NCBI RefSeq assembly: GCF_030406725.1
Contig: NZ_CP129107.1
Coordinates: 434,001 to 498,000, forward strand
Reading direction: 5' to 3'
From: Alteriqipengyuania flavescens
GTDB taxonomy: Bacteria > Pseudomonadota > Alphaproteobacteria > Sphingomonadales > Sphingomonadaceae
Length of the DNA stretch: 64,000 nt
The stretch's first letter is position 1. Every line of letters starts with the position of its first letter. The position numbers and the translations under genes are program-made. Of the stretch, positions 1 through 64,000 are shown in pieces. A model generated the notes under the pieces. The model had not been told where the DNA came from. It ran no database searches and saw only the letters and a program-made list of their open reading frames with translations.

Positions 1-150
1 GACCCCACCCAGCGCCACGGCGCCGTCGGTTAGCTCGTAGCGGTCTTCGAGTTGCAGGAACCCGTACATCGCCAGAAAGCCGGCAAACGCGCCAAGTGCT
101 CCCGCCAGAAGCGTTTTTCCGGTCTTATTCTTCGGTTTGGTGTCACTCAT
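1..150 (-). CDS. small membrane protein, 3' part missing
   Basis: Only the first 50 codons lie in the window; the gene runs off the left edge. The N-terminus is short and basic (MSDTKPKNKTGKT) and is followed by a hydrophobic stretch at about residues 13 to 32, rich in Ala, Gly, Leu and Phe, which looks like a membrane segment. The ATG overlaps the end of the upstream Xre-type regulator gene by 8 bases, so the two are almost certainly co-transcribed and translationally coupled. Small regulators of this type are often paired with small membrane proteins of unknown function. I do not recognise the family and give no function. Confidence 0.6.
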   Translation of the reverse strand, partial: MSDTKPKNKTGKTLLAGALGAFAGFLAMYGFLQLEDRYELTDGAVALGGV

Positions 151-355
151 CATCACTCGGCTCCCAATCGTCGATGAACAGCGTCGGCACCGGGAGAGCG
201 AACAATTTCGCCATGCGCAGGGCCAGCGGCAGCGAGGGATCGTACTTGTCGGTTTCGACCGCGTTGATCGTCTGGCGCGACACGCCGAGGCGCCGGGCAA
301 GTTCGCCCTGGCTCCAGCCCGCCTGCTCCCGATAATCGCGCACGGTGTTCCGCAA
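143..355 (-). CDS. Xre-family helix-turn-helix transcriptional regulator
   Basis: This 70-residue protein is little more than one Cro/CI-type DNA-binding domain. The helix-turn-helix lies at about residues 13 to 35 (core WSQGELARRLGVSRQTINAVE), followed by the usual continuation with YDPSLPLALRMAKLF. It resembles the YozG-like stand-alone regulators found next to a small membrane protein. The gene overlaps that membrane-protein gene by 8 bases. The region immediately upstream carries several GTAAAG/CTTTAC inverted repeats, so it probably represses its own operon. The physiological signal is unknown. Family assignment is firm; autoregulation is inferred from the palindromes. Confidence 0.85.
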   Translation of the reverse strand: MRNTVRDYREQAGWSQGELARRLGVSRQTINAVETDKYDPSLPLALRMAKLFALPVPTLFIDDWEPSDDE

Positions 356-371
356 ATCCGAATCTCCCGAT

Positions 372-421
372 GTAAAGATCTCTTTACTGTAAAGAACTCT
401 TGTCAGTCAAGAGCTCTTTAC
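372..421. promoter_or_regulatory. palindromic operator region upstream of the Xre regulator
   Basis: Two inverted repeats lie just upstream of the regulator. The first is GTAAAG (372–377) with CTTTAC (382–387). The second, larger one has 14-base arms at 389–402 and 408–421 (13 of 14 positions pair) around a 5-base centre. On the minus strand the centre contains a TTGACT hexamer (405–410) that could be a -35 element, so a bound repressor would cover the promoter. The repeats are seen directly; operator function is inferred. Confidence 0.5.
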
Positions 422-467
422 ATAGCGAAGACGGTTTGCGCCATTCGACAGGGAGAAGCCCGACAGA

Positions 468-1724
468 TCAGGAAGCTTCGGGAAGCGGTGCGCCGGTAAG
501 CACGGCAGTCGGCGCCGGACGGCCAACGCGGCGGGCTGCGCGGGCCAGCGCGGGGGGATAGACCGTTCCCAAGAGACGCTCGAAAGTGCGGTCCCAACTG
601 AAGTTGGCGAGCACGTGGTCACGCGCGGCCTGCCCCATTGCTTCGATCTCGCCGCGCCATATTTCCTGAACGAAGCCCGCCATGGCGTCGATATCGTCGA
701 CCGGACCGAGCCGGCCAAGCTGCGGGGTGACCCGTGCCGGCATGGCACCCGAATGCACGCCCACCACAGGCAACCCGCAGCTCTGCGCTTCGATGATCGA
801 AATGCCGAAAGTCTCGTCCGCCATGGCCGACACGTAGATGTCCGACGATGCCAGCGCGCGGGCGAGCTGCGCCCTGTCACCGATGAAGCCGGTAAAGGCG
901 ATCGGCAAGCCTTCCGCGCGGGCAACCTCCTCCAGCGGCTCGCGCAGCTTTCCGTCGCCCAGCATGACGAGACCCGCGCCCATGTCACGCGGCAGGCGGC
1001 GCATCAATTCGACCAAGCGATCGGCCTTCTTCTCGTTGTCGATACGCCCGGCATAGGCGAGCAGTGGGCCAGGGCCGGACAAGCCAAGCTCGCTCCGGAA
1101 AGCCGGGTCGCGGGCCTCGGGAGAGAACAGGTTCGTGTCGACGCCCAGGTTGAGCATGTCGACCCTGTCGACCTTCATTTCCGCCAAGGCCGGCAAATTG
1201 TCCCGGCCGAGCGTGTAGATACGGTCGAATTCGCGGTAGGTGATCTCGCCGTAGCAAATGCTCATAAAGCGCATGAATTTCCCGAACCACTTGCCGCCGA
1301 CATCGGTGGCGACGCGGTGAACGTGCGCTTCGGGAAAATCCGTCCGGTATCCGGCCACCAGCGCGGTGCCGGGAAAGGCGCGACGATGGCGGATCGCGGT
1401 CCACGGGAGGATCCACGGGCAGAGCGATTCGATGACGTCCGGCTGGTAGTGCGCCAGCACCTCGCGCACTTTCGAAGTGCGCAGGATGAAGCGGTAATTG
1501 GGGCTGCCGCGCACCGGGTCGGAGCCGATTTCGCACCAGATATGATTGCCGCGCTCGACGATGCGATCTTCCGGGCCGGGAACGATCTGCAGGTGGCGAT
1601 GCGGCGTCTTGGCGGCGAGATATTCGCGCTTCTCGCGCAAGTAGGTGCTGATGCCCCCGCCGCCGTGCGCGGAGTAGCTTTGCGTCAGGTCGCAGATCAG
1701 CAGTGGCTTAGCCGAGCCGGGCAT
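468..1724 (-). CDS. GT4-family glycosyltransferase (group 1)
   Basis: A 418-residue GT-B-fold glycosyltransferase that would transfer a sugar from an activated nucleotide donor to a cell-surface glycan, lipid or small-molecule acceptor in the cytoplasm. The N-terminal domain begins with a Gly-rich loop (SAHGGGGISTYL, about residues 18 to 28). The C-terminal donor-binding domain carries LLAYAGRIDNEKKADRLVEL (221 to 240) and the family signature E-x7-E at Glu304 and Glu312 (ETFGISIIEAQSCGLP). Length fits the family. It stands alone, with the Xre pair downstream and a divergent lysozyme upstream, so the context does not identify the acceptor. Mannosyl- or glucosyltransferase activity is possible but unproven. 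Confidence 0.85.
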   Translation of the reverse strand: MPGSAKPLLICDLTQSYSAHGGGGISTYLREKREYLAAKTPHRHLQIVPGPEDRIVERGNHIWCEIGSDPVRGSPNYRFILRTSKVREVLAHYQPDVIESLCPWILPWTAIRHRRAFPGTALVAGYRTDFPEAHVHRVATDVGGKWFGKFMRFMSICYGEITYREFDRIYTLGRDNLPALAEMKVDRVDMLNLGVDTNLFSPEARDPAFRSELGLSGPGPLLAYAGRIDNEKKADRLVELMRRLPRDMGAGLVMLGDGKLREPLEEVARAEGLPIAFTGFIGDRAQLARALASSDIYVSAMADETFGISIIEAQSCGLPVVGVHSGAMPARVTPQLGRLGPVDDIDAMAGFVQEIWRGEIEAMGQAARDHVLANFSWDRTFERLLGTVYPPALARAARRVGRPAPTAVLTGAPLPEAS

Positions 1725-1946
1725 CGCGGTTCCAGTCTTCAGGTTTGCAGACCCTGACAGCTACGGCCCGGACTGCGTATAGGTTTCAAATGCAATCGTC
1801 GCCGACGCGGTGCTCATATGGAGTTTAACCGTCGATGAGCAAGTCCGGCAATCAGGCCGCTCCTGTCCGACCCGCTTGAAACCGTTTTCCTACACGAGAA
1901 AGACACGATAGCTGACCCGGCCCCAATCCGACGACGAGGGCATACG

Positions 1947-2537
1947 ATGCATCATTCCCTGATTTTCGAAACCGTCCGCGCAATCGCCGGGCGCGGCCTC
2001 GATGCCGAAGAAAGCAGGCGATTGAGCGAGGCGCTGGACGAAGCGTTCGGGTCTTGCCCCGCTCTTACGATTACCGGCGAACGCAGGGTTTCCCCGCGGG
2101 GTATTGCGTTGATCCAGCGATTCGAAGGCTGCGCGAAACGGCGGGCGGATGGCAGCTACGCCGCCTATCCAGACCCAGGCACGGGGGGCGCGCCATGGAC
2201 TATCGGCTGGGGCGCGACCGGGCCCGACATCGGCCCGCGAACCGTATGGACCCGCGCGCAATGCGATGCGCGGCTGGAAGAGGACGTCGCCCGCCACGCG
2301 CAGGATGTCGATACTGCCATCGGCGATGCCGCGACCACGCAGGCCCAGTTCGACGCGCTGGTATCCTTCCATTTCAACACAGGTGCGATCCGCCGGGCCA
2401 CGCTGACCAAGCGTCATCGGGCAGGTCGCCACGACGACGCTGTCCGGGAATTTGCCCGCTGGAACCGGGCGGGCGGAAGGGTGCTGAAAGGCCTCGTGCG
2501 CAGGCGCGCTGCCGAAGCGGCGCTTTATCAAGGCTGA
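1947..2537 (+). CDS. GH24 phage-type lysozyme (endolysin-like muramidase)
   Basis: A 196-residue protein whose second half is a T4-type lysozyme domain that hydrolyses the beta-1,4 MurNAc–GlcNAc bond of peptidoglycan. The catalytic triad pattern is visible as Glu60 (QRFEG), Asp76 (AYPDPG) and Thr85 (PWTIGWG), with a longer Glu–Asp spacing than T4 lysozyme. Residues 1 to 45 form an extra charged, helical N-terminal region and not an obvious secretion signal. A GAGGG Shine–Dalgarno lies seven bases before the ATG. No holin, spanin or other phage gene is nearby, so this is a stand-alone chromosomal gene, either domesticated from a phage or used in wall remodelling. Confidence 0.85.
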   Translation: MHHSLIFETVRAIAGRGLDAEESRRLSEALDEAFGSCPALTITGERRVSPRGIALIQRFEGCAKRRADGSYAAYPDPGTGGAPWTIGWGATGPDIGPRTVWTRAQCDARLEEDVARHAQDVDTAIGDAATTQAQFDALVSFHFNTGAIRRATLTKRHRAGRHDDAVREFARWNRAGGRVLKGLVRRRAAEAALYQG

Positions 2538-2594
2538 GAGGCCGGCAGGAACACTCCCAAGCCGACAAGCGTTGATCGACAAAGGAGTTGTGAC

Positions 2595-3602
2595 ATGAGA
2601 AATCTGGCACTTGCATGCGCTTGCGCGGCCCTCGCCATTTCCGGCGGTGCCTACGCCCAGGGTAAGGGCAACGGTAATGGTAACGGCAACGGCAAGGGAC
2701 CAACCGCTGCCCAGTCTGCGAAGAATAACAACGGCAACGGCAACCGCGGTGGAGGTGCCGTGCAGCAGCGCGGCGGACCCGACAAGGCCGTGCGCGGCAA
2801 AGGCAACGGAAATCGCGGCAATGCGAATGCCGGAAACAGCAACCGTGGCAATGACTATGCTCGCGGAAACGGGAACAAGGGCAACCGGGGCAACGGGGAC
2901 GATCGCATCCGGGTCAGGAATAACGGCAACGGCAACGGAAATCGCGCCGTCGCGGTCGATCGTGGGCCGGACCGCCGCGGTAACGACGGCATCATCGGCA
3001 CGGTCGGCGAAGTCTTCGGAATCCGCGATACGCGGCGCACCAGCCTGCTCGACGGGTGCCCCCCGGGTCTCGCCAAGAAGCGCAACGGCTGCACCCCTCC
3101 TGGTCTCGCGAAGCAGCGCGACTACGATCCCGACTTCTTCGGCTATCGCGGCCTGAATGACAGGCGCTACTACTACGACGACGGCTATCTGGTGCGGCTT
3201 GGCCGCGATGGCGGCATCGGTTCGTACTTGCCGTTGCTGGGCGGAGCCCTGTCGATCGGCAATGTCTGGCCGAGCAGCTATCAGCGTACCGCCGTACCCT
3301 CCTATTACGAGGATTACTGGTCTCTCGGCGGCCGCGACAGCTATCGCTATTCCGACAATGTCCTTTACCGCGTCGATCCGGAAACGGCAGCGATCACCTC
3401 GATCGCGGCGCTGCTGACCGGAGACGACTTCCGCATCGGCCAGCCGATGCCGCGCGGGTACGACGTCTACAACGTGCCGCCGCCTTATCGCGACCGCTAC
3501 TACGACACTCCGCAGGCGAATTACCGTTACTCGGATGGCTATATCTACCAGGTCGATCCGGAAACGCGCCTCATCGCATCCGCCATCGAAATGATCCTCT
3601 GA
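2595..3602 (+). CDS. secreted Asn/Gly-rich protein with repeated C-terminal motif
   Basis: A 335-residue exported protein. Residues 1 to 21 are a Sec signal peptide ending in AYA. Residues 22 to about 130 are low-complexity, dominated by Asn-Gly and Gly-Asn dipeptides with interspersed Lys and Arg, so strongly cationic. Next comes a duplicated short motif with paired cysteines (CPPGLAKK then CTPPGLAKQ, about 155 to 175), a motif style seen in RcnB-like periplasmic proteins. The C-terminal half is Tyr/Asp-rich and contains two copies of a YRYSD…Y.VDPET..I module, at about 250 to 272 and 310 to 332. AAGGAG precedes the ATG. Probably periplasmic; function unknown. It lies 11 bases before a FAS1 lipoprotein gene, suggesting one transcript. 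Confidence 0.8.
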   Translation: MRNLALACACAALAISGGAYAQGKGNGNGNGNGKGPTAAQSAKNNNGNGNRGGGAVQQRGGPDKAVRGKGNGNRGNANAGNSNRGNDYARGNGNKGNRGNGDDRIRVRNNGNGNGNRAVAVDRGPDRRGNDGIIGTVGEVFGIRDTRRTSLLDGCPPGLAKKRNGCTPPGLAKQRDYDPDFFGYRGLNDRRYYYDDGYLVRLGRDGGIGSYLPLLGGALSIGNVWPSSYQRTAVPSYYEDYWSLGGRDSYRYSDNVLYRVDPETAAITSIAALLTGDDFRIGQPMPRGYDVYNVPPPYRDRYYDTPQANYRYSDGYIYQVDPETRLIASAIEMIL

Positions 3603-3613
3603 GGAGGCCCGGA

Positions 3614-4183
3614 ATGAAACAGTGGTTCCTTGCCTGCACCGCAGGTGCCCTAGTCCTTACCGGATGCAGCGCCGAAGACGGCACGAGCGAACCCGCAGGA
3701 ACCGCTAGCGAATCGTCAACTCTGGCCACTGTGATCGGTCAGGCCGACGGGATTTCGACGGTTGCGTCGACGCTTTCGGATAGCGGCTTGTCGGGCGTGT
3801 TCGACGGTGCTGCTTCCTACACCGTGCTCGCACCCAGCGATGCTGCCTTCGAGGCTGCTGTTCCGGAAGGTACGTCCCTCACCGGCGCGGATGGCCGGCC
3901 GCTAGCGATCGCCGTGGTCCGGCAGCATATCGTGCCGGGTTACCTGAGCCCGGACGATATACGCAAGGCGGTCGAAAGTGCCGGCGGCGGGTCGGTCACC
4001 ATGGCCAGCTATGGCGGGGAAGACCTGACCTTCACTATCGACGGTGAAACGATCATGGTGGCCGGGCCGGGCGGAAAGTCCGCCCGTCTTGACGGCTCTG
4101 CCAGCACCGCCAGCAACGGCGTGGTCATTCCCATCGATGGCGTGCTGGTCGATATTCCCGCCGCGACAACCGCCGCCGAATAA
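3614..4183 (+). CDS. fasciclin (FAS1) domain lipoprotein
   Basis: A 189-residue lipoprotein with a signal peptide and lipobox LTGC (lipidated Cys18), followed by one FAS1 domain over about residues 38 to 185. The conserved H1-type segment YTVLAPSDAAF (about 74 to 84) and the H2-type end VVIPIDGVLVDIP are both present. FAS1 domains mediate adhesion or protein–protein contacts at the cell surface or in the periplasm; the bacterial partners are mostly unknown. GAGG precedes the ATG. It follows the Asn/Gly-rich secreted protein by 11 bases and converges on tamB three bases later, with no room for a separate terminator. Confidence 0.9.
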   Translation: MKQWFLACTAGALVLTGCSAEDGTSEPAGTASESSTLATVIGQADGISTVASTLSDSGLSGVFDGAASYTVLAPSDAAFEAAVPEGTSLTGADGRPLAIAVVRQHIVPGYLSPDDIRKAVESAGGGSVTMASYGGEDLTFTIDGETIMVAGPGGKSARLDGSASTASNGVVIPIDGVLVDIPAATTAAE

Positions 4184-4186
4184 ATC

Positions 4187-7100
4187 TTAATAATCCCGTC
4201 GGTACTCGGCCGCGACACTCTCGCGGCCGATTGTCGATACGCTGGCCAGAAGCACCAGCCAGCGCGTCACCCGGTATTCGAGCTCGGTCGCGCTATAGCC
4301 CTGCCCGTCGGTGATAATCTCCACATAGAGCTGGTCGGTGATGTTCTTGCCCAGCGCCACAGCCGTGCCGCGGTCGAGCGCCGGGTCGGCGGCAACGATG
4401 CGAAGCCGGTCGAGGCCTACAGCGGTGCGCAGGCGGTTGATCGGGTCCAGCCCGCCGCCCCCGCTGCTGTTGAGCGAGGCGATTGCTGCGCCCAGTTGGA
4501 GGGCATCGGTGGCCGACAGGTCGCTGATCGAACCGCCGAACAGCAGCCGGGCGAGGATTTCCTCGCGCGGCAGCGGCGGTGTCGAACTGAAGTCGATGTC
4601 GGTGCGCGTTGCCGAGCCGCCGATGGTGACCGTGACGTCCAGCCCCGGCACGCTCGTTTCCGCCACGATGTCCAGCAACGGATCGATCGGCGCATCCTCG
4701 GTGAAGCCGATCTCGCCCTTCGTCAGTTCGAACCGCGTGCCGGCAAAGGTGTAGTCGCCTCGCACGACGCTGACCTGGCCGCCGATCCGCGGCTCGTCGG
4801 TCGTCCCGCGCAGCCGGATATTACCGCGCCATTCGCTTTCGAGGCCGAGGCCCTTCACGTCGATCCCACCCAGCGGGGCCTCCGCATCGATCAGGAAGCG
4901 CCAAGGTGCAGCAACCGACACGGCGGCGCGGCGGTCTTGCGGCAGATTGATTTCGCGGATCTGGATGTCCGGCAGGCGCTGCGCCGCGGCCGGCCCGCCG
5001 AGCGACCAGTTCGCACCGTTCAGGCGCACGCGCCCGGCAATAGTCCCGCCGATACCGTTGGAGACGATGCGGAGCGGACCCGTGACGGTCGCGCCCAGCC
5101 CCTCCCGCTCAATCAGTTCGGCGTTGCGAGCGGCGATGCGCAGGTCGATATCCGGTCCGCGCCCGGTGCCTAGATTGGCGAGGTCGATGTAGCCGCTGCC
5201 GCTCACTGTCCCGCCGTTAGGGGCGGTGCCGCTGAAGCTGCGCAGCAGCAGGCGCGCGTCGTCGAACTCGCCGCGCATGCGCATATTGGTGATGTCGGTG
5301 CCCGATAGCGAGCTGCGCAGGCGGAGGTTGTCGCCCGCCACCGATCCGCGGAAGCGCGGCTGGCCGAGGCTACCGGTTACATCCGCCGCCGCATTCAGCG
5401 GGCCGGTGATGTCGAACGCGTCCAGCGCAGCGAGACGCCAAACGCCTTCGGGCGGTCCGCTGTATCGGAACTGGGCCAGCAGATCGCCTGCATAGAGCCG
5501 GTCAAGCAACCCGCCGCTACCCGGCAGGCCCGTGATCCGCCCCTGCAAGCGCCCGCTGATGCCGCCGTCGGCCTTGATCAGCGCGCGCGTGTCGAGGCGC
5601 GTCGGGGTGAGATTTGCGACCAGGTTCACGTCGATCGGGCGGCTGGTGAGGACGAGACCCGAGCGGGTGAGCCCGGAAATCTTTACCCGCGCCTCGCCCG
5701 TCGGCTGGCCGCCTGCGCTCGGTGCGTAGTTGATCCGGCCCGAGATGGTCCCGCCAAGGCCGAGATCGGCCCCCGCCACGTCGGCGAGCGAGAGCGGCAT
5801 GTTCGAGACGGCGAGATCGATACGCGGCTCGCGCGGTCCGCCGAAGCCGCCTTCCACCGTAAGCGCCCCACCGGCATAGCGCAGCTGCGTGGGCATCAGG
5901 GTCCAGGTGCCGTCCGGGTCCTTGTCGAGCACGGCGTAGCGCGGCATCACGATGTCGCGCCCCGCATACTCGCCCCCGGCCACGAAACGGACCTGCTCGG
6001 ACGTCGCTTGCCCCTTGAACTGCAGCGCGAAGCGGCTGCGGCGGCGCCCGGCCAGCGCGCCTTCGAAAGTGCCGACACCATCGACGAGGTCGGCTTCGGC
6101 ACGCAGGCGATTGATGACGAGCCCGCCATAGCGCACGCCGGTGAGGTCGATGTCGGCCTCCACCGTGGGCGGTTCGTCGCCGCCGACAAGCCCGCTTGCA
6201 TCGATGGTCCCGCTGCGGATCTGGATCCGGCTGGGGCTCGCGATGTCGAAGCCATTGGCGACGAGATTGACGTCGAAGCCCTGTCTACCTTCGCGCGGCG
6301 CGAGCACGATGGTGCCGTCGAGACCGCCGCCGGCCAGTTGCAGGTCGCCCGCCGCGCCGCCTTCCACCAGCGCGATTTCGCCCGCCACATCAGTTTGCGC
6401 AACGCGGAATTCCTGAAAGACCAGCCGCGTGTCGGTGCCTGGGGTCGAATAGAGGTTCACGGTCCCGGCAAAGTCCCCGAGCGGAGAGATGCCGCTGGTC
6501 TCGATCCCGAAGCCGTCGTCAATCGGGCGCAGCGCCACCGCCACATCGGTAAATCCGCCAGCAGGTTCGGCGAACACAAGGTCGGCACGCGGTCCGCCCG
6601 CATCGAGCGATGCCTGCACGGTGAACGGTCCGTAATCGACGTGGCGACCGCGTCCGACGATGGTGGAATTGCCGTTCTGGTAACGCCCATCGAGATTCGC
6701 GGTGATCTTGGCCGACCGGAAAGTGGCGTTATTGAAGCGGATCGGCTGCGCGCTGCCCAATGCGAAGCCGCCGTCGAAGCGGATATTGCCGCCCGTCTGG
6801 TCGGCCAGCGTGGCGTTGTCGATGCGGGTCATGCGCCCCTCGACCTGCCCGCTGACGCGCCATCCGGCGTTGTCGAAGACGAAATCGATATTCGCATTGC
6901 CGGACATCGCGCCGAGGTTCTCGATGGCGAGATCGTCTGCGCTCACCGGCCCGCGGATGCGATAGATTCCGTCGGCGAGATTGGCGTTGAGCGCCACGTC
7001 GGCCGCGAGGCCGGGGAAGCGCACCGAAAGGTCGTCCGCCAGCAGGTCGCGCCCGGTGTAAACCAGCGTGCCGGTCGCGGTGCCGCCGACAAGTCGCGGG

Positions 7101-8392
7101 TCGATGAAGTCGGTGTTGGTGACCAGTCGCTGCACCCGCGCATCGAGCGGGACGACCCAGCGCGAGCCATCGTAGGTCGCCGTGCCGCGCTGAGCGAGAT
7201 CGACGATCCGCGTGTCGCCCGTGACGAATTCGGCCACATCCACGTCGTGTTCGATGGTGAGGTCGCGGAAATCGCCGTTTACAAGCGCATCGAAACGCGT
7301 GCCACGCAGCGTGAAGCTGTCACCGGACAGGTTCGGATCCTTCAATCGCCCGCTAAGACTGAGCGCGTCGACCACCTTGTCGGCCAGGTCGACGCCGCCG
7401 TCGCCGCTGACGCGCAAGGACGGGCTGACGGCGGTAAATTCGCCCGACAGGACGCTCTGGTCGAGCGTGCCGAGGCCCTTGAAATTGAGAACCTCTCCAA
7501 CCGCGCGCGCCGGTATCCCCTCCAGCATCGACGCGACCCGTGCCTGTCCCAGCAGGCCGATCCGCCCTTCGGAATTGGTCAGGCGAAACGCGGCGAAGTC
7601 TTCACCATTGCGCGTAGCATAAAGCCCACCCTTCCAGGCGGCCCAGCTTCCGTCGCCATAGCCGATGGCGCGAATGTCCGCATTCATGCCGGTCATCGCC
7701 GCGAAAAAGCCATCTGCGGGCGCATTGTAATAAAGGTTGAGGTCGAACGTCCCTTCGGCAGGCACGTTGATCAGCTTGAACAGCGCGCGGTCTTCCGTCC
7801 CGACCATCGCGTTGGTGAGCAAGTCGACTCGGCCATCGCGAATGTCGGCACGGGCGAACAGGTTCAATTGCTGGTCCTCGCCGCCGAAAATATCGCCGTC
7901 GACGGTCAGGTCGTTGATGATCAGGCGGTCCACGCGGATATCGAAATCGGGCAGTATCGGCGCGTCTGGGTCGCCCGGCAACAGAACAGGCGTGCGCATC
8001 AGCCGCCCGCGGCGGATGATGAGTTCTCGGACATCGAGCCCGCTCCTGAACCACGACAGGGGCCGCCAATCCAGTTCGATGACCGGGATTTCCAGGAACA
8101 GCCCTTCGGTGTCGTAGACCGAAACGTCGTGCAACGTGGCTCTTTCGTAGAGCGATCCCTCGATCCGGCCGACTTCGAAGCGCAGGCCGGACGCCGGCGC
8201 GACCTTGCCGATCTGTTCCGTGACGAAGCGCTTGCCGATGGGGCTGTTGAGCACCGCCACGCCGATTGCCAGCACGGCGAGCACAAAGGCGAACAGGCCG
8301 AGCAGCCACTTGGCAACGCGCTTCGGCCAGCCGCCCTTGCGCCGCTCGGCTGCCGGTTCTTCGGCTACTTCTGCTACTTCGGCGTCACTCAT
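4187..8392 (-). CDS. tamB: TamB, translocation and assembly module inner-membrane component
   Basis: A 1,401-residue protein that spans the periplasm and works with TamA in outer-membrane protein assembly; TamB-like proteins are also implicated in lipid transport between the membranes. One N-terminal transmembrane helix (about residues 27 to 48) follows a short cytoplasmic segment. The long middle consists of repetitive beta-strand sequence expected of an AsmA-like/beta-taco hydrophobic groove, and the last roughly 350 residues match the TamB (DUF490) domain, including GGSISDLSATDALQLGAAIA. Its ATG overlaps the tamA stop by one base (TGATG), so the pair is translationally coupled. Length is normal for the family. 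Confidence 0.95.
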   Translation of the reverse strand: MSDAEVAEVAEEPAAERRKGGWPKRVAKWLLGLFAFVLAVLAIGVAVLNSPIGKRFVTEQIGKVAPASGLRFEVGRIEGSLYERATLHDVSVYDTEGLFLEIPVIELDWRPLSWFRSGLDVRELIIRRGRLMRTPVLLPGDPDAPILPDFDIRVDRLIINDLTVDGDIFGGEDQQLNLFARADIRDGRVDLLTNAMVGTEDRALFKLINVPAEGTFDLNLYYNAPADGFFAAMTGMNADIRAIGYGDGSWAAWKGGLYATRNGEDFAAFRLTNSEGRIGLLGQARVASMLEGIPARAVGEVLNFKGLGTLDQSVLSGEFTAVSPSLRVSGDGGVDLADKVVDALSLSGRLKDPNLSGDSFTLRGTRFDALVNGDFRDLTIEHDVDVAEFVTGDTRIVDLAQRGTATYDGSRWVVPLDARVQRLVTNTDFIDPRLVGGTATGTLVYTGRDLLADDLSVRFPGLAADVALNANLADGIYRIRGPVSADDLAIENLGAMSGNANIDFVFDNAGWRVSGQVEGRMTRIDNATLADQTGGNIRFDGGFALGSAQPIRFNNATFRSAKITANLDGRYQNGNSTIVGRGRHVDYGPFTVQASLDAGGPRADLVFAEPAGGFTDVAVALRPIDDGFGIETSGISPLGDFAGTVNLYSTPGTDTRLVFQEFRVAQTDVAGEIALVEGGAAGDLQLAGGGLDGTIVLAPREGRQGFDVNLVANGFDIASPSRIQIRSGTIDASGLVGGDEPPTVEADIDLTGVRYGGLVINRLRAEADLVDGVGTFEGALAGRRRSRFALQFKGQATSEQVRFVAGGEYAGRDIVMPRYAVLDKDPDGTWTLMPTQLRYAGGALTVEGGFGGPREPRIDLAVSNMPLSLADVAGADLGLGGTISGRINYAPSAGGQPTGEARVKISGLTRSGLVLTSRPIDVNLVANLTPTRLDTRALIKADGGISGRLQGRITGLPGSGGLLDRLYAGDLLAQFRYSGPPEGVWRLAALDAFDITGPLNAAADVTGSLGQPRFRGSVAGDNLRLRSSLSGTDITNMRMRGEFDDARLLLRSFSGTAPNGGTVSGSGYIDLANLGTGRGPDIDLRIAARNAELIEREGLGATVTGPLRIVSNGIGGTIAGRVRLNGANWSLGGPAAAQRLPDIQIREINLPQDRRAAVSVAAPWRFLIDAEAPLGGIDVKGLGLESEWRGNIRLRGTTDEPRIGGQVSVVRGDYTFAGTRFELTKGEIGFTEDAPIDPLLDIVAETSVPGLDVTVTIGGSATRTDIDFSSTPPLPREEILARLLFGGSISDLSATDALQLGAAIASLNSSGGGGLDPINRLRTAVGLDRLRIVAADPALDRGTAVALGKNITDQLYVEIITDGQGYSATELEYRVTRWLVLLASVSTIGRESVAAEYRRDY

Positions 8393-10500
8393 CAGAAGGC
8401 CTGCCCCAAGCCGACATAGACCGCGAAGGAGCTATCGAATTCGCCGGGATTGAGCGGCACGCCCACATCCACGCGGATGGGGCCGAAGCCGGTCTTGTAC
8501 CGCGCCCCGATGCCGACGCCGATCTTGATCTCGTCGAAGTCCGGCGTTGTCCCGCGGGCGACTGTGCCGGCGTCGACGAAGGGCACGACCTCGACCAGCC
8601 CGTTCAGCAGCGGGGTGGTGATGCGTGCCTCCGCGCTCAGTTCAAAAGCGGAAAGACCGCCGGTCGGCACGCCGTCGGCGGTGATCGGACCGATCGCCTG
8701 GTAGCCATAGCCGCGCACCGACGACCCGCCACCGGCGTAGAGCCTGCGCGACGGCGCAATGGCCTCCAGCGGCGCGCCGTTGATGCTGGCGAGGCGGAAA
8801 CGGCCGGCTGCGACCACTTTCTCGCTCACCGGCTGGTAATAGCTGCCGGTCGCTTCGGTGCGGACGTAGAAGCTGTTCGTCTTGATGTCATTGTTGCGCG
8901 AGATTTCCGGCGCGACGAAGCCGCCGAGGCGGAAGCCCTTGCGCGGATCGAGCAGGGAGTCGGTCGTGTCGATTTCCGTGCGCCCGAAGACAGAGCCGAC
9001 GAAATAGGTTTCCCGCGGCAGGCGGTTGCCGTCCACATCGACCGCGCTTTCCTGCGTCGCAAGGAGTTCAGCGCCCACGCCCCACGTCAGCGGCTTTTGG
9101 TAAAGCAGGGTGGAAATACGCTCGAACACGCCGGTCAGCGCGATGGCCTGCCGGTCGTAAGCGACAGTGTCGATCGTGCTGGCGTAGGCGTCGATGGTCA
9201 GGATGCGGTCGCGTCCGGCCACGTTATTGCGGCGGAAGGTCACGCCGAGCAACTGCTCCTGCGTGCCGAGAATGCCGCGCACGCGCAGCGAGCCTTCGGG
9301 CGGGAACAAGTTGCGGTGCTCCCAGCTCGCGGCGATCTTGAAGCCTTCCTGGCTGCCGTAGCCGATCGACCCGGCCAGCGTCCGCACGGGTGCAGGCGTG
9401 ATACCCACGTCGAGGTCGACCGTGCCAGGCTGCCCCGGCTGCGGCGCAACGACTTCGCGCTTGGTGATGGTGACCGAGGAGACGAGGCCGGTGGCCAGGA
9501 TCGCACGGCGCAGGTCCAGCTCGTCTTCGCGCGTGTAGAGGTCGCCCGGATCGAAGCGGGCGATGTCGCCCAGGTGATTTCCGGACAGGAAATCCGGCCG
9601 GTCGCTTGTGACCACGCCGAAGTTGTACTTGCCGTTGGGACGGACGATCATGGTGAGATCGCCTTCGTCGCGCGCATGATCGATTAGCAGTTCGGGCGCG
9701 TCGATCTCGGCAAAGGCATAACCGTTGGCGCCAAGCGCGGTGTCGAGATCGAACTGCTCCTCGACGATCTTGTCCTGCAACACGGGATCGCCGGCGCGGA
9801 TTTCGAAAGCATCGCGCAGGAGGTGGGAATCGTCGGCCTGCGCCAATTCGCCCAGGTCGACCGCGCCGATCGTGTATTGGGGGCCGGGCAGGACATCGAA
9901 ACGCACGGCGCCTTCGGCCAGCGAGGCTGCCTCCTCGCCCGGGCTGATCCCGCCGACGGAGCGCAGGACTTCGCCATCGTAGTAGCCGTAAATGCGCATC
10001 AGCCGGATGAGCAGTTCCTCGTCGGCGCGAGCCCGTGCGGCGAGTTGGGCGAGGCTGTCCTCGTCGCTGTCGAGCGCCTCGACCTGCGAGAGGGCCTGGA
10101 ACCGGTCGATGAATTCGTCCTGCTCGGGGAACAGCGAGCGTTCCGAGGGGAAGACAAGAGTTGTCGTGTCGGAAACACGGACCTCGAACCCGTCTTCCAG
10201 CACCGGCAGCACTTCGAACGGGTTTTCTGCGAACTGGATGTCGTCCGGCGGTTCGAGGTCGGGCACGTCTGCCAGCTCGATCTCGTCCGGCCACGGCACG
10301 GTGATTTCAGGCAAGTCGTCGAGCGGTGCGTCGGCGGCCAGCGGAGGCAAAGCGTCAGGCGCGGCGTTTTCCGCCGGCACACCTTCGCCCGCCCACCCGT
10401 CGGGATTGTCGATCGCGCTGTCGGGGATCAATTCCTCGAGCTCGGCAGACGTATCGCGATCCTGCGCGAGGGCGGGCGAAGCGGTGGCGGCCAGCGCCAT
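8392..10500 (-). CDS. tamA: TamA, outer-membrane BamA-family assembly protein
   Basis: An Omp85-family outer-membrane protein with N-terminal POTRA domains and a C-terminal 16-strand barrel. The mature part starts with an acidic, Pro-rich segment, continues through POTRA sequence and ends with a barrel that includes RLYAGGGSSVRGYGYQ (the RGY/F loop motif of Omp85 proteins) and a terminal aromatic (GLGQAF). It is coupled to tamB downstream. The start is problematic. The only in-frame ATG is at 10,500 and gives a 12-residue, uncharged signal segment. Codons just upstream in the same frame read as an ideal signal peptide (TRRVAAISPRALTGALAM) but have no standard start. The ATG at 10,559, overlapping the ate stop, is one base out of frame. 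Confidence 0.9.
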   Translation of the reverse strand: MALAATASPALAQDRDTSAELEELIPDSAIDNPDGWAGEGVPAENAAPDALPPLAADAPLDDLPEITVPWPDEIELADVPDLEPPDDIQFAENPFEVLPVLEDGFEVRVSDTTTLVFPSERSLFPEQDEFIDRFQALSQVEALDSDEDSLAQLAARARADEELLIRLMRIYGYYDGEVLRSVGGISPGEEAASLAEGAVRFDVLPGPQYTIGAVDLGELAQADDSHLLRDAFEIRAGDPVLQDKIVEEQFDLDTALGANGYAFAEIDAPELLIDHARDEGDLTMIVRPNGKYNFGVVTSDRPDFLSGNHLGDIARFDPGDLYTREDELDLRRAILATGLVSSVTITKREVVAPQPGQPGTVDLDVGITPAPVRTLAGSIGYGSQEGFKIAASWEHRNLFPPEGSLRVRGILGTQEQLLGVTFRRNNVAGRDRILTIDAYASTIDTVAYDRQAIALTGVFERISTLLYQKPLTWGVGAELLATQESAVDVDGNRLPRETYFVGSVFGRTEIDTTDSLLDPRKGFRLGGFVAPEISRNNDIKTNSFYVRTEATGSYYQPVSEKVVAAGRFRLASINGAPLEAIAPSRRLYAGGGSSVRGYGYQAIGPITADGVPTGGLSAFELSAEARITTPLLNGLVEVVPFVDAGTVARGTTPDFDEIKIGVGIGARYKTGFGPIRVDVGVPLNPGEFDSSFAVYVGLGQAF

Positions 10501-10555
10501 CGCCAGCGCGCCGGTCAGGGCGCGCGGCGAGATGGCGGCTACGCGTCGCGTGGAG

Positions 10556-11404
10556 TCATTCGACAGGCGAAAAGCTTTCGACTTGCTCGGGCAACCCGTC
10601 CTTGTTGCCCACGAAATCGCCGGACCGGTCGCGCGGGCGAGTGGCTGCTGCGATGAGGCCGGATTGCTCGTCTTCCGACATGCGCACCCAGCCATCGGGG
10701 CCGAGCCGTTCGAGCGGGCGGTAGCGCACCTTGTACTGCATACGCGGCGAGCCATCGACCCAATAGCCGAGATAGACATAGCCCAGCCCGCTGTCAGCGG
10801 CGCGCCGGATATGGTCCAGGATGATATAGTTACCAAGACCCGTACGATCCTCATGCTCGGGGTCGAAGAAACTGTAGATCATCGACAACCCGTCCCCCTG
10901 CCGGTCGGTGAGGCAGGCACCGACCAGACGGCCGGGCCGCTCCCCGTCGGAGGGCTCCCTGTATTCAATTACATAGCTGGATACAGGCGTGTGTTCCACC
11001 ATATCTGCAAAATCGATGTCGTCCATCGCCGTCATGCCCCCGCCGGGATGGCGCGCGCCGAGGTACTTCTGGAGCAGTTGGTACTGCTCGTCGGTAGCCC
11101 AGGGGCGGCACTCGGTCGCCACCAAGTCGGAATTGCGGCGCAGGTTCTTGCGCTGCGTGGCCGAGGGCCGGAATTCGTTTGCCACCACGCGCACCGACAC
11201 GCAGGCGCGGCAATTGGCGCAGGACGGACGATAAGCAACGGTCTGGCTGCGGCGGAAGCCGATCCGGCCGAGCGCATCGTTCAGGGCATCGGCATGCTCG
11301 CCCTTTAGCTCGGTGAAGACCTTTCGCTCCGTCCGACCGGGCAGGTACGGACACGGCGCCGGGGCAGTGACGAAAAATCGCGGAAATCGTACCGGAGCCG
11401 TCAC
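10556..11404 (-). CDS. ate: arginyl/leucyl-tRNA–protein transferase (Ate/Bpt family)
   Basis: A 282-residue N-end-rule enzyme that moves an amino acid from aminoacyl-tRNA to the N-terminus of proteins, marking them for ClpAP/ClpS degradation. The N-terminal Cys motifs are present (APCPYLPG and [16 protein letters not shown]), followed by the C-terminal GNAT-like half ([50 protein letters not shown]). By family knowledge the proteobacterial Bpt-type enzyme prefers Leu on Asp/Glu N-termini, while Ate proper uses Arg; I cannot separate them from sequence alone. I place the start at GTG 11,404, with AGAGGA upstream and a start ([11 protein letters not shown]) that fits homologues; the frame stays open further upstream but looks non-coding. 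The stop overlaps an ATG upstream of tamA. Confidence 0.88.
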
Positions 11405-11523
11405 TTCGCAAAAAATCCTCTCTGCCCAGGCGGGCCTGCGGGTGCATGGTCTGCGCGCATCGACCGGTTCGTCGCCGCGCCGCACCACCTCTCTGCCCGA
11501 GCGAGTCGCCCGGTAGAACCGTC

Positions 11524-11544
11524 TTAACCAAGAATCATGGTTAA
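11524..11544. promoter_or_regulatory. TTAACCA inverted repeat upstream of ate
   Basis: A perfect 7-base inverted repeat, TTAACCA (11,524–11,530) and TGGTTAA (11,538–11,544), with a 7-base centre, lies about 120 bases upstream of the ate start in the gap after ilvA. The minus strand contains TTAACCAT, the half-site style of the alphaproteobacterial cell-cycle regulator CtrA. The spacing of the two TTAA elements (13 bases) is not the canonical 7, so CtrA binding is only a guess. Confidence 0.3.
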
Positions 11545-11646
11545 CCTGAGGTTATTTTGCACAGTCCACCCGATCAACCCCCGCCATGGCCCGCTTTGGG
11601 TCAGGGGTGCGGGTCAAGTGTTAACGCGTGAAATCAGCGCCTTGGA

Positions 11647-12894
11647 TCAGGCGAGCTGGACCATCTTCGTCTCGTAGCCGAGATCGAGCAGGCGCTCGAC
11701 GAGGTCGGCGATCTGGCGTTCGTCGCGTGCCTCGCACTCGATGTCGGTGATAAGGCCCTTGGCCGGCAGGTGGGTGAAAATGCGCTGGTGGTAGATTTCG
11801 ATGATGTTGACGTCGTGCGCATCGAATTGCCGCATCAGCTTGAACAGCGAACCCGGCCGGTCCTGCAGCGTTACCCGCAACCGCGCGAGGCGTCCCGAGC
11901 GCGCCAAGTCTCGCAGCAGGACGTTGGCGAGCAGGCGCGTGTCGATGTTCCCGCCGCACAGCACCGTGCCGACCTTCTTGCCGGCGAAGCGCTCCGGGAA
12001 AGTAAGCATTGCCGCGAGGCCCGCCGCACCTGCGCCTTCGACAACTGTCTTCTCGATCTGCAGCAGCAGCGACACCGCCTGCTCCAGCGCCGGTTCGGGT
12101 ACCAGGACGATATCGTCGAGCAGTTCGGCGAGCCGGGTTGCGGTAAAGCCGCCCGGTTCCTTGACCGCGATGCCTTCCGCAATCGTGTCGCCCCCGCAAG
12201 CGCCATCGGCGCCTTTCACGCGGTTGTGCATCGAGGGATAAAGTTCCGCCTGTACGCCGATGATCTCGATCCTCGGGTTGAGCGCACGGGCGACCGTCGC
12301 CATCCCGGTGGCCAATCCGCCGCCACCGATGGGGATCACCAACAGGTCGAGATCCGGCTGCTCGTCCAGCATTTCCAGCGCCACGGTACCCTGCCCCGCC
12401 GCCACCTTGGGATCGTCGAACGGGTGGACGAAAGTGAGGCCCAGCTTGCTTTCGAGATGGCGCGCGTGGGCATAGGCCTCGTCATAGGTCTCGCCGTGCA
12501 GCGTGACCTGGCCGCCGACGCTTTCGGTCTGCATGACCTTCACTGCCGGGGTGGTCTTCGGCATCACGATGGTGACGGGCACGCCGAGCCGCCTGCCGTG
12601 GTAGGACAGGCCCTGCGAATGGTTGCCGGCGCTTGCCGCGATGACCCCGTGGCCCCGCTGCTCTTCCGTCAGCTGCAGCAGTGCGTTGAGCGCGCCGCGT
12701 TCCTTGTAAGCGGCGGTGAACTGGTGGTTCTCGAATTTCAGCCACACTTCCGCGCCGGTGATATCGGACAGCGTCTTCGACAGCGCCATGGGCGTGCGCA
12801 CGATCGCGCCATCGATCCGTGCCGCCGCGGCGCGGACGTCGTCGATGGTAAGCGGCTGGGCGCGATGCTCCGCGTCGGTCAGGGGCTGCGTCAT
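11647..12894 (-). CDS. ilvA: threonine ammonia-lyase (threonine dehydratase)
   Basis: A 415-residue PLP enzyme converting threonine (and serine) to 2-oxobutyrate (pyruvate) plus ammonia, the first step toward isoleucine. The Schiff-base lysine is Lys64 in FTAAYKERGALN. The phosphate-binding glycine loop is IPIGGGGLATG (about 187 to 197), and a Ser/Gly-rich helix ASAGNHSQG lies between them. A single C-terminal ACT domain (about 335 to 415, RLRVTLQDRPGSLFKLMRQ) suggests amino-acid feedback. The length is that of the short ilvA/tdcB form and not the 510-residue two-ACT form. It is divergent from the dehydrogenase at 12,998, with 103 bases between them. Confidence 0.93.
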   Translation of the reverse strand: MTQPLTDAEHRAQPLTIDDVRAAAARIDGAIVRTPMALSKTLSDITGAEVWLKFENHQFTAAYKERGALNALLQLTEEQRGHGVIAASAGNHSQGLSYHGRRLGVPVTIVMPKTTPAVKVMQTESVGGQVTLHGETYDEAYAHARHLESKLGLTFVHPFDDPKVAAGQGTVALEMLDEQPDLDLLVIPIGGGGLATGMATVARALNPRIEIIGVQAELYPSMHNRVKGADGACGGDTIAEGIAVKEPGGFTATRLAELLDDIVLVPEPALEQAVSLLLQIEKTVVEGAGAAGLAAMLTFPERFAGKKVGTVLCGGNIDTRLLANVLLRDLARSGRLARLRVTLQDRPGSLFKLMRQFDAHDVNIIEIYHQRIFTHLPAKGLITDIECEARDERQIADLVERLLDLGYETKMVQLA

Positions 12895-12997
12895 AGGGCG
12901 CCCTGCCTACCGGAAATCCGCCGCACTGCCTATCGCCGCGCAATTTGGCCGCGCGAAAGATTTGCTTTGCCGCGCGCGGGCCGCCATCAGGCTGGCC

Positions 12998-13873
12998 ATG
13001 AGCACAGGAAAATCAGTCGCTTTCCTCGGCCTGGGCGTCATGGGCGCGCCGATGGCGCGGCATCTCGCCAGGGCCGGACACGCGGTCACCGTCTACAACC
13101 GCACGGGTGCGAAGGCCGATGCCTGGGTTGCAGAGCATGGCGGCAGGTCCGCAGGCTCACCCGCCGCAGCAACCGCCGAAGCCGATGTCGTGCTGACCTG
13201 CGTCGGTAATGATGAAGACCTGCGCAGCGTCGTGCTGGGCGAAGACGGCGCGCTTGCCGCCATGAAGCAGGGCGCCTGCTTCGTCGATCACACCACCGTA
13301 TCCGCCGCCATCGCCCGCGAAATCGCGGCGGAAGCTGAGGCGCGCGGCCTGCTGGCAGTCGACGCGCCGGTTTCGGGCGGGCAGGCAGGCGCGGAAAACG
13401 GGCAGCTCTCCATCATGTGCGGCGGCAGCGCAGAGGCGATGGCCGCCGCGACCCCGGTAATGGAAGCCTATGCCGCGCGGATCGTCCATGTTGGCGGACC
13501 GGGTGCGGGGCAGACCACCAAGATGGTCAACCAGGCGTGCATCGCCGGCATCCTCGCCGGGCTTTCCGAAGGCGTGCAACTGGCACAGGCGAGCGAGCTC
13601 GACATGGCGAAAGTGCTGGAAGCGATCAGTGGCGGCGCGGCGCAAAGCTGGCAGATGGTCAACCGCTGGGACACGATGGCGAAAGGCGTATTCGACTTCG
13701 GTTTCGCGATCGACTGGATGCGCAAGGACCTCGCCATCGCGCTGGCGGAAGCGTGCAGCCGCGGCCTGTCCATGCCGGTGACCGCGCTGGTCGACCAATT
13801 CTATGCCCAGGTGCAAAGCCGGGGCGGCGGGCGGCTGGATACCAGTGCCCTCATCAAACACCTCGAAGGATGA
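12998..13873 (+). CDS. NAD-dependent beta-hydroxyacid dehydrogenase (3-hydroxyisobutyrate dehydrogenase family)
   Basis: A 291-residue cytoplasmic oxidoreductase of the 3-hydroxyisobutyrate / tartronate-semialdehyde / succinic-semialdehyde reductase family. The Rossmann glycine motif is FLGLGVMGAP (9 to 18). The substrate-binding segment DAPVSGGQAGAENG (122 to 135) and catalytic Lys175 in GAGQTTKMVNQ are intact. Length is typical. The start chosen (MSTGKSVAFLGLG) puts the Rossmann fold at the very N-terminus, as in homologues. The next gene, a secreted amidohydrolase, starts four bases after the stop, so they share a transcript. The exact substrate (valine-derived hydroxyisobutyrate, glyoxylate or another semialdehyde) cannot be told from sequence. 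Confidence 0.88.
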   Translation: MSTGKSVAFLGLGVMGAPMARHLARAGHAVTVYNRTGAKADAWVAEHGGRSAGSPAAATAEADVVLTCVGNDEDLRSVVLGEDGALAAMKQGACFVDHTTVSAAIAREIAAEAEARGLLAVDAPVSGGQAGAENGQLSIMCGGSAEAMAAATPVMEAYAARIVHVGGPGAGQTTKMVNQACIAGILAGLSEGVQLAQASELDMAKVLEAISGGAAQSWQMVNRWDTMAKGVFDFGFAIDWMRKDLAIALAEACSRGLSMPVTALVDQFYAQVQSRGGGRLDTSALIKHLEG

Positions 13874-13877
13874 TTTC

Positions 13878-15587
13878 GTGCTGAAGACGCTACTTTCCGC
13901 CGCCACTGCGGCCATCGCCCTGATCGCTGCGCCCGCCGAGGCCGATGTGCTGCTCGACAATGTCCAGGGCATCGCCGTGGACCGCGAAGGCAACGTGACC
14001 CGCTTCGAAGCGCTGGTGATCGGCGACGACGGGCGCATCACCCACGTGCTCGCGCGCGGGGAGCGGCGGCCGCAGACCGACTATCGCGAAGACGGGCAAG
14101 GCCGCATCGTCCTGCCGGGCATGATCGACAGCCACGGCCATGTCATGGGCATCGGCCTCTCCGCGCTGTCGCTCGACCTGATGCAGACCGCGTCGCTGGG
14201 CGAGGCGCAGGCCGAAATCGCCGCCTATGCTGCGCGCTTCCCCGGTCGGCCTTGGCTGCTGGGGCGCGGCTGGAACCAGGAAACCTGGGGCCTTGGCCGC
14301 TTCCCCACCGCCGCCGAGCTCGACCTTGCCGAAAGCGAGCGTCCGGTATGGATGGAACGAGTCGACGGCCACGCCGGCTGGGCAAATTCGGCCGCGCTGC
14401 GGCTGGCGGGCATCACGAAGGACACGCGCGACCCCGCCGGCGGCCGGATCGAGCGCGATGCGGCGGGCAACCCGACCGGCGTGCTGGTCGATTCGGCGAT
14501 GGAACTCGTCTCCGGCAAGATCCCGCCTCCGCGCGGCAGCGACCGTGACGCGGCGCTCAGCGAGGCGCAGCGGCTGCTGGTTGCGCGCGGTGTCACGGCG
14601 ATCGCCGACATGGGTACGTCGATCGAGGACTGGCAGACCTTCCGCCGCGCGGGCGACACCGGCGGGCTTTATATCCGTATCATGAGCTATGGCGCGGGTA
14701 TCGACCAGACCGTGCTGATCGGCGGCACCGGCCCGTCCCCCTGGCTGTATGACGACAAGCTGCGTCTCAACGGCGTAAAGCTCTTTCTCGATGGCGCGCT
14801 CGGATCGCGCGGAGCCGTGCTGAAAGAGGATTACGCCGACCATCCCGGCAATCGCGGCCTCGCCCTGATGACGCCGGCGCAACTGCGCAACGCCCTGACC
14901 CGCGCGGCCATCGACGGGTACCAGCCCGCGGTCCACGCCATCGGCGACGGCGCCAACATGGAAGCACTGCGCGCCATCGACGATGTCGCTCCCGTCTATC
15001 CCGGCGATATCCGCTGGCGGATCGAACACGCACAGGTCGTCGATCCCGCCGACATGGACATGTTCGGCAACCACGGCATCGTCGCATCGATGCAGCCGGT
15101 CCACCAGACGAGCGACCGGCTGATGGCCGAAGCACGGCTGGGCCCTGACCGGCTCGACGGTGCCTATGCATGGCGTTCCATCGCTGCAACCGGCGCGCCG
15201 CTCGCTTTCGGCTCCGATGCGCCGGTCGAGCTGCCCGATCCGTGGACCGGCCTCGCGGTGGCCATCAGCCGCGAGGATGCGGACGGCCAGCCTTTCGGCG
15301 GCTGGTATCCGCAAGAGGCCGTCAATCGCGGCGCGGCGCTGGCAGCCTACACGGCGGGCGGCGCCTATGCCGGGTTCGCGGAAGGGCGTTTCGGCCAGCT
15401 GGCAGTGGGCGAGCAGGCGGACTTCGTGGTGGTCGACCGTGATCCGATGATCTCCTCCCCCGCCGAAATCCGCGAAACGCAGGTGCTGGAAACGTGGATC
15501 GGCGGGCGCAAGGTCTATGATGCCCGAACCCGCAGCGGCGACGCGCCGGAGATCGTGGCCGGGGAGGAAGCGGAGATCGTCCGCTAG
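13878..15587 (+). CDS. exported amidohydrolase (YtcJ/NfdA-like)
   Basis: A 569-residue metal-dependent hydrolase of the amidohydrolase superfamily. The GTG start at 13,878 has AAGGA seven bases upstream and gives a good signal peptide (residues 1 to 22, ending AEA), so it is periplasmic or secreted. The first metal-binding motif is DSHGHV (His86 and His88) after the usual strand LPGMI. Further along, FLDGALGSRGA, the histidine-bearing segments YQPAVHAIGDGA and RIEHAQVV, and the late Asp in FGSDAPVELPDP follow the YtcJ pattern. Relatives act on formamides, hydantoin-like or aryl-amide substrates, but the real substrate is unknown. Its stop shares the CTAG bases with the stop of convergent tatC. 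Confidence 0.88.
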   Translation: MLKTLLSAATAAIALIAAPAEADVLLDNVQGIAVDREGNVTRFEALVIGDDGRITHVLARGERRPQTDYREDGQGRIVLPGMIDSHGHVMGIGLSALSLDLMQTASLGEAQAEIAAYAARFPGRPWLLGRGWNQETWGLGRFPTAAELDLAESERPVWMERVDGHAGWANSAALRLAGITKDTRDPAGGRIERDAAGNPTGVLVDSAMELVSGKIPPPRGSDRDAALSEAQRLLVARGVTAIADMGTSIEDWQTFRRAGDTGGLYIRIMSYGAGIDQTVLIGGTGPSPWLYDDKLRLNGVKLFLDGALGSRGAVLKEDYADHPGNRGLALMTPAQLRNALTRAAIDGYQPAVHAIGDGANMEALRAIDDVAPVYPGDIRWRIEHAQVVDPADMDMFGNHGIVASMQPVHQTSDRLMAEARLGPDRLDGAYAWRSIAATGAPLAFGSDAPVELPDPWTGLAVAISREDADGQPFGGWYPQEAVNRGAALAAYTAGGAYAGFAEGRFGQLAVGEQADFVVVDRDPMISSPAEIRETQVLETWIGGRKVYDARTRSGDAPEIVAGEEAEIVR

Positions 15588-16396
15588 GTCTTCGACGCCG
15601 CCTCTGTCTCAGCCTCTTCGGCTTCTGCCCGCTCGCGCGCCCTGGCGGCACGCTTTTCGGTCAGCAGCATCAGCACCAGAGATCCTTCGAAAAGCAGCAT
15701 CAGCGGCAGGGCGAGCACGACCTGGCTGCCCCAGTCGGGCGGGGTGATTACCGCCGCCAGTATCACGATGCCGACGATCACGAAGCGCCGCGACTTCACG
15801 AACTGATCCCGCGTCACCAACCCGGCGCGGCTCAGCAGCATCATCAGCACCGGCAGCAGGAAGCTGATCCCGAAGGCGAGGATGAACTGCATCACCAGGC
15901 TGAGGTAATCGCCCGCCGCCGGCAGCGCCTCTATCGGCATGTCGGCGACCTGCCCTTCGAAGCCGATGAAGAATTTGAAGGCGTTGGGCATCACCACGAA
16001 ATAGGCGAGCGCCGCGCCCGCGCAGAACAGGATGGGCGTGGCGAGAAGGAAGGGCAGGAAAGCGCGTTTTTCCTTCGCGTAGAGACCCGGGGCGACGAAG
16101 GCCCACAGCTGGTTGGCGATGATCGGGAAGCTGATGAAGAAGCCGGCGAACAGCGCCACCTTCACCTGCACGAAGAACGCTTCGTAGAGCTTGGTGTAGA
16201 TCAGCCGCCCCTCGCCTGCGGGAAACGCATTGGTCAGCGGGCGCACGAGGATGCCGAAAATGTCATCGGCCACGAACAGACACCCGCCGAACGCCACGAT
16301 CAGCGCCAGCACCGCACGCACCAGCCGGGTACGCAGTTCGATCAGGTGATCGAGCAGCGGGGCCTGCGTATCGTCGAGATCCTTGATGATCCCCAT
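15584..16396 (-). CDS. tatC: Sec-independent translocase TatC
   Basis: A 270-residue polytopic inner-membrane protein, the twin-arginine signal receptor of the Tat system, which exports folded, often cofactor-containing proteins. It starts MGIIKDLDDTQAPLLDHLIELRTRL, the conserved TatC N-terminus (H-L-x-E-L-R), and contains six hydrophobic helices, with FFISFPIIANQLWAFVAPGLYAKEKR in the second and following loop. The C-terminal tail (about 250 to 270) is Ala/Glu-rich and charged. Its ATG overlaps the tatB stop by one base (TAATG). It completes the usual tatA–tatB–tatC order. Confidence 0.96.
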   Translation of the reverse strand: MGIIKDLDDTQAPLLDHLIELRTRLVRAVLALIVAFGGCLFVADDIFGILVRPLTNAFPAGEGRLIYTKLYEAFFVQVKVALFAGFFISFPIIANQLWAFVAPGLYAKEKRAFLPFLLATPILFCAGAALAYFVVMPNAFKFFIGFEGQVADMPIEALPAAGDYLSLVMQFILAFGISFLLPVLMMLLSRAGLVTRDQFVKSRRFVIVGIVILAAVITPPDWGSQVVLALPLMLLFEGSLVLMLLTEKRAARARERAEAEEAETEAASKT

Positions 16397-16845
16397 TACA
16401 CCTCGTCCTCCCCGCCCAGCGGCAGGCGCGGGGCTGCCTCGTCGGCGGACGGCGGCTTGGGGCGGGCACGCTCGCGGGCGGCATCGGCCGCCTGGTCCCG
16501 CTCCGGATCGGGATTGGCGGCCAGCGGTTGCATCTGCGGCCCTTCGCCGTTTTCGTCAGGCAGCAGGTTGGTCGGCTCCCCCGCCGTCTTGCGCACATCC
16601 GCAGCGGCGCCGGGATGGGCTTTCATGATCGCCTCGTTCTGCGCCTTCCACTTCTTTTCCATCTCTTCCATTTCCGCCTCGCGGATCATGGAATCGAGAC
16701 CGGCGCGGAAATGGCCGGAGACGCGGCGGATCTTGCCGATCCAGCGCCCGGCGGTGCGCAGGGCGAGCGGCATGTCCTTGGGCCCGATCACCAGGATCGC
16801 GACCACCACGATCAGCAGCAGTTCCTCCGCACCGATATTGAACAT
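16396..16845 (-). CDS. tatB: Sec-independent translocase TatB
   Basis: A 149-residue single-pass membrane protein that forms the substrate-binding complex with TatC. The N-terminal helix (FNIGAEELLLIVVVAILVIGPKDMP, residues 2 to 26) keeps the conserved Glu (EELL) and the Gly-Pro hinge. An amphipathic helix and a long, acidic and Pro-rich cytoplasmic tail follow. It sits between tatA (32 bases upstream) and tatC (one-base overlap). Confidence 0.95.
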   Translation of the reverse strand: MFNIGAEELLLIVVVAILVIGPKDMPLALRTAGRWIGKIRRVSGHFRAGLDSMIREAEMEEMEKKWKAQNEAIMKAHPGAAADVRKTAGEPTNLLPDENGEGPQMQPLAANPDPERDQAADAARERARPKPPSADEAAPRLPLGGEDEV

Positions 16846-16877
16846 GTTCGCGTCCCGCGGGCGTCAGCCGGTGCCGG

Positions 16878-17141
16878 TCAGCCTTCGGTCTTGTCGGCAG
16901 GCCGCGGGTCGGCGGCAGCTTCGGACGCGGGCTTGGCATCGTGCTGCGGGCCTTCGATGCGGTTTTGCATCGCCTTTTGCGCACCTTCGCTGGGCGTGTC
17001 CTCGCCTTCCTTCATGCCGTCCTTGAAGCTTTTCACGCCCTTGCCGAAATCGCCCATCATCTCCGAAATCTTGCCGCGCCCGAACAGGACGAGGATGACG
17101 ATGGCGATGATGATAAGCTGCAGCGGTCCGATGCTACCCAT
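16878..17141 (-). CDS. tatA: Sec-independent translocase TatA
   Basis: An 87-residue protein that multimerises to form the Tat transport pore. The transmembrane helix (MGSIGPLQLIIIAIVILVLFGRGK) is followed by the FG-R-G-K hinge, then the amphipathic helix ISEMMGDFGKGVKSFKDGM and an acidic, hydrophilic tail. It is first of the tatABC group and follows scpB after 69 bases; both share the minus strand, consistent with the scpAB–tatABC arrangement common in Sphingomonadales. Confidence 0.96.
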   Translation of the reverse strand: MGSIGPLQLIIIAIVILVLFGRGKISEMMGDFGKGVKSFKDGMKEGEDTPSEGAQKAMQNRIEGPQHDAKPASEAAADPRPADKTEG

Positions 17142-17210
17142 GGGAAATCTTCCGAAATTGATTGGTCGGCGCGAAACATAGGCGTTGCCGCGCCGCTTGA
17201 CCAGCGAAGC

Positions 17211-17822
17211 CTAGTTTTCGCCCTCGTTGGAATCTTCTTCTTCTTCTTCCGCCGATGGCCGGTCGGGGTTCTCGTCCGGCCCCATCAGCGCATCGAACGC
17301 GTCATCCACCGGATCCAGTAGTCCGGCCGCCTTCAGCTCGTCGATGCCGGGCAGTTCGCGCCGGCTCTTGAGGCCGAAGTGGCTGAGGAATTCCGGCGTC
17401 GTGGCATAGATCACGGGGCGGCCCGGCACCTCGCGCCGTCCGGCAACGCGCACCCAGCCCGCTTCCATCAGCACATCGAGCGTGCCGCCGGAGGTCTGCA
17501 CCCCGCGAATGGATTCGATATCGGCGCGGGTCACGGGCTCGTGATAGGCGACGATCGCCAAAACCTCGGTGGCCGCGCGGCTCAGGCGGCGAACCTGCTC
17601 CCGCTCCCGCCGCAGCAGGTGGGCAAGGTCGGGCGCGGTCTGGAACTGCCAGCGCTTGCCCCGTTCGACCAGCCGGATCCCGCGCCCTTCGTAATGCGCT
17701 TCCAGGCTGCGTAGCGCATCGCGCACGTCTGCCCCGCCGAGATGGGTGGAAATCGCCTCCGCGCTCATCGGCTCTTCGGAAGCGAACAGCGTCGCTTCGA
17801 CCGAGCGTTCGAGATCGGACAT
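17211..17822 (-). CDS. scpB: segregation and condensation protein B
   Basis: A 203-residue winged-helix subunit of the SMC–ScpAB (condensin-like) complex that organises and segregates the chromosome. Two winged-helix domains cover about residues 5 to 160; the conserved block EVLAIVAYHEPVTRADIESIRGV lies at about 88 to 110. The C-terminus is very acidic (poly-Glu then DSNEGEN). The start MSDLERSVEATLF is the family N-terminus, and the gene begins five bases after the scpA stop, so the two are co-translated. Confidence 0.94.
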   Translation of the reverse strand: MSDLERSVEATLFASEEPMSAEAISTHLGGADVRDALRSLEAHYEGRGIRLVERGKRWQFQTAPDLAHLLRREREQVRRLSRAATEVLAIVAYHEPVTRADIESIRGVQTSGGTLDVLMEAGWVRVAGRREVPGRPVIYATTPEFLSHFGLKSRRELPGIDELKAAGLLDPVDDAFDALMGPDENPDRPSAEEEEEDSNEGEN

Positions 17823-17827
17823 CTCCG

Positions 17828-18634
17828 TCACTGAATGCGCCGTGCGTGCAACGGGCCGAAGGTCGTTTCCTGCCGCAATTCGGCGCGGCCCATGCGCGCC
17901 AGTTCCAGCATGGCGACGAAACTGCTGGCGAGCGCCGACTTGCGCAACCGGGGCTCGCTGCCGGGCGGGATGAAGTCCCTGATCTCGAACCAGTCGAGCT
18001 TGAGGCCGAGCATGGAGGATACGCGCTCCAGCGCGGTTTCCAGCGTCATCACCGGCCGTTCGCGGACCATGTGGATCGCCGGCTGCGTGCGCGCCTTCAC
18101 CTGCCCGTAAGCCTGCACGATGTCGTACCATTCGCAGCGCCACGCGGTCTTGCGGTCGATGCGCAGGCCCTCCGGTGCGCCGCGCAGGAAAACGTCGCGC
18201 CCGATCCGGTCGCCGCCCATCAGCCGCGCCGCCGCCTCGCGCATGGCGCCCAGCCGCTGGAGCCGCAGTTGCAGGCGCAGCGCCATCTCTTCGGGCGAAG
18301 GGTCCTCCTGCTCCTCTTTGGGGAGCAGCATGGCCGACTTGAGATAGGCCAGCCACGCTGCCATCACGAGGTAATCCGCCGCCAGCTCCAGCCGCAGCGC
18401 CTCGGCACGCTCGATATAGTTGAGGTACTGGTCCACCAGCGCGAGGATCGAGATCTGCCGCAAGTCGACCTTCTGCCGCCGCGCGAGGTCGAGCAACAGG
18501 TCGAGCGGGCCTTCCCACCCGTCAAGCTCCAGATACAGCGCCTCGTCGGCGCCTGGGGAGGAAGCAATACCGTCCCAGTCCTCCTGCGGCTGCGCCTCGT
18601 CGGCAGCGGTGAAGAGGAGATCGCCGTCGTTCAC
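17828..18634 (-). CDS. scpA: segregation and condensation protein A (kleisin)
   Basis: A 268-residue kleisin that bridges the SMC heads and binds ScpB. The signature LELDGWEGPLDLLLDLARRQKVDL lies at about residues 27 to 50, followed by YLNYIERAEALRLELAADYLVMAAWLAYLKSAMLLP. The C-terminal winged-helix binding the SMC cap is present (SFVAMLELARMGRAELRQE). The GTG start at 18,634 overlaps the nagZ TGA in a GTGA, indicating translational coupling; the reading frame stays open upstream only because it lies antiphase to nagZ. Confidence 0.94.
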   Translation of the reverse strand: MNDGDLLFTAADEAQPQEDWDGIASSPGADEALYLELDGWEGPLDLLLDLARRQKVDLRQISILALVDQYLNYIERAEALRLELAADYLVMAAWLAYLKSAMLLPKEEQEDPSPEEMALRLQLRLQRLGAMREAAARLMGGDRIGRDVFLRGAPEGLRIDRKTAWRCEWYDIVQAYGQVKARTQPAIHMVRERPVMTLETALERVSSMLGLKLDWFEIRDFIPPGSEPRLRKSALASSFVAMLELARMGRAELRQETTFGPLHARRIQ

Positions 18635-19644
18635 GCTGCCTCCGTGAGCGCGAGCAGCGCGTCCCGCTTGGCGAGCAATTCCGCATGATCGGCCGTGCGG
18701 GCGGGCGAGCCTGTGGCAGCCAGCGCCCGATCGAGCCGCGCCTTGCCGGCGTCCGACAGTGCGGGCAGTCGGTCGACGAGGCCCTGCTGGTCCTCCATCT
18801 TCGCCCAGCAGTTGAGCACGATGTCGCATCCCGCCGCGATGGCGCGCGCGCCGCGTTCCGGCACGGTGCCCTCCAGCGCCTGCATGTCGATATCGTCCGT
18901 CAGCAGCAGCCCGTCGAAACCGATCCGCCCGCGGATGATCTCGCGGATCACCGTTTCGGACAGGGTCGCCGGATTGTCCGCATCCCATTCGGTGAACAGC
19001 AGGTGGCCGGTCATGCCGACGGGGCAATCGTTGAGGGAACGGAAGGGCGCGATGTCGGTCTCCAGTTCCTCCGCCCCGGCGGTGACCGTGGGCATCGACT
19101 TGTGCGTGTCGACATAGGTCAGGCCGTGCCCCGGCATATGCTTGATGCAGCCGACCACCCCTGCGCGCTCCAGCCCCTGCAGGATTGCGCGGCCGAGCGC
19201 GGCGACCTGCATCGGCTCGCTCCCCAGCGCGCGGTCGCCGATCACGTCGTGGGTCCCCGGCCGCCGCACGTCGAGCGGCGGGTGGTAGGTGCAATTGATG
19301 CCGACCTCCGCGAGGTCCGCGCCCAGCGCTTCGGCGTTTACGCGGGCTGCCTCGATCGCGCTCGCAGGGGCGAGGCGGTAGAGCGCGTCGAACTTCTCGC
19401 CGGCGGGATAGGGCGGCCAATTGGGTGCTTTCATCCGCTGCACGCGGCCGCCTTCCTGGTCGATGGATACCAGCACGTCGCGGCCGTGGATTGCGCGCAC
19501 GTCGTCCGTCAGAGCGCGAAGCTGGTCCGCCGTGTCGATGTTGCGACCGAACAGGATGTAGCCCGCCGGATCGACCTCGCGGAAAAAGCCGCGTTCCGCG
19601 TCGGTCAGGCTAGTGCCGGAAAGGCCGAAAATCGCCGGTGTCAT
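18631..19644 (-). CDS. nagZ: beta-N-acetylhexosaminidase NagZ (GH3)
   Basis: A 337-residue cytoplasmic GH3 enzyme that removes N-acetylglucosamine from anhydro-muropeptides during peptidoglycan recycling, thereby shaping beta-lactamase-inducing signals where AmpR-type regulation exists. The hallmark is KHMPGHG (168 to 174) with the downstream histidine DTHKSMP (His181), and the nucleophile is Asp250 in LLLTDDIDMQ. IDQEGGRVQR (61 to 70) is another family motif. I start at MTPAIFGLSG; the extra 12 codons upstream are not conserved in style. It overlaps scpA by four bases and lies 90 bases beyond the SPOR gene. Confidence 0.94.
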   Translation of the reverse strand: MTPAIFGLSGTSLTDAERGFFREVDPAGYILFGRNIDTADQLRALTDDVRAIHGRDVLVSIDQEGGRVQRMKAPNWPPYPAGEKFDALYRLAPASAIEAARVNAEALGADLAEVGINCTYHPPLDVRRPGTHDVIGDRALGSEPMQVAALGRAILQGLERAGVVGCIKHMPGHGLTYVDTHKSMPTVTAGAEELETDIAPFRSLNDCPVGMTGHLLFTEWDADNPATLSETVIREIIRGRIGFDGLLLTDDIDMQALEGTVPERGARAIAAGCDIVLNCWAKMEDQQGLVDRLPALSDAGKARLDRALAATGSPARTADHAELLAKRDALLALTEAA

Positions 19645-19734
19645 CGCCGTGACGCTGGCACAGGCGATGCGGGCCGACAAGCGCGCCCCGCGCCCCGGCT
19701 GTTCAAAAACCGGGCCGCCGAGCCGCGAGTGCGC

Positions 19735-20430
19735 TCAGTTCTTGACCTGGCAGTCGATGCCGGCGTTCTTCAGGCGGCCGCACAGCGCATTCGCCTCGCC
19801 CGCATTGCCGGCCATCGCGCGAAGTGCGTATAGCGTGCCGTTGTCGACCTCCACCTGCACGATCGAGCGGCTGACGCCGTTCAGCGCGTCGGTCTTGCTG
19901 CGCAGCGCATTCCACGCGGTTTCGGCATTCTGGCGCGAGGAGAAGGCGCCCACCTGCACGCCGACACCGCTGGCCGCAGCGGCAGGAGCTTCCTCCTCGC
20001 CCGGCTGGCGGCGATCGATGCTGGGGCGCGCGGTTTCGCTGGCGGCAATCCGGCCTTCGGTTTCGCGACCCTCGCCCTGTTGCGGGGCGACGTCGCCGGT
20101 GCCTGCCGCCAGCTGGCCGCCGGCATCTTCGGGACGGGATTTGATCGGGCCTTCGGGGCTTTCGATGGTGCTGCCGTCGGCAATCATTTCCGGATCGGGT
20201 CCGGCGCGGGTCAGGGCCCAGATCGCGCCGACGACCGCGGCCACCACCAGCAAGCCGATGACCGCAATCCCGACGATCCGACCCGTATCGACCGTGCCGG
20301 CCTCCTCGTCCTCGTCACCTTCTAGCCAGGGGAGATGTTCGTCCTCGTCCGCGAATTCGAGGCGTTCTTCCTCGCGTTCCGCATCGTCGTATTCGTGCTC
20401 GTTCTCGTCGCCCCAGGACGTCATGGTCAC
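19735..20430 (-). CDS. SPOR-domain inner-membrane protein
   Basis: A 231-residue protein with an extremely acidic cytoplasmic N-terminus (residues 7 to 48), one transmembrane helix (about 52 to 73), a periplasmic linker rich in Gly, Ala and Glu, and a C-terminal SPOR domain (about 155 to 231, starting GVQVGAFSSRQNAETAWNAL). SPOR domains bind denuded glycan at the septum, so a role in cell division or wall turnover is likely. It sits between argS and nagZ as in many sphingomonads. GTG at 20,430 overlaps the argS stop (GTGA); ATG at 20,424 is the alternative start. Confidence 0.88.
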   Translation of the reverse strand: MTMTSWGDENEHEYDDAEREEERLEFADEDEHLPWLEGDEDEEAGTVDTGRIVGIAVIGLLVVAAVVGAIWALTRAGPDPEMIADGSTIESPEGPIKSRPEDAGGQLAAGTGDVAPQQGEGRETEGRIAASETARPSIDRRQPGEEEAPAAAASGVGVQVGAFSSRQNAETAWNALRSKTDALNGVSRSIVQVEVDNGTLYALRAMAGNAGEANALCGRLKNAGIDCQVKN

Positions 20431-22187
20431 AGCTCCTCGACCGCCTGCACCCCCAAAATGGCGAGGCCATTGCGGAAAACCTGCCCGATTTGGTCGGCGA
20501 GATAAAGCCTCGCTGCCGTCAGGGCGTCATCCTGTGCCACGATGATGCGCTTTTCGGGGTCGTCGTTGCCCGCGTTCCAGAAGGCATGGAAGGCCGCCGC
20601 GAGGTCGCCGAGGAAGAACGCGATGCGGTGCGCCTCGCGCGCCTTGGCCGCCTGCTCCACGATGCGCGGGAATTGCGCGGCCTGCTTCACGAGCGCGATT
20701 TCGTCTTCGCCCAGCCGGTCGATCGCGGCGGGATCGGGCCGCACGCCTGCCTCTTCCCCCTTGCGCAGTGTCGAATGGATCCGCGCATGCGCATATTGCA
20801 CGTAGAACACCGGGTTGTCCTTCGAGGCTTCCACCACCTTGGCGAAGTCGAAGTCCATCTGCGCTTCGGGCTTGCGGGTCAGCATGGTGAAGCGAACCAC
20901 GTCCTTGCCGACTTCTTCGACCACTTCGGCGAGCGTGACGAAATTGCCCGAACGCTTGGACATTTTCACCGGTTCGCCGTCGCGCAGCAACTGGACCATC
21001 TGGACCAGCTTGACGTCGAAAGGCACCTCGCGCCCTTCCATCTGCGCCAGCGCGGCGACGGCGGCCTTGATCCGCTTCACCGTGCCCGAATGGTCCGCGC
21101 CCCAGATGTCGATCAGCGCGTCGGCGCTTTCCGCCTTCTGCATGTGATAGGCGAGGTCGGCGCCGAAATAGGTCCACTTGCCGTCGGACTTGCGGATCGG
21201 GCGGTCCTGGTCGTCGCCGAACTGCGTGCTGCGGAACAAGGGCAGTTCCACCGGCTCCCAGTCGTCGAGCGTCTTGCCCTTGGGCGCTTCGAGGATACCG
21301 TCGTAGACCAGCCCTGCCTCGCGCAGCTTGGCCTCGGCCTCGGCCGGCTTTCCGGCGGCCTGCAATTCGGCTTCCGACGCAAAGGTTTCGTGATGGATGC
21401 CGAGCGAGGCGAGGTCCTGCCGGATCACTTCCATCATGGCCGCGACCGATGCGGTGCGGAAAATCTCCAGCCACTCGCTTTCCGGCTGGTCGGCGTAGCG
21501 ATCGCCGAATTCCTTCGCCAGCGCCATGCCGACCGGCTGCAGGTAGCTGCCGGGATAAAGGCCTTCGGGGATCGTCCCGACATCCTCGCCCAGTGCCTCG
21601 CGGTAGCGCAGGTGGGCGGAGCGGGCGAGCACGTCGACCTGGCCGCCGGCATCATTGACGTAATATTCGCGCGTGACGTTGTGGCCTGCGTATTCAAGCA
21701 GGCTGGCGAGCGCATCGCCGACCACCGCACCGCGGCAATGGCCCATGTGCATCGGCCCGGTCGGGTTGGCGGAGACGTATTCCACGTTCACCCGCTTGCC
21801 CCCGCCCATCGCGCTGCGACCATAATTGTCGCCCAGCGCCTCTATCGCGGCCAGCTCGCCCAGCCACATCGACCGGTCGAGCCGCAGGTTGAGGAAGCCG
21901 GGTCCGGCGATCTCGACCCCGGCGACGCCATCTTCGGCGCGCAGCCTGTCGGCGATCGCCTCTGCCAGCGCGCGGGGGTTCGTCCCGGCAGGCTTGGCGA
22001 GGACCATCGCGGCGTTGGTGGCAAGGTCGCCGTGGGAGGGATCGCGCGGCGGTTCGACGCTCACGTTACGGCGGTCGAGGCCTGTGGGCAGCATGCCGCC
22101 ATCGACCAGCGCATCGAGCGCGGCATCGACGCGGGCGGCGAGGCGGGCGTGGATCGTGAGTGTGTCGGTCATCTGGCTATCGGTCAT
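20427..22187 (-). CDS. argS: arginyl-tRNA synthetase
   Basis: A 586-residue class I aminoacyl-tRNA synthetase charging tRNA-Arg. The HIGH motif is in ANPTGPMHMGHCRG (HMGH at 147 to 150) and the KMSKS loop reads KMSKRSGN. The N-terminal tRNA D-arm domain (Add-1 type) and the C-terminal DALR anticodon domain (YVQYAHARIHSTLRK) are complete. Length is standard. ATG at 22,187 is followed by a second in-frame ATG six codons later (MTDTLTIHARL), which could also be the start. It overlaps the SPOR gene by four bases. Confidence 0.96.
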   Translation of the reverse strand: MTDSQMTDTLTIHARLAARVDAALDALVDGGMLPTGLDRRNVSVEPPRDPSHGDLATNAAMVLAKPAGTNPRALAEAIADRLRAEDGVAGVEIAGPGFLNLRLDRSMWLGELAAIEALGDNYGRSAMGGGKRVNVEYVSANPTGPMHMGHCRGAVVGDALASLLEYAGHNVTREYYVNDAGGQVDVLARSAHLRYREALGEDVGTIPEGLYPGSYLQPVGMALAKEFGDRYADQPESEWLEIFRTASVAAMMEVIRQDLASLGIHHETFASEAELQAAGKPAEAEAKLREAGLVYDGILEAPKGKTLDDWEPVELPLFRSTQFGDDQDRPIRKSDGKWTYFGADLAYHMQKAESADALIDIWGADHSGTVKRIKAAVAALAQMEGREVPFDVKLVQMVQLLRDGEPVKMSKRSGNFVTLAEVVEEVGKDVVRFTMLTRKPEAQMDFDFAKVVEASKDNPVFYVQYAHARIHSTLRKGEEAGVRPDPAAIDRLGEDEIALVKQAAQFPRIVEQAAKAREAHRIAFFLGDLAAAFHAFWNAGNDDPEKRIIVAQDDALTAARLYLADQIGQVFRNGLAILGVQAVEEL

Positions 22188-22262
22188 GGCCGCGCGCGGT
22201 AGCGGCTTAACGACAGGGAGGGAAGCTTACGCGCAGATCGGGCTGCGCGAAGGCGGTATCGC

Positions 22263-22910
22263 TCAGCGTGTGGCGTTATAGCGCAGTTGGCTTTCGTCGA
22301 GCTGGAATCCAACCAGCAGTTCGAAAGTGGCGCGGGCGATGGCGGCGCGCACTTCGGGCTTCGACAGCGGGTCGACTGCGGCTTCCACTTCGCCCGGACG
22401 GCGGCGGCGGGTGATTTCCTGCTCGATATCGGCGGGCAGCGATGCTGCGGCGCGGTTCACGAAGGCGCCGGCCTGGCCGCTCGCCTGCGCACGCTCCTGC
22501 CCGTCAGCGAAGTTCACGGTGACCGTGCCGACCTGCTTGGAGACGACCGAGCGGCCCGCCTGCAGCACCGTGGAGAAATAGGGCAGCTGCACGCTGCGTG
22601 CCCCGCGCGTGTCGGTACGGCGGGCGAGCACGTCGAACGTGGCGCCGGCGTAGATCTGGTCGCCCGTCTCGTCGCAAGTGGTGCGCACGTTGGTGATGGT
22701 CGCGGTCACGTCCATGTCCGCCAGCGTCCGGCCCGTGCCGTTGAAGGTCGTGATGTCGCCGGTGAAATCGGGCACGCCCACCGCCGGGCACAGCGAGCGC
22801 GCGGTCTGGATGCCGACGCCGTCTTCCAGCACGATATCGCCGCTCGACCGGCACGCGCCGAGCGTGGCAGCTAGGACGATGGCAGCAAGTGCGGCGTTAC
22901 GAGCGATCAT
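22263..22910 (-). CDS. conserved lipoprotein of unknown function
   Basis: A 215-residue protein with a lipoprotein signal and lipobox LGAC (Cys20). After the Cys the sequence is a beta-rich domain with two further cysteines (SLCPAVGVPDF and RTTCDETGDQ) that could form a disulfide in the periplasm, then a charged segment ITRRRRPGEVEAAVDPL and a C-terminal helix ending in FELLVGFQLDESQLRYNATR. I do not recognise a named family. It is divergent from ispH with about 100 bases between, where both promoters should lie, and 75 bases upstream of argS. Confidence 0.75.
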   Translation of the reverse strand: MIARNAALAAIVLAATLGACRSSGDIVLEDGVGIQTARSLCPAVGVPDFTGDITTFNGTGRTLADMDVTATITNVRTTCDETGDQIYAGATFDVLARRTDTRGARSVQLPYFSTVLQAGRSVVSKQVGTVTVNFADGQERAQASGQAGAFVNRAAASLPADIEQEITRRRRPGEVEAAVDPLSKPEVRAAIARATFELLVGFQLDESQLRYNATR

Positions 22911-23014
22911 TCCGGGACAATTCCTTCTAGCGTATCGCGCGGCCGGTCATCGGAGCGCGACGGCGCGCGTCCTAGCCCTTTCGCAGGCGCGCCACAACCG
23001 CTAGAGGCGGGTCC

Positions 23015-24007
23015 ATGAACGCCCCCTTTCCAAATCCCGACACACTGCAAGCGAACCCGGATGCGCGCGGCAAACCTGCGCTGAAAGTCCTGATCGCCGC
23101 CCCGCGCGGTTTCTGCGCCGGGGTGGACCGCGCCATCGAGATCGTCGAACGCGCGATCGAACGTTACGGCGCCCCGGTCTATGTCCGGCACGAGATCGTG
23201 CACAACCGCTATGTCGTCGACGAACTGAAGGCGATGGGCGCCGTCTTCGTGGAGGAACTGGACGAGGTGCCCGACGGCGTGCCCGTGGTCTTCAGCGCGC
23301 ACGGCGTGCCCAAGGCGGTGCCGGCCAAGGCGGAAGAGCGCGGGCTCGACTATCTCGACGCCACCTGCCCGCTGGTCAGCAAGGTCCACCGCCAGGCCGA
23401 ACGCCAGATGGAAAAGGGGCGCCACATCATCTTCGTCGGCCACGCCGGCCATCCAGAAGTCATCGGCACGCTGGGCCAGGTGCCCGAAGGTACGATGACG
23501 CTGGTCGAAACGGTCGAGGACGTCGCCGGGCTGCATTTCCCGGCCGAGGAGGGGCTTTCCTTCCTCACCCAGACGACCCTGTCGGTGGATGACACGGCGG
23601 AGATCATCAGCGCGCTGCAGACGCGCTTCCCGAACATCGTCGGCCCGAAGGCGGAGGACATCTGCTACGCGACTTCCAACCGGCAGGCTGCGGTCAAGGC
23701 CATCGCGCCCTCGTGCGACCTGATGCTGGTGATCGGTGCGCCCAACTCCTCCAACTCGCTGCGGCTGGTCGAAGTGGCCGAACGCTGCGGCACGGATGCG
23801 AAGCTGGTCCAGCGCGGGGCGGAGATCGATCCTTCGTGGCTCGACGGGGTCGGCACGCTCGGCCTCACCGCCGGGGCCTCCGCGCCGGAAAAGCTGGTCC
23901 GCGAAGTGATCGACCGGCTGGCGGAGTTCCGTGTCGTCGACGAGGAAAAGGTCCGTACGGCGGAAGAAAAGATGGTCTTCAAGCTGCCCCGCCAGCTGAT
24001 GGCCTGA
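23015..24007 (+). CDS. ispH: 4-hydroxy-3-methylbut-2-enyl diphosphate reductase
   Basis: A 330-residue [4Fe-4S] enzyme catalysing the last step of the non-mevalonate (MEP) isoprenoid pathway, giving IPP and DMAPP. The three iron–sulfur cysteines are visible in [24 protein letters not shown] and [10 protein letters not shown]. Substrate-binding histidines lie in [11 protein letters not shown] and [10 protein letters not shown], and the catalytic Glu segment is TLVETVEDV. It leads a group with thrB and rnhA, spaced 7 and -1 bases. Confidence 0.96.
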
Positions 24008-24014
24008 CGCCGCG

Positions 24015-24977
24015 ATGGCGGTCTACACCCAGCTTTCGGCGGGAGAGATCGCGGCTTTCCTGGCCAGCTACGACGTCGGCGAGCTGCAATCGGTGAAGGG
24101 CATCGCGGAAGGCGTTTCCAACAGCAACTGGCTGGTGGAAACCACCGAAGCGCGCTTCATCCTCACCCGCTACGAACATCGCACGGACCCGGCGGACCTG
24201 CCCTATTTCCTCGGCCTGATGGACCACCTGTCGGCCCGCGGCTGCCCGGTGCCGCGCACGATCCACGATGCGGCGGGCGAATCGATTTCAGAGCTTGCCG
24301 GGCGCCCGGCGGCCTTGATCGAATTCCTGCCCGGCCTGTCCATCGACGATCCGAACGAGGCGCAGGCCCGCAGCGTCGGCGCGGCGCTGGCGGGCATCCA
24401 TTCCGGCGCACAAGGCTTTGCCGGGGAGCGCGCCAATTCGCTCGGCCCGGAGCAGGTGGCCGCGATGTTCGATGCTATGGGCGAGGATGCGCTCGGGCAG
24501 ATCGATCCCGCCCTGCCCGCCTTCGTTGCCGGCGAGCGCGCTTTCGTCGCCACGCAGTCTTTCGCGGAGCTGCCGCGCGGCACCATCCACGCCGACCTGT
24601 TTCCCGACAATGTGCTGATGCGCGGAACCGAAGTCGGCGGCCTGATCGATTTCTACTTCGCCTGCACCGATCACCTCGCGCTTGACCTTGCCACCACTCA
24701 CGCCGCCTGGGCGTTCGACCCGGACGGCGAATTCCGGCCCGCAATCGCGGCGGCGCTGGTGCAGGGGTACGAAGGGGCGCGGCCCATCCCTGGCCCCGAA
24801 CGGCTCGCCCTGCCCGCCCTTGCGCGGCAGGCCTGCCTGCGCTTCGTCGCCACCCGTGCGCAGGACTGGCTGGCGCATGACGGATCGGTCCTCGCCCCGC
24901 GCAAGGACCCGATGGATTTCGTCCGCCGCGGGCAGGCCTACGCAAGGCTCGGCACGGCGGCATTCGGAGTTTCGTAG
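24015..24977 (+). CDS. thrB: homoserine kinase, ThrB2 (aminoglycoside phosphotransferase-like) type
   Basis: A 320-residue kinase that phosphorylates homoserine for threonine synthesis. It belongs to the APH/choline-kinase fold and not the GHMP fold. Signs are the N-terminal [30 protein letters not shown]-binding region, the catalytic loop [14 protein letters not shown] (His and Asp of Brenner's motif, at about residues 191 to 204) and the metal-binding IDFYFA. Length is typical of ThrB2. The stop TAG shares one base with the GTG start of rnhA. ThrB together with IlvA elsewhere in the window covers part of the aspartate-family pathway. Confidence 0.93.
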
Positions 24978-25426
24978 TGAAGCAGGTCGAATTGTTCACC
25001 GATGGCGCGTGCAAGGGCAATCCCGGCCCCGGCGGCTGGGGCGCACTGCTGCGCCTTGGCCGCCACGAAAAGGAACTGGCGGGCGCGGAAGCGGAGACGA
25101 CCAACAATCGCATGGAAATGACCGCCGCGATCGAGGGGCTGCGCGCGCTGACCGAACCGTGCGGCGTGGCTCTCTATACCGACAGCAGGTACCTGATCGA
25201 CGGCATGACCAAGTGGATCGGCGGCTGGCAGAAGCGCGGCTGGGTCAACGCCAGCAAGAAACCGGTGCGCAATGCCGACCTGTGGCACGAACTGATCGAA
25301 CTGGCCGAGCGGCACGACGTCGCGTGGAACTGGGTGAAGGGCCATTCGGGCCACCCGGAAAACGAGCGGGTTGACCGGCTGGCAAGCGACGCCGCAGACG
25401 AGATCGCCCGCGCCGGCCGGCGGTAG
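24977..25426 (+). CDS. rnhA: ribonuclease HI
   Basis: A 149-residue endonuclease that cleaves the RNA strand of RNA–DNA hybrids, removing R-loops and primers. The four acidic residues are in place: Asp in [17 protein letters not shown], Glu in [12 protein letters not shown], Asp in ALYTDSRYL and the final Asp in NERVDRLAS, with the catalytic His in [11 protein letters not shown]. The start is GTG at 24,977, sharing a base with the thrB stop. Confidence 0.96.
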
Positions 25427-25597
25427 GGCCGCAACTCTCATACCCCCATGCCAACCGTTGTGGCTGCGCCACGCCTACGGCTCCCCCCCGGGGAAGGGCT
25501 TGGAGGCGCTAGAGTCGAAAAGTTACACTATTATCTCCCCTCCCCGTGGGGAGGGGTCAGGGGTGGGGGTTCGACGCCCGAAGTATCGAAAAACCCG
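25427..25597. other. intergenic region with a G/C-block hairpin
   Basis: No gene is seen. The stretch holds a perfect 9-base inverted repeat, arms at 25,537–25,545 and 25,548–25,556, each a run of C or G broken by one T or A, followed by TCAGGGGTGGGGG. Such blocks occur as scattered intergenic repeats in many proteobacterial chromosomes. It lies between convergent rnhA and the DUF1508 gene, so it may help end either transcript, but no U-tract follows the stem. Confidence 0.5.
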
Positions 25598-25774
25598 TCA
25601 GATGTCGTCCATCGTCTCGGCGCCCGGACCGTTCTTCTTGATCGACTCGATGGCGTTCTTCGCGCCGGTCTTTGACGCGTAACCCTCGGTCCAGAAGATC
25701 GGCTCGGAATTGTACATGAAGTAGGCCACGAACTCGCCGGCCTTGTTCTTCTTGATCTTGAAATGATGCGCCAT
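25598..25774 (-). CDS. DUF1508 / YegP-type small protein
   Basis: A 58-residue protein with one DUF1508 repeat: MAHHFKIKKNKAGEFVAYF, then SEPIFWTEGYASKTGAKNAI, then ESIKKNGPGAETMDDI. The family motif E-x-Y-x-S-K-x-[GS]-x-x-N-G/A-I is clear. YegP-like proteins are small beta-alpha folds, mostly uncharacterised; some are linked to stress. AGGGAG lies about eight bases before the ATG. The gene stands alone between rnhA and the FAD oxidoreductase gene. Confidence 0.88.
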   Translation of the reverse strand: MAHHFKIKKNKAGEFVAYFMYNSEPIFWTEGYASKTGAKNAIESIKKNGPGAETMDDI

Positions 25775-25832
25775 CTGCGGGTCTCCCTTGGTTGTTGATC
25801 CGGCGACACCCTATCAAATGACATGAAGTTGG

Positions 25833-26954
25833 CTAGGGCGCGAAGCGCGACGGTGCGTACAGGATCGCGTCCAGCCTTTCCGTCATCGTATCGCGCGGCT
25901 TTCCGAGCAGCAGCTGCGCGCCCAGCCGCGCGGCGGCCGGCGCGGTCTGGATGCCGTAACCGCCCTGCCCCGCGAACCAGAAGAACCCGCCAACTCGTGG
26001 GTCGAAGCCGTAGACCGGCAGGCGGTCGGGCGCAAAGCTGCGCAGGCCGGCCCATTTGCGCTCCACCCGCAGCGGCTTCCACGTGGTCACCGCCTCCAGC
26101 CGGTCTATGGCGAGCGCCACGTCCATTTCCTCCGGCGCGGCATCGCAGGGGGCGGACGGCGTTTCGTCATGCGGGCTCAGCCACAAGCGGCCATTCTCCG
26201 GCTTGAAGTAGAAGTCGCCATTGATGCCGAGGCATAGCGGCATGTCGGCGGGCGGCGCGGGATCGGTCTGCAGCTGCACGACCGTGCGGCGCAGCGGGGC
26301 GATGCCGAGCGGGCGCGCGCCGGCGATTTGCGCCAGCGTATCGGCCCAGGCGCCTGCCGCGTTCACGAGCGTCCCTGCGGACAGCGTGTCGCCGCCGGCG
26401 AGGTCGAGCCTCCAGCAGTCGGCGCTCCTGTTCGCCGCGACGACCCGCAACCGGGTCAGCAGCGTCACCCCGCCCTTGCGCGCCGCGCCGAGATAATGCG
26501 CGTGGAGCCCGCCGACATCGATATCGGCACAGTCCGGCTGGTCGATGGCGCGGTCCCATTCGGCCCTGAGGCCGGGAACGCGGTTTTCGAGCGCCGCCCG
26601 GTCGATGCGGGAGAAGGTCGCGCCGGTGTCCGCGAACCGCTCTTCGAAGCGGTCGAGCGCCCCTTCGTCCCCTTCGCGCGCAAGATAGAGCGCGCCGCGG
26701 CGGCCGAGGAAACCGCCTTCGCGCAGGTAGGACCCTGAGGCGAGCGTGAGCGGCACAATCTCCGGCCCGCCGTAGCATTCTTCCCAGAAAGCCGCGCTGC
26801 GGCCCGTGGCGTGGTAGCCGGGCGTATCCTCCGCCTCGAGCAGCGCGATGGAGAGCTTGGCACCGCCCGTACGGGCCGTACGCGCGCATTCGGCGGCGAG
26901 GCTGGCCCCCGCCATGCCCGCACCGACGATGGCGATGTCGAAGCGCAGGGTCAC
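25833..26954 (-). CDS. FAD-dependent oxidoreductase of the D-amino-acid oxidase (DAO) family
   Basis: A 373-residue flavoenzyme. The FAD dinucleotide fold is FDIAIVGAGMAGASLAAE at the N-terminus (GAGMAG 11 to 16), the second FAD contact is GYHATGRSAAFW, and the DAO-type C-terminal loop is FWFAGQGGYGIQTAPAAARL. Relatives include D-amino-acid dehydrogenases, glycine oxidase-like and hydroxyglutarate oxidase-like enzymes; I cannot choose a substrate. The GTG start at 26,954 overlaps the stop of the upstream hydrolase gene (GTGA), so the two are coupled. Confidence 0.88.
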   Translation of the reverse strand: MTLRFDIAIVGAGMAGASLAAECARTARTGGAKLSIALLEAEDTPGYHATGRSAAFWEECYGGPEIVPLTLASGSYLREGGFLGRRGALYLAREGDEGALDRFEERFADTGATFSRIDRAALENRVPGLRAEWDRAIDQPDCADIDVGGLHAHYLGAARKGGVTLLTRLRVVAANRSADCWRLDLAGGDTLSAGTLVNAAGAWADTLAQIAGARPLGIAPLRRTVVQLQTDPAPPADMPLCLGINGDFYFKPENGRLWLSPHDETPSAPCDAAPEEMDVALAIDRLEAVTTWKPLRVERKWAGLRSFAPDRLPVYGFDPRVGGFFWFAGQGGYGIQTAPAAARLGAQLLLGKPRDTMTERLDAILYAPSRFAP

Positions 26955-27937
26955 TGTTTCGGCAGCGTCTCGTCGAGGAAGGCGTCGATCTCGCCCAGCG
27001 CGCGGTCGCGCACGCCGTCCACTTCGCGCAGGATCTCGTGCCGCGCTTCCGTGCCGAAGCGGACCAGCGTGGCATTGGGCATCCGCTCGATGGCGCGCTC
27101 CACTGCCGCGTGACTGACCAGCTTGTCGTTCGAGGTGGAGATCGCGACGGTCGGCACGGTCACCGCCTCCAGTACACCAGTTCGGTTGAGGCCGCGTACC
27201 GAGGCATAGGCGCGTTCGACCCAGCCCCAACTGCCAGGCCCCATGACGAGGCCGGGCCGCTCGGTCCGCCACCACTGCTCGTCGCCATAGCGATCGTCGT
27301 CGTGAGTCAGCAGCTTTTCGCGCCCGGCCGGTATTTCGCCCGGTTTCTCGCTCCACTTCCACGCCGGCCGCTTGGGATCGCCGATTGCCGTCATCAGCTT
27401 CGCAAACCCGTGGGCGACGGGAAGCGGCAGCGGCGGGCCGGTGAAGCCGAGCATGGGCGCGGACAGCACCAGCGCGTCGGGCGCGGCGGCACCGTCCACC
27501 ACGGCGCGCAGGGCAAGGTGGCCGCCCATCGAATGGCCGCACAGGACATGCGGGCCGGGCGTCTCCGCAACCCAGCCTTGCCAGAAGCCCGCCAGGTCCG
27601 CGATCCAGGTGCCGAAGTCGTCCACGTGACCGGTTACCTCGTCGCCGCCCAGCCGCCCGGACAGCGCCTGCCCGCGCCAGTCGATCGCGGTGACGTGCCA
27701 GCCCCGCGCCGCCCAGTGTTCCAGCGTTTCGAGGTATTTCTCGTAGAAATCGCCGCGCCCGGGGCAGAACAGCAGCGAACCGCGCGGATTTACGGCGGCG
27801 AAATCGATCCGCCGGATCGCGTGGCCGTCGGCTGCTTTCCAGACGCTTTCCCGCGCGATTGCGGGAATTACGCGGCCCGCCGTGCGCCCCGCGGCATCGG
27901 TGTTACTGGTTTGGCTAATTCCAACCTCCTCGGCCAT
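26951..27937 (-). CDS. alpha/beta hydrolase, lysophospholipase / monoglyceride-lipase type
   Basis: A 328-residue serine hydrolase. The nucleophile elbow is LCGHSMGGHLALRA, after the oxyanion strand GSLLFCPGRGDFYEKY. The late Asp lies in VPTVAISTSNDKLV and a candidate catalytic His in EARHEILREVDGVR, the usual order for the PldB/MGLL group. Such enzymes release fatty acids from lysophospholipids or monoglycerides. No signal peptide, so cytoplasmic or membrane-associated. I start at MAEEVGISQ; the open frame upstream is antisense to cpaA and non-coding. It is coupled to the FAD oxidoreductase. Confidence 0.88.
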   Translation of the reverse strand: MAEEVGISQTSNTDAAGRTAGRVIPAIARESVWKAADGHAIRRIDFAAVNPRGSLLFCPGRGDFYEKYLETLEHWAARGWHVTAIDWRGQALSGRLGGDEVTGHVDDFGTWIADLAGFWQGWVAETPGPHVLCGHSMGGHLALRAVVDGAAAPDALVLSAPMLGFTGPPLPLPVAHGFAKLMTAIGDPKRPAWKWSEKPGEIPAGREKLLTHDDDRYGDEQWWRTERPGLVMGPGSWGWVERAYASVRGLNRTGVLEAVTVPTVAISTSNDKLVSHAAVERAIERMPNATLVRFGTEARHEILREVDGVRDRALGEIDAFLDETLPKQ

Positions 27938-28000
27938 GGTTACTTTTTGGTAAGCCCTTCCCCGTAACGATGCCTTCCGTGGGACCGCCAGGGGGGCATC

Positions 28001-28489
28001 ATGCCAGGATTTGACGTGCAGTACGTGCTGCTTGCCGCATTGGCAATCGCACTCGTCATCGCTGCATTTACCGACATCAAGGAGCGCCGGATCGCCAACT
28101 GGCTGACCGGCTCCATCGCCGTTTGCGCGCCGCTGTTCTGGTGGGCGACGGGACTGTCGCTGTGGCCCGGCGTAGCGCTGCAATTCGGCGTCGCCATCGC
28201 CGCCTTCGCCGTCTTCGCCGCGCTGTTCGCGATGAAGTGGATGGGCGGCGGCGACGTGAAGCTGCTGACCGCGCTCGCCCTGTGGGTGGAGCCGACCATG
28301 TTCCTGCGCCTGATCGTGTTCATGGCGCTGATCGGCGGCGTCCTGACGCTGCTGATGGGCATGTGGCACATCATGCGCCGCCAGCGTGAGCGGCTGGCCA
28401 TTCCCTACGGGGTCGCAATCTCGTCTGCCGGGCTCTGGGTGCTCGGCTCCCATTACATTCCCCAGATGCAGGGCGGCATAGCGGGGTGA
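28001..28489 (+). CDS. cpaA: prepilin peptidase CpaA (A24 aspartic protease)
   Basis: A 162-residue polytopic membrane protease that trims the leader from Flp prepilin and pseudopilins. Both catalytic aspartates are present: Asp25 in AAFTDIKERRIAN and Asp85 in the GxGD motif MGGGDVKLL. It has the short, single-domain form without the N-methyltransferase domain of PilD. It heads the pilus block, 74 bases before cpaB, but no flp pilin gene lies just before or after it, so the pilin substrate must be encoded elsewhere. Confidence 0.92.
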   Translation: MPGFDVQYVLLAALAIALVIAAFTDIKERRIANWLTGSIAVCAPLFWWATGLSLWPGVALQFGVAIAAFAVFAALFAMKWMGGGDVKLLTALALWVEPTMFLRLIVFMALIGGVLTLLMGMWHIMRRQRERLAIPYGVAISSAGLWVLGSHYIPQMQGGIAG

Positions 28490-28563
28490 ACCCGATTTTA
28501 ACCAATCCGGCCGATAAGCGCACCATTCGTAACGCTTGGCCAATCGAGGGGGCATAACGCGCC

Positions 28564-29634
28564 ATGGACAGGAAGAAGCTTATTTTGCTCGTTGGGGCTG
28601 TGTTGATCGCCATCGGCACCGCATTTGCAGCCCGTAGTCTGATTGCCGGTGCCAGCGCACCCCAGGCGGAGGCCGGTCCGGTCGAGCCGCAGGGTCCGAA
28701 GGTCCTGGTGGCGCAGCGCGCTCTCCCCGTCGGCACGATCATCAGTGCGGATTCGGTCGGCTTCCAGCTGTGGCCGCAGGAAATGGTCCGCGATGCCTAT
28801 TTCATCGACGGCGAGGCCGACATGACAAAGCTGCTCGGCACGGTGGTCCGCCACCCGATCACGGCCGGCGAGCCGGTGACTCAGGGCGCGCTCGTCGCGC
28901 CGGGCGACCGCGGCTTCCTGGCGGCTGCACTCGGCCCGGGCATGCGCGCCGTCACCGTCCCCGTTTCGGCCAAGACCGGCGTTGCCGGCTTCGTGTTCCC
29001 GGGCGACCGTGTCGACCTGATGCTGACGCAGACGGTCAAGGGCGCAGAGGGCCCGCCGCTGCAGGCGACCGAAACCATCCTGCGCAACGTCCGCGTGCTC
29101 GCCACCGACCAGTCGACCGAGCAGGAGATCGTCGAAGGCAAGACCGTGGTCACCGCGTTCCGCACGGTGACGCTGGAAGTGACCCCGACGATCGCGGAGA
29201 AGATCTTCGTCGCCCAGACGATCGGAACGCTCAGCCTGTCGCTGCGCTCGATCGCCGATAGCCAGTCCGAACTAGAACGCGCCATCGCCAGCGGTGACGT
29301 GACCCTGCCGGAAGGCGCCACGCCCGAAGAGGAAGAGGAAATTCTGCGCGCCGCGATGAGCCGCCCGCTGGATGGCCGCGCCACCTTCTCGACCGGCGGC
29401 GACGTGTCGCGCTTCCAGCGCTCCACCGTTCCGTCGCAGACCAGCGAGCGCGACCGCCTGCGGGTGCAGGCCGAGAAGGCCCGCCTGTCGCAACAGAGCA
29501 GCTACGCGCCGCGCTCCGTTGCCCGCCCGCCCCGCGCAGCCGAGGCCGCCACGACCACCACCGTCGCCGTTCCGCGCGGCTCCGTGGTCCGGGTGACCCG
29601 CGGCAAGAGCACCACCGCAGTACCGGTGGATTGA
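28564..29634 (+). CDS. cpaB: Flp pilus assembly protein CpaB/RcpC
   Basis: A 356-residue periplasmic protein anchored by an N-terminal helix (about residues 4 to 26). A SAF domain follows (VLVAQRALPVGTIISADSVGFQLWP, about 45 to 70), then the RcpC/CpaB domain with TVPVSAKTGVAGFVFPGDRVDLMLT. The C-terminal 100 residues are charged and low-complexity. CpaB is thought to modulate or gate the secretin CpaC. It is followed at once by cpaC, with a Shine–Dalgarno just past its stop. Confidence 0.93.
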   Translation: MDRKKLILLVGAVLIAIGTAFAARSLIAGASAPQAEAGPVEPQGPKVLVAQRALPVGTIISADSVGFQLWPQEMVRDAYFIDGEADMTKLLGTVVRHPITAGEPVTQGALVAPGDRGFLAAALGPGMRAVTVPVSAKTGVAGFVFPGDRVDLMLTQTVKGAEGPPLQATETILRNVRVLATDQSTEQEIVEGKTVVTAFRTVTLEVTPTIAEKIFVAQTIGTLSLSLRSIADSQSELERAIASGDVTLPEGATPEEEEEILRAAMSRPLDGRATFSTGGDVSRFQRSTVPSQTSERDRLRVQAEKARLSQQSSYAPRSVARPPRAAEAATTTTVAVPRGSVVRVTRGKSTTAVPVD

Positions 29635-29699
29635 GGGTGGCCATGAACACGACAACCGCAATCGCCGCCCACACGGGCACGACTTCGAGGGGCAAGACC

Positions 29700-31244
29700 A
29701 TGAAACGCCTGTTTGCAACCATGCTGACCGCCACCTGCGCGCTCGCACCGCTGGCCCTGGCGCCGACGGCGCCGGCCCGGGCCCAGTCGGTCATTCGCCC
29801 CGCTTCGGACATCGTCCTGTCGGTGGGTCGCGGCGAACTGATCACCGTGCCCGGCGCGATGACCGACATCTTCGTCGCCAACGAGGCGATTGCCGATGTC
29901 CAGGTGAAATCGCAGCGCCAGCTGTACGTCTTCGGCAAGTCGGGCGGGACTACCACGGTCTATGCCAGCAATGCCGCCGGCGATGTCATCTGGTCCGCCA
30001 ACGTGCGCGTCGGTTCCAACATCGACAGCGTCGACCAGATGCTGGCGCTGGCCATGCCGGATGCCCGCATCTCGGTCGCCACGATGGGCACCAACACGGT
30101 GTTGCTGACCGGCACCATCGCTTCGCCGGAAGATGCGGCCGAAGCCGAACGTCTGGTCGAAGCCTTCGTGGGCGAGGACGCCAATGTCGTCAGCCGCCTG
30201 CGCATGGCGACGCCGCTGCAGGTGAACCTGCAAGTTCGCTTTGCCGAGGTCAGCCGCTCGCTGGTCCGCACGCTGGGCGCCAACCTGGCCAGCATCGACG
30301 GGACCGATGGTTTCCAGTTTGGCATCGGACAGGGACGCGGCCCAACCACCTTCCGGCCGGGTTCGGCCACGGGCGTGGGCAGCAGCATCAAGACGCAGAT
30401 TCCCGATCCCAACAACCCCGGTAAGTTCATCGAGGTCGACGGGACGAACATCCCCCCCGCCTCGCTCGGCACGACCATTGCCGGTGTCGGCGAATTCCTC
30501 GGCCTCGACCTTGCCGGCGCGCTCGACCTTGCCGAACGCCAGGGCCTGGTGACCACGCTGTCGCAGCCCAACCTGACCGCGCTTTCGGGCGAAACCGCCA
30601 GCTTCCTCGCCGGCGGCGAATTCCCGATCCCGATCAGCCAGGGCCTCGGCAGCACGTCGATCGAATATCGCAAGTTCGGCGTCAGCCTGTCCTACACGCC
30701 CTACGTCCTCGCCAACGGCCGGATCTCGATCCGCGTGCGGCCGGAAGTGTCCGAACTATCGAGCCAGGGGGCGGTGACGCTCAACGGCTTCCAGGTCCCG
30801 GCGCTGACCATCCGCCGCGCCGAGACGACCGTGGAACTCGGCTCCGGCCAGAGCTTCATGATCGCCGGCCTGATGAGCAACAGCTCGCAGAACTCGATCG
30901 AGAAGGCCCCGGGCCTCGGCGACCTGCCGATCCTCGGCAACCTGTTCCGCAGCACCGAATTCCGCCGCGGCGAAACCGAGCTGGTGATCGTGGTGACGCC
31001 GTACCTGGTGAACCCGGTCAACGACCGCGACATCATCCTGCCGACCGACGGCTTCCGCGCCCCGAACGTGGCCCAGCAGCTGCTGCTGAACCAGGACCAG
31101 GACGGCCAGAGCGGCGTGCGCCGCCCCGGCCCGACCGAAGCCATCGTTGAGCAGGCGCCGCAGGTCGGTGCCGCCCAGCAGGGCAACACTGCGCCCGCGC
31201 GCACCGCCGCCCTGCCCACCCCCGGCTTCAGCCTGAACGACTGA
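29700..31244 (+). CDS. cpaC: Flp pilus secretin CpaC/RcpA
   Basis: The outer-membrane secretin of the pilus, about 514 residues from this start. The signal peptide MKRLFATMLTATCALAPLAL…ARA is preceded by GAGGGG at the right distance; an in-frame ATG at 29,643 with its own GAGGG is the alternative. Domains in order are an N-terminal pilus-formation/N0 domain (SDIVLSVGRGELITVPGAMTDIFVAN), a BON domain (about residues 105 to 165) and the secretin core with NLTALSGETASFLAGGEFPIP and GLGDLPILGNLFRSTEFRRGETELVIVVTP, the secretin hallmark. The tail is Gln- and Ala-rich. Confidence 0.94.
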   Translation: MKRLFATMLTATCALAPLALAPTAPARAQSVIRPASDIVLSVGRGELITVPGAMTDIFVANEAIADVQVKSQRQLYVFGKSGGTTTVYASNAAGDVIWSANVRVGSNIDSVDQMLALAMPDARISVATMGTNTVLLTGTIASPEDAAEAERLVEAFVGEDANVVSRLRMATPLQVNLQVRFAEVSRSLVRTLGANLASIDGTDGFQFGIGQGRGPTTFRPGSATGVGSSIKTQIPDPNNPGKFIEVDGTNIPPASLGTTIAGVGEFLGLDLAGALDLAERQGLVTTLSQPNLTALSGETASFLAGGEFPIPISQGLGSTSIEYRKFGVSLSYTPYVLANGRISIRVRPEVSELSSQGAVTLNGFQVPALTIRRAETTVELGSGQSFMIAGLMSNSSQNSIEKAPGLGDLPILGNLFRSTEFRRGETELVIVVTPYLVNPVNDRDIILPTDGFRAPNVAQQLLLNQDQDGQSGVRRPGPTEAIVEQAPQVGAAQQGNTAPARTAALPTPGFSLND

Positions 31245-31258
31245 GAAAGGTGACCACC

Positions 31259-31909
31259 ATGTCCAACTTCAACAAGAAAACCGGCTTCGTGGCCATCGCC
31301 GTCTCGCTCGGCCTCGCACTGGGCGCCTGCAGCGGCCAGCCGCAGAACCGCTCGCTCTATTCGACCAAGCAGCCGGTCGTGGAACGCTCGAACTACTCGC
31401 TCGACCTCGCCAGCGGCGCGGGCGGGCTGACAGTGGCCGAACAGGCCCGCCTCAATTCGTGGTTCGAAACGCTCGAACTCGGCTATGGCGACAGCGTCTA
31501 TGTCGACGATCCGCTGTCGAGCGGCGCGACCCGCGAGGCCGTGGCCCAGATCGCCGGCCGCCACGGCGTGCTGATTTCGCAAGGCGCCCCGGTCACCCCG
31601 GGGTACGTCGATCCGGGCACGACCCGCGTCGTCGTCAGCCGCGCACGGGCCTATGTGCCGGGCTGTCCGGACTGGTCGTCGAAGGACGGCTTCAACTGGA
31701 CCAACGGGACCAGCCCCGGATACGGCTGCGCCGTCAATTCGAACCTGGCCGCCATGGTCGCCAACCCGCAGCACCTGATCGAAGGTGAAAAGGGCACCGG
31801 CGAAACCGTGGTCGCCACATCCAATCGCGCCATCCAGAGCTATCGCGACGCCGAACCGACCGGCGCCGGCGGCCTGCAGGGCGAAAGCTTCGGCGAAGGG
31901 GGGAACTGA
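31259..31909 (+). CDS. cpaD: Flp pilus lipoprotein CpaD
   Basis: A 216-residue outer-membrane lipoprotein that likely pilots or stabilises the secretin. The lipobox is LALGAC (Cys at about residue 24) after a basic N-region. The CpaD domain shows the typical Tyr/Asp-rich part and two cysteines in YVPGCPDWSSKDGFNWTNGT…YGCAVNSNLAAMVANPQHLI, a family hallmark. I start at ATG 31,259 because AAAGG lies seven bases before it; a GTG three codons earlier is also possible. It sits between cpaC and cpaE. Confidence 0.92.
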   Translation: MSNFNKKTGFVAIAVSLGLALGACSGQPQNRSLYSTKQPVVERSNYSLDLASGAGGLTVAEQARLNSWFETLELGYGDSVYVDDPLSSGATREAVAQIAGRHGVLISQGAPVTPGYVDPGTTRVVVSRARAYVPGCPDWSSKDGFNWTNGTSPGYGCAVNSNLAAMVANPQHLIEGEKGTGETVVATSNRAIQSYRDAEPTGAGGLQGESFGEGGN

Positions 31910-31912
31910 GCC

Positions 31913-33217
31913 ATGAACGCACCCTGGAAACCCGGCGCAGGCGGCAATCGCGATCCGTTTTCCGCATTCATCTGCGACGAAACCTCGCTCGACGTGCTGC
32001 GGCCCGTCGTGGTCGAAATGGGCTGGCAGCCCGAAAAGTGCAACAAGGGCGGCCTGCGCAACGCGGTGCAGTCGCTCTCGATCGCCGCGAGCCCTGCCAT
32101 CCTCATGGTCGACCTGTCGGAATGCGGCGACCCGCTGAACGATATCAACGCCCTGGCCGAGGTATGCGAACCCGGCACGGTGGTGATCGCGGTCGGCCAG
32201 GTGAACGACGTTCGCCTGTACCGCGACCTGCTGTCGAGCGGCATCCACGATTACCTGCTGAAGCCGCTGTCGGCGGGCCAGCTGCGCGATTCGCTCAGCC
32301 AGGCGCAGGCCGTGTTCGCCGCGCCCAAGAGCGGTGACGGATCGGTCGGCAAGAAGCACGTCTCGACCGCAGTGGTCGGCACGCGTGGCGGCGTCGGTTC
32401 CTCGATGCTGGCGACCTCGCTCGCCTGGCTGTTCAGCACCGATCACGCATCGCCCACGGCGCTGCTCGATCTCGACGTGCACTTCGGCACCGGCGCGTTG
32501 ACGCTGGACCTGGAGCCGGGCCGCGGCCTGACCGACGCGATCGACAACCCCAGCCGCATCGACGGCCTGTTTATCGAACGCGCCATGATCCGCGCCAACG
32601 ACAATCTCGCCATCCTGTCCGCAGAAGCGCCGATCAATGCGCCGCTGATGACCGACGGTGCGGCCTTCGCCCAGCTCCAGGAAGAGTTCAAGCAAGCCTT
32701 CGAGATGACCGTGGTCGACATGCCGCGCAACATCCTGATCAATTTCCCGCACCTGCTGCACGAAGTGAACGTGGTGGTGGTGGTGACCGAAATGACGCTG
32801 GCCAGTGCGCGCGATGCGATCCGCATCCTGTCGTGGCTGAACGCCAATGCCCCGCACGCCACCCCGCTGGTGGTCGCGAACAAGGTGCAAGGCGGTGCCG
32901 GCGAAATCAGCAAGGCCGATTTCGAAGCGTCGATCGAACGCAAGATCAACTTCACGATCCCCTACGACGTGAAGGCTGCGACCAATGCCGCCAAGCTCGG
33001 CCAGACCTTTGCCAATGCGAACCGCTCGGCCAAGTCCGGCTCGGTCGTGCGCGACATCGCCAAGGCGATCGTCGGCGCGGGCGACGGGGACGGCGCCGAG
33101 GAACTGGCGGCAGCGGGCGACAAGTCGCTGCTCGGCAAGTTCGACATCAAGTCGTTCCTTACGCCCAAGAAGGCCAAGGGCGCCAAGTCCGAAGCCGAAA
33201 CCGAAGCTGCGGAATGA
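31913..33217 (+). CDS. cpaE: CpaE/TadZ, ParA/MinD-like pilus localisation ATPase
   Basis: A 434-residue protein with an N-terminal receiver-like domain (about residues 15 to 130) and a ParA/MinD-like domain (about 150 to 390), which positions the pilus machine at a cell pole in studied bacteria. The P-loop is degenerate: TRGGVGSS (157 to 164) has Arg in place of the signature Lys and Ser in place of the P-loop Lys, known to vary in TadZ. The segment TALLDLDVHFGTGALTLDLEPGRGLTDAI is the expected Walker-type continuation. The C-terminus is Lys/Glu/Ala-rich. In most homologous loci the cpaF ATPase gene follows; here tadB follows directly. Confidence 0.93.
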   Translation: MNAPWKPGAGGNRDPFSAFICDETSLDVLRPVVVEMGWQPEKCNKGGLRNAVQSLSIAASPAILMVDLSECGDPLNDINALAEVCEPGTVVIAVGQVNDVRLYRDLLSSGIHDYLLKPLSAGQLRDSLSQAQAVFAAPKSGDGSVGKKHVSTAVVGTRGGVGSSMLATSLAWLFSTDHASPTALLDLDVHFGTGALTLDLEPGRGLTDAIDNPSRIDGLFIERAMIRANDNLAILSAEAPINAPLMTDGAAFAQLQEEFKQAFEMTVVDMPRNILINFPHLLHEVNVVVVVTEMTLASARDAIRILSWLNANAPHATPLVVANKVQGGAGEISKADFEASIERKINFTIPYDVKAATNAAKLGQTFANANRSAKSGSVVRDIAKAIVGAGDGDGAEELAAAGDKSLLGKFDIKSFLTPKKAKGAKSEAETEAAE

Positions 33218-33224
33218 GGTGGCA

Positions 33225-33249
33225 GGCCGGGTGCCGCGTGCGCCCGGCC
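33225..33249 (+). promoter_or_regulatory. hairpin between cpaE and tadB
   Basis: In the 76-base gap between cpaE and tadB a 10-base stem (33,225–33,234 with 33,240–33,249, one G–U-type pair) closes a 5-base loop. No U-tract follows, so it is not a standard intrinsic terminator. It may attenuate transcription or stabilise the cpaE message. This is the place where cpaF would normally be. Confidence 0.35.
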
Positions 33250-33293
33250 TTCCCCGCCATCCCGCCCATCCGAACGCAAGAGGCGAATAGACC

Positions 33294-34265
33294 ATGGATA
33301 TCTTCACGCTGGCACTGATCGCGGCAGGCATCATGGCGCTGATGGTGCTGGGATATGCCTTCATCGCCGCGCCCTCTGCCGCCAAGGAAAGCCAGCGCCG
33401 CCTGCAGGCCGTGCGCTTCCGCCATTCGCAGGACGCGGAAACCAAGGTCGAATCGCAGCTGAAAAAGGCGATCGCGGCGCGCAAGCCCAAGGCGCACAAG
33501 CTCGCCGGCTCCGGCTCGCGCGTGCAGGCGCTGGAACTGCGGCTGGATCGGACCGGCAAGGGCTGGACGCTGACGCAGTATATGTATGCGACGATCGGCA
33601 TCACGCTCGCCGTCATGCTGATCATCTACATGAAATCGGGCAGCCTGATACTCGGCCTGGCGCTCGGCATCGTGTTCGGCGCGGGCATTCCGCACCTGGT
33701 GGTCGGCCACTTCATCAAGAAGCGTTCGAACGCCTTCACGGCGAAGTTCCCCGACGCGATCGAGCTGCTGGTACGCGGCCTGCGTTCGGGCCTCCCGGTC
33801 ACGGAAACGCTGGCCGTGGTCGCGCAGGAAATCCCCGGCCCTGTCGGCATCGAATTCAAGAGCGTGGTCGAACGCATCAAGATCGGCCGCACGATGGAAG
33901 AGGCGCTGCAGGAAACCGCCGACAAGCTCAACACGCCGGAATTCAGCTTCTTCTGCATCACCCTGGCGATCCAGCGGGAAACGGGCGGCAACCTTGCCGA
34001 AACGCTTTCCAACCTTGCCGACGTGCTGCGCAAGCGCGGCCAGATGAAGCTGAAAATCAAGGCGATGAGCTCGGAATCCAAGGCCTCCGCCTATATCGTG
34101 GGCGCCCTGCCCTTCATCGTGTTCGCGATGATCTGGTGGATCAACCCGGACTACATCGGCGGCTTCTTCGTCGAGGAACGCCTGATCATCACCGGCCTCG
34201 GCGGCCTGGTGTGGATGAGCATCGGCGTGTTCATCATGGCCAAGATGGTAAGCTTCGAGATCTGA
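33294..34265 (+). CDS. tadB: Flp pilus inner-membrane platform protein TadB
   Basis: A 323-residue type II secretion F-domain (GspF-like) membrane protein that forms the inner-membrane platform with TadC. The first helix is at the N-terminus (residues 2 to 26). After a cytoplasmic basic region come two helices (about 95 to 140), then the conserved cytoplasmic domain with FPDAIELLVRGLRSGLPVTETLAVVAQEIPGPVG and the two C-terminal helices. The ATG follows AAGAGG by a few bases. Confidence 0.94.
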   Translation: MDIFTLALIAAGIMALMVLGYAFIAAPSAAKESQRRLQAVRFRHSQDAETKVESQLKKAIAARKPKAHKLAGSGSRVQALELRLDRTGKGWTLTQYMYATIGITLAVMLIIYMKSGSLILGLALGIVFGAGIPHLVVGHFIKKRSNAFTAKFPDAIELLVRGLRSGLPVTETLAVVAQEIPGPVGIEFKSVVERIKIGRTMEEALQETADKLNTPEFSFFCITLAIQRETGGNLAETLSNLADVLRKRGQMKLKIKAMSSESKASAYIVGALPFIVFAMIWWINPDYIGGFFVEERLIITGLGGLVWMSIGVFIMAKMVSFEI

Positions 34266-34281
34266 GCGGGGGACGATAACA

Positions 34282-35304
34282 ATGTTGCAGACATCCTCCG
34301 GCCCGACCCTGATGGGCGTCGACGTGATCTTCGTCGGCTCCATACTCGCCGGCGTCGCCGCCCTTGCCGTGATGATGGCGGTCTATGCCGCGGTCACGAT
34401 CAAGGACCCGATGGCCAAGCGCGTGAAGTCGCTCAACGCCCGGCGCGAAGAGCTGAAGGCGGGCATCGTCACCGGCAGCGCCCGCAAGCGCCAGAGCCTG
34501 GTCAAGAAGAACGAGACCCGCGACAAGGTCCGCGAATCGCTGGAAGGCATCAACGTCCTTCAGGAAAGCCAGCTCAAGCAGGTACAGCAGCGCCTCGCCC
34601 AGGCCGGCATCCGCGACAAGGACTGGGCCCCGGTGGTCATCGGCGCGCGCATGGTCGCGCCGATCGTGCTGGGCTTCATCGCCATCATGGTGGTGTTCTG
34701 GTCCGACATGTTCCCCGACTGGGGCACGACCAAGCGCGTCGCCGCGTTCGCCGTCGCCCTGCTGATCGGCTACAAGGCACCGGATGTCTTCGTGACGAAC
34801 ATGGTGACGAAGCGGACCGCGGAAATCCGCAAGGGCCTGCCGGATGCGCTCGACCTTCTGGTCATCTGCGCCGAGGCCGGCCTGACCGTGGACGCCGCCT
34901 TCAACCGCGTCGCCAAGGAACTGGGCCGCGCCTATCCGGAACTGGGTGACGAATTCGCCCTCACCGCGATCGAACTGTCGTTCCTGACCGAGCGGCGCCA
35001 GGCGTTCGAAAACCTCGCCTACCGCGTCGATCTCGATTCGGTGAAGGGCGTGGTAACGACCATGATCCAGACCGAACGCTACGGTACGCCGCTGGCTTCG
35101 GCGCTGCGCGTGCTGTCGGCCGAATTCCGCAACGAGCGCATGATGCGCGCGGAAGAAAAGGCCGCCCGCCTGCCGGCGATCATGACCGTGCCGCTGATCC
35201 TGTTCATCCTGCCGACGCTGTTCATCGTCATCCTCGGTCCAGCAGCCTGCGACATTTCCGATGCCTTCGCAGCCAATGGCCCGGCGAACAGCGGCAGTGT
35301 CTAG
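34282..35304 (+). CDS. tadC: Flp pilus inner-membrane platform protein TadC
   Basis: A 340-residue GspF-domain membrane protein, partner of TadB. The N-terminal helix is at about residues 12 to 35, a basic cytoplasmic stretch follows, then helices at about 120 to 160 and the conserved GLPDALDLLVICAEAGLTVDAAFNRVAKELG. C-terminal helices include TVPLILFILPTLFIVILGPA. It is the last recognisable pilus gene; no tadD (TPR) or tadE/F/G pseudopilin gene follows. Confidence 0.94.
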   Translation: MLQTSSGPTLMGVDVIFVGSILAGVAALAVMMAVYAAVTIKDPMAKRVKSLNARREELKAGIVTGSARKRQSLVKKNETRDKVRESLEGINVLQESQLKQVQQRLAQAGIRDKDWAPVVIGARMVAPIVLGFIAIMVVFWSDMFPDWGTTKRVAAFAVALLIGYKAPDVFVTNMVTKRTAEIRKGLPDALDLLVICAEAGLTVDAAFNRVAKELGRAYPELGDEFALTAIELSFLTERRQAFENLAYRVDLDSVKGVVTTMIQTERYGTPLASALRVLSAEFRNERMMRAEEKAARLPAIMTVPLILFILPTLFIVILGPAACDISDAFAANGPANSGSV

Positions 35305-35307
35305 CGA

Positions 35308-35338
35308 CTGAAAGAAACCCGGCCTTCCCGAAAGGCCG
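35308..35338 (-). terminator. intrinsic terminator after the MarR gene
   Basis: On the minus strand, a 7-base perfect stem (35,332–35,338 with 35,320–35,326, loop of 5) is followed by GGTTTCTTTC. It lies just downstream of the MarR gene and would end the TetR–MarR transcript before it meets convergent tadC. Confidence 0.6.
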
Positions 35339-35348
35339 CAAACAAGAC

Positions 35349-35379
35349 GAGGCGGCGCCGGTTATCCGGTTGCCGCCTC
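35349..35379 (+). terminator. possible terminator after tadC
   Basis: On the plus strand an 8-base perfect stem (35,349–35,356 with 35,372–35,379), extendable inward through CCGG pairs, is followed by a weak pyrimidine stretch, TCTTATCTT. It overlaps the end of the convergent MarR gene and may end the pilus transcript. Confidence 0.35.
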
Positions 35380-35799
35380 TCTTATCTTGGCCAGCGCGGA
35401 AACCAGCGCCTCGCGTTCGGCACCGTCCAGCCCGTCCAGCATCCGCTCTTCCATCCCGAGCGCCAGCGGCAGGATTTCGTCGTGCAGTTCGCGGCCAGTG
35501 GCGGTCAGTTCCAGCATGTGGGAACGCCCGTCGCTGCGGTTGGGGGCACGGTCGACCAGCCCGCGTTCCGCCAGCGCCTTCACCGCCCGGTTAACCGCGA
35601 CCTTGTCCATCACCGTCAGCTCGGTCAGCTCCCGCTGCGTCGCCTCGCCCGTGTCGCCCAGCACCGCCATGATCCGCCATTCCGGGATCTTCAGTCCGAA
35701 GCGGCTGTGATATTCGCGCGCGATCCGCTCGCTCACCGCGTTGGAGGTGATGGAAAGCAGGTACGGCACGAAGCGCGCCAGACGTGTCGTCTCGCTCAT
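35362..35799 (-). CDS. MarR-family transcriptional regulator
   Basis: A 145-residue winged-helix regulator. The recognition region is QRELTELTVMDKVAVNRAVKALAERGLVDRAPNRSDGRSHMLELTATG (about residues 55 to 105), with the wing Asp-Gly-Arg motif (RSDGRSH) conserved. MarR proteins respond to small aromatic or acyl ligands. It starts four bases after the stop of the TetR gene, so two regulators share one transcript. The neighbouring acyl-CoA genes are possible targets; this is inference from position. Confidence 0.88.
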   Translation of the reverse strand: MSETTRLARFVPYLLSITSNAVSERIAREYHSRFGLKIPEWRIMAVLGDTGEATQRELTELTVMDKVAVNRAVKALAERGLVDRAPNRSDGRSHMLELTATGRELHDEILPLALGMEERMLDGLDGAEREALVSALAKIREAATG

Positions 35800-35803
35800 C
35801 GGA

Positions 35804-36427
35804 TCAGCGCTTCAGGCCGGAGGTCAAAAATTCGATCACGTGTTCGCGATAGGCATCGCGCAAGCCTTCGGTCAGCGTGTCCTGGCCATAGCAATGGCGC
35901 AGTACCAGCCGTGCTGAGAAAAACCGGTCGCACGCGCCGGTGGCGGTGAAATAGAACAGCTGCGGGTCCACGTCGCGGAACACGCCGTGCTCCACCCCTT
36001 CGGCGATCAGCTGCTGGTAGGCTTCGTTCAGCGGGGTGAGATAGCTGTCGGCAATGCGCTGCGCTTCCTCGTCGTCGCTGTCGCGCACCAGCCGCATCAG
36101 CAGCCGGTTGAGATAGGGCGTGGCGTAATAGGTATCGACCATGGCGGAGATGTGCCGCCGCAGCTTGGCTTCGGGCTCCATGTCCTTGTGCATCAGCGCC
36201 TGCACCGACTGCACGATGCTTTCCATGTCCCGGTCCAGCAGCGCCTTCAGCAGCCCTGCCTTGTTGCCGAAATAATACTTCACCAGCGCGGAATTGAGGC
36301 CGGAACGCAGAGAAAGTTCGGACAGCGAGATATCCACCGCATCGCCTTCGCGCATGATCGCGGAGGCCGTTTCCAGCAGCTTTTCCCGCGCGCCGTCGGG
36401 CGGATTGTCGATGGCCTTTGCGTTCAT
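35804..36427 (-). CDS. TetR-family transcriptional regulator
   Basis: A 207-residue repressor with an N-terminal DNA-binding domain (GAREKLLETASAIMREGDAVDISLSELSLRSGLNSALVKYYFGNKAGLLKAL, about residues 12 to 64), including the helix-turn-helix ending in VKYYFGNKAGLL. The C-terminal helical ligand domain is less conserved. TetR regulators beside enoyl-CoA hydratase, dehydrogenase and thiolase genes usually sense acyl-CoA or fatty acids and repress beta-oxidation. It lies 60 bases after the enoyl-CoA hydratase gene on the same strand, so it may control its own neighbours. Confidence 0.88.
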   Translation of the reverse strand: MNAKAIDNPPDGAREKLLETASAIMREGDAVDISLSELSLRSGLNSALVKYYFGNKAGLLKALLDRDMESIVQSVQALMHKDMEPEAKLRRHISAMVDTYYATPYLNRLLMRLVRDSDDEEAQRIADSYLTPLNEAYQQLIAEGVEHGVFRDVDPQLFYFTATGACDRFFSARLVLRHCYGQDTLTEGLRDAYREHVIEFLTSGLKR

Positions 36428-36487
36428 TGTCCAACGCTCCCCTGCAGGCTCATGTCCCCGGCCACCCTCCCCGGCGGCACGATGGTG

Positions 36488-37360
36488 TCATTCGTACCCG
36501 GGTTCGTCCCACCACGGGTAAAAGTCCGGCATATCGCCCGATGGCCTGCCGGGGAAGTCCGGGGGCCGCTTTTCCAGGAAACTGCGCACACCTTCGGCGG
36601 CGTCGGGGGCTTTCGACATGCGATAGATCGCCCTGCTGTCGACCCGGTGGGCCATCATCGGATGGTCGGCGGCAGACAAGCGCCACATCATCGCGCGGGT
36701 CATGGCGATGGAAACGGCAGAAGTGTTGTCGGCGATTTCCCGCGCAAGGGCGCGCGCCGCATCCATCAGTTCGCCCTGCGGGTGGACGGAGCGAACAAGG
36801 CCGCCCTCCTTCGCCTCCGCCGCATCGAAGATACGGCCGGTGTAGGTCCATTCGAGCGCCTGCTGGATGCCGACGATCTTCGGCAGAAACCAGCTGGAGC
36901 ATGCTTCCGGCACGATGCCCCGCCGCGCGAACACGAAGCCATAACGCGCGCTGTCGGCGGCGAGGCGGATATCCATCGCCAGCTGCATCGTCGCGCCCAC
37001 GCCCACCGCCACGCCGTTGCAGGCGGCGATCAGCGGCTTGGTGGAATTGAACAGGCGCAAGGTCAGCCGCCCGCCGCCGTCGCGCACGATCTCGTCCGAC
37101 AGGTCGGCATCGGGACGGTCGGAACTGAACGGCCCGCTGCCGTCTTCCGGCGTCAGGTCGGCCCCGGCGCAGAACGCGCGGTCGCCGCTGCCGGTAAAGA
37201 TTACCGCCCTTACCGCGTCGTCCGCATCGATATCGTCCATCGCGGCGATGATCTCCTGCATCATCACCGGCGTGTAGGCGTTCATCTTTTCCGGGCGGTC
37301 CAGCGTAATGGTCGCGATGCCATCCGCCTTGTCGACGAGGATCTGGTTGTAGTCGGTCAT
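36488..37360 (-). CDS. enoyl-CoA hydratase / crotonase family protein
   Basis: A 290-residue crotonase-fold protein, expected to act on acyl-CoA esters in fatty-acid or branched-acid breakdown. The oxyanion hole segment is FCAGADLTPEDG and the CoA-binding strand is ITLDRPEKMNAYTP. In classical enoyl-CoA hydratase two Glu residues act as acid/base. Here the first position (in VAVGVGATMQLAM) has no Glu, while the second is kept (RRGIVPEACSSWFLP), so the reaction may not be plain hydration. The ATG is at 37,360. An intrinsic terminator separates it from the upstream SDR gene, so it has its own promoter in that short gap or relies on read-through. Confidence 0.85.
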   Translation of the reverse strand: MTDYNQILVDKADGIATITLDRPEKMNAYTPVMMQEIIAAMDDIDADDAVRAVIFTGSGDRAFCAGADLTPEDGSGPFSSDRPDADLSDEIVRDGGGRLTLRLFNSTKPLIAACNGVAVGVGATMQLAMDIRLAADSARYGFVFARRGIVPEACSSWFLPKIVGIQQALEWTYTGRIFDAAEAKEGGLVRSVHPQGELMDAARALAREIADNTSAVSIAMTRAMMWRLSAADHPMMAHRVDSRAIYRMSKAPDAAEGVRSFLEKRPPDFPGRPSGDMPDFYPWWDEPGYE

Positions 37361-37373
37361 GCTGTCCTCTGCG

Positions 37374-37408
37374 GAAAGAAAAAAGGGCGGCCACTCCGGC
37401 CGCCCTTT
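37374..37408 (-). terminator. intrinsic terminator after the SDR gene
   Basis: A perfect 11-base stem (37,398–37,408 with 37,382–37,392) and 5-base loop are followed on the minus strand by TTTTTTCTTTCC. This textbook rho-independent terminator sits 11 bases after the SDR stop and separates it from the enoyl-CoA hydratase gene. Confidence 0.85.
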
Positions 37409-37419
37409 CGCTTGGGTCT

Positions 37420-38205
37420 TTACCGCGGGGCCATGCGGATCGCGCCGTCGAGGCGGACGTCCTCGCCGTTGAAATAGCCGCACTCGATCATGGTCATGGC
37501 GAGCATGGCGTATTCGTCCGGATTGCCGAGCCGCTTGGGGAACGGGACGCTGGCGGCCAGCGCGTCCTTCACCTGCGGCGGGGCGGCGTTCATCAGCGGG
37601 GTGTTGAAAATGCCCGGCAGGATCGTGTTCACGCGGATGCCTTCCTGCATCAGGTCGCGCGCGATCGGCAGGGTCATACCGATGACGCCGCCCTTGGATG
37701 CGGAATAGGCTGCCTGGCCGATCTGGCCGTCCTCGCCAGCGACCGACGCGGTGTTGACGATTGCGCCGCGGTCGCCGTCGTCGCTCAGCGGGTCGAGCGT
37801 CATCATCCCCGCCGCCGACTTGGCGATGCAGCGGAAAGTGCCGATCAGGTTGACCTGGATCACGAATTCGAAGGCCTGCAGCGGGTAGTGCTTGATCTCG
37901 CCCGTCTGCTTGTCCCGGCTGGCGGTCTTGATGGCATTGCCGATGCCCGCGCAATTGACGAGGATACGCTCCTGCCCGTGGGCCTCGCGCGCCTTGGCGA
38001 AGCCGGCGTCGACCTCTTCCTCGCTCGTCACGTTGACCTTGCAGAAGACGCCGCCGAGTTCGGCGGCCATCGCCTCGCCCTTCTCCTCGTTCATGTCGAA
38101 AATGGCGACCTTCGCGCCCTTGGCCGCAAGCGCGCGTGCGGTCGCGGCACCGAGGCCCGATGCGCCGCCGGTGACGACGGCGGGAGTGTTGCTGCTGACT
38201 TCCAT
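37420..38205 (-). CDS. short-chain dehydrogenase, 3-hydroxyacyl-CoA dehydrogenase type 2 (HSD10-like)
   Basis: A 261-residue classical SDR. The cofactor motif is TGGASGLG (13 to 20), the next conserved segment is LVNCAGIG, and the catalytic Ser/Tyr/Lys are in IVNTASVAG and AYSASKGGV. The sequence most resembles HSD10/3-hydroxy-2-methylbutyryl-CoA dehydrogenases, which oxidise 3-hydroxyacyl-CoA in isoleucine and fatty-acid catabolism. AGAGGA precedes the ATG. It follows the thiolase gene on the same strand, fitting consecutive steps of one pathway, and ends in a strong terminator. Confidence 0.88.
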   Translation of the reverse strand: MEVSSNTPAVVTGGASGLGAATARALAAKGAKVAIFDMNEEKGEAMAAELGGVFCKVNVTSEEEVDAGFAKAREAHGQERILVNCAGIGNAIKTASRDKQTGEIKHYPLQAFEFVIQVNLIGTFRCIAKSAAGMMTLDPLSDDGDRGAIVNTASVAGEDGQIGQAAYSASKGGVIGMTLPIARDLMQEGIRVNTILPGIFNTPLMNAAPPQVKDALAASVPFPKRLGNPDEYAMLAMTMIECGYFNGEDVRLDGAIRMAPR

Positions 38206-38235
38206 GAAAATATCCTCTCTTGAACGCGTCGGATT

Positions 38236-38319
38236 ACGGCGCCTCAACGCCGGTATTCGTGAATGGGCTTACAGCGCCTCGACGCCAAAAACCGTGAATT
38301 CGCTCACAGCGATTCAACG
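38236..38319. repeat. 35-base imperfect tandem repeat at the thiolase 3' end
   Basis: Two successive 35-base units (38,236–38,270 and 38,271–38,305) match at about 25 of 35 positions, and a third partial copy begins at 38,306 inside the end of the thiolase gene. Read on the minus strand each copy carries a GA[AG]-[TG]C[GG]-C[TC]G-T[GA]A-like ending similar to the thiolase terminus (Glu-Ser-Leu-stop). It looks like a degenerate duplication of the gene's last codons. Confidence 0.45.
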
Positions 38320-39476
38320 ATGGTGACGTTGGCGACGCCGCCACCTTCGCACATCGTCTGCAGGCCGTATTTCTTGCCGCCTCGCTTCAGAGCGTGGAGC
38401 AGCGTCGCCATCAGCTTCGTCCCGCTCGCACCCAGCGGGTGGCCGAGCGCGATCGCGCCGCCGTTCACATTCAAGCGGTCCGGGTCCGCGCCCGTGTGTT
38501 TCAGCCACGCGAGCGGTACCGGGGCGAATGCCTCGTTGACTTCGTAAAGGTCGATATCGCCGATTTTCATGCCCGCCCGCTCCAGCGCGCGGTCGGTGGC
38601 GAACAGCGGTTCTTCCAGCATGATGACCGGATCGCCGGCGGTGACGGTCAGGTTGTGGATGCGCGCCATGGGGGTGAGCCCGTGGTCCTTCAGCGCCTGC
38701 TCGCTGACCACCAGCACCGCGCTCGACCCGTCGCAGATCTGGCTGCTGGTGGCGGCGGTGATCGTGCCTTCCGGGCTCAGCAGCTTGACCGATGCGATGC
38801 CCTCCAGCGTCGCGTCGAAGCGGATGCCTTCGTCCACCGTATGCATTTCGGTGCCTTCGGGCGTCTCCACCTCGACCGGCACGATCTCGTCCGCGAAAGC
38901 GCCGGCTTCGGTGGCCTTCGCCGCCTTCGCGTGGCTGCCGAGCGCGAAGCTGTCGAGCTGGTCCTTGGTGAAGCCGTGCTTCTTGACGATCATCTCCGCG
39001 CCCATGAACTGGGACCACTGGATGCCGGGATATTTCTCCTCCAGCCCGGGCGACTTGTAGTTCCCCAAGCCCTCCTTCATGTGGAACATCGCGGTCGAGC
39101 CCATCGGCACGCGGCTCATGCTTTCCACCCCGCTGGCGATGACGACGTCCTGCGTGCCGCTCATCACCGCCTGCGCGGCGAACTGGATCGCCTGCTGGCT
39201 GGAGCCGCACTGCCGGTCGATGGTCACTGCCGGGGTCGACTGCGGCAGGTTCTTCGCCGCCAGCACGGCGTTGCGCCCGACCTGCATGGCCTGCTCCCCG
39301 CCCTGGCTGACGCAGCCCATCACCACGTCATCGACGGCGTTCGGGTCGATCCCGCTGCGCTCCACGATGGCATCGAGCGACTTTGCCGCAAGGTCGACCG
39401 GATGGACCCCCGCCAGCCTGCCGCCGCGCTTGCCGCCCGCGGTGCGCACCGCCTCCACGATATATGCCGTTGCCAT
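38304..39476 (-). CDS. acetyl-CoA C-acyltransferase (thiolase)
   Basis: A 390-residue thiolase that cleaves 3-ketoacyl-CoA with CoA or condenses two acyl-CoA. The nucleophilic Cys is in DRQCGSSQQAIQFAA (about residue 90). The His motif is GGAIALGHPLGASG (about 345) and the second Cys is in MCEGGGVAN near the C-terminus, so all catalytic residues are intact. Length fits. It is the first gene of the acyl-CoA group on this strand and is followed by the SDR; the start codon lies about 370 bases from the divergent TonB-dependent receptor gene. Confidence 0.93.
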   Translation of the reverse strand: MATAYIVEAVRTAGGKRGGRLAGVHPVDLAAKSLDAIVERSGIDPNAVDDVVMGCVSQGGEQAMQVGRNAVLAAKNLPQSTPAVTIDRQCGSSQQAIQFAAQAVMSGTQDVVIASGVESMSRVPMGSTAMFHMKEGLGNYKSPGLEEKYPGIQWSQFMGAEMIVKKHGFTKDQLDSFALGSHAKAAKATEAGAFADEIVPVEVETPEGTEMHTVDEGIRFDATLEGIASVKLLSPEGTITAATSSQICDGSSAVLVVSEQALKDHGLTPMARIHNLTVTAGDPVIMLEEPLFATDRALERAGMKIGDIDLYEVNEAFAPVPLAWLKHTGADPDRLNVNGGAIALGHPLGASGTKLMATLLHALKRGGKKYGLQTMCEGGGVANVTIVESL

Positions 39477-39848
39477 GGAAAACCGCCTTCCTAATCGATC
39501 GATTAAATCCGCTTCCCGCAGCGCCTAGTGAAGCAGGGGGCGCACGGTCAAGTCCCCGCGTGCATACGCGTGCGCGCGAAGTTTGCGTTGTCGCCTCTGC
39601 CGCCTGTGCATACGAAGGCACGGGAAATGGTGCGGGTATTGTGCGACTGCGAGACCGTTCCACCTGTAACCGGAATGTCACAGTCATGAACCGATGGCGG
39701 AAACCGCCTGCGAATCCTTTTGCGTGAAGGCAGGGCTGCGCTAGTCAGCGATGCATCCAACGCTCCCGTTCCGGCGGGTTTCGATATTTGGATGGTAAAA
39801 CTGCCGCCCTGCATGCTGCCGGGTGGCTGTCTTAGGGGACTAGCAAAC
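39477..39848. promoter_or_regulatory. divergent intergenic region between thiolase and TonB receptor
   Basis: This 372-base gap holds no gene I can support. It must contain the promoters of both flanking genes. ATCGATCGAT (39,493–39,502) lies near the thiolase start. GGGGA at 39,836–39,840 is the Shine–Dalgarno of the receptor. I cannot place -35 and -10 elements with confidence. Confidence 0.5.
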
Positions 39849-42800
39849 ATGCAGAATACCACTTTCCGCAAGGGTCTGCTGGCGTCGAGCTCGGCGCTGA
39901 AGGCTCTCGCACTGGTGGGTGCTGGTGTTGCCGCTTCGACCGGGGCCATCGCTCCGGCCGCAGCGCAGGACTACACCTCCGGTGCCATCGCCGGTACCGT
40001 CACCGACGAAACGGGTGCGCCCGTTGCCGGTGCGACCGTCGTCGCAACCTCGAACGCCACGGGCCAGACCCGTACCGCGACGACCGGCTCGAACGGTACT
40101 TTCCGCCTCAACGCCCTGCCGACCGGCTCGTACGACATCGTCGTCACCGGCGGCGGCTTCCAGGACTTCACCGCCACCGGCGTGAACGTGCTGGCTTCGC
40201 AGGCTGTCGGCGTGGACATCTCGGTGTCTTCGGCCAACGTCATCACCGTTATCGGCACCACCATCGTCCGCGACTTCGAAGGCACCACCCAGGGCCTCAA
40301 CGTCGACGTGGAAGAGCTGACCAAGCGCGTTCCGCTGCCGCGCGACCTGACTTCGGTCGTGCTGCTCGCACCGGGCACCACGCAGGGCGACAGCGCATTC
40401 GGCAACCTCGCCTCCATCGGCGGTTCGTCGGTCGCTGAAAACGCCTACTACGTGAACGGCCTCAACACGACGAACTTCGACAACTACCTCGGTTCGGCCC
40501 GCGTGCCGTTCGACTTCTACCGTTCGGTGGAAGCGAAGACCGGTGGTTACCCGGCCGAATTCGGTCGTGCGACCGGCGGTATCGTCAATGCCGTGACCAA
40601 GTCGGGCTCGAACGACTTCTTCGGCGGCATCCACCTCGACTGGGCGCCGAAGTTCGGTCGTACGGATGGTGAAGAGCTGATCACCTGTGAATATAATCAG
40701 GGTGAACTGCAGGCGCTGATCGACGATGTCGAGAACAACCTTTCCCCGCGTGGCACGATCATCAATCCGGCTTCGACCTGCGAAGACCTGACCAACCGCG
40801 ATGCCGACGAAGCCATGAGCTACTCGGCAGTCGTCGAGGCTGGCGGCCCGATCATCGAAGACCGCCTGTTCGTCTACGGCCTTCTCGAATTCCGCGAAAC
40901 GGAATCGAACACCGTCAGCCGCGCTTCGGGCCTTTCGACCCGCAACACGCAGGACGATCCGTTCTGGGGCGTGAAGGTCGATGCATACCCGATCGACAGC
41001 CAGCACTTCGAATTCACGATCTTCGACACCCGTCGTCAGACCGTGCAGTCGACTGCGCCCTATACCGAAGGTTCGGGCGACGAAGGTTTCAACATCGGCG
41101 ATTACCAGACCACCGGTGTGTTCAACTTCGGCGGCATCAGCTACGTCGGTAAGTACACCGGCACGTTCACGGACTGGCTGACCGTTTCGGCTGCCTACGG
41201 TGTGATGGAAGACCGTTTCGACAACGCACCGGTCGGTTCTGCTGCAACGCTTCCGTACGTCGTCAACGCGTCGGGCGTCACGGTCAATGGCACGCCCAAC
41301 GGTGGTCTGCTGAACGACCAGCGTGCCTCGTCGATCTCCACGCCGTACGAAACCAAGCGTGAATTCTATCGCGCTGACGTCGACCTGTTTTTCGACCTCC
41401 TCGGTTCGCACCACATCCGTGCCGGCTTTGATACCGAAATCAACACGCTGACCCGTGGTACGGTCCGTACCGGCGGTGACTACCTGCTCGGTAACGGCCT
41501 GCAGCACTTCGAATTCACGATCTTCGACACCCGTCGTCAGACCGTGCAGTCGACTGCGCCCTATACCGAAGGTTCGGGCGACGAAGGTTTCAACATCGGC
41601 GATTACCAGACCACCGGTGTGTTCAACTTCGGCGGCATCAGCTACGTCGGTAAGTACACCGGCACGTTCACGGACTGGCTGACCGTTTCGGCTGCCTACG
41701 GTGTGATGGAAGACCGTTTCGACAACGCACCGGTCGGTTCTGCTGCAACGCTTCCGTACGTCGTCAACGCGTCGGGCGTCACGGTCAATGGCACGCCCAA
41801 CGGTGGTCTGCTGAACGACCAGCGTGCCTCGTCGATCTCCACGCCGTACGAAACCAAGCGTGAATTCTATCGCGCTGACGTCGACCTGTTTTTCGACCTC
41901 CTCGGTTCGCACCACATCCGTGCCGGCTTTGATACCGAAATCAACACGCTGACCCGTGGTACGGTCCGTACCGGCGGTGACTACCTGCTCGGTAACGGCC
42001 TGATTTCGCAGGCTGCGTACGACGCAGGGGCCGGCGGTGCAGGTATCGCTTACGTCCTGCGTCCGGGTGGTATTGTCGAACTGAACTACTTCAACTCGGG
42101 TGGTGAGTTCGAATCGATCAACCGTGCGTTCTACATTCAGGACGAATGGAACGTGACCGATCGCCTGACGCTGAACCTTGGCTTGCGTCGTGACGACTTC
42201 CTGGTGAAGAAGGCCGATGGTACCGATTTCTTCGATCTCGATGAAAACTACGCTCCGCGCGTTGGCTTCAGCTACGATGTCGGGGACAACGGTCGCTTCT
42301 ACGGCTTCTTCGGCCAGTACTTCCTGCCGGTCGCTTCGAACACCGCGTTCCGAGGTGCCGGTGCGGAGTTCTTCTACCGCGAGCGGTTCGAATACACCGG
42401 CTTCAACAGCGACGGTGTGCCGCTGTTCGGTCGTGCCGATCAGGTTACCGACAACGGTCAGTACCAGAATGCTTGTCCGAGCCCGCTTACGCCGTTCTCC
42501 AGCGGTTCCAACTGCCTGACCACCGGTGATGGCTCCGTGCCGCCTTCGGTTGCGTTCGTCGGCCAGAACCTCAAGGCAACGAAGCAGTCCGAATACATCG
42601 TCGGCTACGACCATGACTTCGGCGGTTTCACGGTTGGTCTCGCCTACATCCATCGCAACCTCGACCGTACGGCGGAAGATGCTGCGATCGACCTGGCGGT
42701 CATCAACTACTGTAACGAAAACGGCATCACTGGTTGTGAAACCGTGTGGACCGGTTATCACCAGTACGTGACCTACAACGTGGGTGGTCCGCTGACTGTT

Positions 42801-43562
42801 GCCCTGCTGGGTGACGATACTGTGACCAGCGAAGCGCTTGACGGTCGTGTCGTGACCTTTACCGCTGACGAACTCGGCTTCGGTGAAGCGATCCGTGAAT
42901 ACGACGCGGTCGAACTGACGTTCGAACGCCCGTGGGATGGCAAGTGGAGCCTTACCGGTTCCTACACCTGGTCGCGCAGCTACGGTAACTCGGAAGGCTA
43001 CGTGCAGTCGGACTTCGGTCAGGACGATGCCGGCATTACGCAGGACTTCGACCAGCCGGGCTTCGTCGACTTCGCAACCGGCCGTCTGCCGAACGATCGT
43101 ACGCACCGCTTCAAGCTGTTCGGGGCCTATGCGCCGACGGAACAGTTCGTCGTTGGTACGAACATCTCGGTCGACTCGCCCCGTCCGCTCAGCTGCTTCG
43201 GCTGGCACCCGACGGACGTGTTTGCCGGCGGTTACGGCGCTGCGTCGCACTACTGCTCGTTCCAGCCTGCTCCCCGCGGTGAAGGCAGCGAAACCGACTG
43301 GCTCTACAACGTAGACATGTCGTTCCGCTACAACGTCGATGCGGGCCAGGATCGTCAGATCAGCTTCACGGCCGACGTGTTCAACATCTTCAACTTCCAG
43401 AACGCTACCTCGCGTAACGAATTTGGGGACCAAGACGCGATCTATCGTGGCGACAACACCGACGATCTGCCGGACGCCATCGTCGTCAACCCGAACTACG
43501 ACATCGTGACGGGCTACCAGGCTCCGCGCAGTGTCCGCTTCGGCATCGACATCCTGTTCTAA
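39849..43562 (+). CDS. TonB-dependent outer-membrane receptor, Oar-like, with internal duplication
   Basis: A 1,237-residue outer-membrane transporter driven by TonB. The signal peptide (1 to 40, ending APAAAQ) is followed by a carboxypeptidase-regulatory-like domain (about 45 to 125, SGAIAGTVTDETGAPVAGATVVA), the plug (about 150 to 260, with SSVAENAYYVNGLNTTNF and EFGRATGGIVNAVTKSG) and a long barrel ending in RSVRFGIDILF with the terminal Phe. Residues 385 to 551 are repeated exactly as 552 to 718; without the copy the protein would be about 1,070 residues, normal for the family. Codon choice is strongly biased to GGT, CGT and similar codons, as expected for an abundant protein. The ligand is unknown. 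Confidence 0.93.
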   Translation: MQNTTFRKGLLASSSALKALALVGAGVAASTGAIAPAAAQDYTSGAIAGTVTDETGAPVAGATVVATSNATGQTRTATTGSNGTFRLNALPTGSYDIVVTGGGFQDFTATGVNVLASQAVGVDISVSSANVITVIGTTIVRDFEGTTQGLNVDVEELTKRVPLPRDLTSVVLLAPGTTQGDSAFGNLASIGGSSVAENAYYVNGLNTTNFDNYLGSARVPFDFYRSVEAKTGGYPAEFGRATGGIVNAVTKSGSNDFFGGIHLDWAPKFGRTDGEELITCEYNQGELQALIDDVENNLSPRGTIINPASTCEDLTNRDADEAMSYSAVVEAGGPIIEDRLFVYGLLEFRETESNTVSRASGLSTRNTQDDPFWGVKVDAYPIDSQHFEFTIFDTRRQTVQSTAPYTEGSGDEGFNIGDYQTTGVFNFGGISYVGKYTGTFTDWLTVSAAYGVMEDRFDNAPVGSAATLPYVVNASGVTVNGTPNGGLLNDQRASSISTPYETKREFYRADVDLFFDLLGSHHIRAGFDTEINTLTRGTVRTGGDYLLGNGLQHFEFTIFDTRRQTVQSTAPYTEGSGDEGFNIGDYQTTGVFNFGGISYVGKYTGTFTDWLTVSAAYGVMEDRFDNAPVGSAATLPYVVNASGVTVNGTPNGGLLNDQRASSISTPYETKREFYRADVDLFFDLLGSHHIRAGFDTEINTLTRGTVRTGGDYLLGNGLISQAAYDAGAGGAGIAYVLRPGGIVELNYFNSGGEFESINRAFYIQDEWNVTDRLTLNLGLRRDDFLVKKADGTDFFDLDENYAPRVGFSYDVGDNGRFYGFFGQYFLPVASNTAFRGAGAEFFYRERFEYTGFNSDGVPLFGRADQVTDNGQYQNACPSPLTPFSSGSNCLTTGDGSVPPSVAFVGQNLKATKQSEYIVGYDHDFGGFTVGLAYIHRNLDRTAEDAAIDLAVINYCNENGITGCETVWTGYHQYVTYNVGGPLTVALLGDDTVTSEALDGRVVTFTADELGFGEAIREYDAVELTFERPWDGKWSLTGSYTWSRSYGNSEGYVQSDFGQDDAGITQDFDQPGFVDFATGRLPNDRTHRFKLFGAYAPTEQFVVGTNISVDSPRPLSCFGWHPTDVFAGGYGAASHYCSFQPAPRGEGSETDWLYNVDMSFRYNVDAGQDRQISFTADVFNIFNFQNATSRNEFGDQDAIYRGDNTDDLPDAIVVNPNYDIVTGYQAPRSVRFGIDILF
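41001..42002 (+). repeat. perfect 501-bp tandem duplication inside the TonB receptor gene
   Basis: Bases 41,001–41,501 are repeated without a single difference at 41,502–42,002. The unit is 501 bases, 167 codons, so the frame is kept. Copies run from QHFEFTIFDTRR to YLLGNGL in the protein. The junction joins GGCCTG directly to CAGCAC. An exact copy this long is either very recent or an assembly error. Confidence 0.95.
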
Positions 43563-43594
43563 TCGCAAGATCGGAACACGAACCGAAAACAGGG

Positions 43595-43626
43595 AGGGGC
43601 GGTCTTCGGACCGCCCCTTTCTTTTT
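43595..43626 (+). terminator. strong intrinsic terminator after the TonB receptor
   Basis: A 10-base perfect stem closed by a TTCG tetraloop (43,605–43,608), followed by TTTCTTTTT. It lies 32 bases after the receptor stop and fits an abundant, single-gene transcript. Confidence 0.9.
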
Positions 43627-43674
43627 GCGTAATCGATATGTGAAAGCAGGCGGCGGCGCCGCGCCGTAAATGCC

Positions 43675-45138
43675 TTACCCGGCGTAGGCTGCGCGGAATT
43701 CGTCGAGCAGGGGGCCGTAAGCCTCCGCCTGCCCCACACGGTCGGTCCGCATCGGTTCGCGCACCTGCATCGCGCTCGCCGTACGCACCACCCGCTCCTG
43801 CCGGTGGAATTGCGCCATCGCCGGGTCGTATGAAACGCCGGCATGCTCCGCGATCTTCGGAATCCAGGCGTCGGGCGCGCTAACCAGTTCCTCGTAGGGC
43901 ACCGTCATGATCCGCCCTGGGAACAGCTTCACCCAGTGGGCGAACAACCGGTCCTCCAGCGCGAAGACGCGGCCGATATCGGCCAGCGACCAGCTCCACG
44001 GCACACCGGCGGTGAAATAGGTGCGGAAGCACGACAGCGCCGTATCTTCCGGGCTCCGCCGCATCCACAGCACCCGCGCATCGGGCAGCGTGTGCAGCAG
44101 CAGCCCCATGCGCAGCGATTGCTGCAGTGTCTTGTCGACGATGCGCCCTTCCGGCCCGAAGCGTTCCGCCAGCAGCCCTTCGTATGTCCGCGCCAGCGTG
44201 CCCCACGGATCGGGATGATCGCCCATCGCCGCTTCGAACTCCTGCGCGCCGATCATGGTCTCGCCCGCCACCGGGATCAGCGCGGGGCGCAGCAGGTTGA
44301 TCTCGCCCCCGTCGGCGACCTCCGGGTGGGCGGTCAGGATCGTCTCGGTCAGCGTGCTGCCCGAACGCGGCAGGCCGTTGACGAATATCGCGCGGCTGCC
44401 CGAATGGCCAGAGGGACGCAGCCTCGCCATCCGCTCGGGCGTGAAGTCGGTCAGCGCCTGCGTCGCCTGCCGCTCCATCGCCTCGTAATCGAATGTCTCG
44501 GTGCCCCGGCGCAGGGCCGCGCCTTCGGAATAGGCTTCGAAGGCAGCACTGAAATCGCGGCAGTCGTGATAGGCCTTGCCCAGTGTATAGAGCAGCCGGC
44601 TGCGCAGCATCGGATCGGTGAGGCCCGGCGTGCTGCGCAGCTTTTCGAGCGAAGCGATGTCCGGGTCTCCCGGCGCGAATGTCCTGGTCATCGCCAGCGC
44701 CGACCAGCTTTCGATCATCGCCGGCTTCTGCGCCAGCGCGGCGCGGAAATACGCCGCGCCTTCCTCCGCTTTGCCCTCGCCCACAGCCTGCGTGCCGAGA
44801 AAGTGCTGCACCTGCGGGATCTGCCGGTGCTGTTCCGCCAGCCGGGCGACCTGCTCGCGCGCCTCGCGGCTGCGCCCGGTCTCGACCAGCTCGCCCCAGC
44901 CATAGAGCAGGCGGCTGAGCGTGGGCGGCGGCGTGGCGGCGAAACGGCGCGCAGCCTCGCGCTGGATTTCGACCGCGCCGATCTGCTTCGCGAGCCGTCC
45001 GATACTCTGCCACCGCTCGCCATGTGGCGGCCCGTCGCGCACCTCTTCGCGCAGGAGCGCGACCGCCGCATCGCGGTCGAGGCGCTTCAGCGCCTCCACG
45101 GCGGCGAGCACGCGGTTGGCAGGAGGTGGCGACGTCAC
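43675..45138 (-). CDS. TPR-containing sulfotransferase
   Basis: A 487-residue protein. The N-terminal half (about residues 10 to 235) is made of helical repeats that resemble TPRs. The C-terminal half is a sulfotransferase domain with the 5'-phosphosulfate loop IFVNGLPRSGSTLTETIL (251 to 268), using PAPS as donor, and a later 3'-phosphate-binding region near MRRSPEDTALSCFRTYF. This architecture resembles the tyrosylprotein-sulfotransferase-like Sulfotransfer_3 proteins common in sphingomonads. The acceptor is unknown. It lies 59 bases after clpB on the same strand. Confidence 0.86.
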   Translation of the reverse strand: MTSPPPANRVLAAVEALKRLDRDAAVALLREEVRDGPPHGERWQSIGRLAKQIGAVEIQREAARRFAATPPPTLSRLLYGWGELVETGRSREAREQVARLAEQHRQIPQVQHFLGTQAVGEGKAEEGAAYFRAALAQKPAMIESWSALAMTRTFAPGDPDIASLEKLRSTPGLTDPMLRSRLLYTLGKAYHDCRDFSAAFEAYSEGAALRRGTETFDYEAMERQATQALTDFTPERMARLRPSGHSGSRAIFVNGLPRSGSTLTETILTAHPEVADGGEINLLRPALIPVAGETMIGAQEFEAAMGDHPDPWGTLARTYEGLLAERFGPEGRIVDKTLQQSLRMGLLLHTLPDARVLWMRRSPEDTALSCFRTYFTAGVPWSWSLADIGRVFALEDRLFAHWVKLFPGRIMTVPYEELVSAPDAWIPKIAEHAGVSYDPAMAQFHRQERVVRTASAMQVREPMRTDRVGQAEAYGPLLDEFRAAYAG

Positions 45139-45197
45139 GCCCCTGCCCTAGCGCGCCCCATCCGCCGGCTCAATCGCCGCGCACCGCAACCGCCCTC

Positions 45198-47783
<2,586 letters not shown>

Positions 47784-47814
47784 CGAAAATCCCTCGTTAA
47801 ATGTCCCGACGGAG

Positions 47815-47877
47815 ATAATGTTGCAAAATTGCAACACAAGTGCCGGACGCGCGCATTTTTACGCTGTGTTGCAAAAC
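47815..47877 (-). promoter_or_regulatory. candidate heat-shock promoter and palindrome of clpB
   Basis: On the minus strand CTTGTG (47,835–47,840) and CATTAT (47,815–47,820) are 14 bases apart, a spacing and sequence acceptable for RpoH-type promoters. The spacer is largely one perfect palindrome, TGTTGCAAAATTGCAACA (47,819–47,836). Its first ten bases recur at 47,867–47,876. The sequence is seen; promoter and operator roles are inferred. Confidence 0.45.
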
Positions 47878-47923
47878 TAACTCACCTCGCGCCGAAAGCA
47901 AGCCCGTTCGGGCCCCCACGGCC

Positions 47924-48291
47924 GTGCCAGACCCGACCAACCCGCTGAGCGAATTCGAAGCGGTCAAGGTCACAAGCTTCACCTTCGGCGGGCGCTACGG
48001 CTTCGGCGCGAACGAGGAAGACCAGGCCCGCTGCGAATTCGTGGTGTCGGCGGAATTCAGCCGCTTCATCGCGGGCGACGACGGTTCGCGTGGGAAGCGC
48101 AGGGCCAGTTCGTAGCCGGCCTGTCGTGGTTCCCGGTCAGCAACATAAACCCGTTCGGCGAATTCATCCGCGCCGACGGCTTCGTCCCGCTCAATTTCCT
48201 CATCGGTGGCAACCTGCCGGGCGGCGCCACCTGGTCGCGCCAGGATGCGCTGACCAATGTGCTGCTGTTCGGCATGGAAGGCTCTTTCTAG
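47924..48291 (+). pseudogene. small unknown gene broken by a one-base frameshift
   Basis: From GTG 47,924 one frame reads a protein-like sequence (NPLSEFEAVKVTSFTFGGRYG … EFVVSAEFSRFIAGDDGS) to about 48,088 and then runs into a stop. The next frame continues equally protein-like (WEAQGQFVAGLSWFPVSN … ADGFVPLNFLIGG … ALTNVLLFGMEGSF) to TAG at 48,289. Adding one base in the GGTTCGCGTGG stretch would join them into one product of about 122 residues. Neither half is recognised. It may be a pseudogene or a sequencing error in a real gene. It lies between divergent clpB and the acylase gene. Confidence 0.55.
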
Positions 48292-48351
48292 GGTCGACCT
48301 CCCCCGCGCTGCGGCTTGGCATCGCTGCCCCCTGCATCTAGGCAGCGGGGC

Positions 48352-50574
48352 ATGAGCACCCCGCCCCGCACGCTTGCCACGATTGCCGATCCACTTGCAG
48401 AGGGGAGGCGAACTAATAAGCTGCGCGCTTGGATCGGCTGGGGCGCGCTCGCGCTGCTGGCGCTGACGCTGCTGGTGCTGCTGGTGTGGGAAGGGATCGC
48501 TGCAGAGGCGAGCCCGCCGCCGCCGGAGCGCGATTACCGGGCGGAGATCATCCGCGACCAGTTCGGCGTCCCGCATATCTACGGTAAGACCGATGCCGAT
48601 GTCGCCTACGGCCTTGCCCGCGCTCATGCAGAGGACGATTTCTTCACCCTGCAGGACGTGGTGGCGATGACCCGCGGCCGTTACGGCGCGATTGCCGGCA
48701 CGGAAGGCGCGCAGCTCGATTTCGCGCTCGCCCTGCTCGATGCGCGCGGCACGGCACAGCGCGACTATCCGCAGCTGCCCGCCGACACCCGCGCCGTGCT
48801 GGAAGCCTATGCCAGCGGCCTCAACGATCATGCCGCCGCCCATCCGGGGGAGCTGAAGCTGGCCAACCTGTTCCCGGTGAACGGCAAGGATATCGCCGCC
48901 GGCTTCGCGCTGCGCCAGCCGCTGTTCTTCGGCCTGTTCAACACCGTGGGACCGCTGGTGGCGGACGAGCCCCTCAACCGCGAATTCGGACCCCGTATCA
49001 TCCTGGATGCCGAAAGCGCCCCGCCCGCACCGCTGCCGCAGGGCGAGGATGCGGCCAACGTCGGCTCCAACGCCTTTGCCATCGCGCCGCAGAAATCGGG
49101 CGATGGGGTCACCCGCCTCGTGTCCAATTCGCACCAGCCGTGGCGCGGCGGCGTGGCGTGGTACGAGGCGGTGGTCGAAAGCGAGGAAGGCCTGCACTTC
49201 GCCGGCGCGACTTTCCCCGGCAGCCCCTTCATCTTCCTCGGTCATAACGAGAAGCTGGGTTGGACCAACACGGTCAACCGCCCCGACATGACCGATGTCT
49301 ACAAGCTGGTGGTGAACGAGGACGAGACCGAATACCGGCTCGACGGCAAGTGGCTGCCGCTGGAGCGGGAGGATGTGACGCTGGCGGCGAAAATCGGCCC
49401 GCTGACGGTGCCCGCCAGCCGGACCATCTATCGCAGCATGCACGGCCCCGTGATCCGGCAGGACGACGGCGATTTCTACGCCATCCGTTATGGCGGGATG
49501 TATTCGATCGCGATGCTCGATGCCTATTACCGCCTGCCCAAGGCGCAAAGCTTCGAGGAATGGCGCGGCATCCTGGCGACCCACGCAATCCCTTCCACCA
49601 ACTTCATCTATGCCGACGAGGCCGGCAACATCGCCTATATCTACAACGCATCCATCCCCGACCGGCCCGAAGGTTACGACTGGCGCGGGATCCTGCCGGG
49701 CGACGAGAGCGCGGCGATCTGGAACGCCCTGGTCGATTACGATGCGCTGCCGCAGTACAAAAACCCCGGCTCCGGCTATCTCTACAACGCCAACAACCAG
49801 CCGTTTTTCGCCGCCGGGTCCAGCGACCAGTCCCCCGACAGCGTGGCGCCCGAAATGGGCGTGGAGCTGACGATGACCAACCGCGCCTTTCGCGCCGACA
49901 AGCTGATGCGCGAGGCCGACACGATCGACCGCGAGACGCTGGAGCGGATCAAGTACGACACGGGCTACGAACGCAAGGATTACGTCGCGGACCTGTTCGA
50001 TGCGATCGCCGGGCTCGACGTGTCGGACGACCCGCAGCTGCTCGAAGCCCAGTCGCTGCTCGCCGGGTGGGATTTCAAGGCGGACGGGATAGGCACGGGC
50101 GACGCGCTCGCGCTGCTGATGATCCGCGAGGCGATGGGCAATCGCTACAACAACGAGGCCGCACCCGACACGCGCGAACAGCTGGAAGCCGCCGTGGACC
50201 ACCTGATGACCCATTTCGGCCATCTCGACGTGCCGCAGGGCGAGCTTTTGCGGCTGCGCCAGGGCGATACCGACCTGCCGCTTGACGGCGGCAGCGACAC
50301 GCTGCGCGCCTCCACCCTTTGGGACGTGGAAGACGACGGCAGGCTGGCCGTGCGCCATGGCGACAGCTTCCTGATGTTCGTGGAGTGGGCGCCGGGCAAA
50401 CCCGTGTCGTCCGAATCGATCCAGCCCTACGGCCAGGCCATCACCCGGCCCGATTCCATGCATTTCGCCGATCAGGCTGCGCTGTTCGTCATGCACCGGC
50501 TGAAGCCCGTGCATTTCTGGCGTAGCGATGCGCGCGCGAACTCGCGGGTTCGCTACACCGTCAGCAGCCGCTGA
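48352..50574 (+). CDS. penicillin acylase-family amidase (acyl-homoserine-lactone acylase-like)
   Basis: A 740-residue Ntn hydrolase. One membrane helix (about 29 to 47) precedes the alpha chain; the precursor should self-cleave at Gly238–Ser239 (VGSNAFAIAP), making Ser239 the N-terminal nucleophile of the beta chain. Later conserved parts are SNSHQPW, FPGSPFIFLGHNEKLGWTNTVN (start of the beta core) and STNFIYADEAGNIAYIYNASIP with the catalytic Asn. Most relatives remove acyl chains from N-acyl-homoserine lactones or other amides. The N-terminal helix suggests it is membrane-tethered facing the periplasm. No luxI or luxR lies nearby. Substrate is unproven. Confidence 0.88.
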   Translation: MSTPPRTLATIADPLAEGRRTNKLRAWIGWGALALLALTLLVLLVWEGIAAEASPPPPERDYRAEIIRDQFGVPHIYGKTDADVAYGLARAHAEDDFFTLQDVVAMTRGRYGAIAGTEGAQLDFALALLDARGTAQRDYPQLPADTRAVLEAYASGLNDHAAAHPGELKLANLFPVNGKDIAAGFALRQPLFFGLFNTVGPLVADEPLNREFGPRIILDAESAPPAPLPQGEDAANVGSNAFAIAPQKSGDGVTRLVSNSHQPWRGGVAWYEAVVESEEGLHFAGATFPGSPFIFLGHNEKLGWTNTVNRPDMTDVYKLVVNEDETEYRLDGKWLPLEREDVTLAAKIGPLTVPASRTIYRSMHGPVIRQDDGDFYAIRYGGMYSIAMLDAYYRLPKAQSFEEWRGILATHAIPSTNFIYADEAGNIAYIYNASIPDRPEGYDWRGILPGDESAAIWNALVDYDALPQYKNPGSGYLYNANNQPFFAAGSSDQSPDSVAPEMGVELTMTNRAFRADKLMREADTIDRETLERIKYDTGYERKDYVADLFDAIAGLDVSDDPQLLEAQSLLAGWDFKADGIGTGDALALLMIREAMGNRYNNEAAPDTREQLEAAVDHLMTHFGHLDVPQGELLRLRQGDTDLPLDGGSDTLRASTLWDVEDDGRLAVRHGDSFLMFVEWAPGKPVSSESIQPYGQAITRPDSMHFADQAALFVMHRLKPVHFWRSDARANSRVRYTVSSR

Positions 50575-50681
50575 TTTCCGTAAGGGATTTTGCCGCGCGG
50601 GGCGCAGCGACTATCCTGCGCGCCATAACGAACGAAGGCGAGTCGGGCCGGACGGTGCGGCTTGCCACGGGGGAGACATCG

Positions 50682-53621
50682 ATGACACGCCGTTTGAGCC
50701 ACCTTTTGCCTGCCGTATCCGCCATCGCGCTGCTGAGCGCCTGCACTACGATGGACAGCGCCGCCGACCTTGCCGCCGGGGCAGACGCTCTGAAAGCAGA
50801 GCTCGTTGCACCACCGAGCACGGTAGAAGCCTATAGCGAACAGGCCGCGCCGCTGTCGCAACTGGTCGATGCGATCGACATTCCCTACGAACAATTCACG
50901 CTCGACAACGGGCTGACCGTGGTGGTGCACGAGGACCGCAAGGCCCCGGTGGTCGCGCTGAGCGTCTGGTACGATGTCGGCTCCAAGCATGAACCCGCCG
51001 GCAAGACCGGCTTTGCCCACCTGTTCGAACACCTGATGTTCAACGGCAGCGAGAACGCGCCGGGCGACTTCTTCGAGCCGCTGCAACAGGTCGGCGCGAC
51101 CAATTTCAACGGCACCACCAACGCCGACCGCACCAACTATTACGAGACGGTGCCGACCGCCGCGCTCGACCGGGCGCTGATGCTGGAATCGGATCGCATG
51201 GGCTACCTGCTCGGCGCGGTGACGCAGGAGAAGCTCGATAACCAGATCGGCGTCGTGCAGAACGAAAAGCGGCGCGGCGACAACCGTCCCTATGGCCTGC
51301 TGCGCTACGAAGTGGTCGAGAACATCTTCCCGCGCGGCCACCCCTACCACCACTCCACCATCGGCTCGATGGACGACCTGTCGAATGCCACGCTGGACGA
51401 TGTGAAGCAGTGGTTCCGCGACCACTACGGCCCCAACAACGCGGTGCTCGTGCTGGCCGGCGACATCGACGCCGCCGAAGCGCGCCCAATGGTCGAGAAA
51501 TGGTTCGGCGCGATCGACCGCGGTCCGGAGGTCGTCCATCCGGACGTGCCGGTGCCGACCCTCGCCGCGAACACCGAAAAGGTGGTGAAGGACCAGATTT
51601 CCACCACCCGCATCTATCGCATGTGGCCGATCCCGGGTTCGGGCAGCGCCGACAACATGACGATCGAGCTCGCCGCCTATGCGCTGGGCGGGCTCGCCAG
51701 CAGCCGCCTCGACAACGCGCTGGTGCGCGATCAGCAGGTCGCCGTGAGCGTGTCGAGCTGGACCTGGAGCAACGAGGACGCAGGCGTCTTCATCGTGCAG
51801 GCCGACGTGAAGCCGGGCACCGACCGCGCCACGGTGGAAGCCGCATTGGATGCACAAGTCGCCAACTACATCGCCGGCGGGCCGACCGCGGGCGAGCTCG
51901 AGCGCAGCAAGGTCTCGATCGCATCGGGCACCATTTCCGGCCTCGAATCGACCGGTGGCAAGGCAGTGACGCTGGCCGGCGGCGCGCTCTACAAGGACAA
52001 CCCCGGCCAGTATGCGGTCGACCTGCAGCGCATGGTCGCCGCCACGCCCGAAAGCGTGACCGCCTTCCTGCAGCGCTGGCTGACCAAGCCGCGCTTCGCC
52101 CTCGTCTACGAACCGGGCGAGCGGACCGAAGGCGGCGAAAGCCGCGGCGGTGCGGCGATCCCCGAAGATATCGGCGGGCTCGACGCGGCCGCGCTCGATT
52201 ATTTCTGCGGTGCCGCCAGCTGTTCGGACGAACAATTGGCCGAACTGTCGTTCCAGGATCGTTCGCAGCTGCCGCCGGTCGGCCAGCTGACCGACCTCGA
52301 CTTCCCCGATATCGAACGCGCCACGCTGTCGAACGGCATGGAAGTCTATTTCGCCCGCCGCGACGCGGTGCCGACCGTGTCCGTCGAGGTTGCTTTCGAT
52401 GTAGGCTTCTCCGCCGATCCGCGCGATGCGCTCGGCACCCAGTCGCTGATGCTGGAGCTGATGGAGGAAGGCACCACCTCGCTCGATTCCGTCGCGCTGG
52501 CGACCGTGCAGGAAGTGCTCGGCGCCGATATCGGCAGCTCCGCCGACGGGGACTGGACCACGTTCGAACTGTCCGCCCTCGCCCCCAACCTCGCCCCTTC
52601 GCTGGCGCTGCTGGCGGACTACATCCGCAACCCCGCCTTTGCGGACAGCGACCTGGAGCGCGTGCGCGCCCAGCAGCTCAACCGGATCGAGTCGGAGCTG
52701 AAGAACCCGCAGGCGATGTGGCAGCGCGCCATGGCCGAGGTGTTGTTCGGGGAGCATCCCTATGCCGTACCGCCCAGCGGGACCGGCGATATCGACGTCG
52801 TGCGCGGGCTTTCGCGCGGCGACCTTGCCGCCTTCCACGGCAAGTGGCTGCGGCCCGACAACGCGAAGGTCTTCGTGGTCGGCGATACCACGCTGGCCGA
52901 GGTTACCGCGCAGCTGGAAGGGGCCTTCGGGTCGTGGGCCGCGCCCGCCACGCCGCTGCCGGCCAAGAACCTCGACGTCGCCGTGCCGGATGCGCGCCAG
53001 CGGATCGTCCTCATCGACCGGCCGAATTCGCCGCAATCGGTGCTGACCGCCGGCCGCGTGCTCGATGTGCGCGGCACGGACGACAACACCGCGCTGTTCG
53101 CCTCGAACGAGATCCTCGGCGGAAGCTTCCTCAGCCGGATCAACATGAACCTGCGGGAGACCAAGGGCTGGTCCTACGGCTCACGCTCCTTCGTCCAGTC
53201 GGCCGTCGACCGCCTCAGCTACGTGGTCGTCGCGGAAATCCAGGCCGACAAGACCGGTGCCTCGCTGCTGGAAATCGAGAAGGAACTGACCGGTTACTCC
53301 GGCGACAACGGCGTCACCGCTGCAGAGCTGGAGCGGACCGTCAACGGCAACGTGCGCGAATTGCCGGGCCAGTTCGAAACGTCCGACTCCGTCCTCAACG
53401 GGCTGGTCAACATCGTGAAATACGGCCGGCCGGACGATTACTACGAAACGCTGGCCGGCAAGTACGAGGCGCTGACCGCCGATACGCTGGGCGATCTCGC
53501 GCGCGAGAACTTCAGCTTCGGCGACCTCGTGTTCGTGATCGTCGGCGATGCTGACGTGGTGATGCCGCAGCTGGCCGATCTCGGCTACGACGTGGAACTT
53601 CGCAAGGCCTCTGCGGATTGA
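50682..53621 (+). CDS. M16-family zinc metallopeptidase lipoprotein
   Basis: A 979-residue protein made of two M16 modules. The signal peptide ends in lipobox LLSAC (Cys21), so it is a periplasmic lipoprotein. The first module has the inverted zinc motif HLFEH (113 to 117) with a downstream Glu in GVVQNEKRRGDN, the third metal ligand, so it is the active half. The second module (about 520 to 979, starting LPPVGQLTDLDFPDIERATL) lacks HxxEH and should be the inactive half, as in pitrilysin-type clamshells. GGGGGAG precedes the ATG. It follows the acylase gene by 107 bases on the same strand. Confidence 0.92.
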   Translation: MTRRLSHLLPAVSAIALLSACTTMDSAADLAAGADALKAELVAPPSTVEAYSEQAAPLSQLVDAIDIPYEQFTLDNGLTVVVHEDRKAPVVALSVWYDVGSKHEPAGKTGFAHLFEHLMFNGSENAPGDFFEPLQQVGATNFNGTTNADRTNYYETVPTAALDRALMLESDRMGYLLGAVTQEKLDNQIGVVQNEKRRGDNRPYGLLRYEVVENIFPRGHPYHHSTIGSMDDLSNATLDDVKQWFRDHYGPNNAVLVLAGDIDAAEARPMVEKWFGAIDRGPEVVHPDVPVPTLAANTEKVVKDQISTTRIYRMWPIPGSGSADNMTIELAAYALGGLASSRLDNALVRDQQVAVSVSSWTWSNEDAGVFIVQADVKPGTDRATVEAALDAQVANYIAGGPTAGELERSKVSIASGTISGLESTGGKAVTLAGGALYKDNPGQYAVDLQRMVAATPESVTAFLQRWLTKPRFALVYEPGERTEGGESRGGAAIPEDIGGLDAAALDYFCGAASCSDEQLAELSFQDRSQLPPVGQLTDLDFPDIERATLSNGMEVYFARRDAVPTVSVEVAFDVGFSADPRDALGTQSLMLELMEEGTTSLDSVALATVQEVLGADIGSSADGDWTTFELSALAPNLAPSLALLADYIRNPAFADSDLERVRAQQLNRIESELKNPQAMWQRAMAEVLFGEHPYAVPPSGTGDIDVVRGLSRGDLAAFHGKWLRPDNAKVFVVGDTTLAEVTAQLEGAFGSWAAPATPLPAKNLDVAVPDARQRIVLIDRPNSPQSVLTAGRVLDVRGTDDNTALFASNEILGGSFLSRINMNLRETKGWSYGSRSFVQSAVDRLSYVVVAEIQADKTGASLLEIEKELTGYSGDNGVTAAELERTVNGNVRELPGQFETSDSVLNGLVNIVKYGRPDDYYETLAGKYEALTADTLGDLARENFSFGDLVFVIVGDADVVMPQLADLGYDVELRKASAD

Positions 53622-53662
53622 TAAGAAGACCCCTACCCAAGAACGATAACAGGAGAATTCGA

Positions 53663-53971
53663 ATGACCGATGTTGGTGGCAAGTACGACTGCGTGACCAA
53701 GAGCCCGATGGGCGACCAGACCAGCACGCTGACCGTGATCCCGGGCGACGACGGCAAGACCTTTACCGGCACCAACAAGGGCCAGATGGGCGAGCTGGAA
53801 GTCAAGGACGGCACGATCGACGGCAACACGCTGACCTGGAAGATGGACATGGTCGTGCCGATGCCGATGACCCTGAACGCCACTGCCACGGTGGAGGGCG
53901 ACCAGCTCAACGGCACCGTCAACGCCGGCGCCTTCGGCGACATGGCCATGACCGGCACCCGCGTGAACTGA
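53663..53971 (+). CDS. small unknown protein (about 102 residues)
   Basis: A 102-residue protein without signal peptide or membrane segment. It is rich in Thr, Gly, Asp and Met and looks like a small beta-barrel or beta-sandwich: YDCVTKSPMGDQTSTLTVIPGDDGKTFTG, then GELEVKDGTIDGNTLTWKMDMVVPMPMTLNATATVEGDQLNGTV. AGGAGA lies six bases before the ATG. It follows the M16 gene by 41 bases and ends in a strong terminator, so it may share its transcript. I do not recognise the family. Confidence 0.75.
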   Translation: MTDVGGKYDCVTKSPMGDQTSTLTVIPGDDGKTFTGTNKGQMGELEVKDGTIDGNTLTWKMDMVVPMPMTLNATATVEGDQLNGTVNAGAFGDMAMTGTRVN

Positions 53972-53991
53972 CGCGCAGCCGCAGCTAGGGA

Positions 53992-54030
53992 AAAGGCCCG
54001 CCGGAGACGATCCGGCGGGCCTTTCTGTTG
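53992..54030 (+). terminator. strong intrinsic terminator
   Basis: A perfect 14-base stem (53,992–54,005 with 54,011–54,024) with a 5-base loop is followed by CTGTTGCTT. The stem starts with AAA and ends with TTT, so it can act in both directions and also serve the convergent lipoprotein gene at 54,039. Confidence 0.85.
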
Positions 54031-54038
54031 CTTCGAGC

Positions 54039-54488
54039 TTAATGAAGCGGTTCTGCACACTCAATGTAATCGAAACGCATACTTCGTGGATCGTATTCCA
54101 GCTGGATTGCCGTGCAGTCACTCCCGGAAACGGCTGGATAATCTTCGAATTTTACCCAACGCCGCTCACCCAACGGCAAGTCCGCTGCGTCCGGGCAACT
54201 GACAGACCTGGTCGACCCGTCGATGTTTTCCTGCTTGCAGACTTCGTCTGCGGACAGGGGTGAAGCCACCTCCATGGTGTAAGCGCCGTGCACCTTCCCG
54301 CGGTAGAAAGTGTAGTATCTGGCGTACTCTTCAAGCTCGAAGGCATTTGACGGAAGAACAACAGAGGACTCGATCTGGGTCATGAGTCGTTCGGTTTCCG
54401 TTTCCGCGTCAGTAGCACACGCCGAAAGACAAATTAGCCAAGGCAGCAGCATCATCCATTGGCCCCGATCGCACTCGACCATGACCAT
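54039..54488 (-). CDS. small lipoprotein of unknown function, AT-richer than its neighbours
   Basis: About 149 residues. The lipobox is LSAC (Cys24 from the first ATG); later in-frame ATGs give shorter signal peptides (MMLLPWLICLSAC from 54,455). The mature part holds four cysteines (SADEVCKQ, RSVSCPDAADL, GSDCTAIQLE, DYIECAEPLH), suggesting two disulfides in the periplasm. Base composition is visibly lower in G+C than gatB upstream, hinting at different origin. It starts 24 bases after the gatB stop on the same strand. Not recognised. Confidence 0.65.
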   Translation of the reverse strand: MVMVECDRGQWMMLLPWLICLSACATDAETETERLMTQIESSVVLPSNAFELEEYARYYTFYRGKVHGAYTMEVASPLSADEVCKQENIDGSTRSVSCPDAADLPLGERRWVKFEDYPAVSGSDCTAIQLEYDPRSMRFDYIECAEPLH

Positions 54489-54511
54489 GGAATAGCGCAC
54501 AGGCTGGTCCC

Positions 54512-56011
<1,500 letters not shown>

Positions 56012-56050
56012 ATTTGACTCTCTATCCTGCAAAACGGCCCTGCCTCAGTG

Positions 56051-56503
56051 TCACGACCATAACAGCCGCTCCAACTCCGGCTCAATCTGCGCGATGCAAT
56101 ATTCCTTGCTGGTGCCCTCGGCGGAGATAGAAAAGAGAGCGTTCTTTTGAAGCAACGCGAAGTCTCTGAGAACAACTTCGTTATCGCTATCCATGAATGT
56201 GACGACAAACTCCGACATCAGCACGTGTTTGTTCTCGGCCACCGGCCATTCCGTTTCATGAGGCGAACGCTCTTTCCATTGTCGCAGATGCACTGAATCC
56301 GAGAATGTGCCTTCCCTGATCTCCTCAAGCGTCCGGTCCCAGTCAGCAAACGTGCCGGAAACGAAGATGTTCTCCGTCCGGCACAACTCCGCAAACGCTT
56401 CCTTAGCGACCAGATTATCCGCATTCATTGCCCGATCTTCGCTCCAAACCCAGAGGCCCAAGCAGACCGGTAACGCGAGACCGATCAGGCAACCGGCTTT
56501 CAT
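56051..56503 (-). CDS. unknown small exported protein between gatA and gatB, AT-richer
   Basis: A 150-residue protein. The N-terminus (MKAGCLIGLALPVCLGLWVWS) is a hydrophobic signal or anchor. The rest is acidic and hydrophilic, with two cysteines (AELCRTENIF and KEYCIAQIE) and no recognisable domain. By eye it has lower G+C and codon choice unlike gatA and gatB, which flank it on the same strand (22 bases to gatA, 39 to gatB). It therefore looks like an insertion into a normally compact gatCAB operon. Function unknown. Confidence 0.65.
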   Translation of the reverse strand: MKAGCLIGLALPVCLGLWVWSEDRAMNADNLVAKEAFAELCRTENIFVSGTFADWDRTLEEIREGTFSDSVHLRQWKERSPHETEWPVAENKHVLMSEFVVTFMDSDNEVVLRDFALLQKNALFSISAEGTSKEYCIAQIEPELERLLWS

Positions 56504-56525
56504 TTCCAGGTCGCCAAAATGCCAA

Positions 56526-58010
56526 TCACCACCACTTCTCCGGCTGCGCGGTGAACCCGGCGCGCTGTTCGATAGCAAGGCCGGCGTTGAGCACGATCTG
56601 CTCGTCCATCGCCGGGCCGACCAGTTGGAGGCCCAGCGGCAGGCCGTCGGCGGTCAGCGTGGCGGGAACGCTCATCGCGGGCAGGCCGGCAAGGCTGGCG
56701 GGCACGGCGAACACGTCGTTCAGGTACATCGCCAGCGGATCGTCGCTCTTCTCGCCCAGCGCGAAGGCCGCGCTCGGCGCAGTGGGCGCCAGAATCACGT
56801 CGCAATGCTCCCACGCCTGCTGGAAGTCCCGCGCGATCAGCGTGCGGATCTTCTGCGCCTGCGTGTAATAGGCATCGTAGAACCCGGCGCTGAGCACATA
56901 GGTGCCGATCATCACGCGGCGCTTCACCTCGTCGCCGAAGCCATCGGCGCGGGTCGCGGCATACATGTCCTGCAGCCCCGCGCCTTCCGGCAGGTCGCGC
57001 AGGCCGTAGCGCACGCCGTCATACCGCGCGAGGTTGCTGGAGGCTTCCGCCGGGGCGATGATGTAATAGGCCGGCAGCGCGTATTTCGTGTGCGGCAGGG
57101 AGATGTCGACGATCTCGGCCCCCGCATCCTTCAGCCACGCGATCCCCTGGTCCCAGCTGGCCGCGATTTCCGCGTCCATCCCGTCCATCCGGTATTCGCG
57201 CGGAATGCCGACGCGCTTGCCCGCAAGGTCGTCCGACAGGCCGCCGAACCAGTCGGGCACGTCCATCTTCAGGCTGGTCGCGTCCTTTGGGTCGAAGCCG
57301 GCCATCGCGCCGAGCATGATCGCGCAGTCGGCGACGTCGCGCGCCATCGGCCCGGCCTGGTCGAGGCTGGAGGCGAACGCCACCACGCCCCAGCGCGAGC
57401 AGCGGCCATAGGTCGGCTTGATGCCGGTGATGCCGGTAAAGGCGGCGGGCTGGCGGATCGATCCGCCGGTGTCGGTGCCGGTCGCAGCGGGGCACAGCCG
57501 GGCGGAGACCGCCGCGCTCGATCCGCCGGACGAGCCGCCGGGGGCGAGCGCCGCATTGTCGCCATTGCCGCGCCGCCACGGCGAGATGACGTTGCCGAAA
57601 TAGCTCGTCTCGTTCGAAGAGCCCATGGCGAACTGGTCCATGTTGAGCTTGCCCAGCATGGTGCAGCCCGCGTCCCACAGCTTCTGCGACACGGTGCTTT
57701 CGTATTCGGGCACGAAGCCTTCGAGGATGTGGCTCGCCGCGGTGGACTGCACGCCCATGGTGCAGAACAGGTCCTTCATGCCGATCGGCACGCCGGCCAT
57801 GGCGGGCAGGTCCTTGCCATCGCTGCGCGCGGTGTCGACCGCGTCCGCCTGTTCCAGCGCCTTTTCCGGCGTGGCGACGATGAAGGCGTTGAGCGCCGAT
57901 GCGGCGGCGACATTGGCGTTGTACGCCTCGGTCACTTCGCGCGCGGTGAATTCGCCGCCGCGCACACCGTCGCGAATGGCGCGCACGCCCAGCTGGGTAA
58001 GGTCGGTCAT
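56526..58010 (-). CDS. gatA: Asp-tRNA(Asn)/Glu-tRNA(Gln) amidotransferase subunit A
   Basis: A 494-residue amidase that releases ammonia from glutamine or asparagine for transamidation of mischarged tRNA. The Ser-cisSer-Lys triad is present: Lys in [14 protein letters not shown], and the serines in [34 protein letters not shown]. The start [15 protein letters not shown] is the family N-terminus; its ATG overlaps the gatC stop by four bases (ATGA), so the two are coupled. Confidence 0.96.
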
Positions 58011-58309
58011 TCGATCACCTTGGGCACGGCGAAGAAGCCGTGTTCCGCGTTGGGCGCGTTTGCCAGCACCTTGTCGCGCACGCCGCCGCCGGTCAGCGGG
58101 TCGGCATCGACCACGTCGTCGCGCAGGCGCAGCTGGTTGGGGATGACCGCCGTCATCGGCTCCACGTCGCTGCAGTCGACTTCGCCCAACTGGTCCACCC
58201 AGCTGAGGATGTTGTTGAGTTCGGGCACCATCGCCTCGCACTGCGCATCGTCGAGCCGGATGCGCGCCAGAGAGGCGATCTTGGCCACTGTTTCCTTATC
58301 TACGGACAT
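58007..58309 (-). CDS. gatC: Asp-tRNA(Asn)/Glu-tRNA(Gln) amidotransferase subunit C
   Basis: A 100-residue scaffold of GatCAB. The sequence [43 protein letters not shown] and the region [20 protein letters not shown] are typical, ending in the disordered FFAVPKVIE that wraps GatA. It is the first gene of the gat group and overlaps gatA by four bases. Confidence 0.95.
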
Positions 58310-58369
58310 GGCGAGGGCGTTAGCCTTGCGCAGGCTTTGCTTCAAGCGGTGTTAGCGGGCGCAGCAAAC

Positions 58370-60085
58370 CTATTCGAAGATGTCGCCGACCGGCTTGCCG
58401 TCCACATAGACACGCCGCCCGGTGACCTCGCGAATTTCGGCGCTCGCAGGGTCGACTGCCTCCACTTCGAGGCTCCCGTCCTCGCCGCTCGGCGGGGCAG
58501 CGGGCGGATCGGGCGGGAACGGCACGAGGTCGGACGGGCGGAAATAGATCTGCCGCGCGGAATAGCCTTCCGTCAGCACGACCATGCGCCGCCCGTCGCG
58601 TTCGCCCGCATCGAGAGCGACGCAGCCTTGCTCGCACTGCCACGGGTTGTTGGCGAGATAGCCGTGCACGGCTTCGCGCAAGGCCGTGTCCTCGAATGCG
58701 AAGCCCACTTCGCCGTAGCGGTCGGGCCGCACCGGCTCCAGCTCCACATCGTAGCGATTGGCAACCGCCTGCGCGTTGCCGGCCCGCGTCGCGATGGCGG
58801 TGTCTTCCGACCGTGCAAGCCGCGCCAGCGCCGCGCGACCGGCATCGCCGAATTCCCACTTCAGCGCCGCGTAATCGAACTCCTCCGCGCTTACCGCCCC
58901 GCTTTCCAGCCGGGCGAGCTGGTCGCGCGTGCTGATCGCGCCGAAGTCGAGGATTGGCAGCGCCAGCAGCAGCGCGAGCGCACTGGTGCCGACGGCGAGG
59001 TGCAGGTTCGCCTGCCGCAGCGTGTCGCGCCAGGTGCCGGATTTCCATCCGCGCACGAGCGATACGGCGTAGGCCAGGCCATAGGCGGTGGCGACCGCCA
59101 CGGTCAGCAGCGCCCAGATGCGTTCGGGGCTGAGGCCGTGCTGCCCGATGCGCAGGCCGATGGAGACGGCGGCGAACACCGTCAGCGGCAGGATCAGCGC
59201 AGCCAGCACGCGCGCGGACCAGCGCAGCACCGCATTGCCTGTCATCGCGCGGTCGTCATCCCGCAGGATCGCGTTGGCGAGCACAAAGCTTGCCGCAGCG
59301 CAGGCGAGCAGCAGCGGCGTGGCGCTTGTCGTGGCGTTCCACAGCACCTGCGGCCCCGACACGACCAGCGCGATCAGGAACAGCGTCAGCGCGGCGGCGA
59401 AGGGCACGGCGAGGATCGAGAGCACCAGCATCGCGACATGCTGTACCGTCCCGAGCACGCGGCGCTGGTTGCGCAGGACACCGAGCGCCCCGCCGAATGC
59501 CGCGCCTGAGAACATCCAGCCGAAGGCGGGCTCGTGCATGAGGTCGTCGAGGATGTCGATATCGATCGCGCGGAACAACGCCGCGAGCAGGACCAGCAGC
59601 AGCCACGAAAGGCCGGTAAAGGCGAAAGCCCCCGCGGCGCTCAGCGCATCCGTCCAGACGTGGAAATGCATCGCCTCATACGAGGTACGCCAGCGATCGC
59701 GCAGGAAGCCCGCCTGGAACAGCGGCAGGGCGAGGCCGAGGGCGAGGATACCCGCCGCGACCCAGAACGGCGCATCGGCCGTGTTGTCACCGGCGCTGAC
59801 GGCCCGATAGGCGATCCCCGCCATCACCAGACCGGCAACGAAGCCGAACAGCGCGGCGCGCAGCTCCCGCCCCTCGTCCATGGCAAAGGCCGCGGCAAGC
59901 CCACCGAACAGGGCGAAGGCGGCGAGCGCCATCTTCGTGGGATCGTCGCCCGCGCCGTCTCCGCGCGTGACCGCGAAGATCATGAAGCCGGCGACCGCCA
60001 GCAGGCTTGCGAGGATCCACGGCCGCAGCGGCCAGTCGTTCAGGGCAGCCGCCTGCGGCCCTTGCGGTTCGAAATCGCTTTCCAT
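58370..60085 (-). CDS. DUF4153 multi-pass membrane protein
   Basis: A 571-residue inner-membrane protein with a long hydrophobic N-terminal two-thirds (about residues 30 to 400, eleven or so helices, beginning WILASLLAVAGFMIFAV) and a soluble C-terminal domain (about 410 to 571) carrying two cysteines in NPWQCEQGCVALDAGERDGRRM. This matches the DUF4153 family, whose role is not known. I start at MESDFEPQGP. It lies 60 bases before gatC on the same strand, but is unlikely to be functionally linked. Confidence 0.85.
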   Translation of the reverse strand: MESDFEPQGPQAAALNDWPLRPWILASLLAVAGFMIFAVTRGDGAGDDPTKMALAAFALFGGLAAAFAMDEGRELRAALFGFVAGLVMAGIAYRAVSAGDNTADAPFWVAAGILALGLALPLFQAGFLRDRWRTSYEAMHFHVWTDALSAAGAFAFTGLSWLLLVLLAALFRAIDIDILDDLMHEPAFGWMFSGAAFGGALGVLRNQRRVLGTVQHVAMLVLSILAVPFAAALTLFLIALVVSGPQVLWNATTSATPLLLACAAASFVLANAILRDDDRAMTGNAVLRWSARVLAALILPLTVFAAVSIGLRIGQHGLSPERIWALLTVAVATAYGLAYAVSLVRGWKSGTWRDTLRQANLHLAVGTSALALLLALPILDFGAISTRDQLARLESGAVSAEEFDYAALKWEFGDAGRAALARLARSEDTAIATRAGNAQAVANRYDVELEPVRPDRYGEVGFAFEDTALREAVHGYLANNPWQCEQGCVALDAGERDGRRMVVLTEGYSARQIYFRPSDLVPFPPDPPAAPPSGEDGSLEVEAVDPASAEIREVTGRRVYVDGKPVGDIFE

Positions 60086-60153
60086 GGGGCGCAAGTTTTC
60101 ACCCGCCCGCATCTTTGCGCAAGTGGGCGCCGCGAGTTATTCGCCGCGGCGGG

Positions 60154-60699
60154 TTATTCTGCCGGAGCCGGAGTCGCGCCCTGCTGCTGTTCCTGCAACT
60201 GGCGCTGCAGTTCCTGCTGCATCTGCATCTGCTGCTGCATCGCCTCGATCTCCGCGCGGGTGCGGAATTCCAGCAGTTCGACTTCGAAATTGAGGTCCGC
60301 GCCGCCCGGGATCGGGCCGCTGCCCGCTTCGCCATAGCCTTCGGCGGCGGGAATCTTCACGCGGTACTTCCCACCCGGCTGCATGACCTGCAGCGCCTTG
60401 GAAAAGCCCGGGACCACGCCGTCGACCGGGAAGGCCGCATCGTCGTTCTGGTCGAAAACCGTGCCGTCTTCCAGCGAGCCGGTGTAGGCGACGCGGACGA
60501 AATCGTTGGACGCCGGACTGTCGCCCTCGCCTTCCTCGATCACCTGCACCGCGGTGCCGCCATCCAGCGTCTGGACCTTGGGCATGGAGGCCCAGGCAAG
60601 GCCGGCCGCGGCCAGCACCAGCACGGCGATCGCCACCCACAGCTTGGTGAGCGAGCCCTGCTTGATCGGGCGGAGGGGTACGCGGGTGATCTCGGTCAT
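60154..60699 (-). CDS. membrane-anchored FKBP-type peptidyl-prolyl isomerase
   Basis: A 181-residue protein. An N-terminal transmembrane helix (about 19 to 38) would anchor it in the inner membrane facing the periplasm. The FKBP domain (about 55 to 145) shows FVRVAYTGSLEDGTVFDQND, FPVDGVVPGFSKALQVMQPGGKYRVKIPAAEGYGEAGSG and DLNFEVELLEF, the conserved order. The C-terminus is a Gln/Met-rich coiled coil (about 148 to 172). It speeds proline isomerisation in exported proteins. An rpsU terminator lies between it and the S21 gene upstream. Confidence 0.93.
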   Translation of the reverse strand: MTEITRVPLRPIKQGSLTKLWVAIAVLVLAAAGLAWASMPKVQTLDGGTAVQVIEEGEGDSPASNDFVRVAYTGSLEDGTVFDQNDDAAFPVDGVVPGFSKALQVMQPGGKYRVKIPAAEGYGEAGSGPIPGGADLNFEVELLEFRTRAEIEAMQQQMQMQQELQRQLQEQQQGATPAPAE

Positions 60700-60721
60700 T
60701 TCAACACATGTCCTGATACGC

Positions 60722-60748
60722 AAAAGGGCGCGGAAAATTCCGCGCCCT
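60722..60748 (-). terminator. intrinsic terminator of rpsU
   Basis: On the minus strand a perfect stem of nine to eleven bases (60,725–60,733 with 60,740–60,748) is followed by TTTTG. It lies 47 bases after the rpsU stop and just before the FKBP gene, so the FKBP gene probably has its own promoter. Confidence 0.7.
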
Positions 60749-60795
60749 CATGGCTTAGTCGAAAGGTGCCCGCAAGCGCCTATTCGAACGATGGC

Positions 60796-60996
60796 TCAGC
60801 CTTCGCGTTCCATCCGCTTGCGCTCCATCTTGCGGGCACGGCGCACGGCAGCGGCCTTTTCACGGGCGCGCTTCTCGCTCGGCTTTTCGTAGTGGCGACG
60901 CAGCTTCATTTCGCGATACACCCCCTCCCGCTGCAGCTTCTTCTTGAGCGCGCGGAGGGCCTGGTCGACATTATTATCGCGAACCATGATCTGCAT
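60796..60996 (-). CDS. rpsU: 30S ribosomal protein S21
   Basis: A 66-residue basic ribosomal protein of the small subunit, helping mRNA binding near the anti-Shine–Dalgarno. The sequence [44 protein letters not shown] and the Arg/Lys-rich tail are the alphaproteobacterial S21. I keep the first ATG because family members start MQ-[IV]-x-VRDNN. It ends in a terminator. Confidence 0.95.
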
Positions 60997-61226
60997 AAAT
61001 TACTCAACCTCTTTCAAAACGATGCGGGCAGAGCCCGCCTGCAGTGGCGGGGTTGCCGTTGTATTCCTGTCTGATTAGACAACAAAAAAGGCACCGCATC
61101 CGTTCCGGATCGGGCCCGACAGCGCGCTGTATATGCCGAATCGCCGGAAAACGCAAGGCGCTCGCTCGCCGCGCGGCGGCACACGCGACTAGTCAGCCCA
61201 TCGCGGCGCCGCTAAGGCGCGAACAT
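60997..61226. promoter_or_regulatory. divergent rpsU / crcB promoter region
   Basis: The 230-base gap between rpsU and crcB holds the promoters of both. CGGGCAGAGCCCG (61,024–61,036) is a small stem-loop-like repeat near rpsU. I see no convincing fluoride riboswitch motif ahead of crcB, although such a switch is often found with this gene. Confidence 0.4.
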
Positions 61227-61634
61227 ATGTCTGCCGCCCCTTCCTTCATCCCCACCCTGTCGGTCGCCCTCGGCGGCGCGATGGGCGCTGCCGCGCGCTA
61301 CCAGCTGGGGCGCGGCATGACCCGCTGGCTGGGGCCGGAGATGGTCAGCGACTTCCCGTGGGCGACGCTGGTGGCGAACGCCGCGGGCAGCCTGCTGATG
61401 GGCATCCTCGCCGGCTATCTCGCGCGGCACGGCGCGGGCGGGGACCAGGCGCGGCTACTGCTCGGCGTGGGCCTGCTGGGCGGGTTTACCACCTTCAGCG
61501 CATTCAGCCTGGAATGCGTGCTGCTGATCGAGCGCGGCCAGCTTGGCCTTGCCGTGCTCTATGCCCTGCTGAGCGTGGCGCTGGGCATTTCGGCGCTGTT
61601 CTTCAGCCTCACGATGATGCGGGTGGCAGGATGA
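61227..61634 (+). CDS. crcB: fluoride channel CrcB/Fluc
   Basis: A 135-residue membrane protein with four helices that dimerises into a fluoride-specific channel and protects against fluoride. The motifs are GGAMGAAARYQLGR (N-terminal helix), FPWATLVANAAGSLLMG and GGFTTFSAFSLE, the latter carrying the pore Phe and the central sodium site. Length is standard. ATG 61,227 is the natural start; upstream in-frame sequence is not family-like. The stop overlaps the next ATG (ATGA). Confidence 0.92.
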   Translation: MSAAPSFIPTLSVALGGAMGAAARYQLGRGMTRWLGPEMVSDFPWATLVANAAGSLLMGILAGYLARHGAGGDQARLLLGVGLLGGFTTFSAFSLECVLLIERGQLGLAVLYALLSVALGISALFFSLTMMRVAG

Positions 61635-62779
61635 GCGCCGACGGCACGAAAAACCCCGAAGACGAGGTGCGCCAGTTTACCGTTGCGTCGGACGACGACG
61701 GCATCCGCCTCGATCGCTGGTTCAAGCGCCACCTGCCGCAGATCGGTTTCGGCATGGTCAGCCGCTGGGCGCGTACCGGACAGGTGCGGGTGGACGGCAA
61801 GCGGGTGAAACCGGACGATCGCCTCGCCGCAGGGCAGGTGCTGCGCGTGCCACCGGGCGGGGCGGCAGCCAAACCGCGTAAGCCGGTCGAGCTGTCGGAG
61901 GAAGATCGCAGCCTTGCCGCCGATATCCTCATAAAGGAAACCAAGGCCGCGCTGGTGCTGAACAAGCCGCCGGGCCTCGCCACGCAGGGCGGCACCGGCA
62001 CCACGCGCCATGTCGACCGGCTGCTGGATGCCTACGTGGATGGCGATGCACCGCGCCCGCGGCTGGTCCACCGGCTGGACAAGGATACCAGCGGCGTCCT
62101 GCTGATCGCCCGCACGCCGGGCAGCGCGGCGTTCTTTTCCAAGCGCTTTTCCGGGCGCAGCGCCAAGAAGATCTACTGGGCGCTGGTGGTCGGCGTACCC
62201 GATATCCACGAAGGATTGATCGAGGCCCCGCTCGCCAAGCAGCCCGGCACCGGCGGCGAGAAGATGCATGTCGACGACGAGGGCGCACCGGCCAGGACGC
62301 GCTACCGCGTGGTCGAGAGGGCCGGCAACCGAGCCGCCTGGCTGGAGCTGGAGCCGCTGACCGGGCGCACCCACCAGCTGCGCGTCCACTGCGCGGCGAT
62401 GGGCCACCCGATCGTGGGCGACGGCAAGTACGGCGGGCAGGATGCCTTCCTGACCGGCAGCATCAGCCGCAAGATGCACCTTCACGCGCGCCGCCTGATC
62501 ATCGACAGTCCCAATGACGGTAAGAGTTCCGGAAAGATCGACGTCACCGCCGAGCTGCCCGATCATTTTGCGGAATCGATGGAGCAGCTGGGCTTCGACC
62601 CTTCCCTGTCCGATGCCGCGCCGGAACAGGGCCCGCCCGAACGCAGCAAGGCGGAAAAGAAGCAAGCGGCGCGCCAGCACGCCAAGCAATACCGCAAGTC
62701 GCGCCGGGGCGAGCGCCGCAGCCGCGTGACCTCCCCGGCCAAGGGGGCCGCGAAGAAGAAGCCGCCCAAGAAGCGCTGA
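61631..62779 (+). CDS. RluA-family 23S rRNA / tRNA pseudouridine synthase
   Basis: A 382-residue enzyme that isomerises uridine in RNA. An N-terminal S4 domain (about 10 to 75, FTVASDDDGIRLDRWFKRHLP) binds RNA. The catalytic domain has LVHRLDKDTSGVLLIA, with the active Asp after Leu, then AKKIYWALVVG and GRTHQLRVHCAAMGHPIVGDGKYG, the usual RluA order. The C-terminal 70 residues are Lys/Arg-rich and likely touch RNA. It resembles RluC, but the target sites cannot be read from sequence. It overlaps crcB by four bases and ends on the base that begins the next gene. Confidence 0.9.
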   Translation: MSADGTKNPEDEVRQFTVASDDDGIRLDRWFKRHLPQIGFGMVSRWARTGQVRVDGKRVKPDDRLAAGQVLRVPPGGAAAKPRKPVELSEEDRSLAADILIKETKAALVLNKPPGLATQGGTGTTRHVDRLLDAYVDGDAPRPRLVHRLDKDTSGVLLIARTPGSAAFFSKRFSGRSAKKIYWALVVGVPDIHEGLIEAPLAKQPGTGGEKMHVDDEGAPARTRYRVVERAGNRAAWLELEPLTGRTHQLRVHCAAMGHPIVGDGKYGGQDAFLTGSISRKMHLHARRLIIDSPNDGKSSGKIDVTAELPDHFAESMEQLGFDPSLSDAAPEQGPPERSKAEKKQAARQHAKQYRKSRRGERRSRVTSPAKGAAKKKPPKKR

Positions 62780-63381
62780 TGCATCCCAATCCCGCCTTCC
62801 GGCGCGACGAACGCGCATTGCACGAGGCGCTGATCGACCAGGTCGGCTTCGGCACGGTTTTCCTGACCACGCCCGACGGACCGCGCGTCGCCCACACCCC
62901 GCTCGTGTCGACGGGAGACGGCGCGGTGCAATTCCACCTCGCCCGCGCCAACGCCCTGACCCGCCACTTGCCGGGCGCGACCGCGCTGGCCGTGGTCAAC
63001 GGGCCGGACGCCTATGTCTCCAGCCGCTGGTACGACGATCCGAACAAGGTGCCGACGTGGAACTACGTCGCGATCGAGCTGGAAGGGCCGGTGCGGCAGA
63101 TGGAGGAAGAAGGGCTGCTCGGCCTGCTCGAAACCCTGTCTTCGCGGCATGAAGGTCGCATCGCTACCGGCGGCAAGCCGTGGACGATGGACAAGCTGAC
63201 CCCGCAGGCGATGCGCGCTCCGCTGCGAGGCATCGTGGGCTTCGAGATGGAAGTCATGGCCTGGCGCGAGACGGTCAAGCTGTCGCAGAACCAGCCGGCG
63301 GACGAGCGCGAACGGGTCGCTGCCGCGCTGGAAGCCGAAGGCTCGCTCGGCGTTGCCGAACTGATGCGGACGCTGCCGTGA
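62779..63381 (+). CDS. PaiB-like FMN-binding negative transcriptional regulator family protein
   Basis: A 200-residue protein of the PaiB/FMN-binding split-barrel family. MHPNPAFRRDERALHEALIDQVGFGTVF at the N-terminus, AFVVN-like ALAVVNGPDAYVSSRWY, PTWNYVAIELEGPVRQM and the C-terminal WKLSQNQ-like TVKLSQNQPADER are the family landmarks. In Bacillus PaiB represses sporulation and protease genes, but proteobacterial homologues are untested. The ATG shares a base with the upstream stop, and the stop overlaps the next GTG. Confidence 0.88.
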   Translation: MHPNPAFRRDERALHEALIDQVGFGTVFLTTPDGPRVAHTPLVSTGDGAVQFHLARANALTRHLPGATALAVVNGPDAYVSSRWYDDPNKVPTWNYVAIELEGPVRQMEEEGLLGLLETLSSRHEGRIATGGKPWTMDKLTPQAMRAPLRGIVGFEMEVMAWRETVKLSQNQPADERERVAAALEAEGSLGVAELMRTLP

Positions 63382-64000
63382 GCGGCCGCCTCGCCATTTT
63401 CGATTGCGACGGCACGCTCGTCGACGGGCAGGCGGTCGTGTGCGAGGCGATGGAGCAGGCCTTCGCCCGGATCGGCGCCCCGCCCCCGCCGCGCAGCGCC
63501 ATCCGCCGCATCGTCGGCCTCAGCCTGCCACAGGCAGTCCGCCACCTGATGCCGGATGGCCAGGATGCGGAACGGGCCGAAGTGGTGGAAGCCTACAAGG
63601 AAAATTTCCGCGCCGCGCGCACCGAAGGCCGCCTGGACGAACCGCTGTTCGACGGGATCGAGGCGCTGCTCCGCCGCCTGCATGCGGATGGCTGGGCGCT
63701 GGCTGTCGCGACCGGCAAGTCCGACCGCGGGCTGGTCAGCTGCCTGACTGCGCACGGCATTATCGACCTGTTCTCCTCCCTGCAGACGGCCGACCGCCAT
63801 CCGTCGAAACCCGATCCCGCGATGCTGGCCGAAGCGATGTTCGATTCGGCCACCCCGCCTGCCGACACGGTGATGATCGGCGATACGACGTACGATATCG
63901 CCGCCGCCGCCAACGCGGGCGTGCGCGCCATCGGGGTCGAGTGGGGTTATCACGAGGCGGACGAATTGCTGGGCGCCGGCGCCATCGGCGTGGCGCGCGA
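63378..64000 (+). CDS. HAD-superfamily phosphatase, phosphoglycolate-phosphatase-like, 3' end cut
   Basis: The first 207 or so residues of a HAD hydrolase run to the right edge. Motif I is IFDCDGTLVDG (nucleophile Asp9 and Asp11), motif II is VATGKS, motif III is PSKPDPAMLAEA and motif IV is IGDTTYDIAAAANAG. The C1 cap between motifs I and II fits the Gph/PGP subgroup (phosphoglycolate or pyrophosphatase-like). The GTG start overlaps the upstream stop (GTGA). The substrate is unknown. Confidence 0.88.
   Translation, partial: MSGRLAIFDCDGTLVDGQAVVCEAMEQAFARIGAPPPPRSAIRRIVGLSLPQAVRHLMPDGQDAERAEVVEAYKENFRAARTEGRLDEPLFDGIEALLRRLHADGWALAVATGKSDRGLVSCLTAHGIIDLFSSLQTADRHPSKPDPAMLAEAMFDSATPPADTVMIGDTTYDIAAAANAGVRAIGVEWGYHEADELLGAGAIGVAR

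Follow-up and report, generated by a model that had tools for sequence, protein, structure and literature searches.

A repeated segment in the recorded sequence of a receptor gene of Alteriqipengyuania flavescens

The recorded sequence of an outer-membrane receptor gene of A. flavescens contains the same 501 bases twice, which raises the question of whether this chromosome carries a barrel enlarged by duplication or whether the second copy exists in the sequence record alone. The gene lies in a 64-kb stretch of the genome (contig NZ_CP129107.1, positions 434,001 to 498,000), hereafter the window, and all positions below refer to the window unless stated otherwise. Copy 1 (41001-41501, plus strand) encodes predicted barrel strands 4-8 and the first part of the outer loop after them, and copy 2 (41502-42002, plus strand), which is 100% identical to it, follows directly in head-to-tail orientation. 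Identity at an offset of 501 starts at 41001 and continues for exactly 501 bases, with no extension on either side, and the genome record carries the same repeat at C1:475001-476002 in contig coordinates. The unit opens at the first position of a codon and its length is a multiple of 3, so the reading frame is kept. The first-pass annotation had described two identical 501-base copies placed end to end and in frame (41001-42002), and this was borne out.

Given its length and identity, the repeat cannot have arisen by chance. Within the 64-kb window no other exact direct repeat reaches 40 bp, and 464 kb of the genome, consisting of 20 spread stretches and the window and corresponding to 17% of the genome, contains no other exact tandem repeat with a unit longer than 34 bp. 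One of these stretches (L050, genome 270001-290000) contains an exact tandem repeat with a 34-bp unit and an identity run of 96 bp at genome position 271702, and a separate direct repeat of 85 bp at an offset of 94 at genome position 286293.

The gene encodes an Oar-like TonB-dependent receptor

The open reading frame extends from 39720 to 43562 on the plus strand, and comparison with relatives indicates the Met codon at 39849 as the likely start. The resulting gene (39849..43562, plus strand) encodes 1,237 aa as recorded and 1,070 aa with one copy of the unit, the second copy adding 167 residues within the barrel region. The product generated hits on CarboxypepD_reg (PF13620) at its N-terminus (72.4 bits; cut-off 32.3) and on the barrel domain OMP_b-brl_4 (PF25183; 91.2 bits), and the orthologue at locus L002 also matched PF00593 (36.1 bits against a cut-off of 27). 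At the level of domain composition, a CarboxypepD_reg domain combined with an outer-membrane barrel is the architecture of Oar-like TonB-dependent receptors; the order of the two domains is that of Oar of the Myxococcus xanthus kind, to which the receptor is likened on this basis. A sequence-profile search for a solved structure of the receptor found none, and Foldseek searches with the low-confidence model of the L002 orthologue retrieved TonB-dependent receptors from PDB, with FpvA as the best match (E 1.3e-15). The receptor is co-linear with sphingomonad homologues, and differs from other Oar-like receptors in its 167 extra residues, which here repeat strands 4-8 exactly. Domain content and homologue alignment agree with the earlier description of an Oar-like receptor that would normally measure ~1,070 aa and has 167 additional residues in its barrel region.

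The receptor gene is flanked on one side by genes for an acetyl-CoA acetyltransferase, an SDR and an enoyl-CoA hydratase, and on the other by genes for a sulfotransferase-domain protein and ClpB; this neighbourhood is partly conserved in L002, L003 and other loci. The sulfotransferase-domain gene (PF13469; 43675-45138, minus strand) is located directly 3' of the receptor gene. At 12 of 25 loci (L003, L022, L024-L026, L029, L030, L033, L035, L036, L038 and L039) a homologue of this gene adjoins a homologous receptor gene, in either orientation and always on the 3' side, and this constant placement suggests a functional pairing with the receptor. An antisense open frame of 1,334 aa (39840-43844, minus strand) spans the entire receptor gene including the repeat, and probably arises from G+C-rich codon usage.

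The 25 homologues compared carry one copy of the unit

Some match to the receptor was found in 131 of the 199 genomes of the family, and among the best homologues the open frames measure ~1,010-1,170 aa. The copy number of the unit was counted by six-frame alignment of 25 homologues, which are 36-61% identical to the receptor over nearly its whole length. The region corresponding to the unit comprised 143-175 residues in all 25, versus 334 in the record, showing that each homologue has one copy; separate alignment of L002 and L003 likewise showed a single copy. This comparison with the closest homologues, which the first-pass annotation had put forward as a check, speaks against barrel expansion, the second copy being present in 0 of 25. 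The homologue loci contained no internal exact repeat longer than 20 bp other than a masked N run in L006, searches of plasmid and viral contigs gave no match, and a literature search for such receptor duplications returned nothing usable. Absence from other species is compatible with a recent event in A. flavescens, and as the nearest relatives are only ~61% identical, the age of a duplication can be bracketed only loosely.

Junction and contig coordinate of the repeat

The identity run of exactly 501 bases means that there is no microhomology at the junction between the copies. Among random joins in the receptor gene, 49% had 0 bp of microhomology. In Salmonella cultures, verified duplications had a deduced cut-off of at least 11 bp of microhomology (PMC3411829), a figure that overstates the rule somewhat because the design of that study filtered out short-homology joins. 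The repeat thus resembles spontaneous bacterial tandem duplications in its head-to-tail arrangement and differs from them in its junction, where those described carry long microhomology (PMC3411829); junction microhomology, which is usual but not obligatory for real tandem duplications, is absent here.

In contig coordinates the first base of the unit is 475,001 (475,000 in 0-based numbering), and its length of 501 is also near a round size. For a random breakpoint the odds of such a round start are ~1 in 1,000, which become less impressive once other kinds of roundness are allowed for, and the argument is post hoc and so carries limited weight. Both ends of contig C1 (L016 and L017) lie inside phage-tail-like genes. 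Because the contig starts within such a gene it seems to be unrotated, and raw coordinates may be preserved; the chromosome seems to have been opened inside a prophage-like or gene-transfer-agent-like region, without rotation to a standard origin. The genome consists of a single contig, with completeness rated at 100% and contamination at 0.04%.

Duplications introduced during assembly or polishing occur in sequenced genomes. The repeat is like these in being exact, ~500 bases long, at a round coordinate and without homology at the join, and unlike them in being isolated, with no second case in the 17% of the genome analysed. The 464 kb covers ~15 other multiples of 25 kb and yielded no further repeat of this kind, and short tandem repeats were not enriched at multiples of 500. 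Neither result gave a sign of a systematic chunking fault; a single isolated artefact is possible despite the lack of a second case. A literature search on 500-base chunk artefacts returned nothing usable.

Predicted strand composition of the unit

The AlphaFold2 model of the L002 orthologue had a mean pLDDT of 46, with barrel strands mostly at 55-82. In this low-confidence model the unit corresponds to strands 4, 5, 6, 7 and 8 and extends into the outer loop that follows, the assignment of predicted strands as membrane-crossing being our own reading. The repeat would add five strands to a receptor barrel with a norm of 22, a count that is uncertain in low-confidence models. Since five is odd, a literal duplication would reverse all later strands unless one strand stays out, and the repeated block would begin outside with a strand that natively begins at the periplasm. 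In the AlphaFold2 model of the recorded two-copy protein, ~230 residues (roughly residues 296-525 of the modelled fragment) had no confident structure, with pLDDT of 20-28. Both models are weak (mean pLDDT 46 and 40), the two-copy model too weak to locate the second copy, and were used only as support.

Origin of the second copy

The second copy is probably an artefact of assembly, polishing or sequence handling. The start at 475,001, the length of 501 and the zero-homology junction favour this reading, which is also supported by the single copy in 25 of 25 homologues and by the odd number of strands in the weak model. Against it stand the kept frame, which an artefact would show by chance one time in three, the good assembly metrics and the absence of a second event in 464 kb. 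A chunk of ~500 bases would have been written twice during assembly, polishing or another handling step of the contig, and the round coordinate would stem from processing in chunks of fixed size or from an edit made later; the living chromosome would lack the second copy, and the gene would be an ordinary one for an Oar-like TonB-dependent receptor with one copy of the unit. Assembly error was among the options named in the first-pass annotation, a caution that was well placed; both the contig coordinate and the junction speak for an artefact.

A real duplication of any kind is on the unlikely side and, if present, is probably damaging or looped out. One such origin, a very recent tandem duplication in the sequenced culture, perhaps unfixed and formed by replication slippage, end joining or unequal sister exchange, is itself rather doubtful: exact identity is in line with recency, the preserved frame is what selection would demand and the assembly metrics are good, but the unit starts at a round contig coordinate and the junction has zero microhomology, against at least 11 bp in verified cases (PMC3411829). 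After such an event the 167 residues would be looped out or receptor assembly would fail, and recombination between the copies would easily remove one of them. Very improbable is a real duplication that yields a working enlarged receptor, in which four of the five repeated strands would form two extra hairpins, giving 26 strands, or the block would form a new surface domain, with altered binding of substrate or phage. The kept frame without a stop codon and a unit that runs from a turn on the periplasmic side to within an outer loop would suit this outcome, and a barrel of 26 strands is known in LptD, which belongs to a different family. However, the unit has five strands rather than four, AlphaFold2 did not build the additional copy into the barrel (weak evidence), none of the 25 homologues has a second copy, and the copies show zero divergence. 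The odd strand number (five in the orthologue model), the homologue comparison and the evidence for an artefact thus weigh against the earlier proposal of a working barrel with extra strands. Hardly credible is an older duplication held identical through gene conversion, which is compatible with perfect identity, whereas no relative has the duplication even in diverged form.

Implications

If the second copy is an artefact, as we favour, the recorded protein probably exceeds its true length by 167 residues, and the case would serve as a warning that exact repeats at round contig coordinates need read checks before interpretation. If the duplication is real, it would offer a direct view of outer-membrane barrel growth through duplication of a block of strands. 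Were it both real and working, a freshly duplicated five-strand block, which would either raise the barrel above 22 strands or form a new surface domain, would have been caught at its origin.
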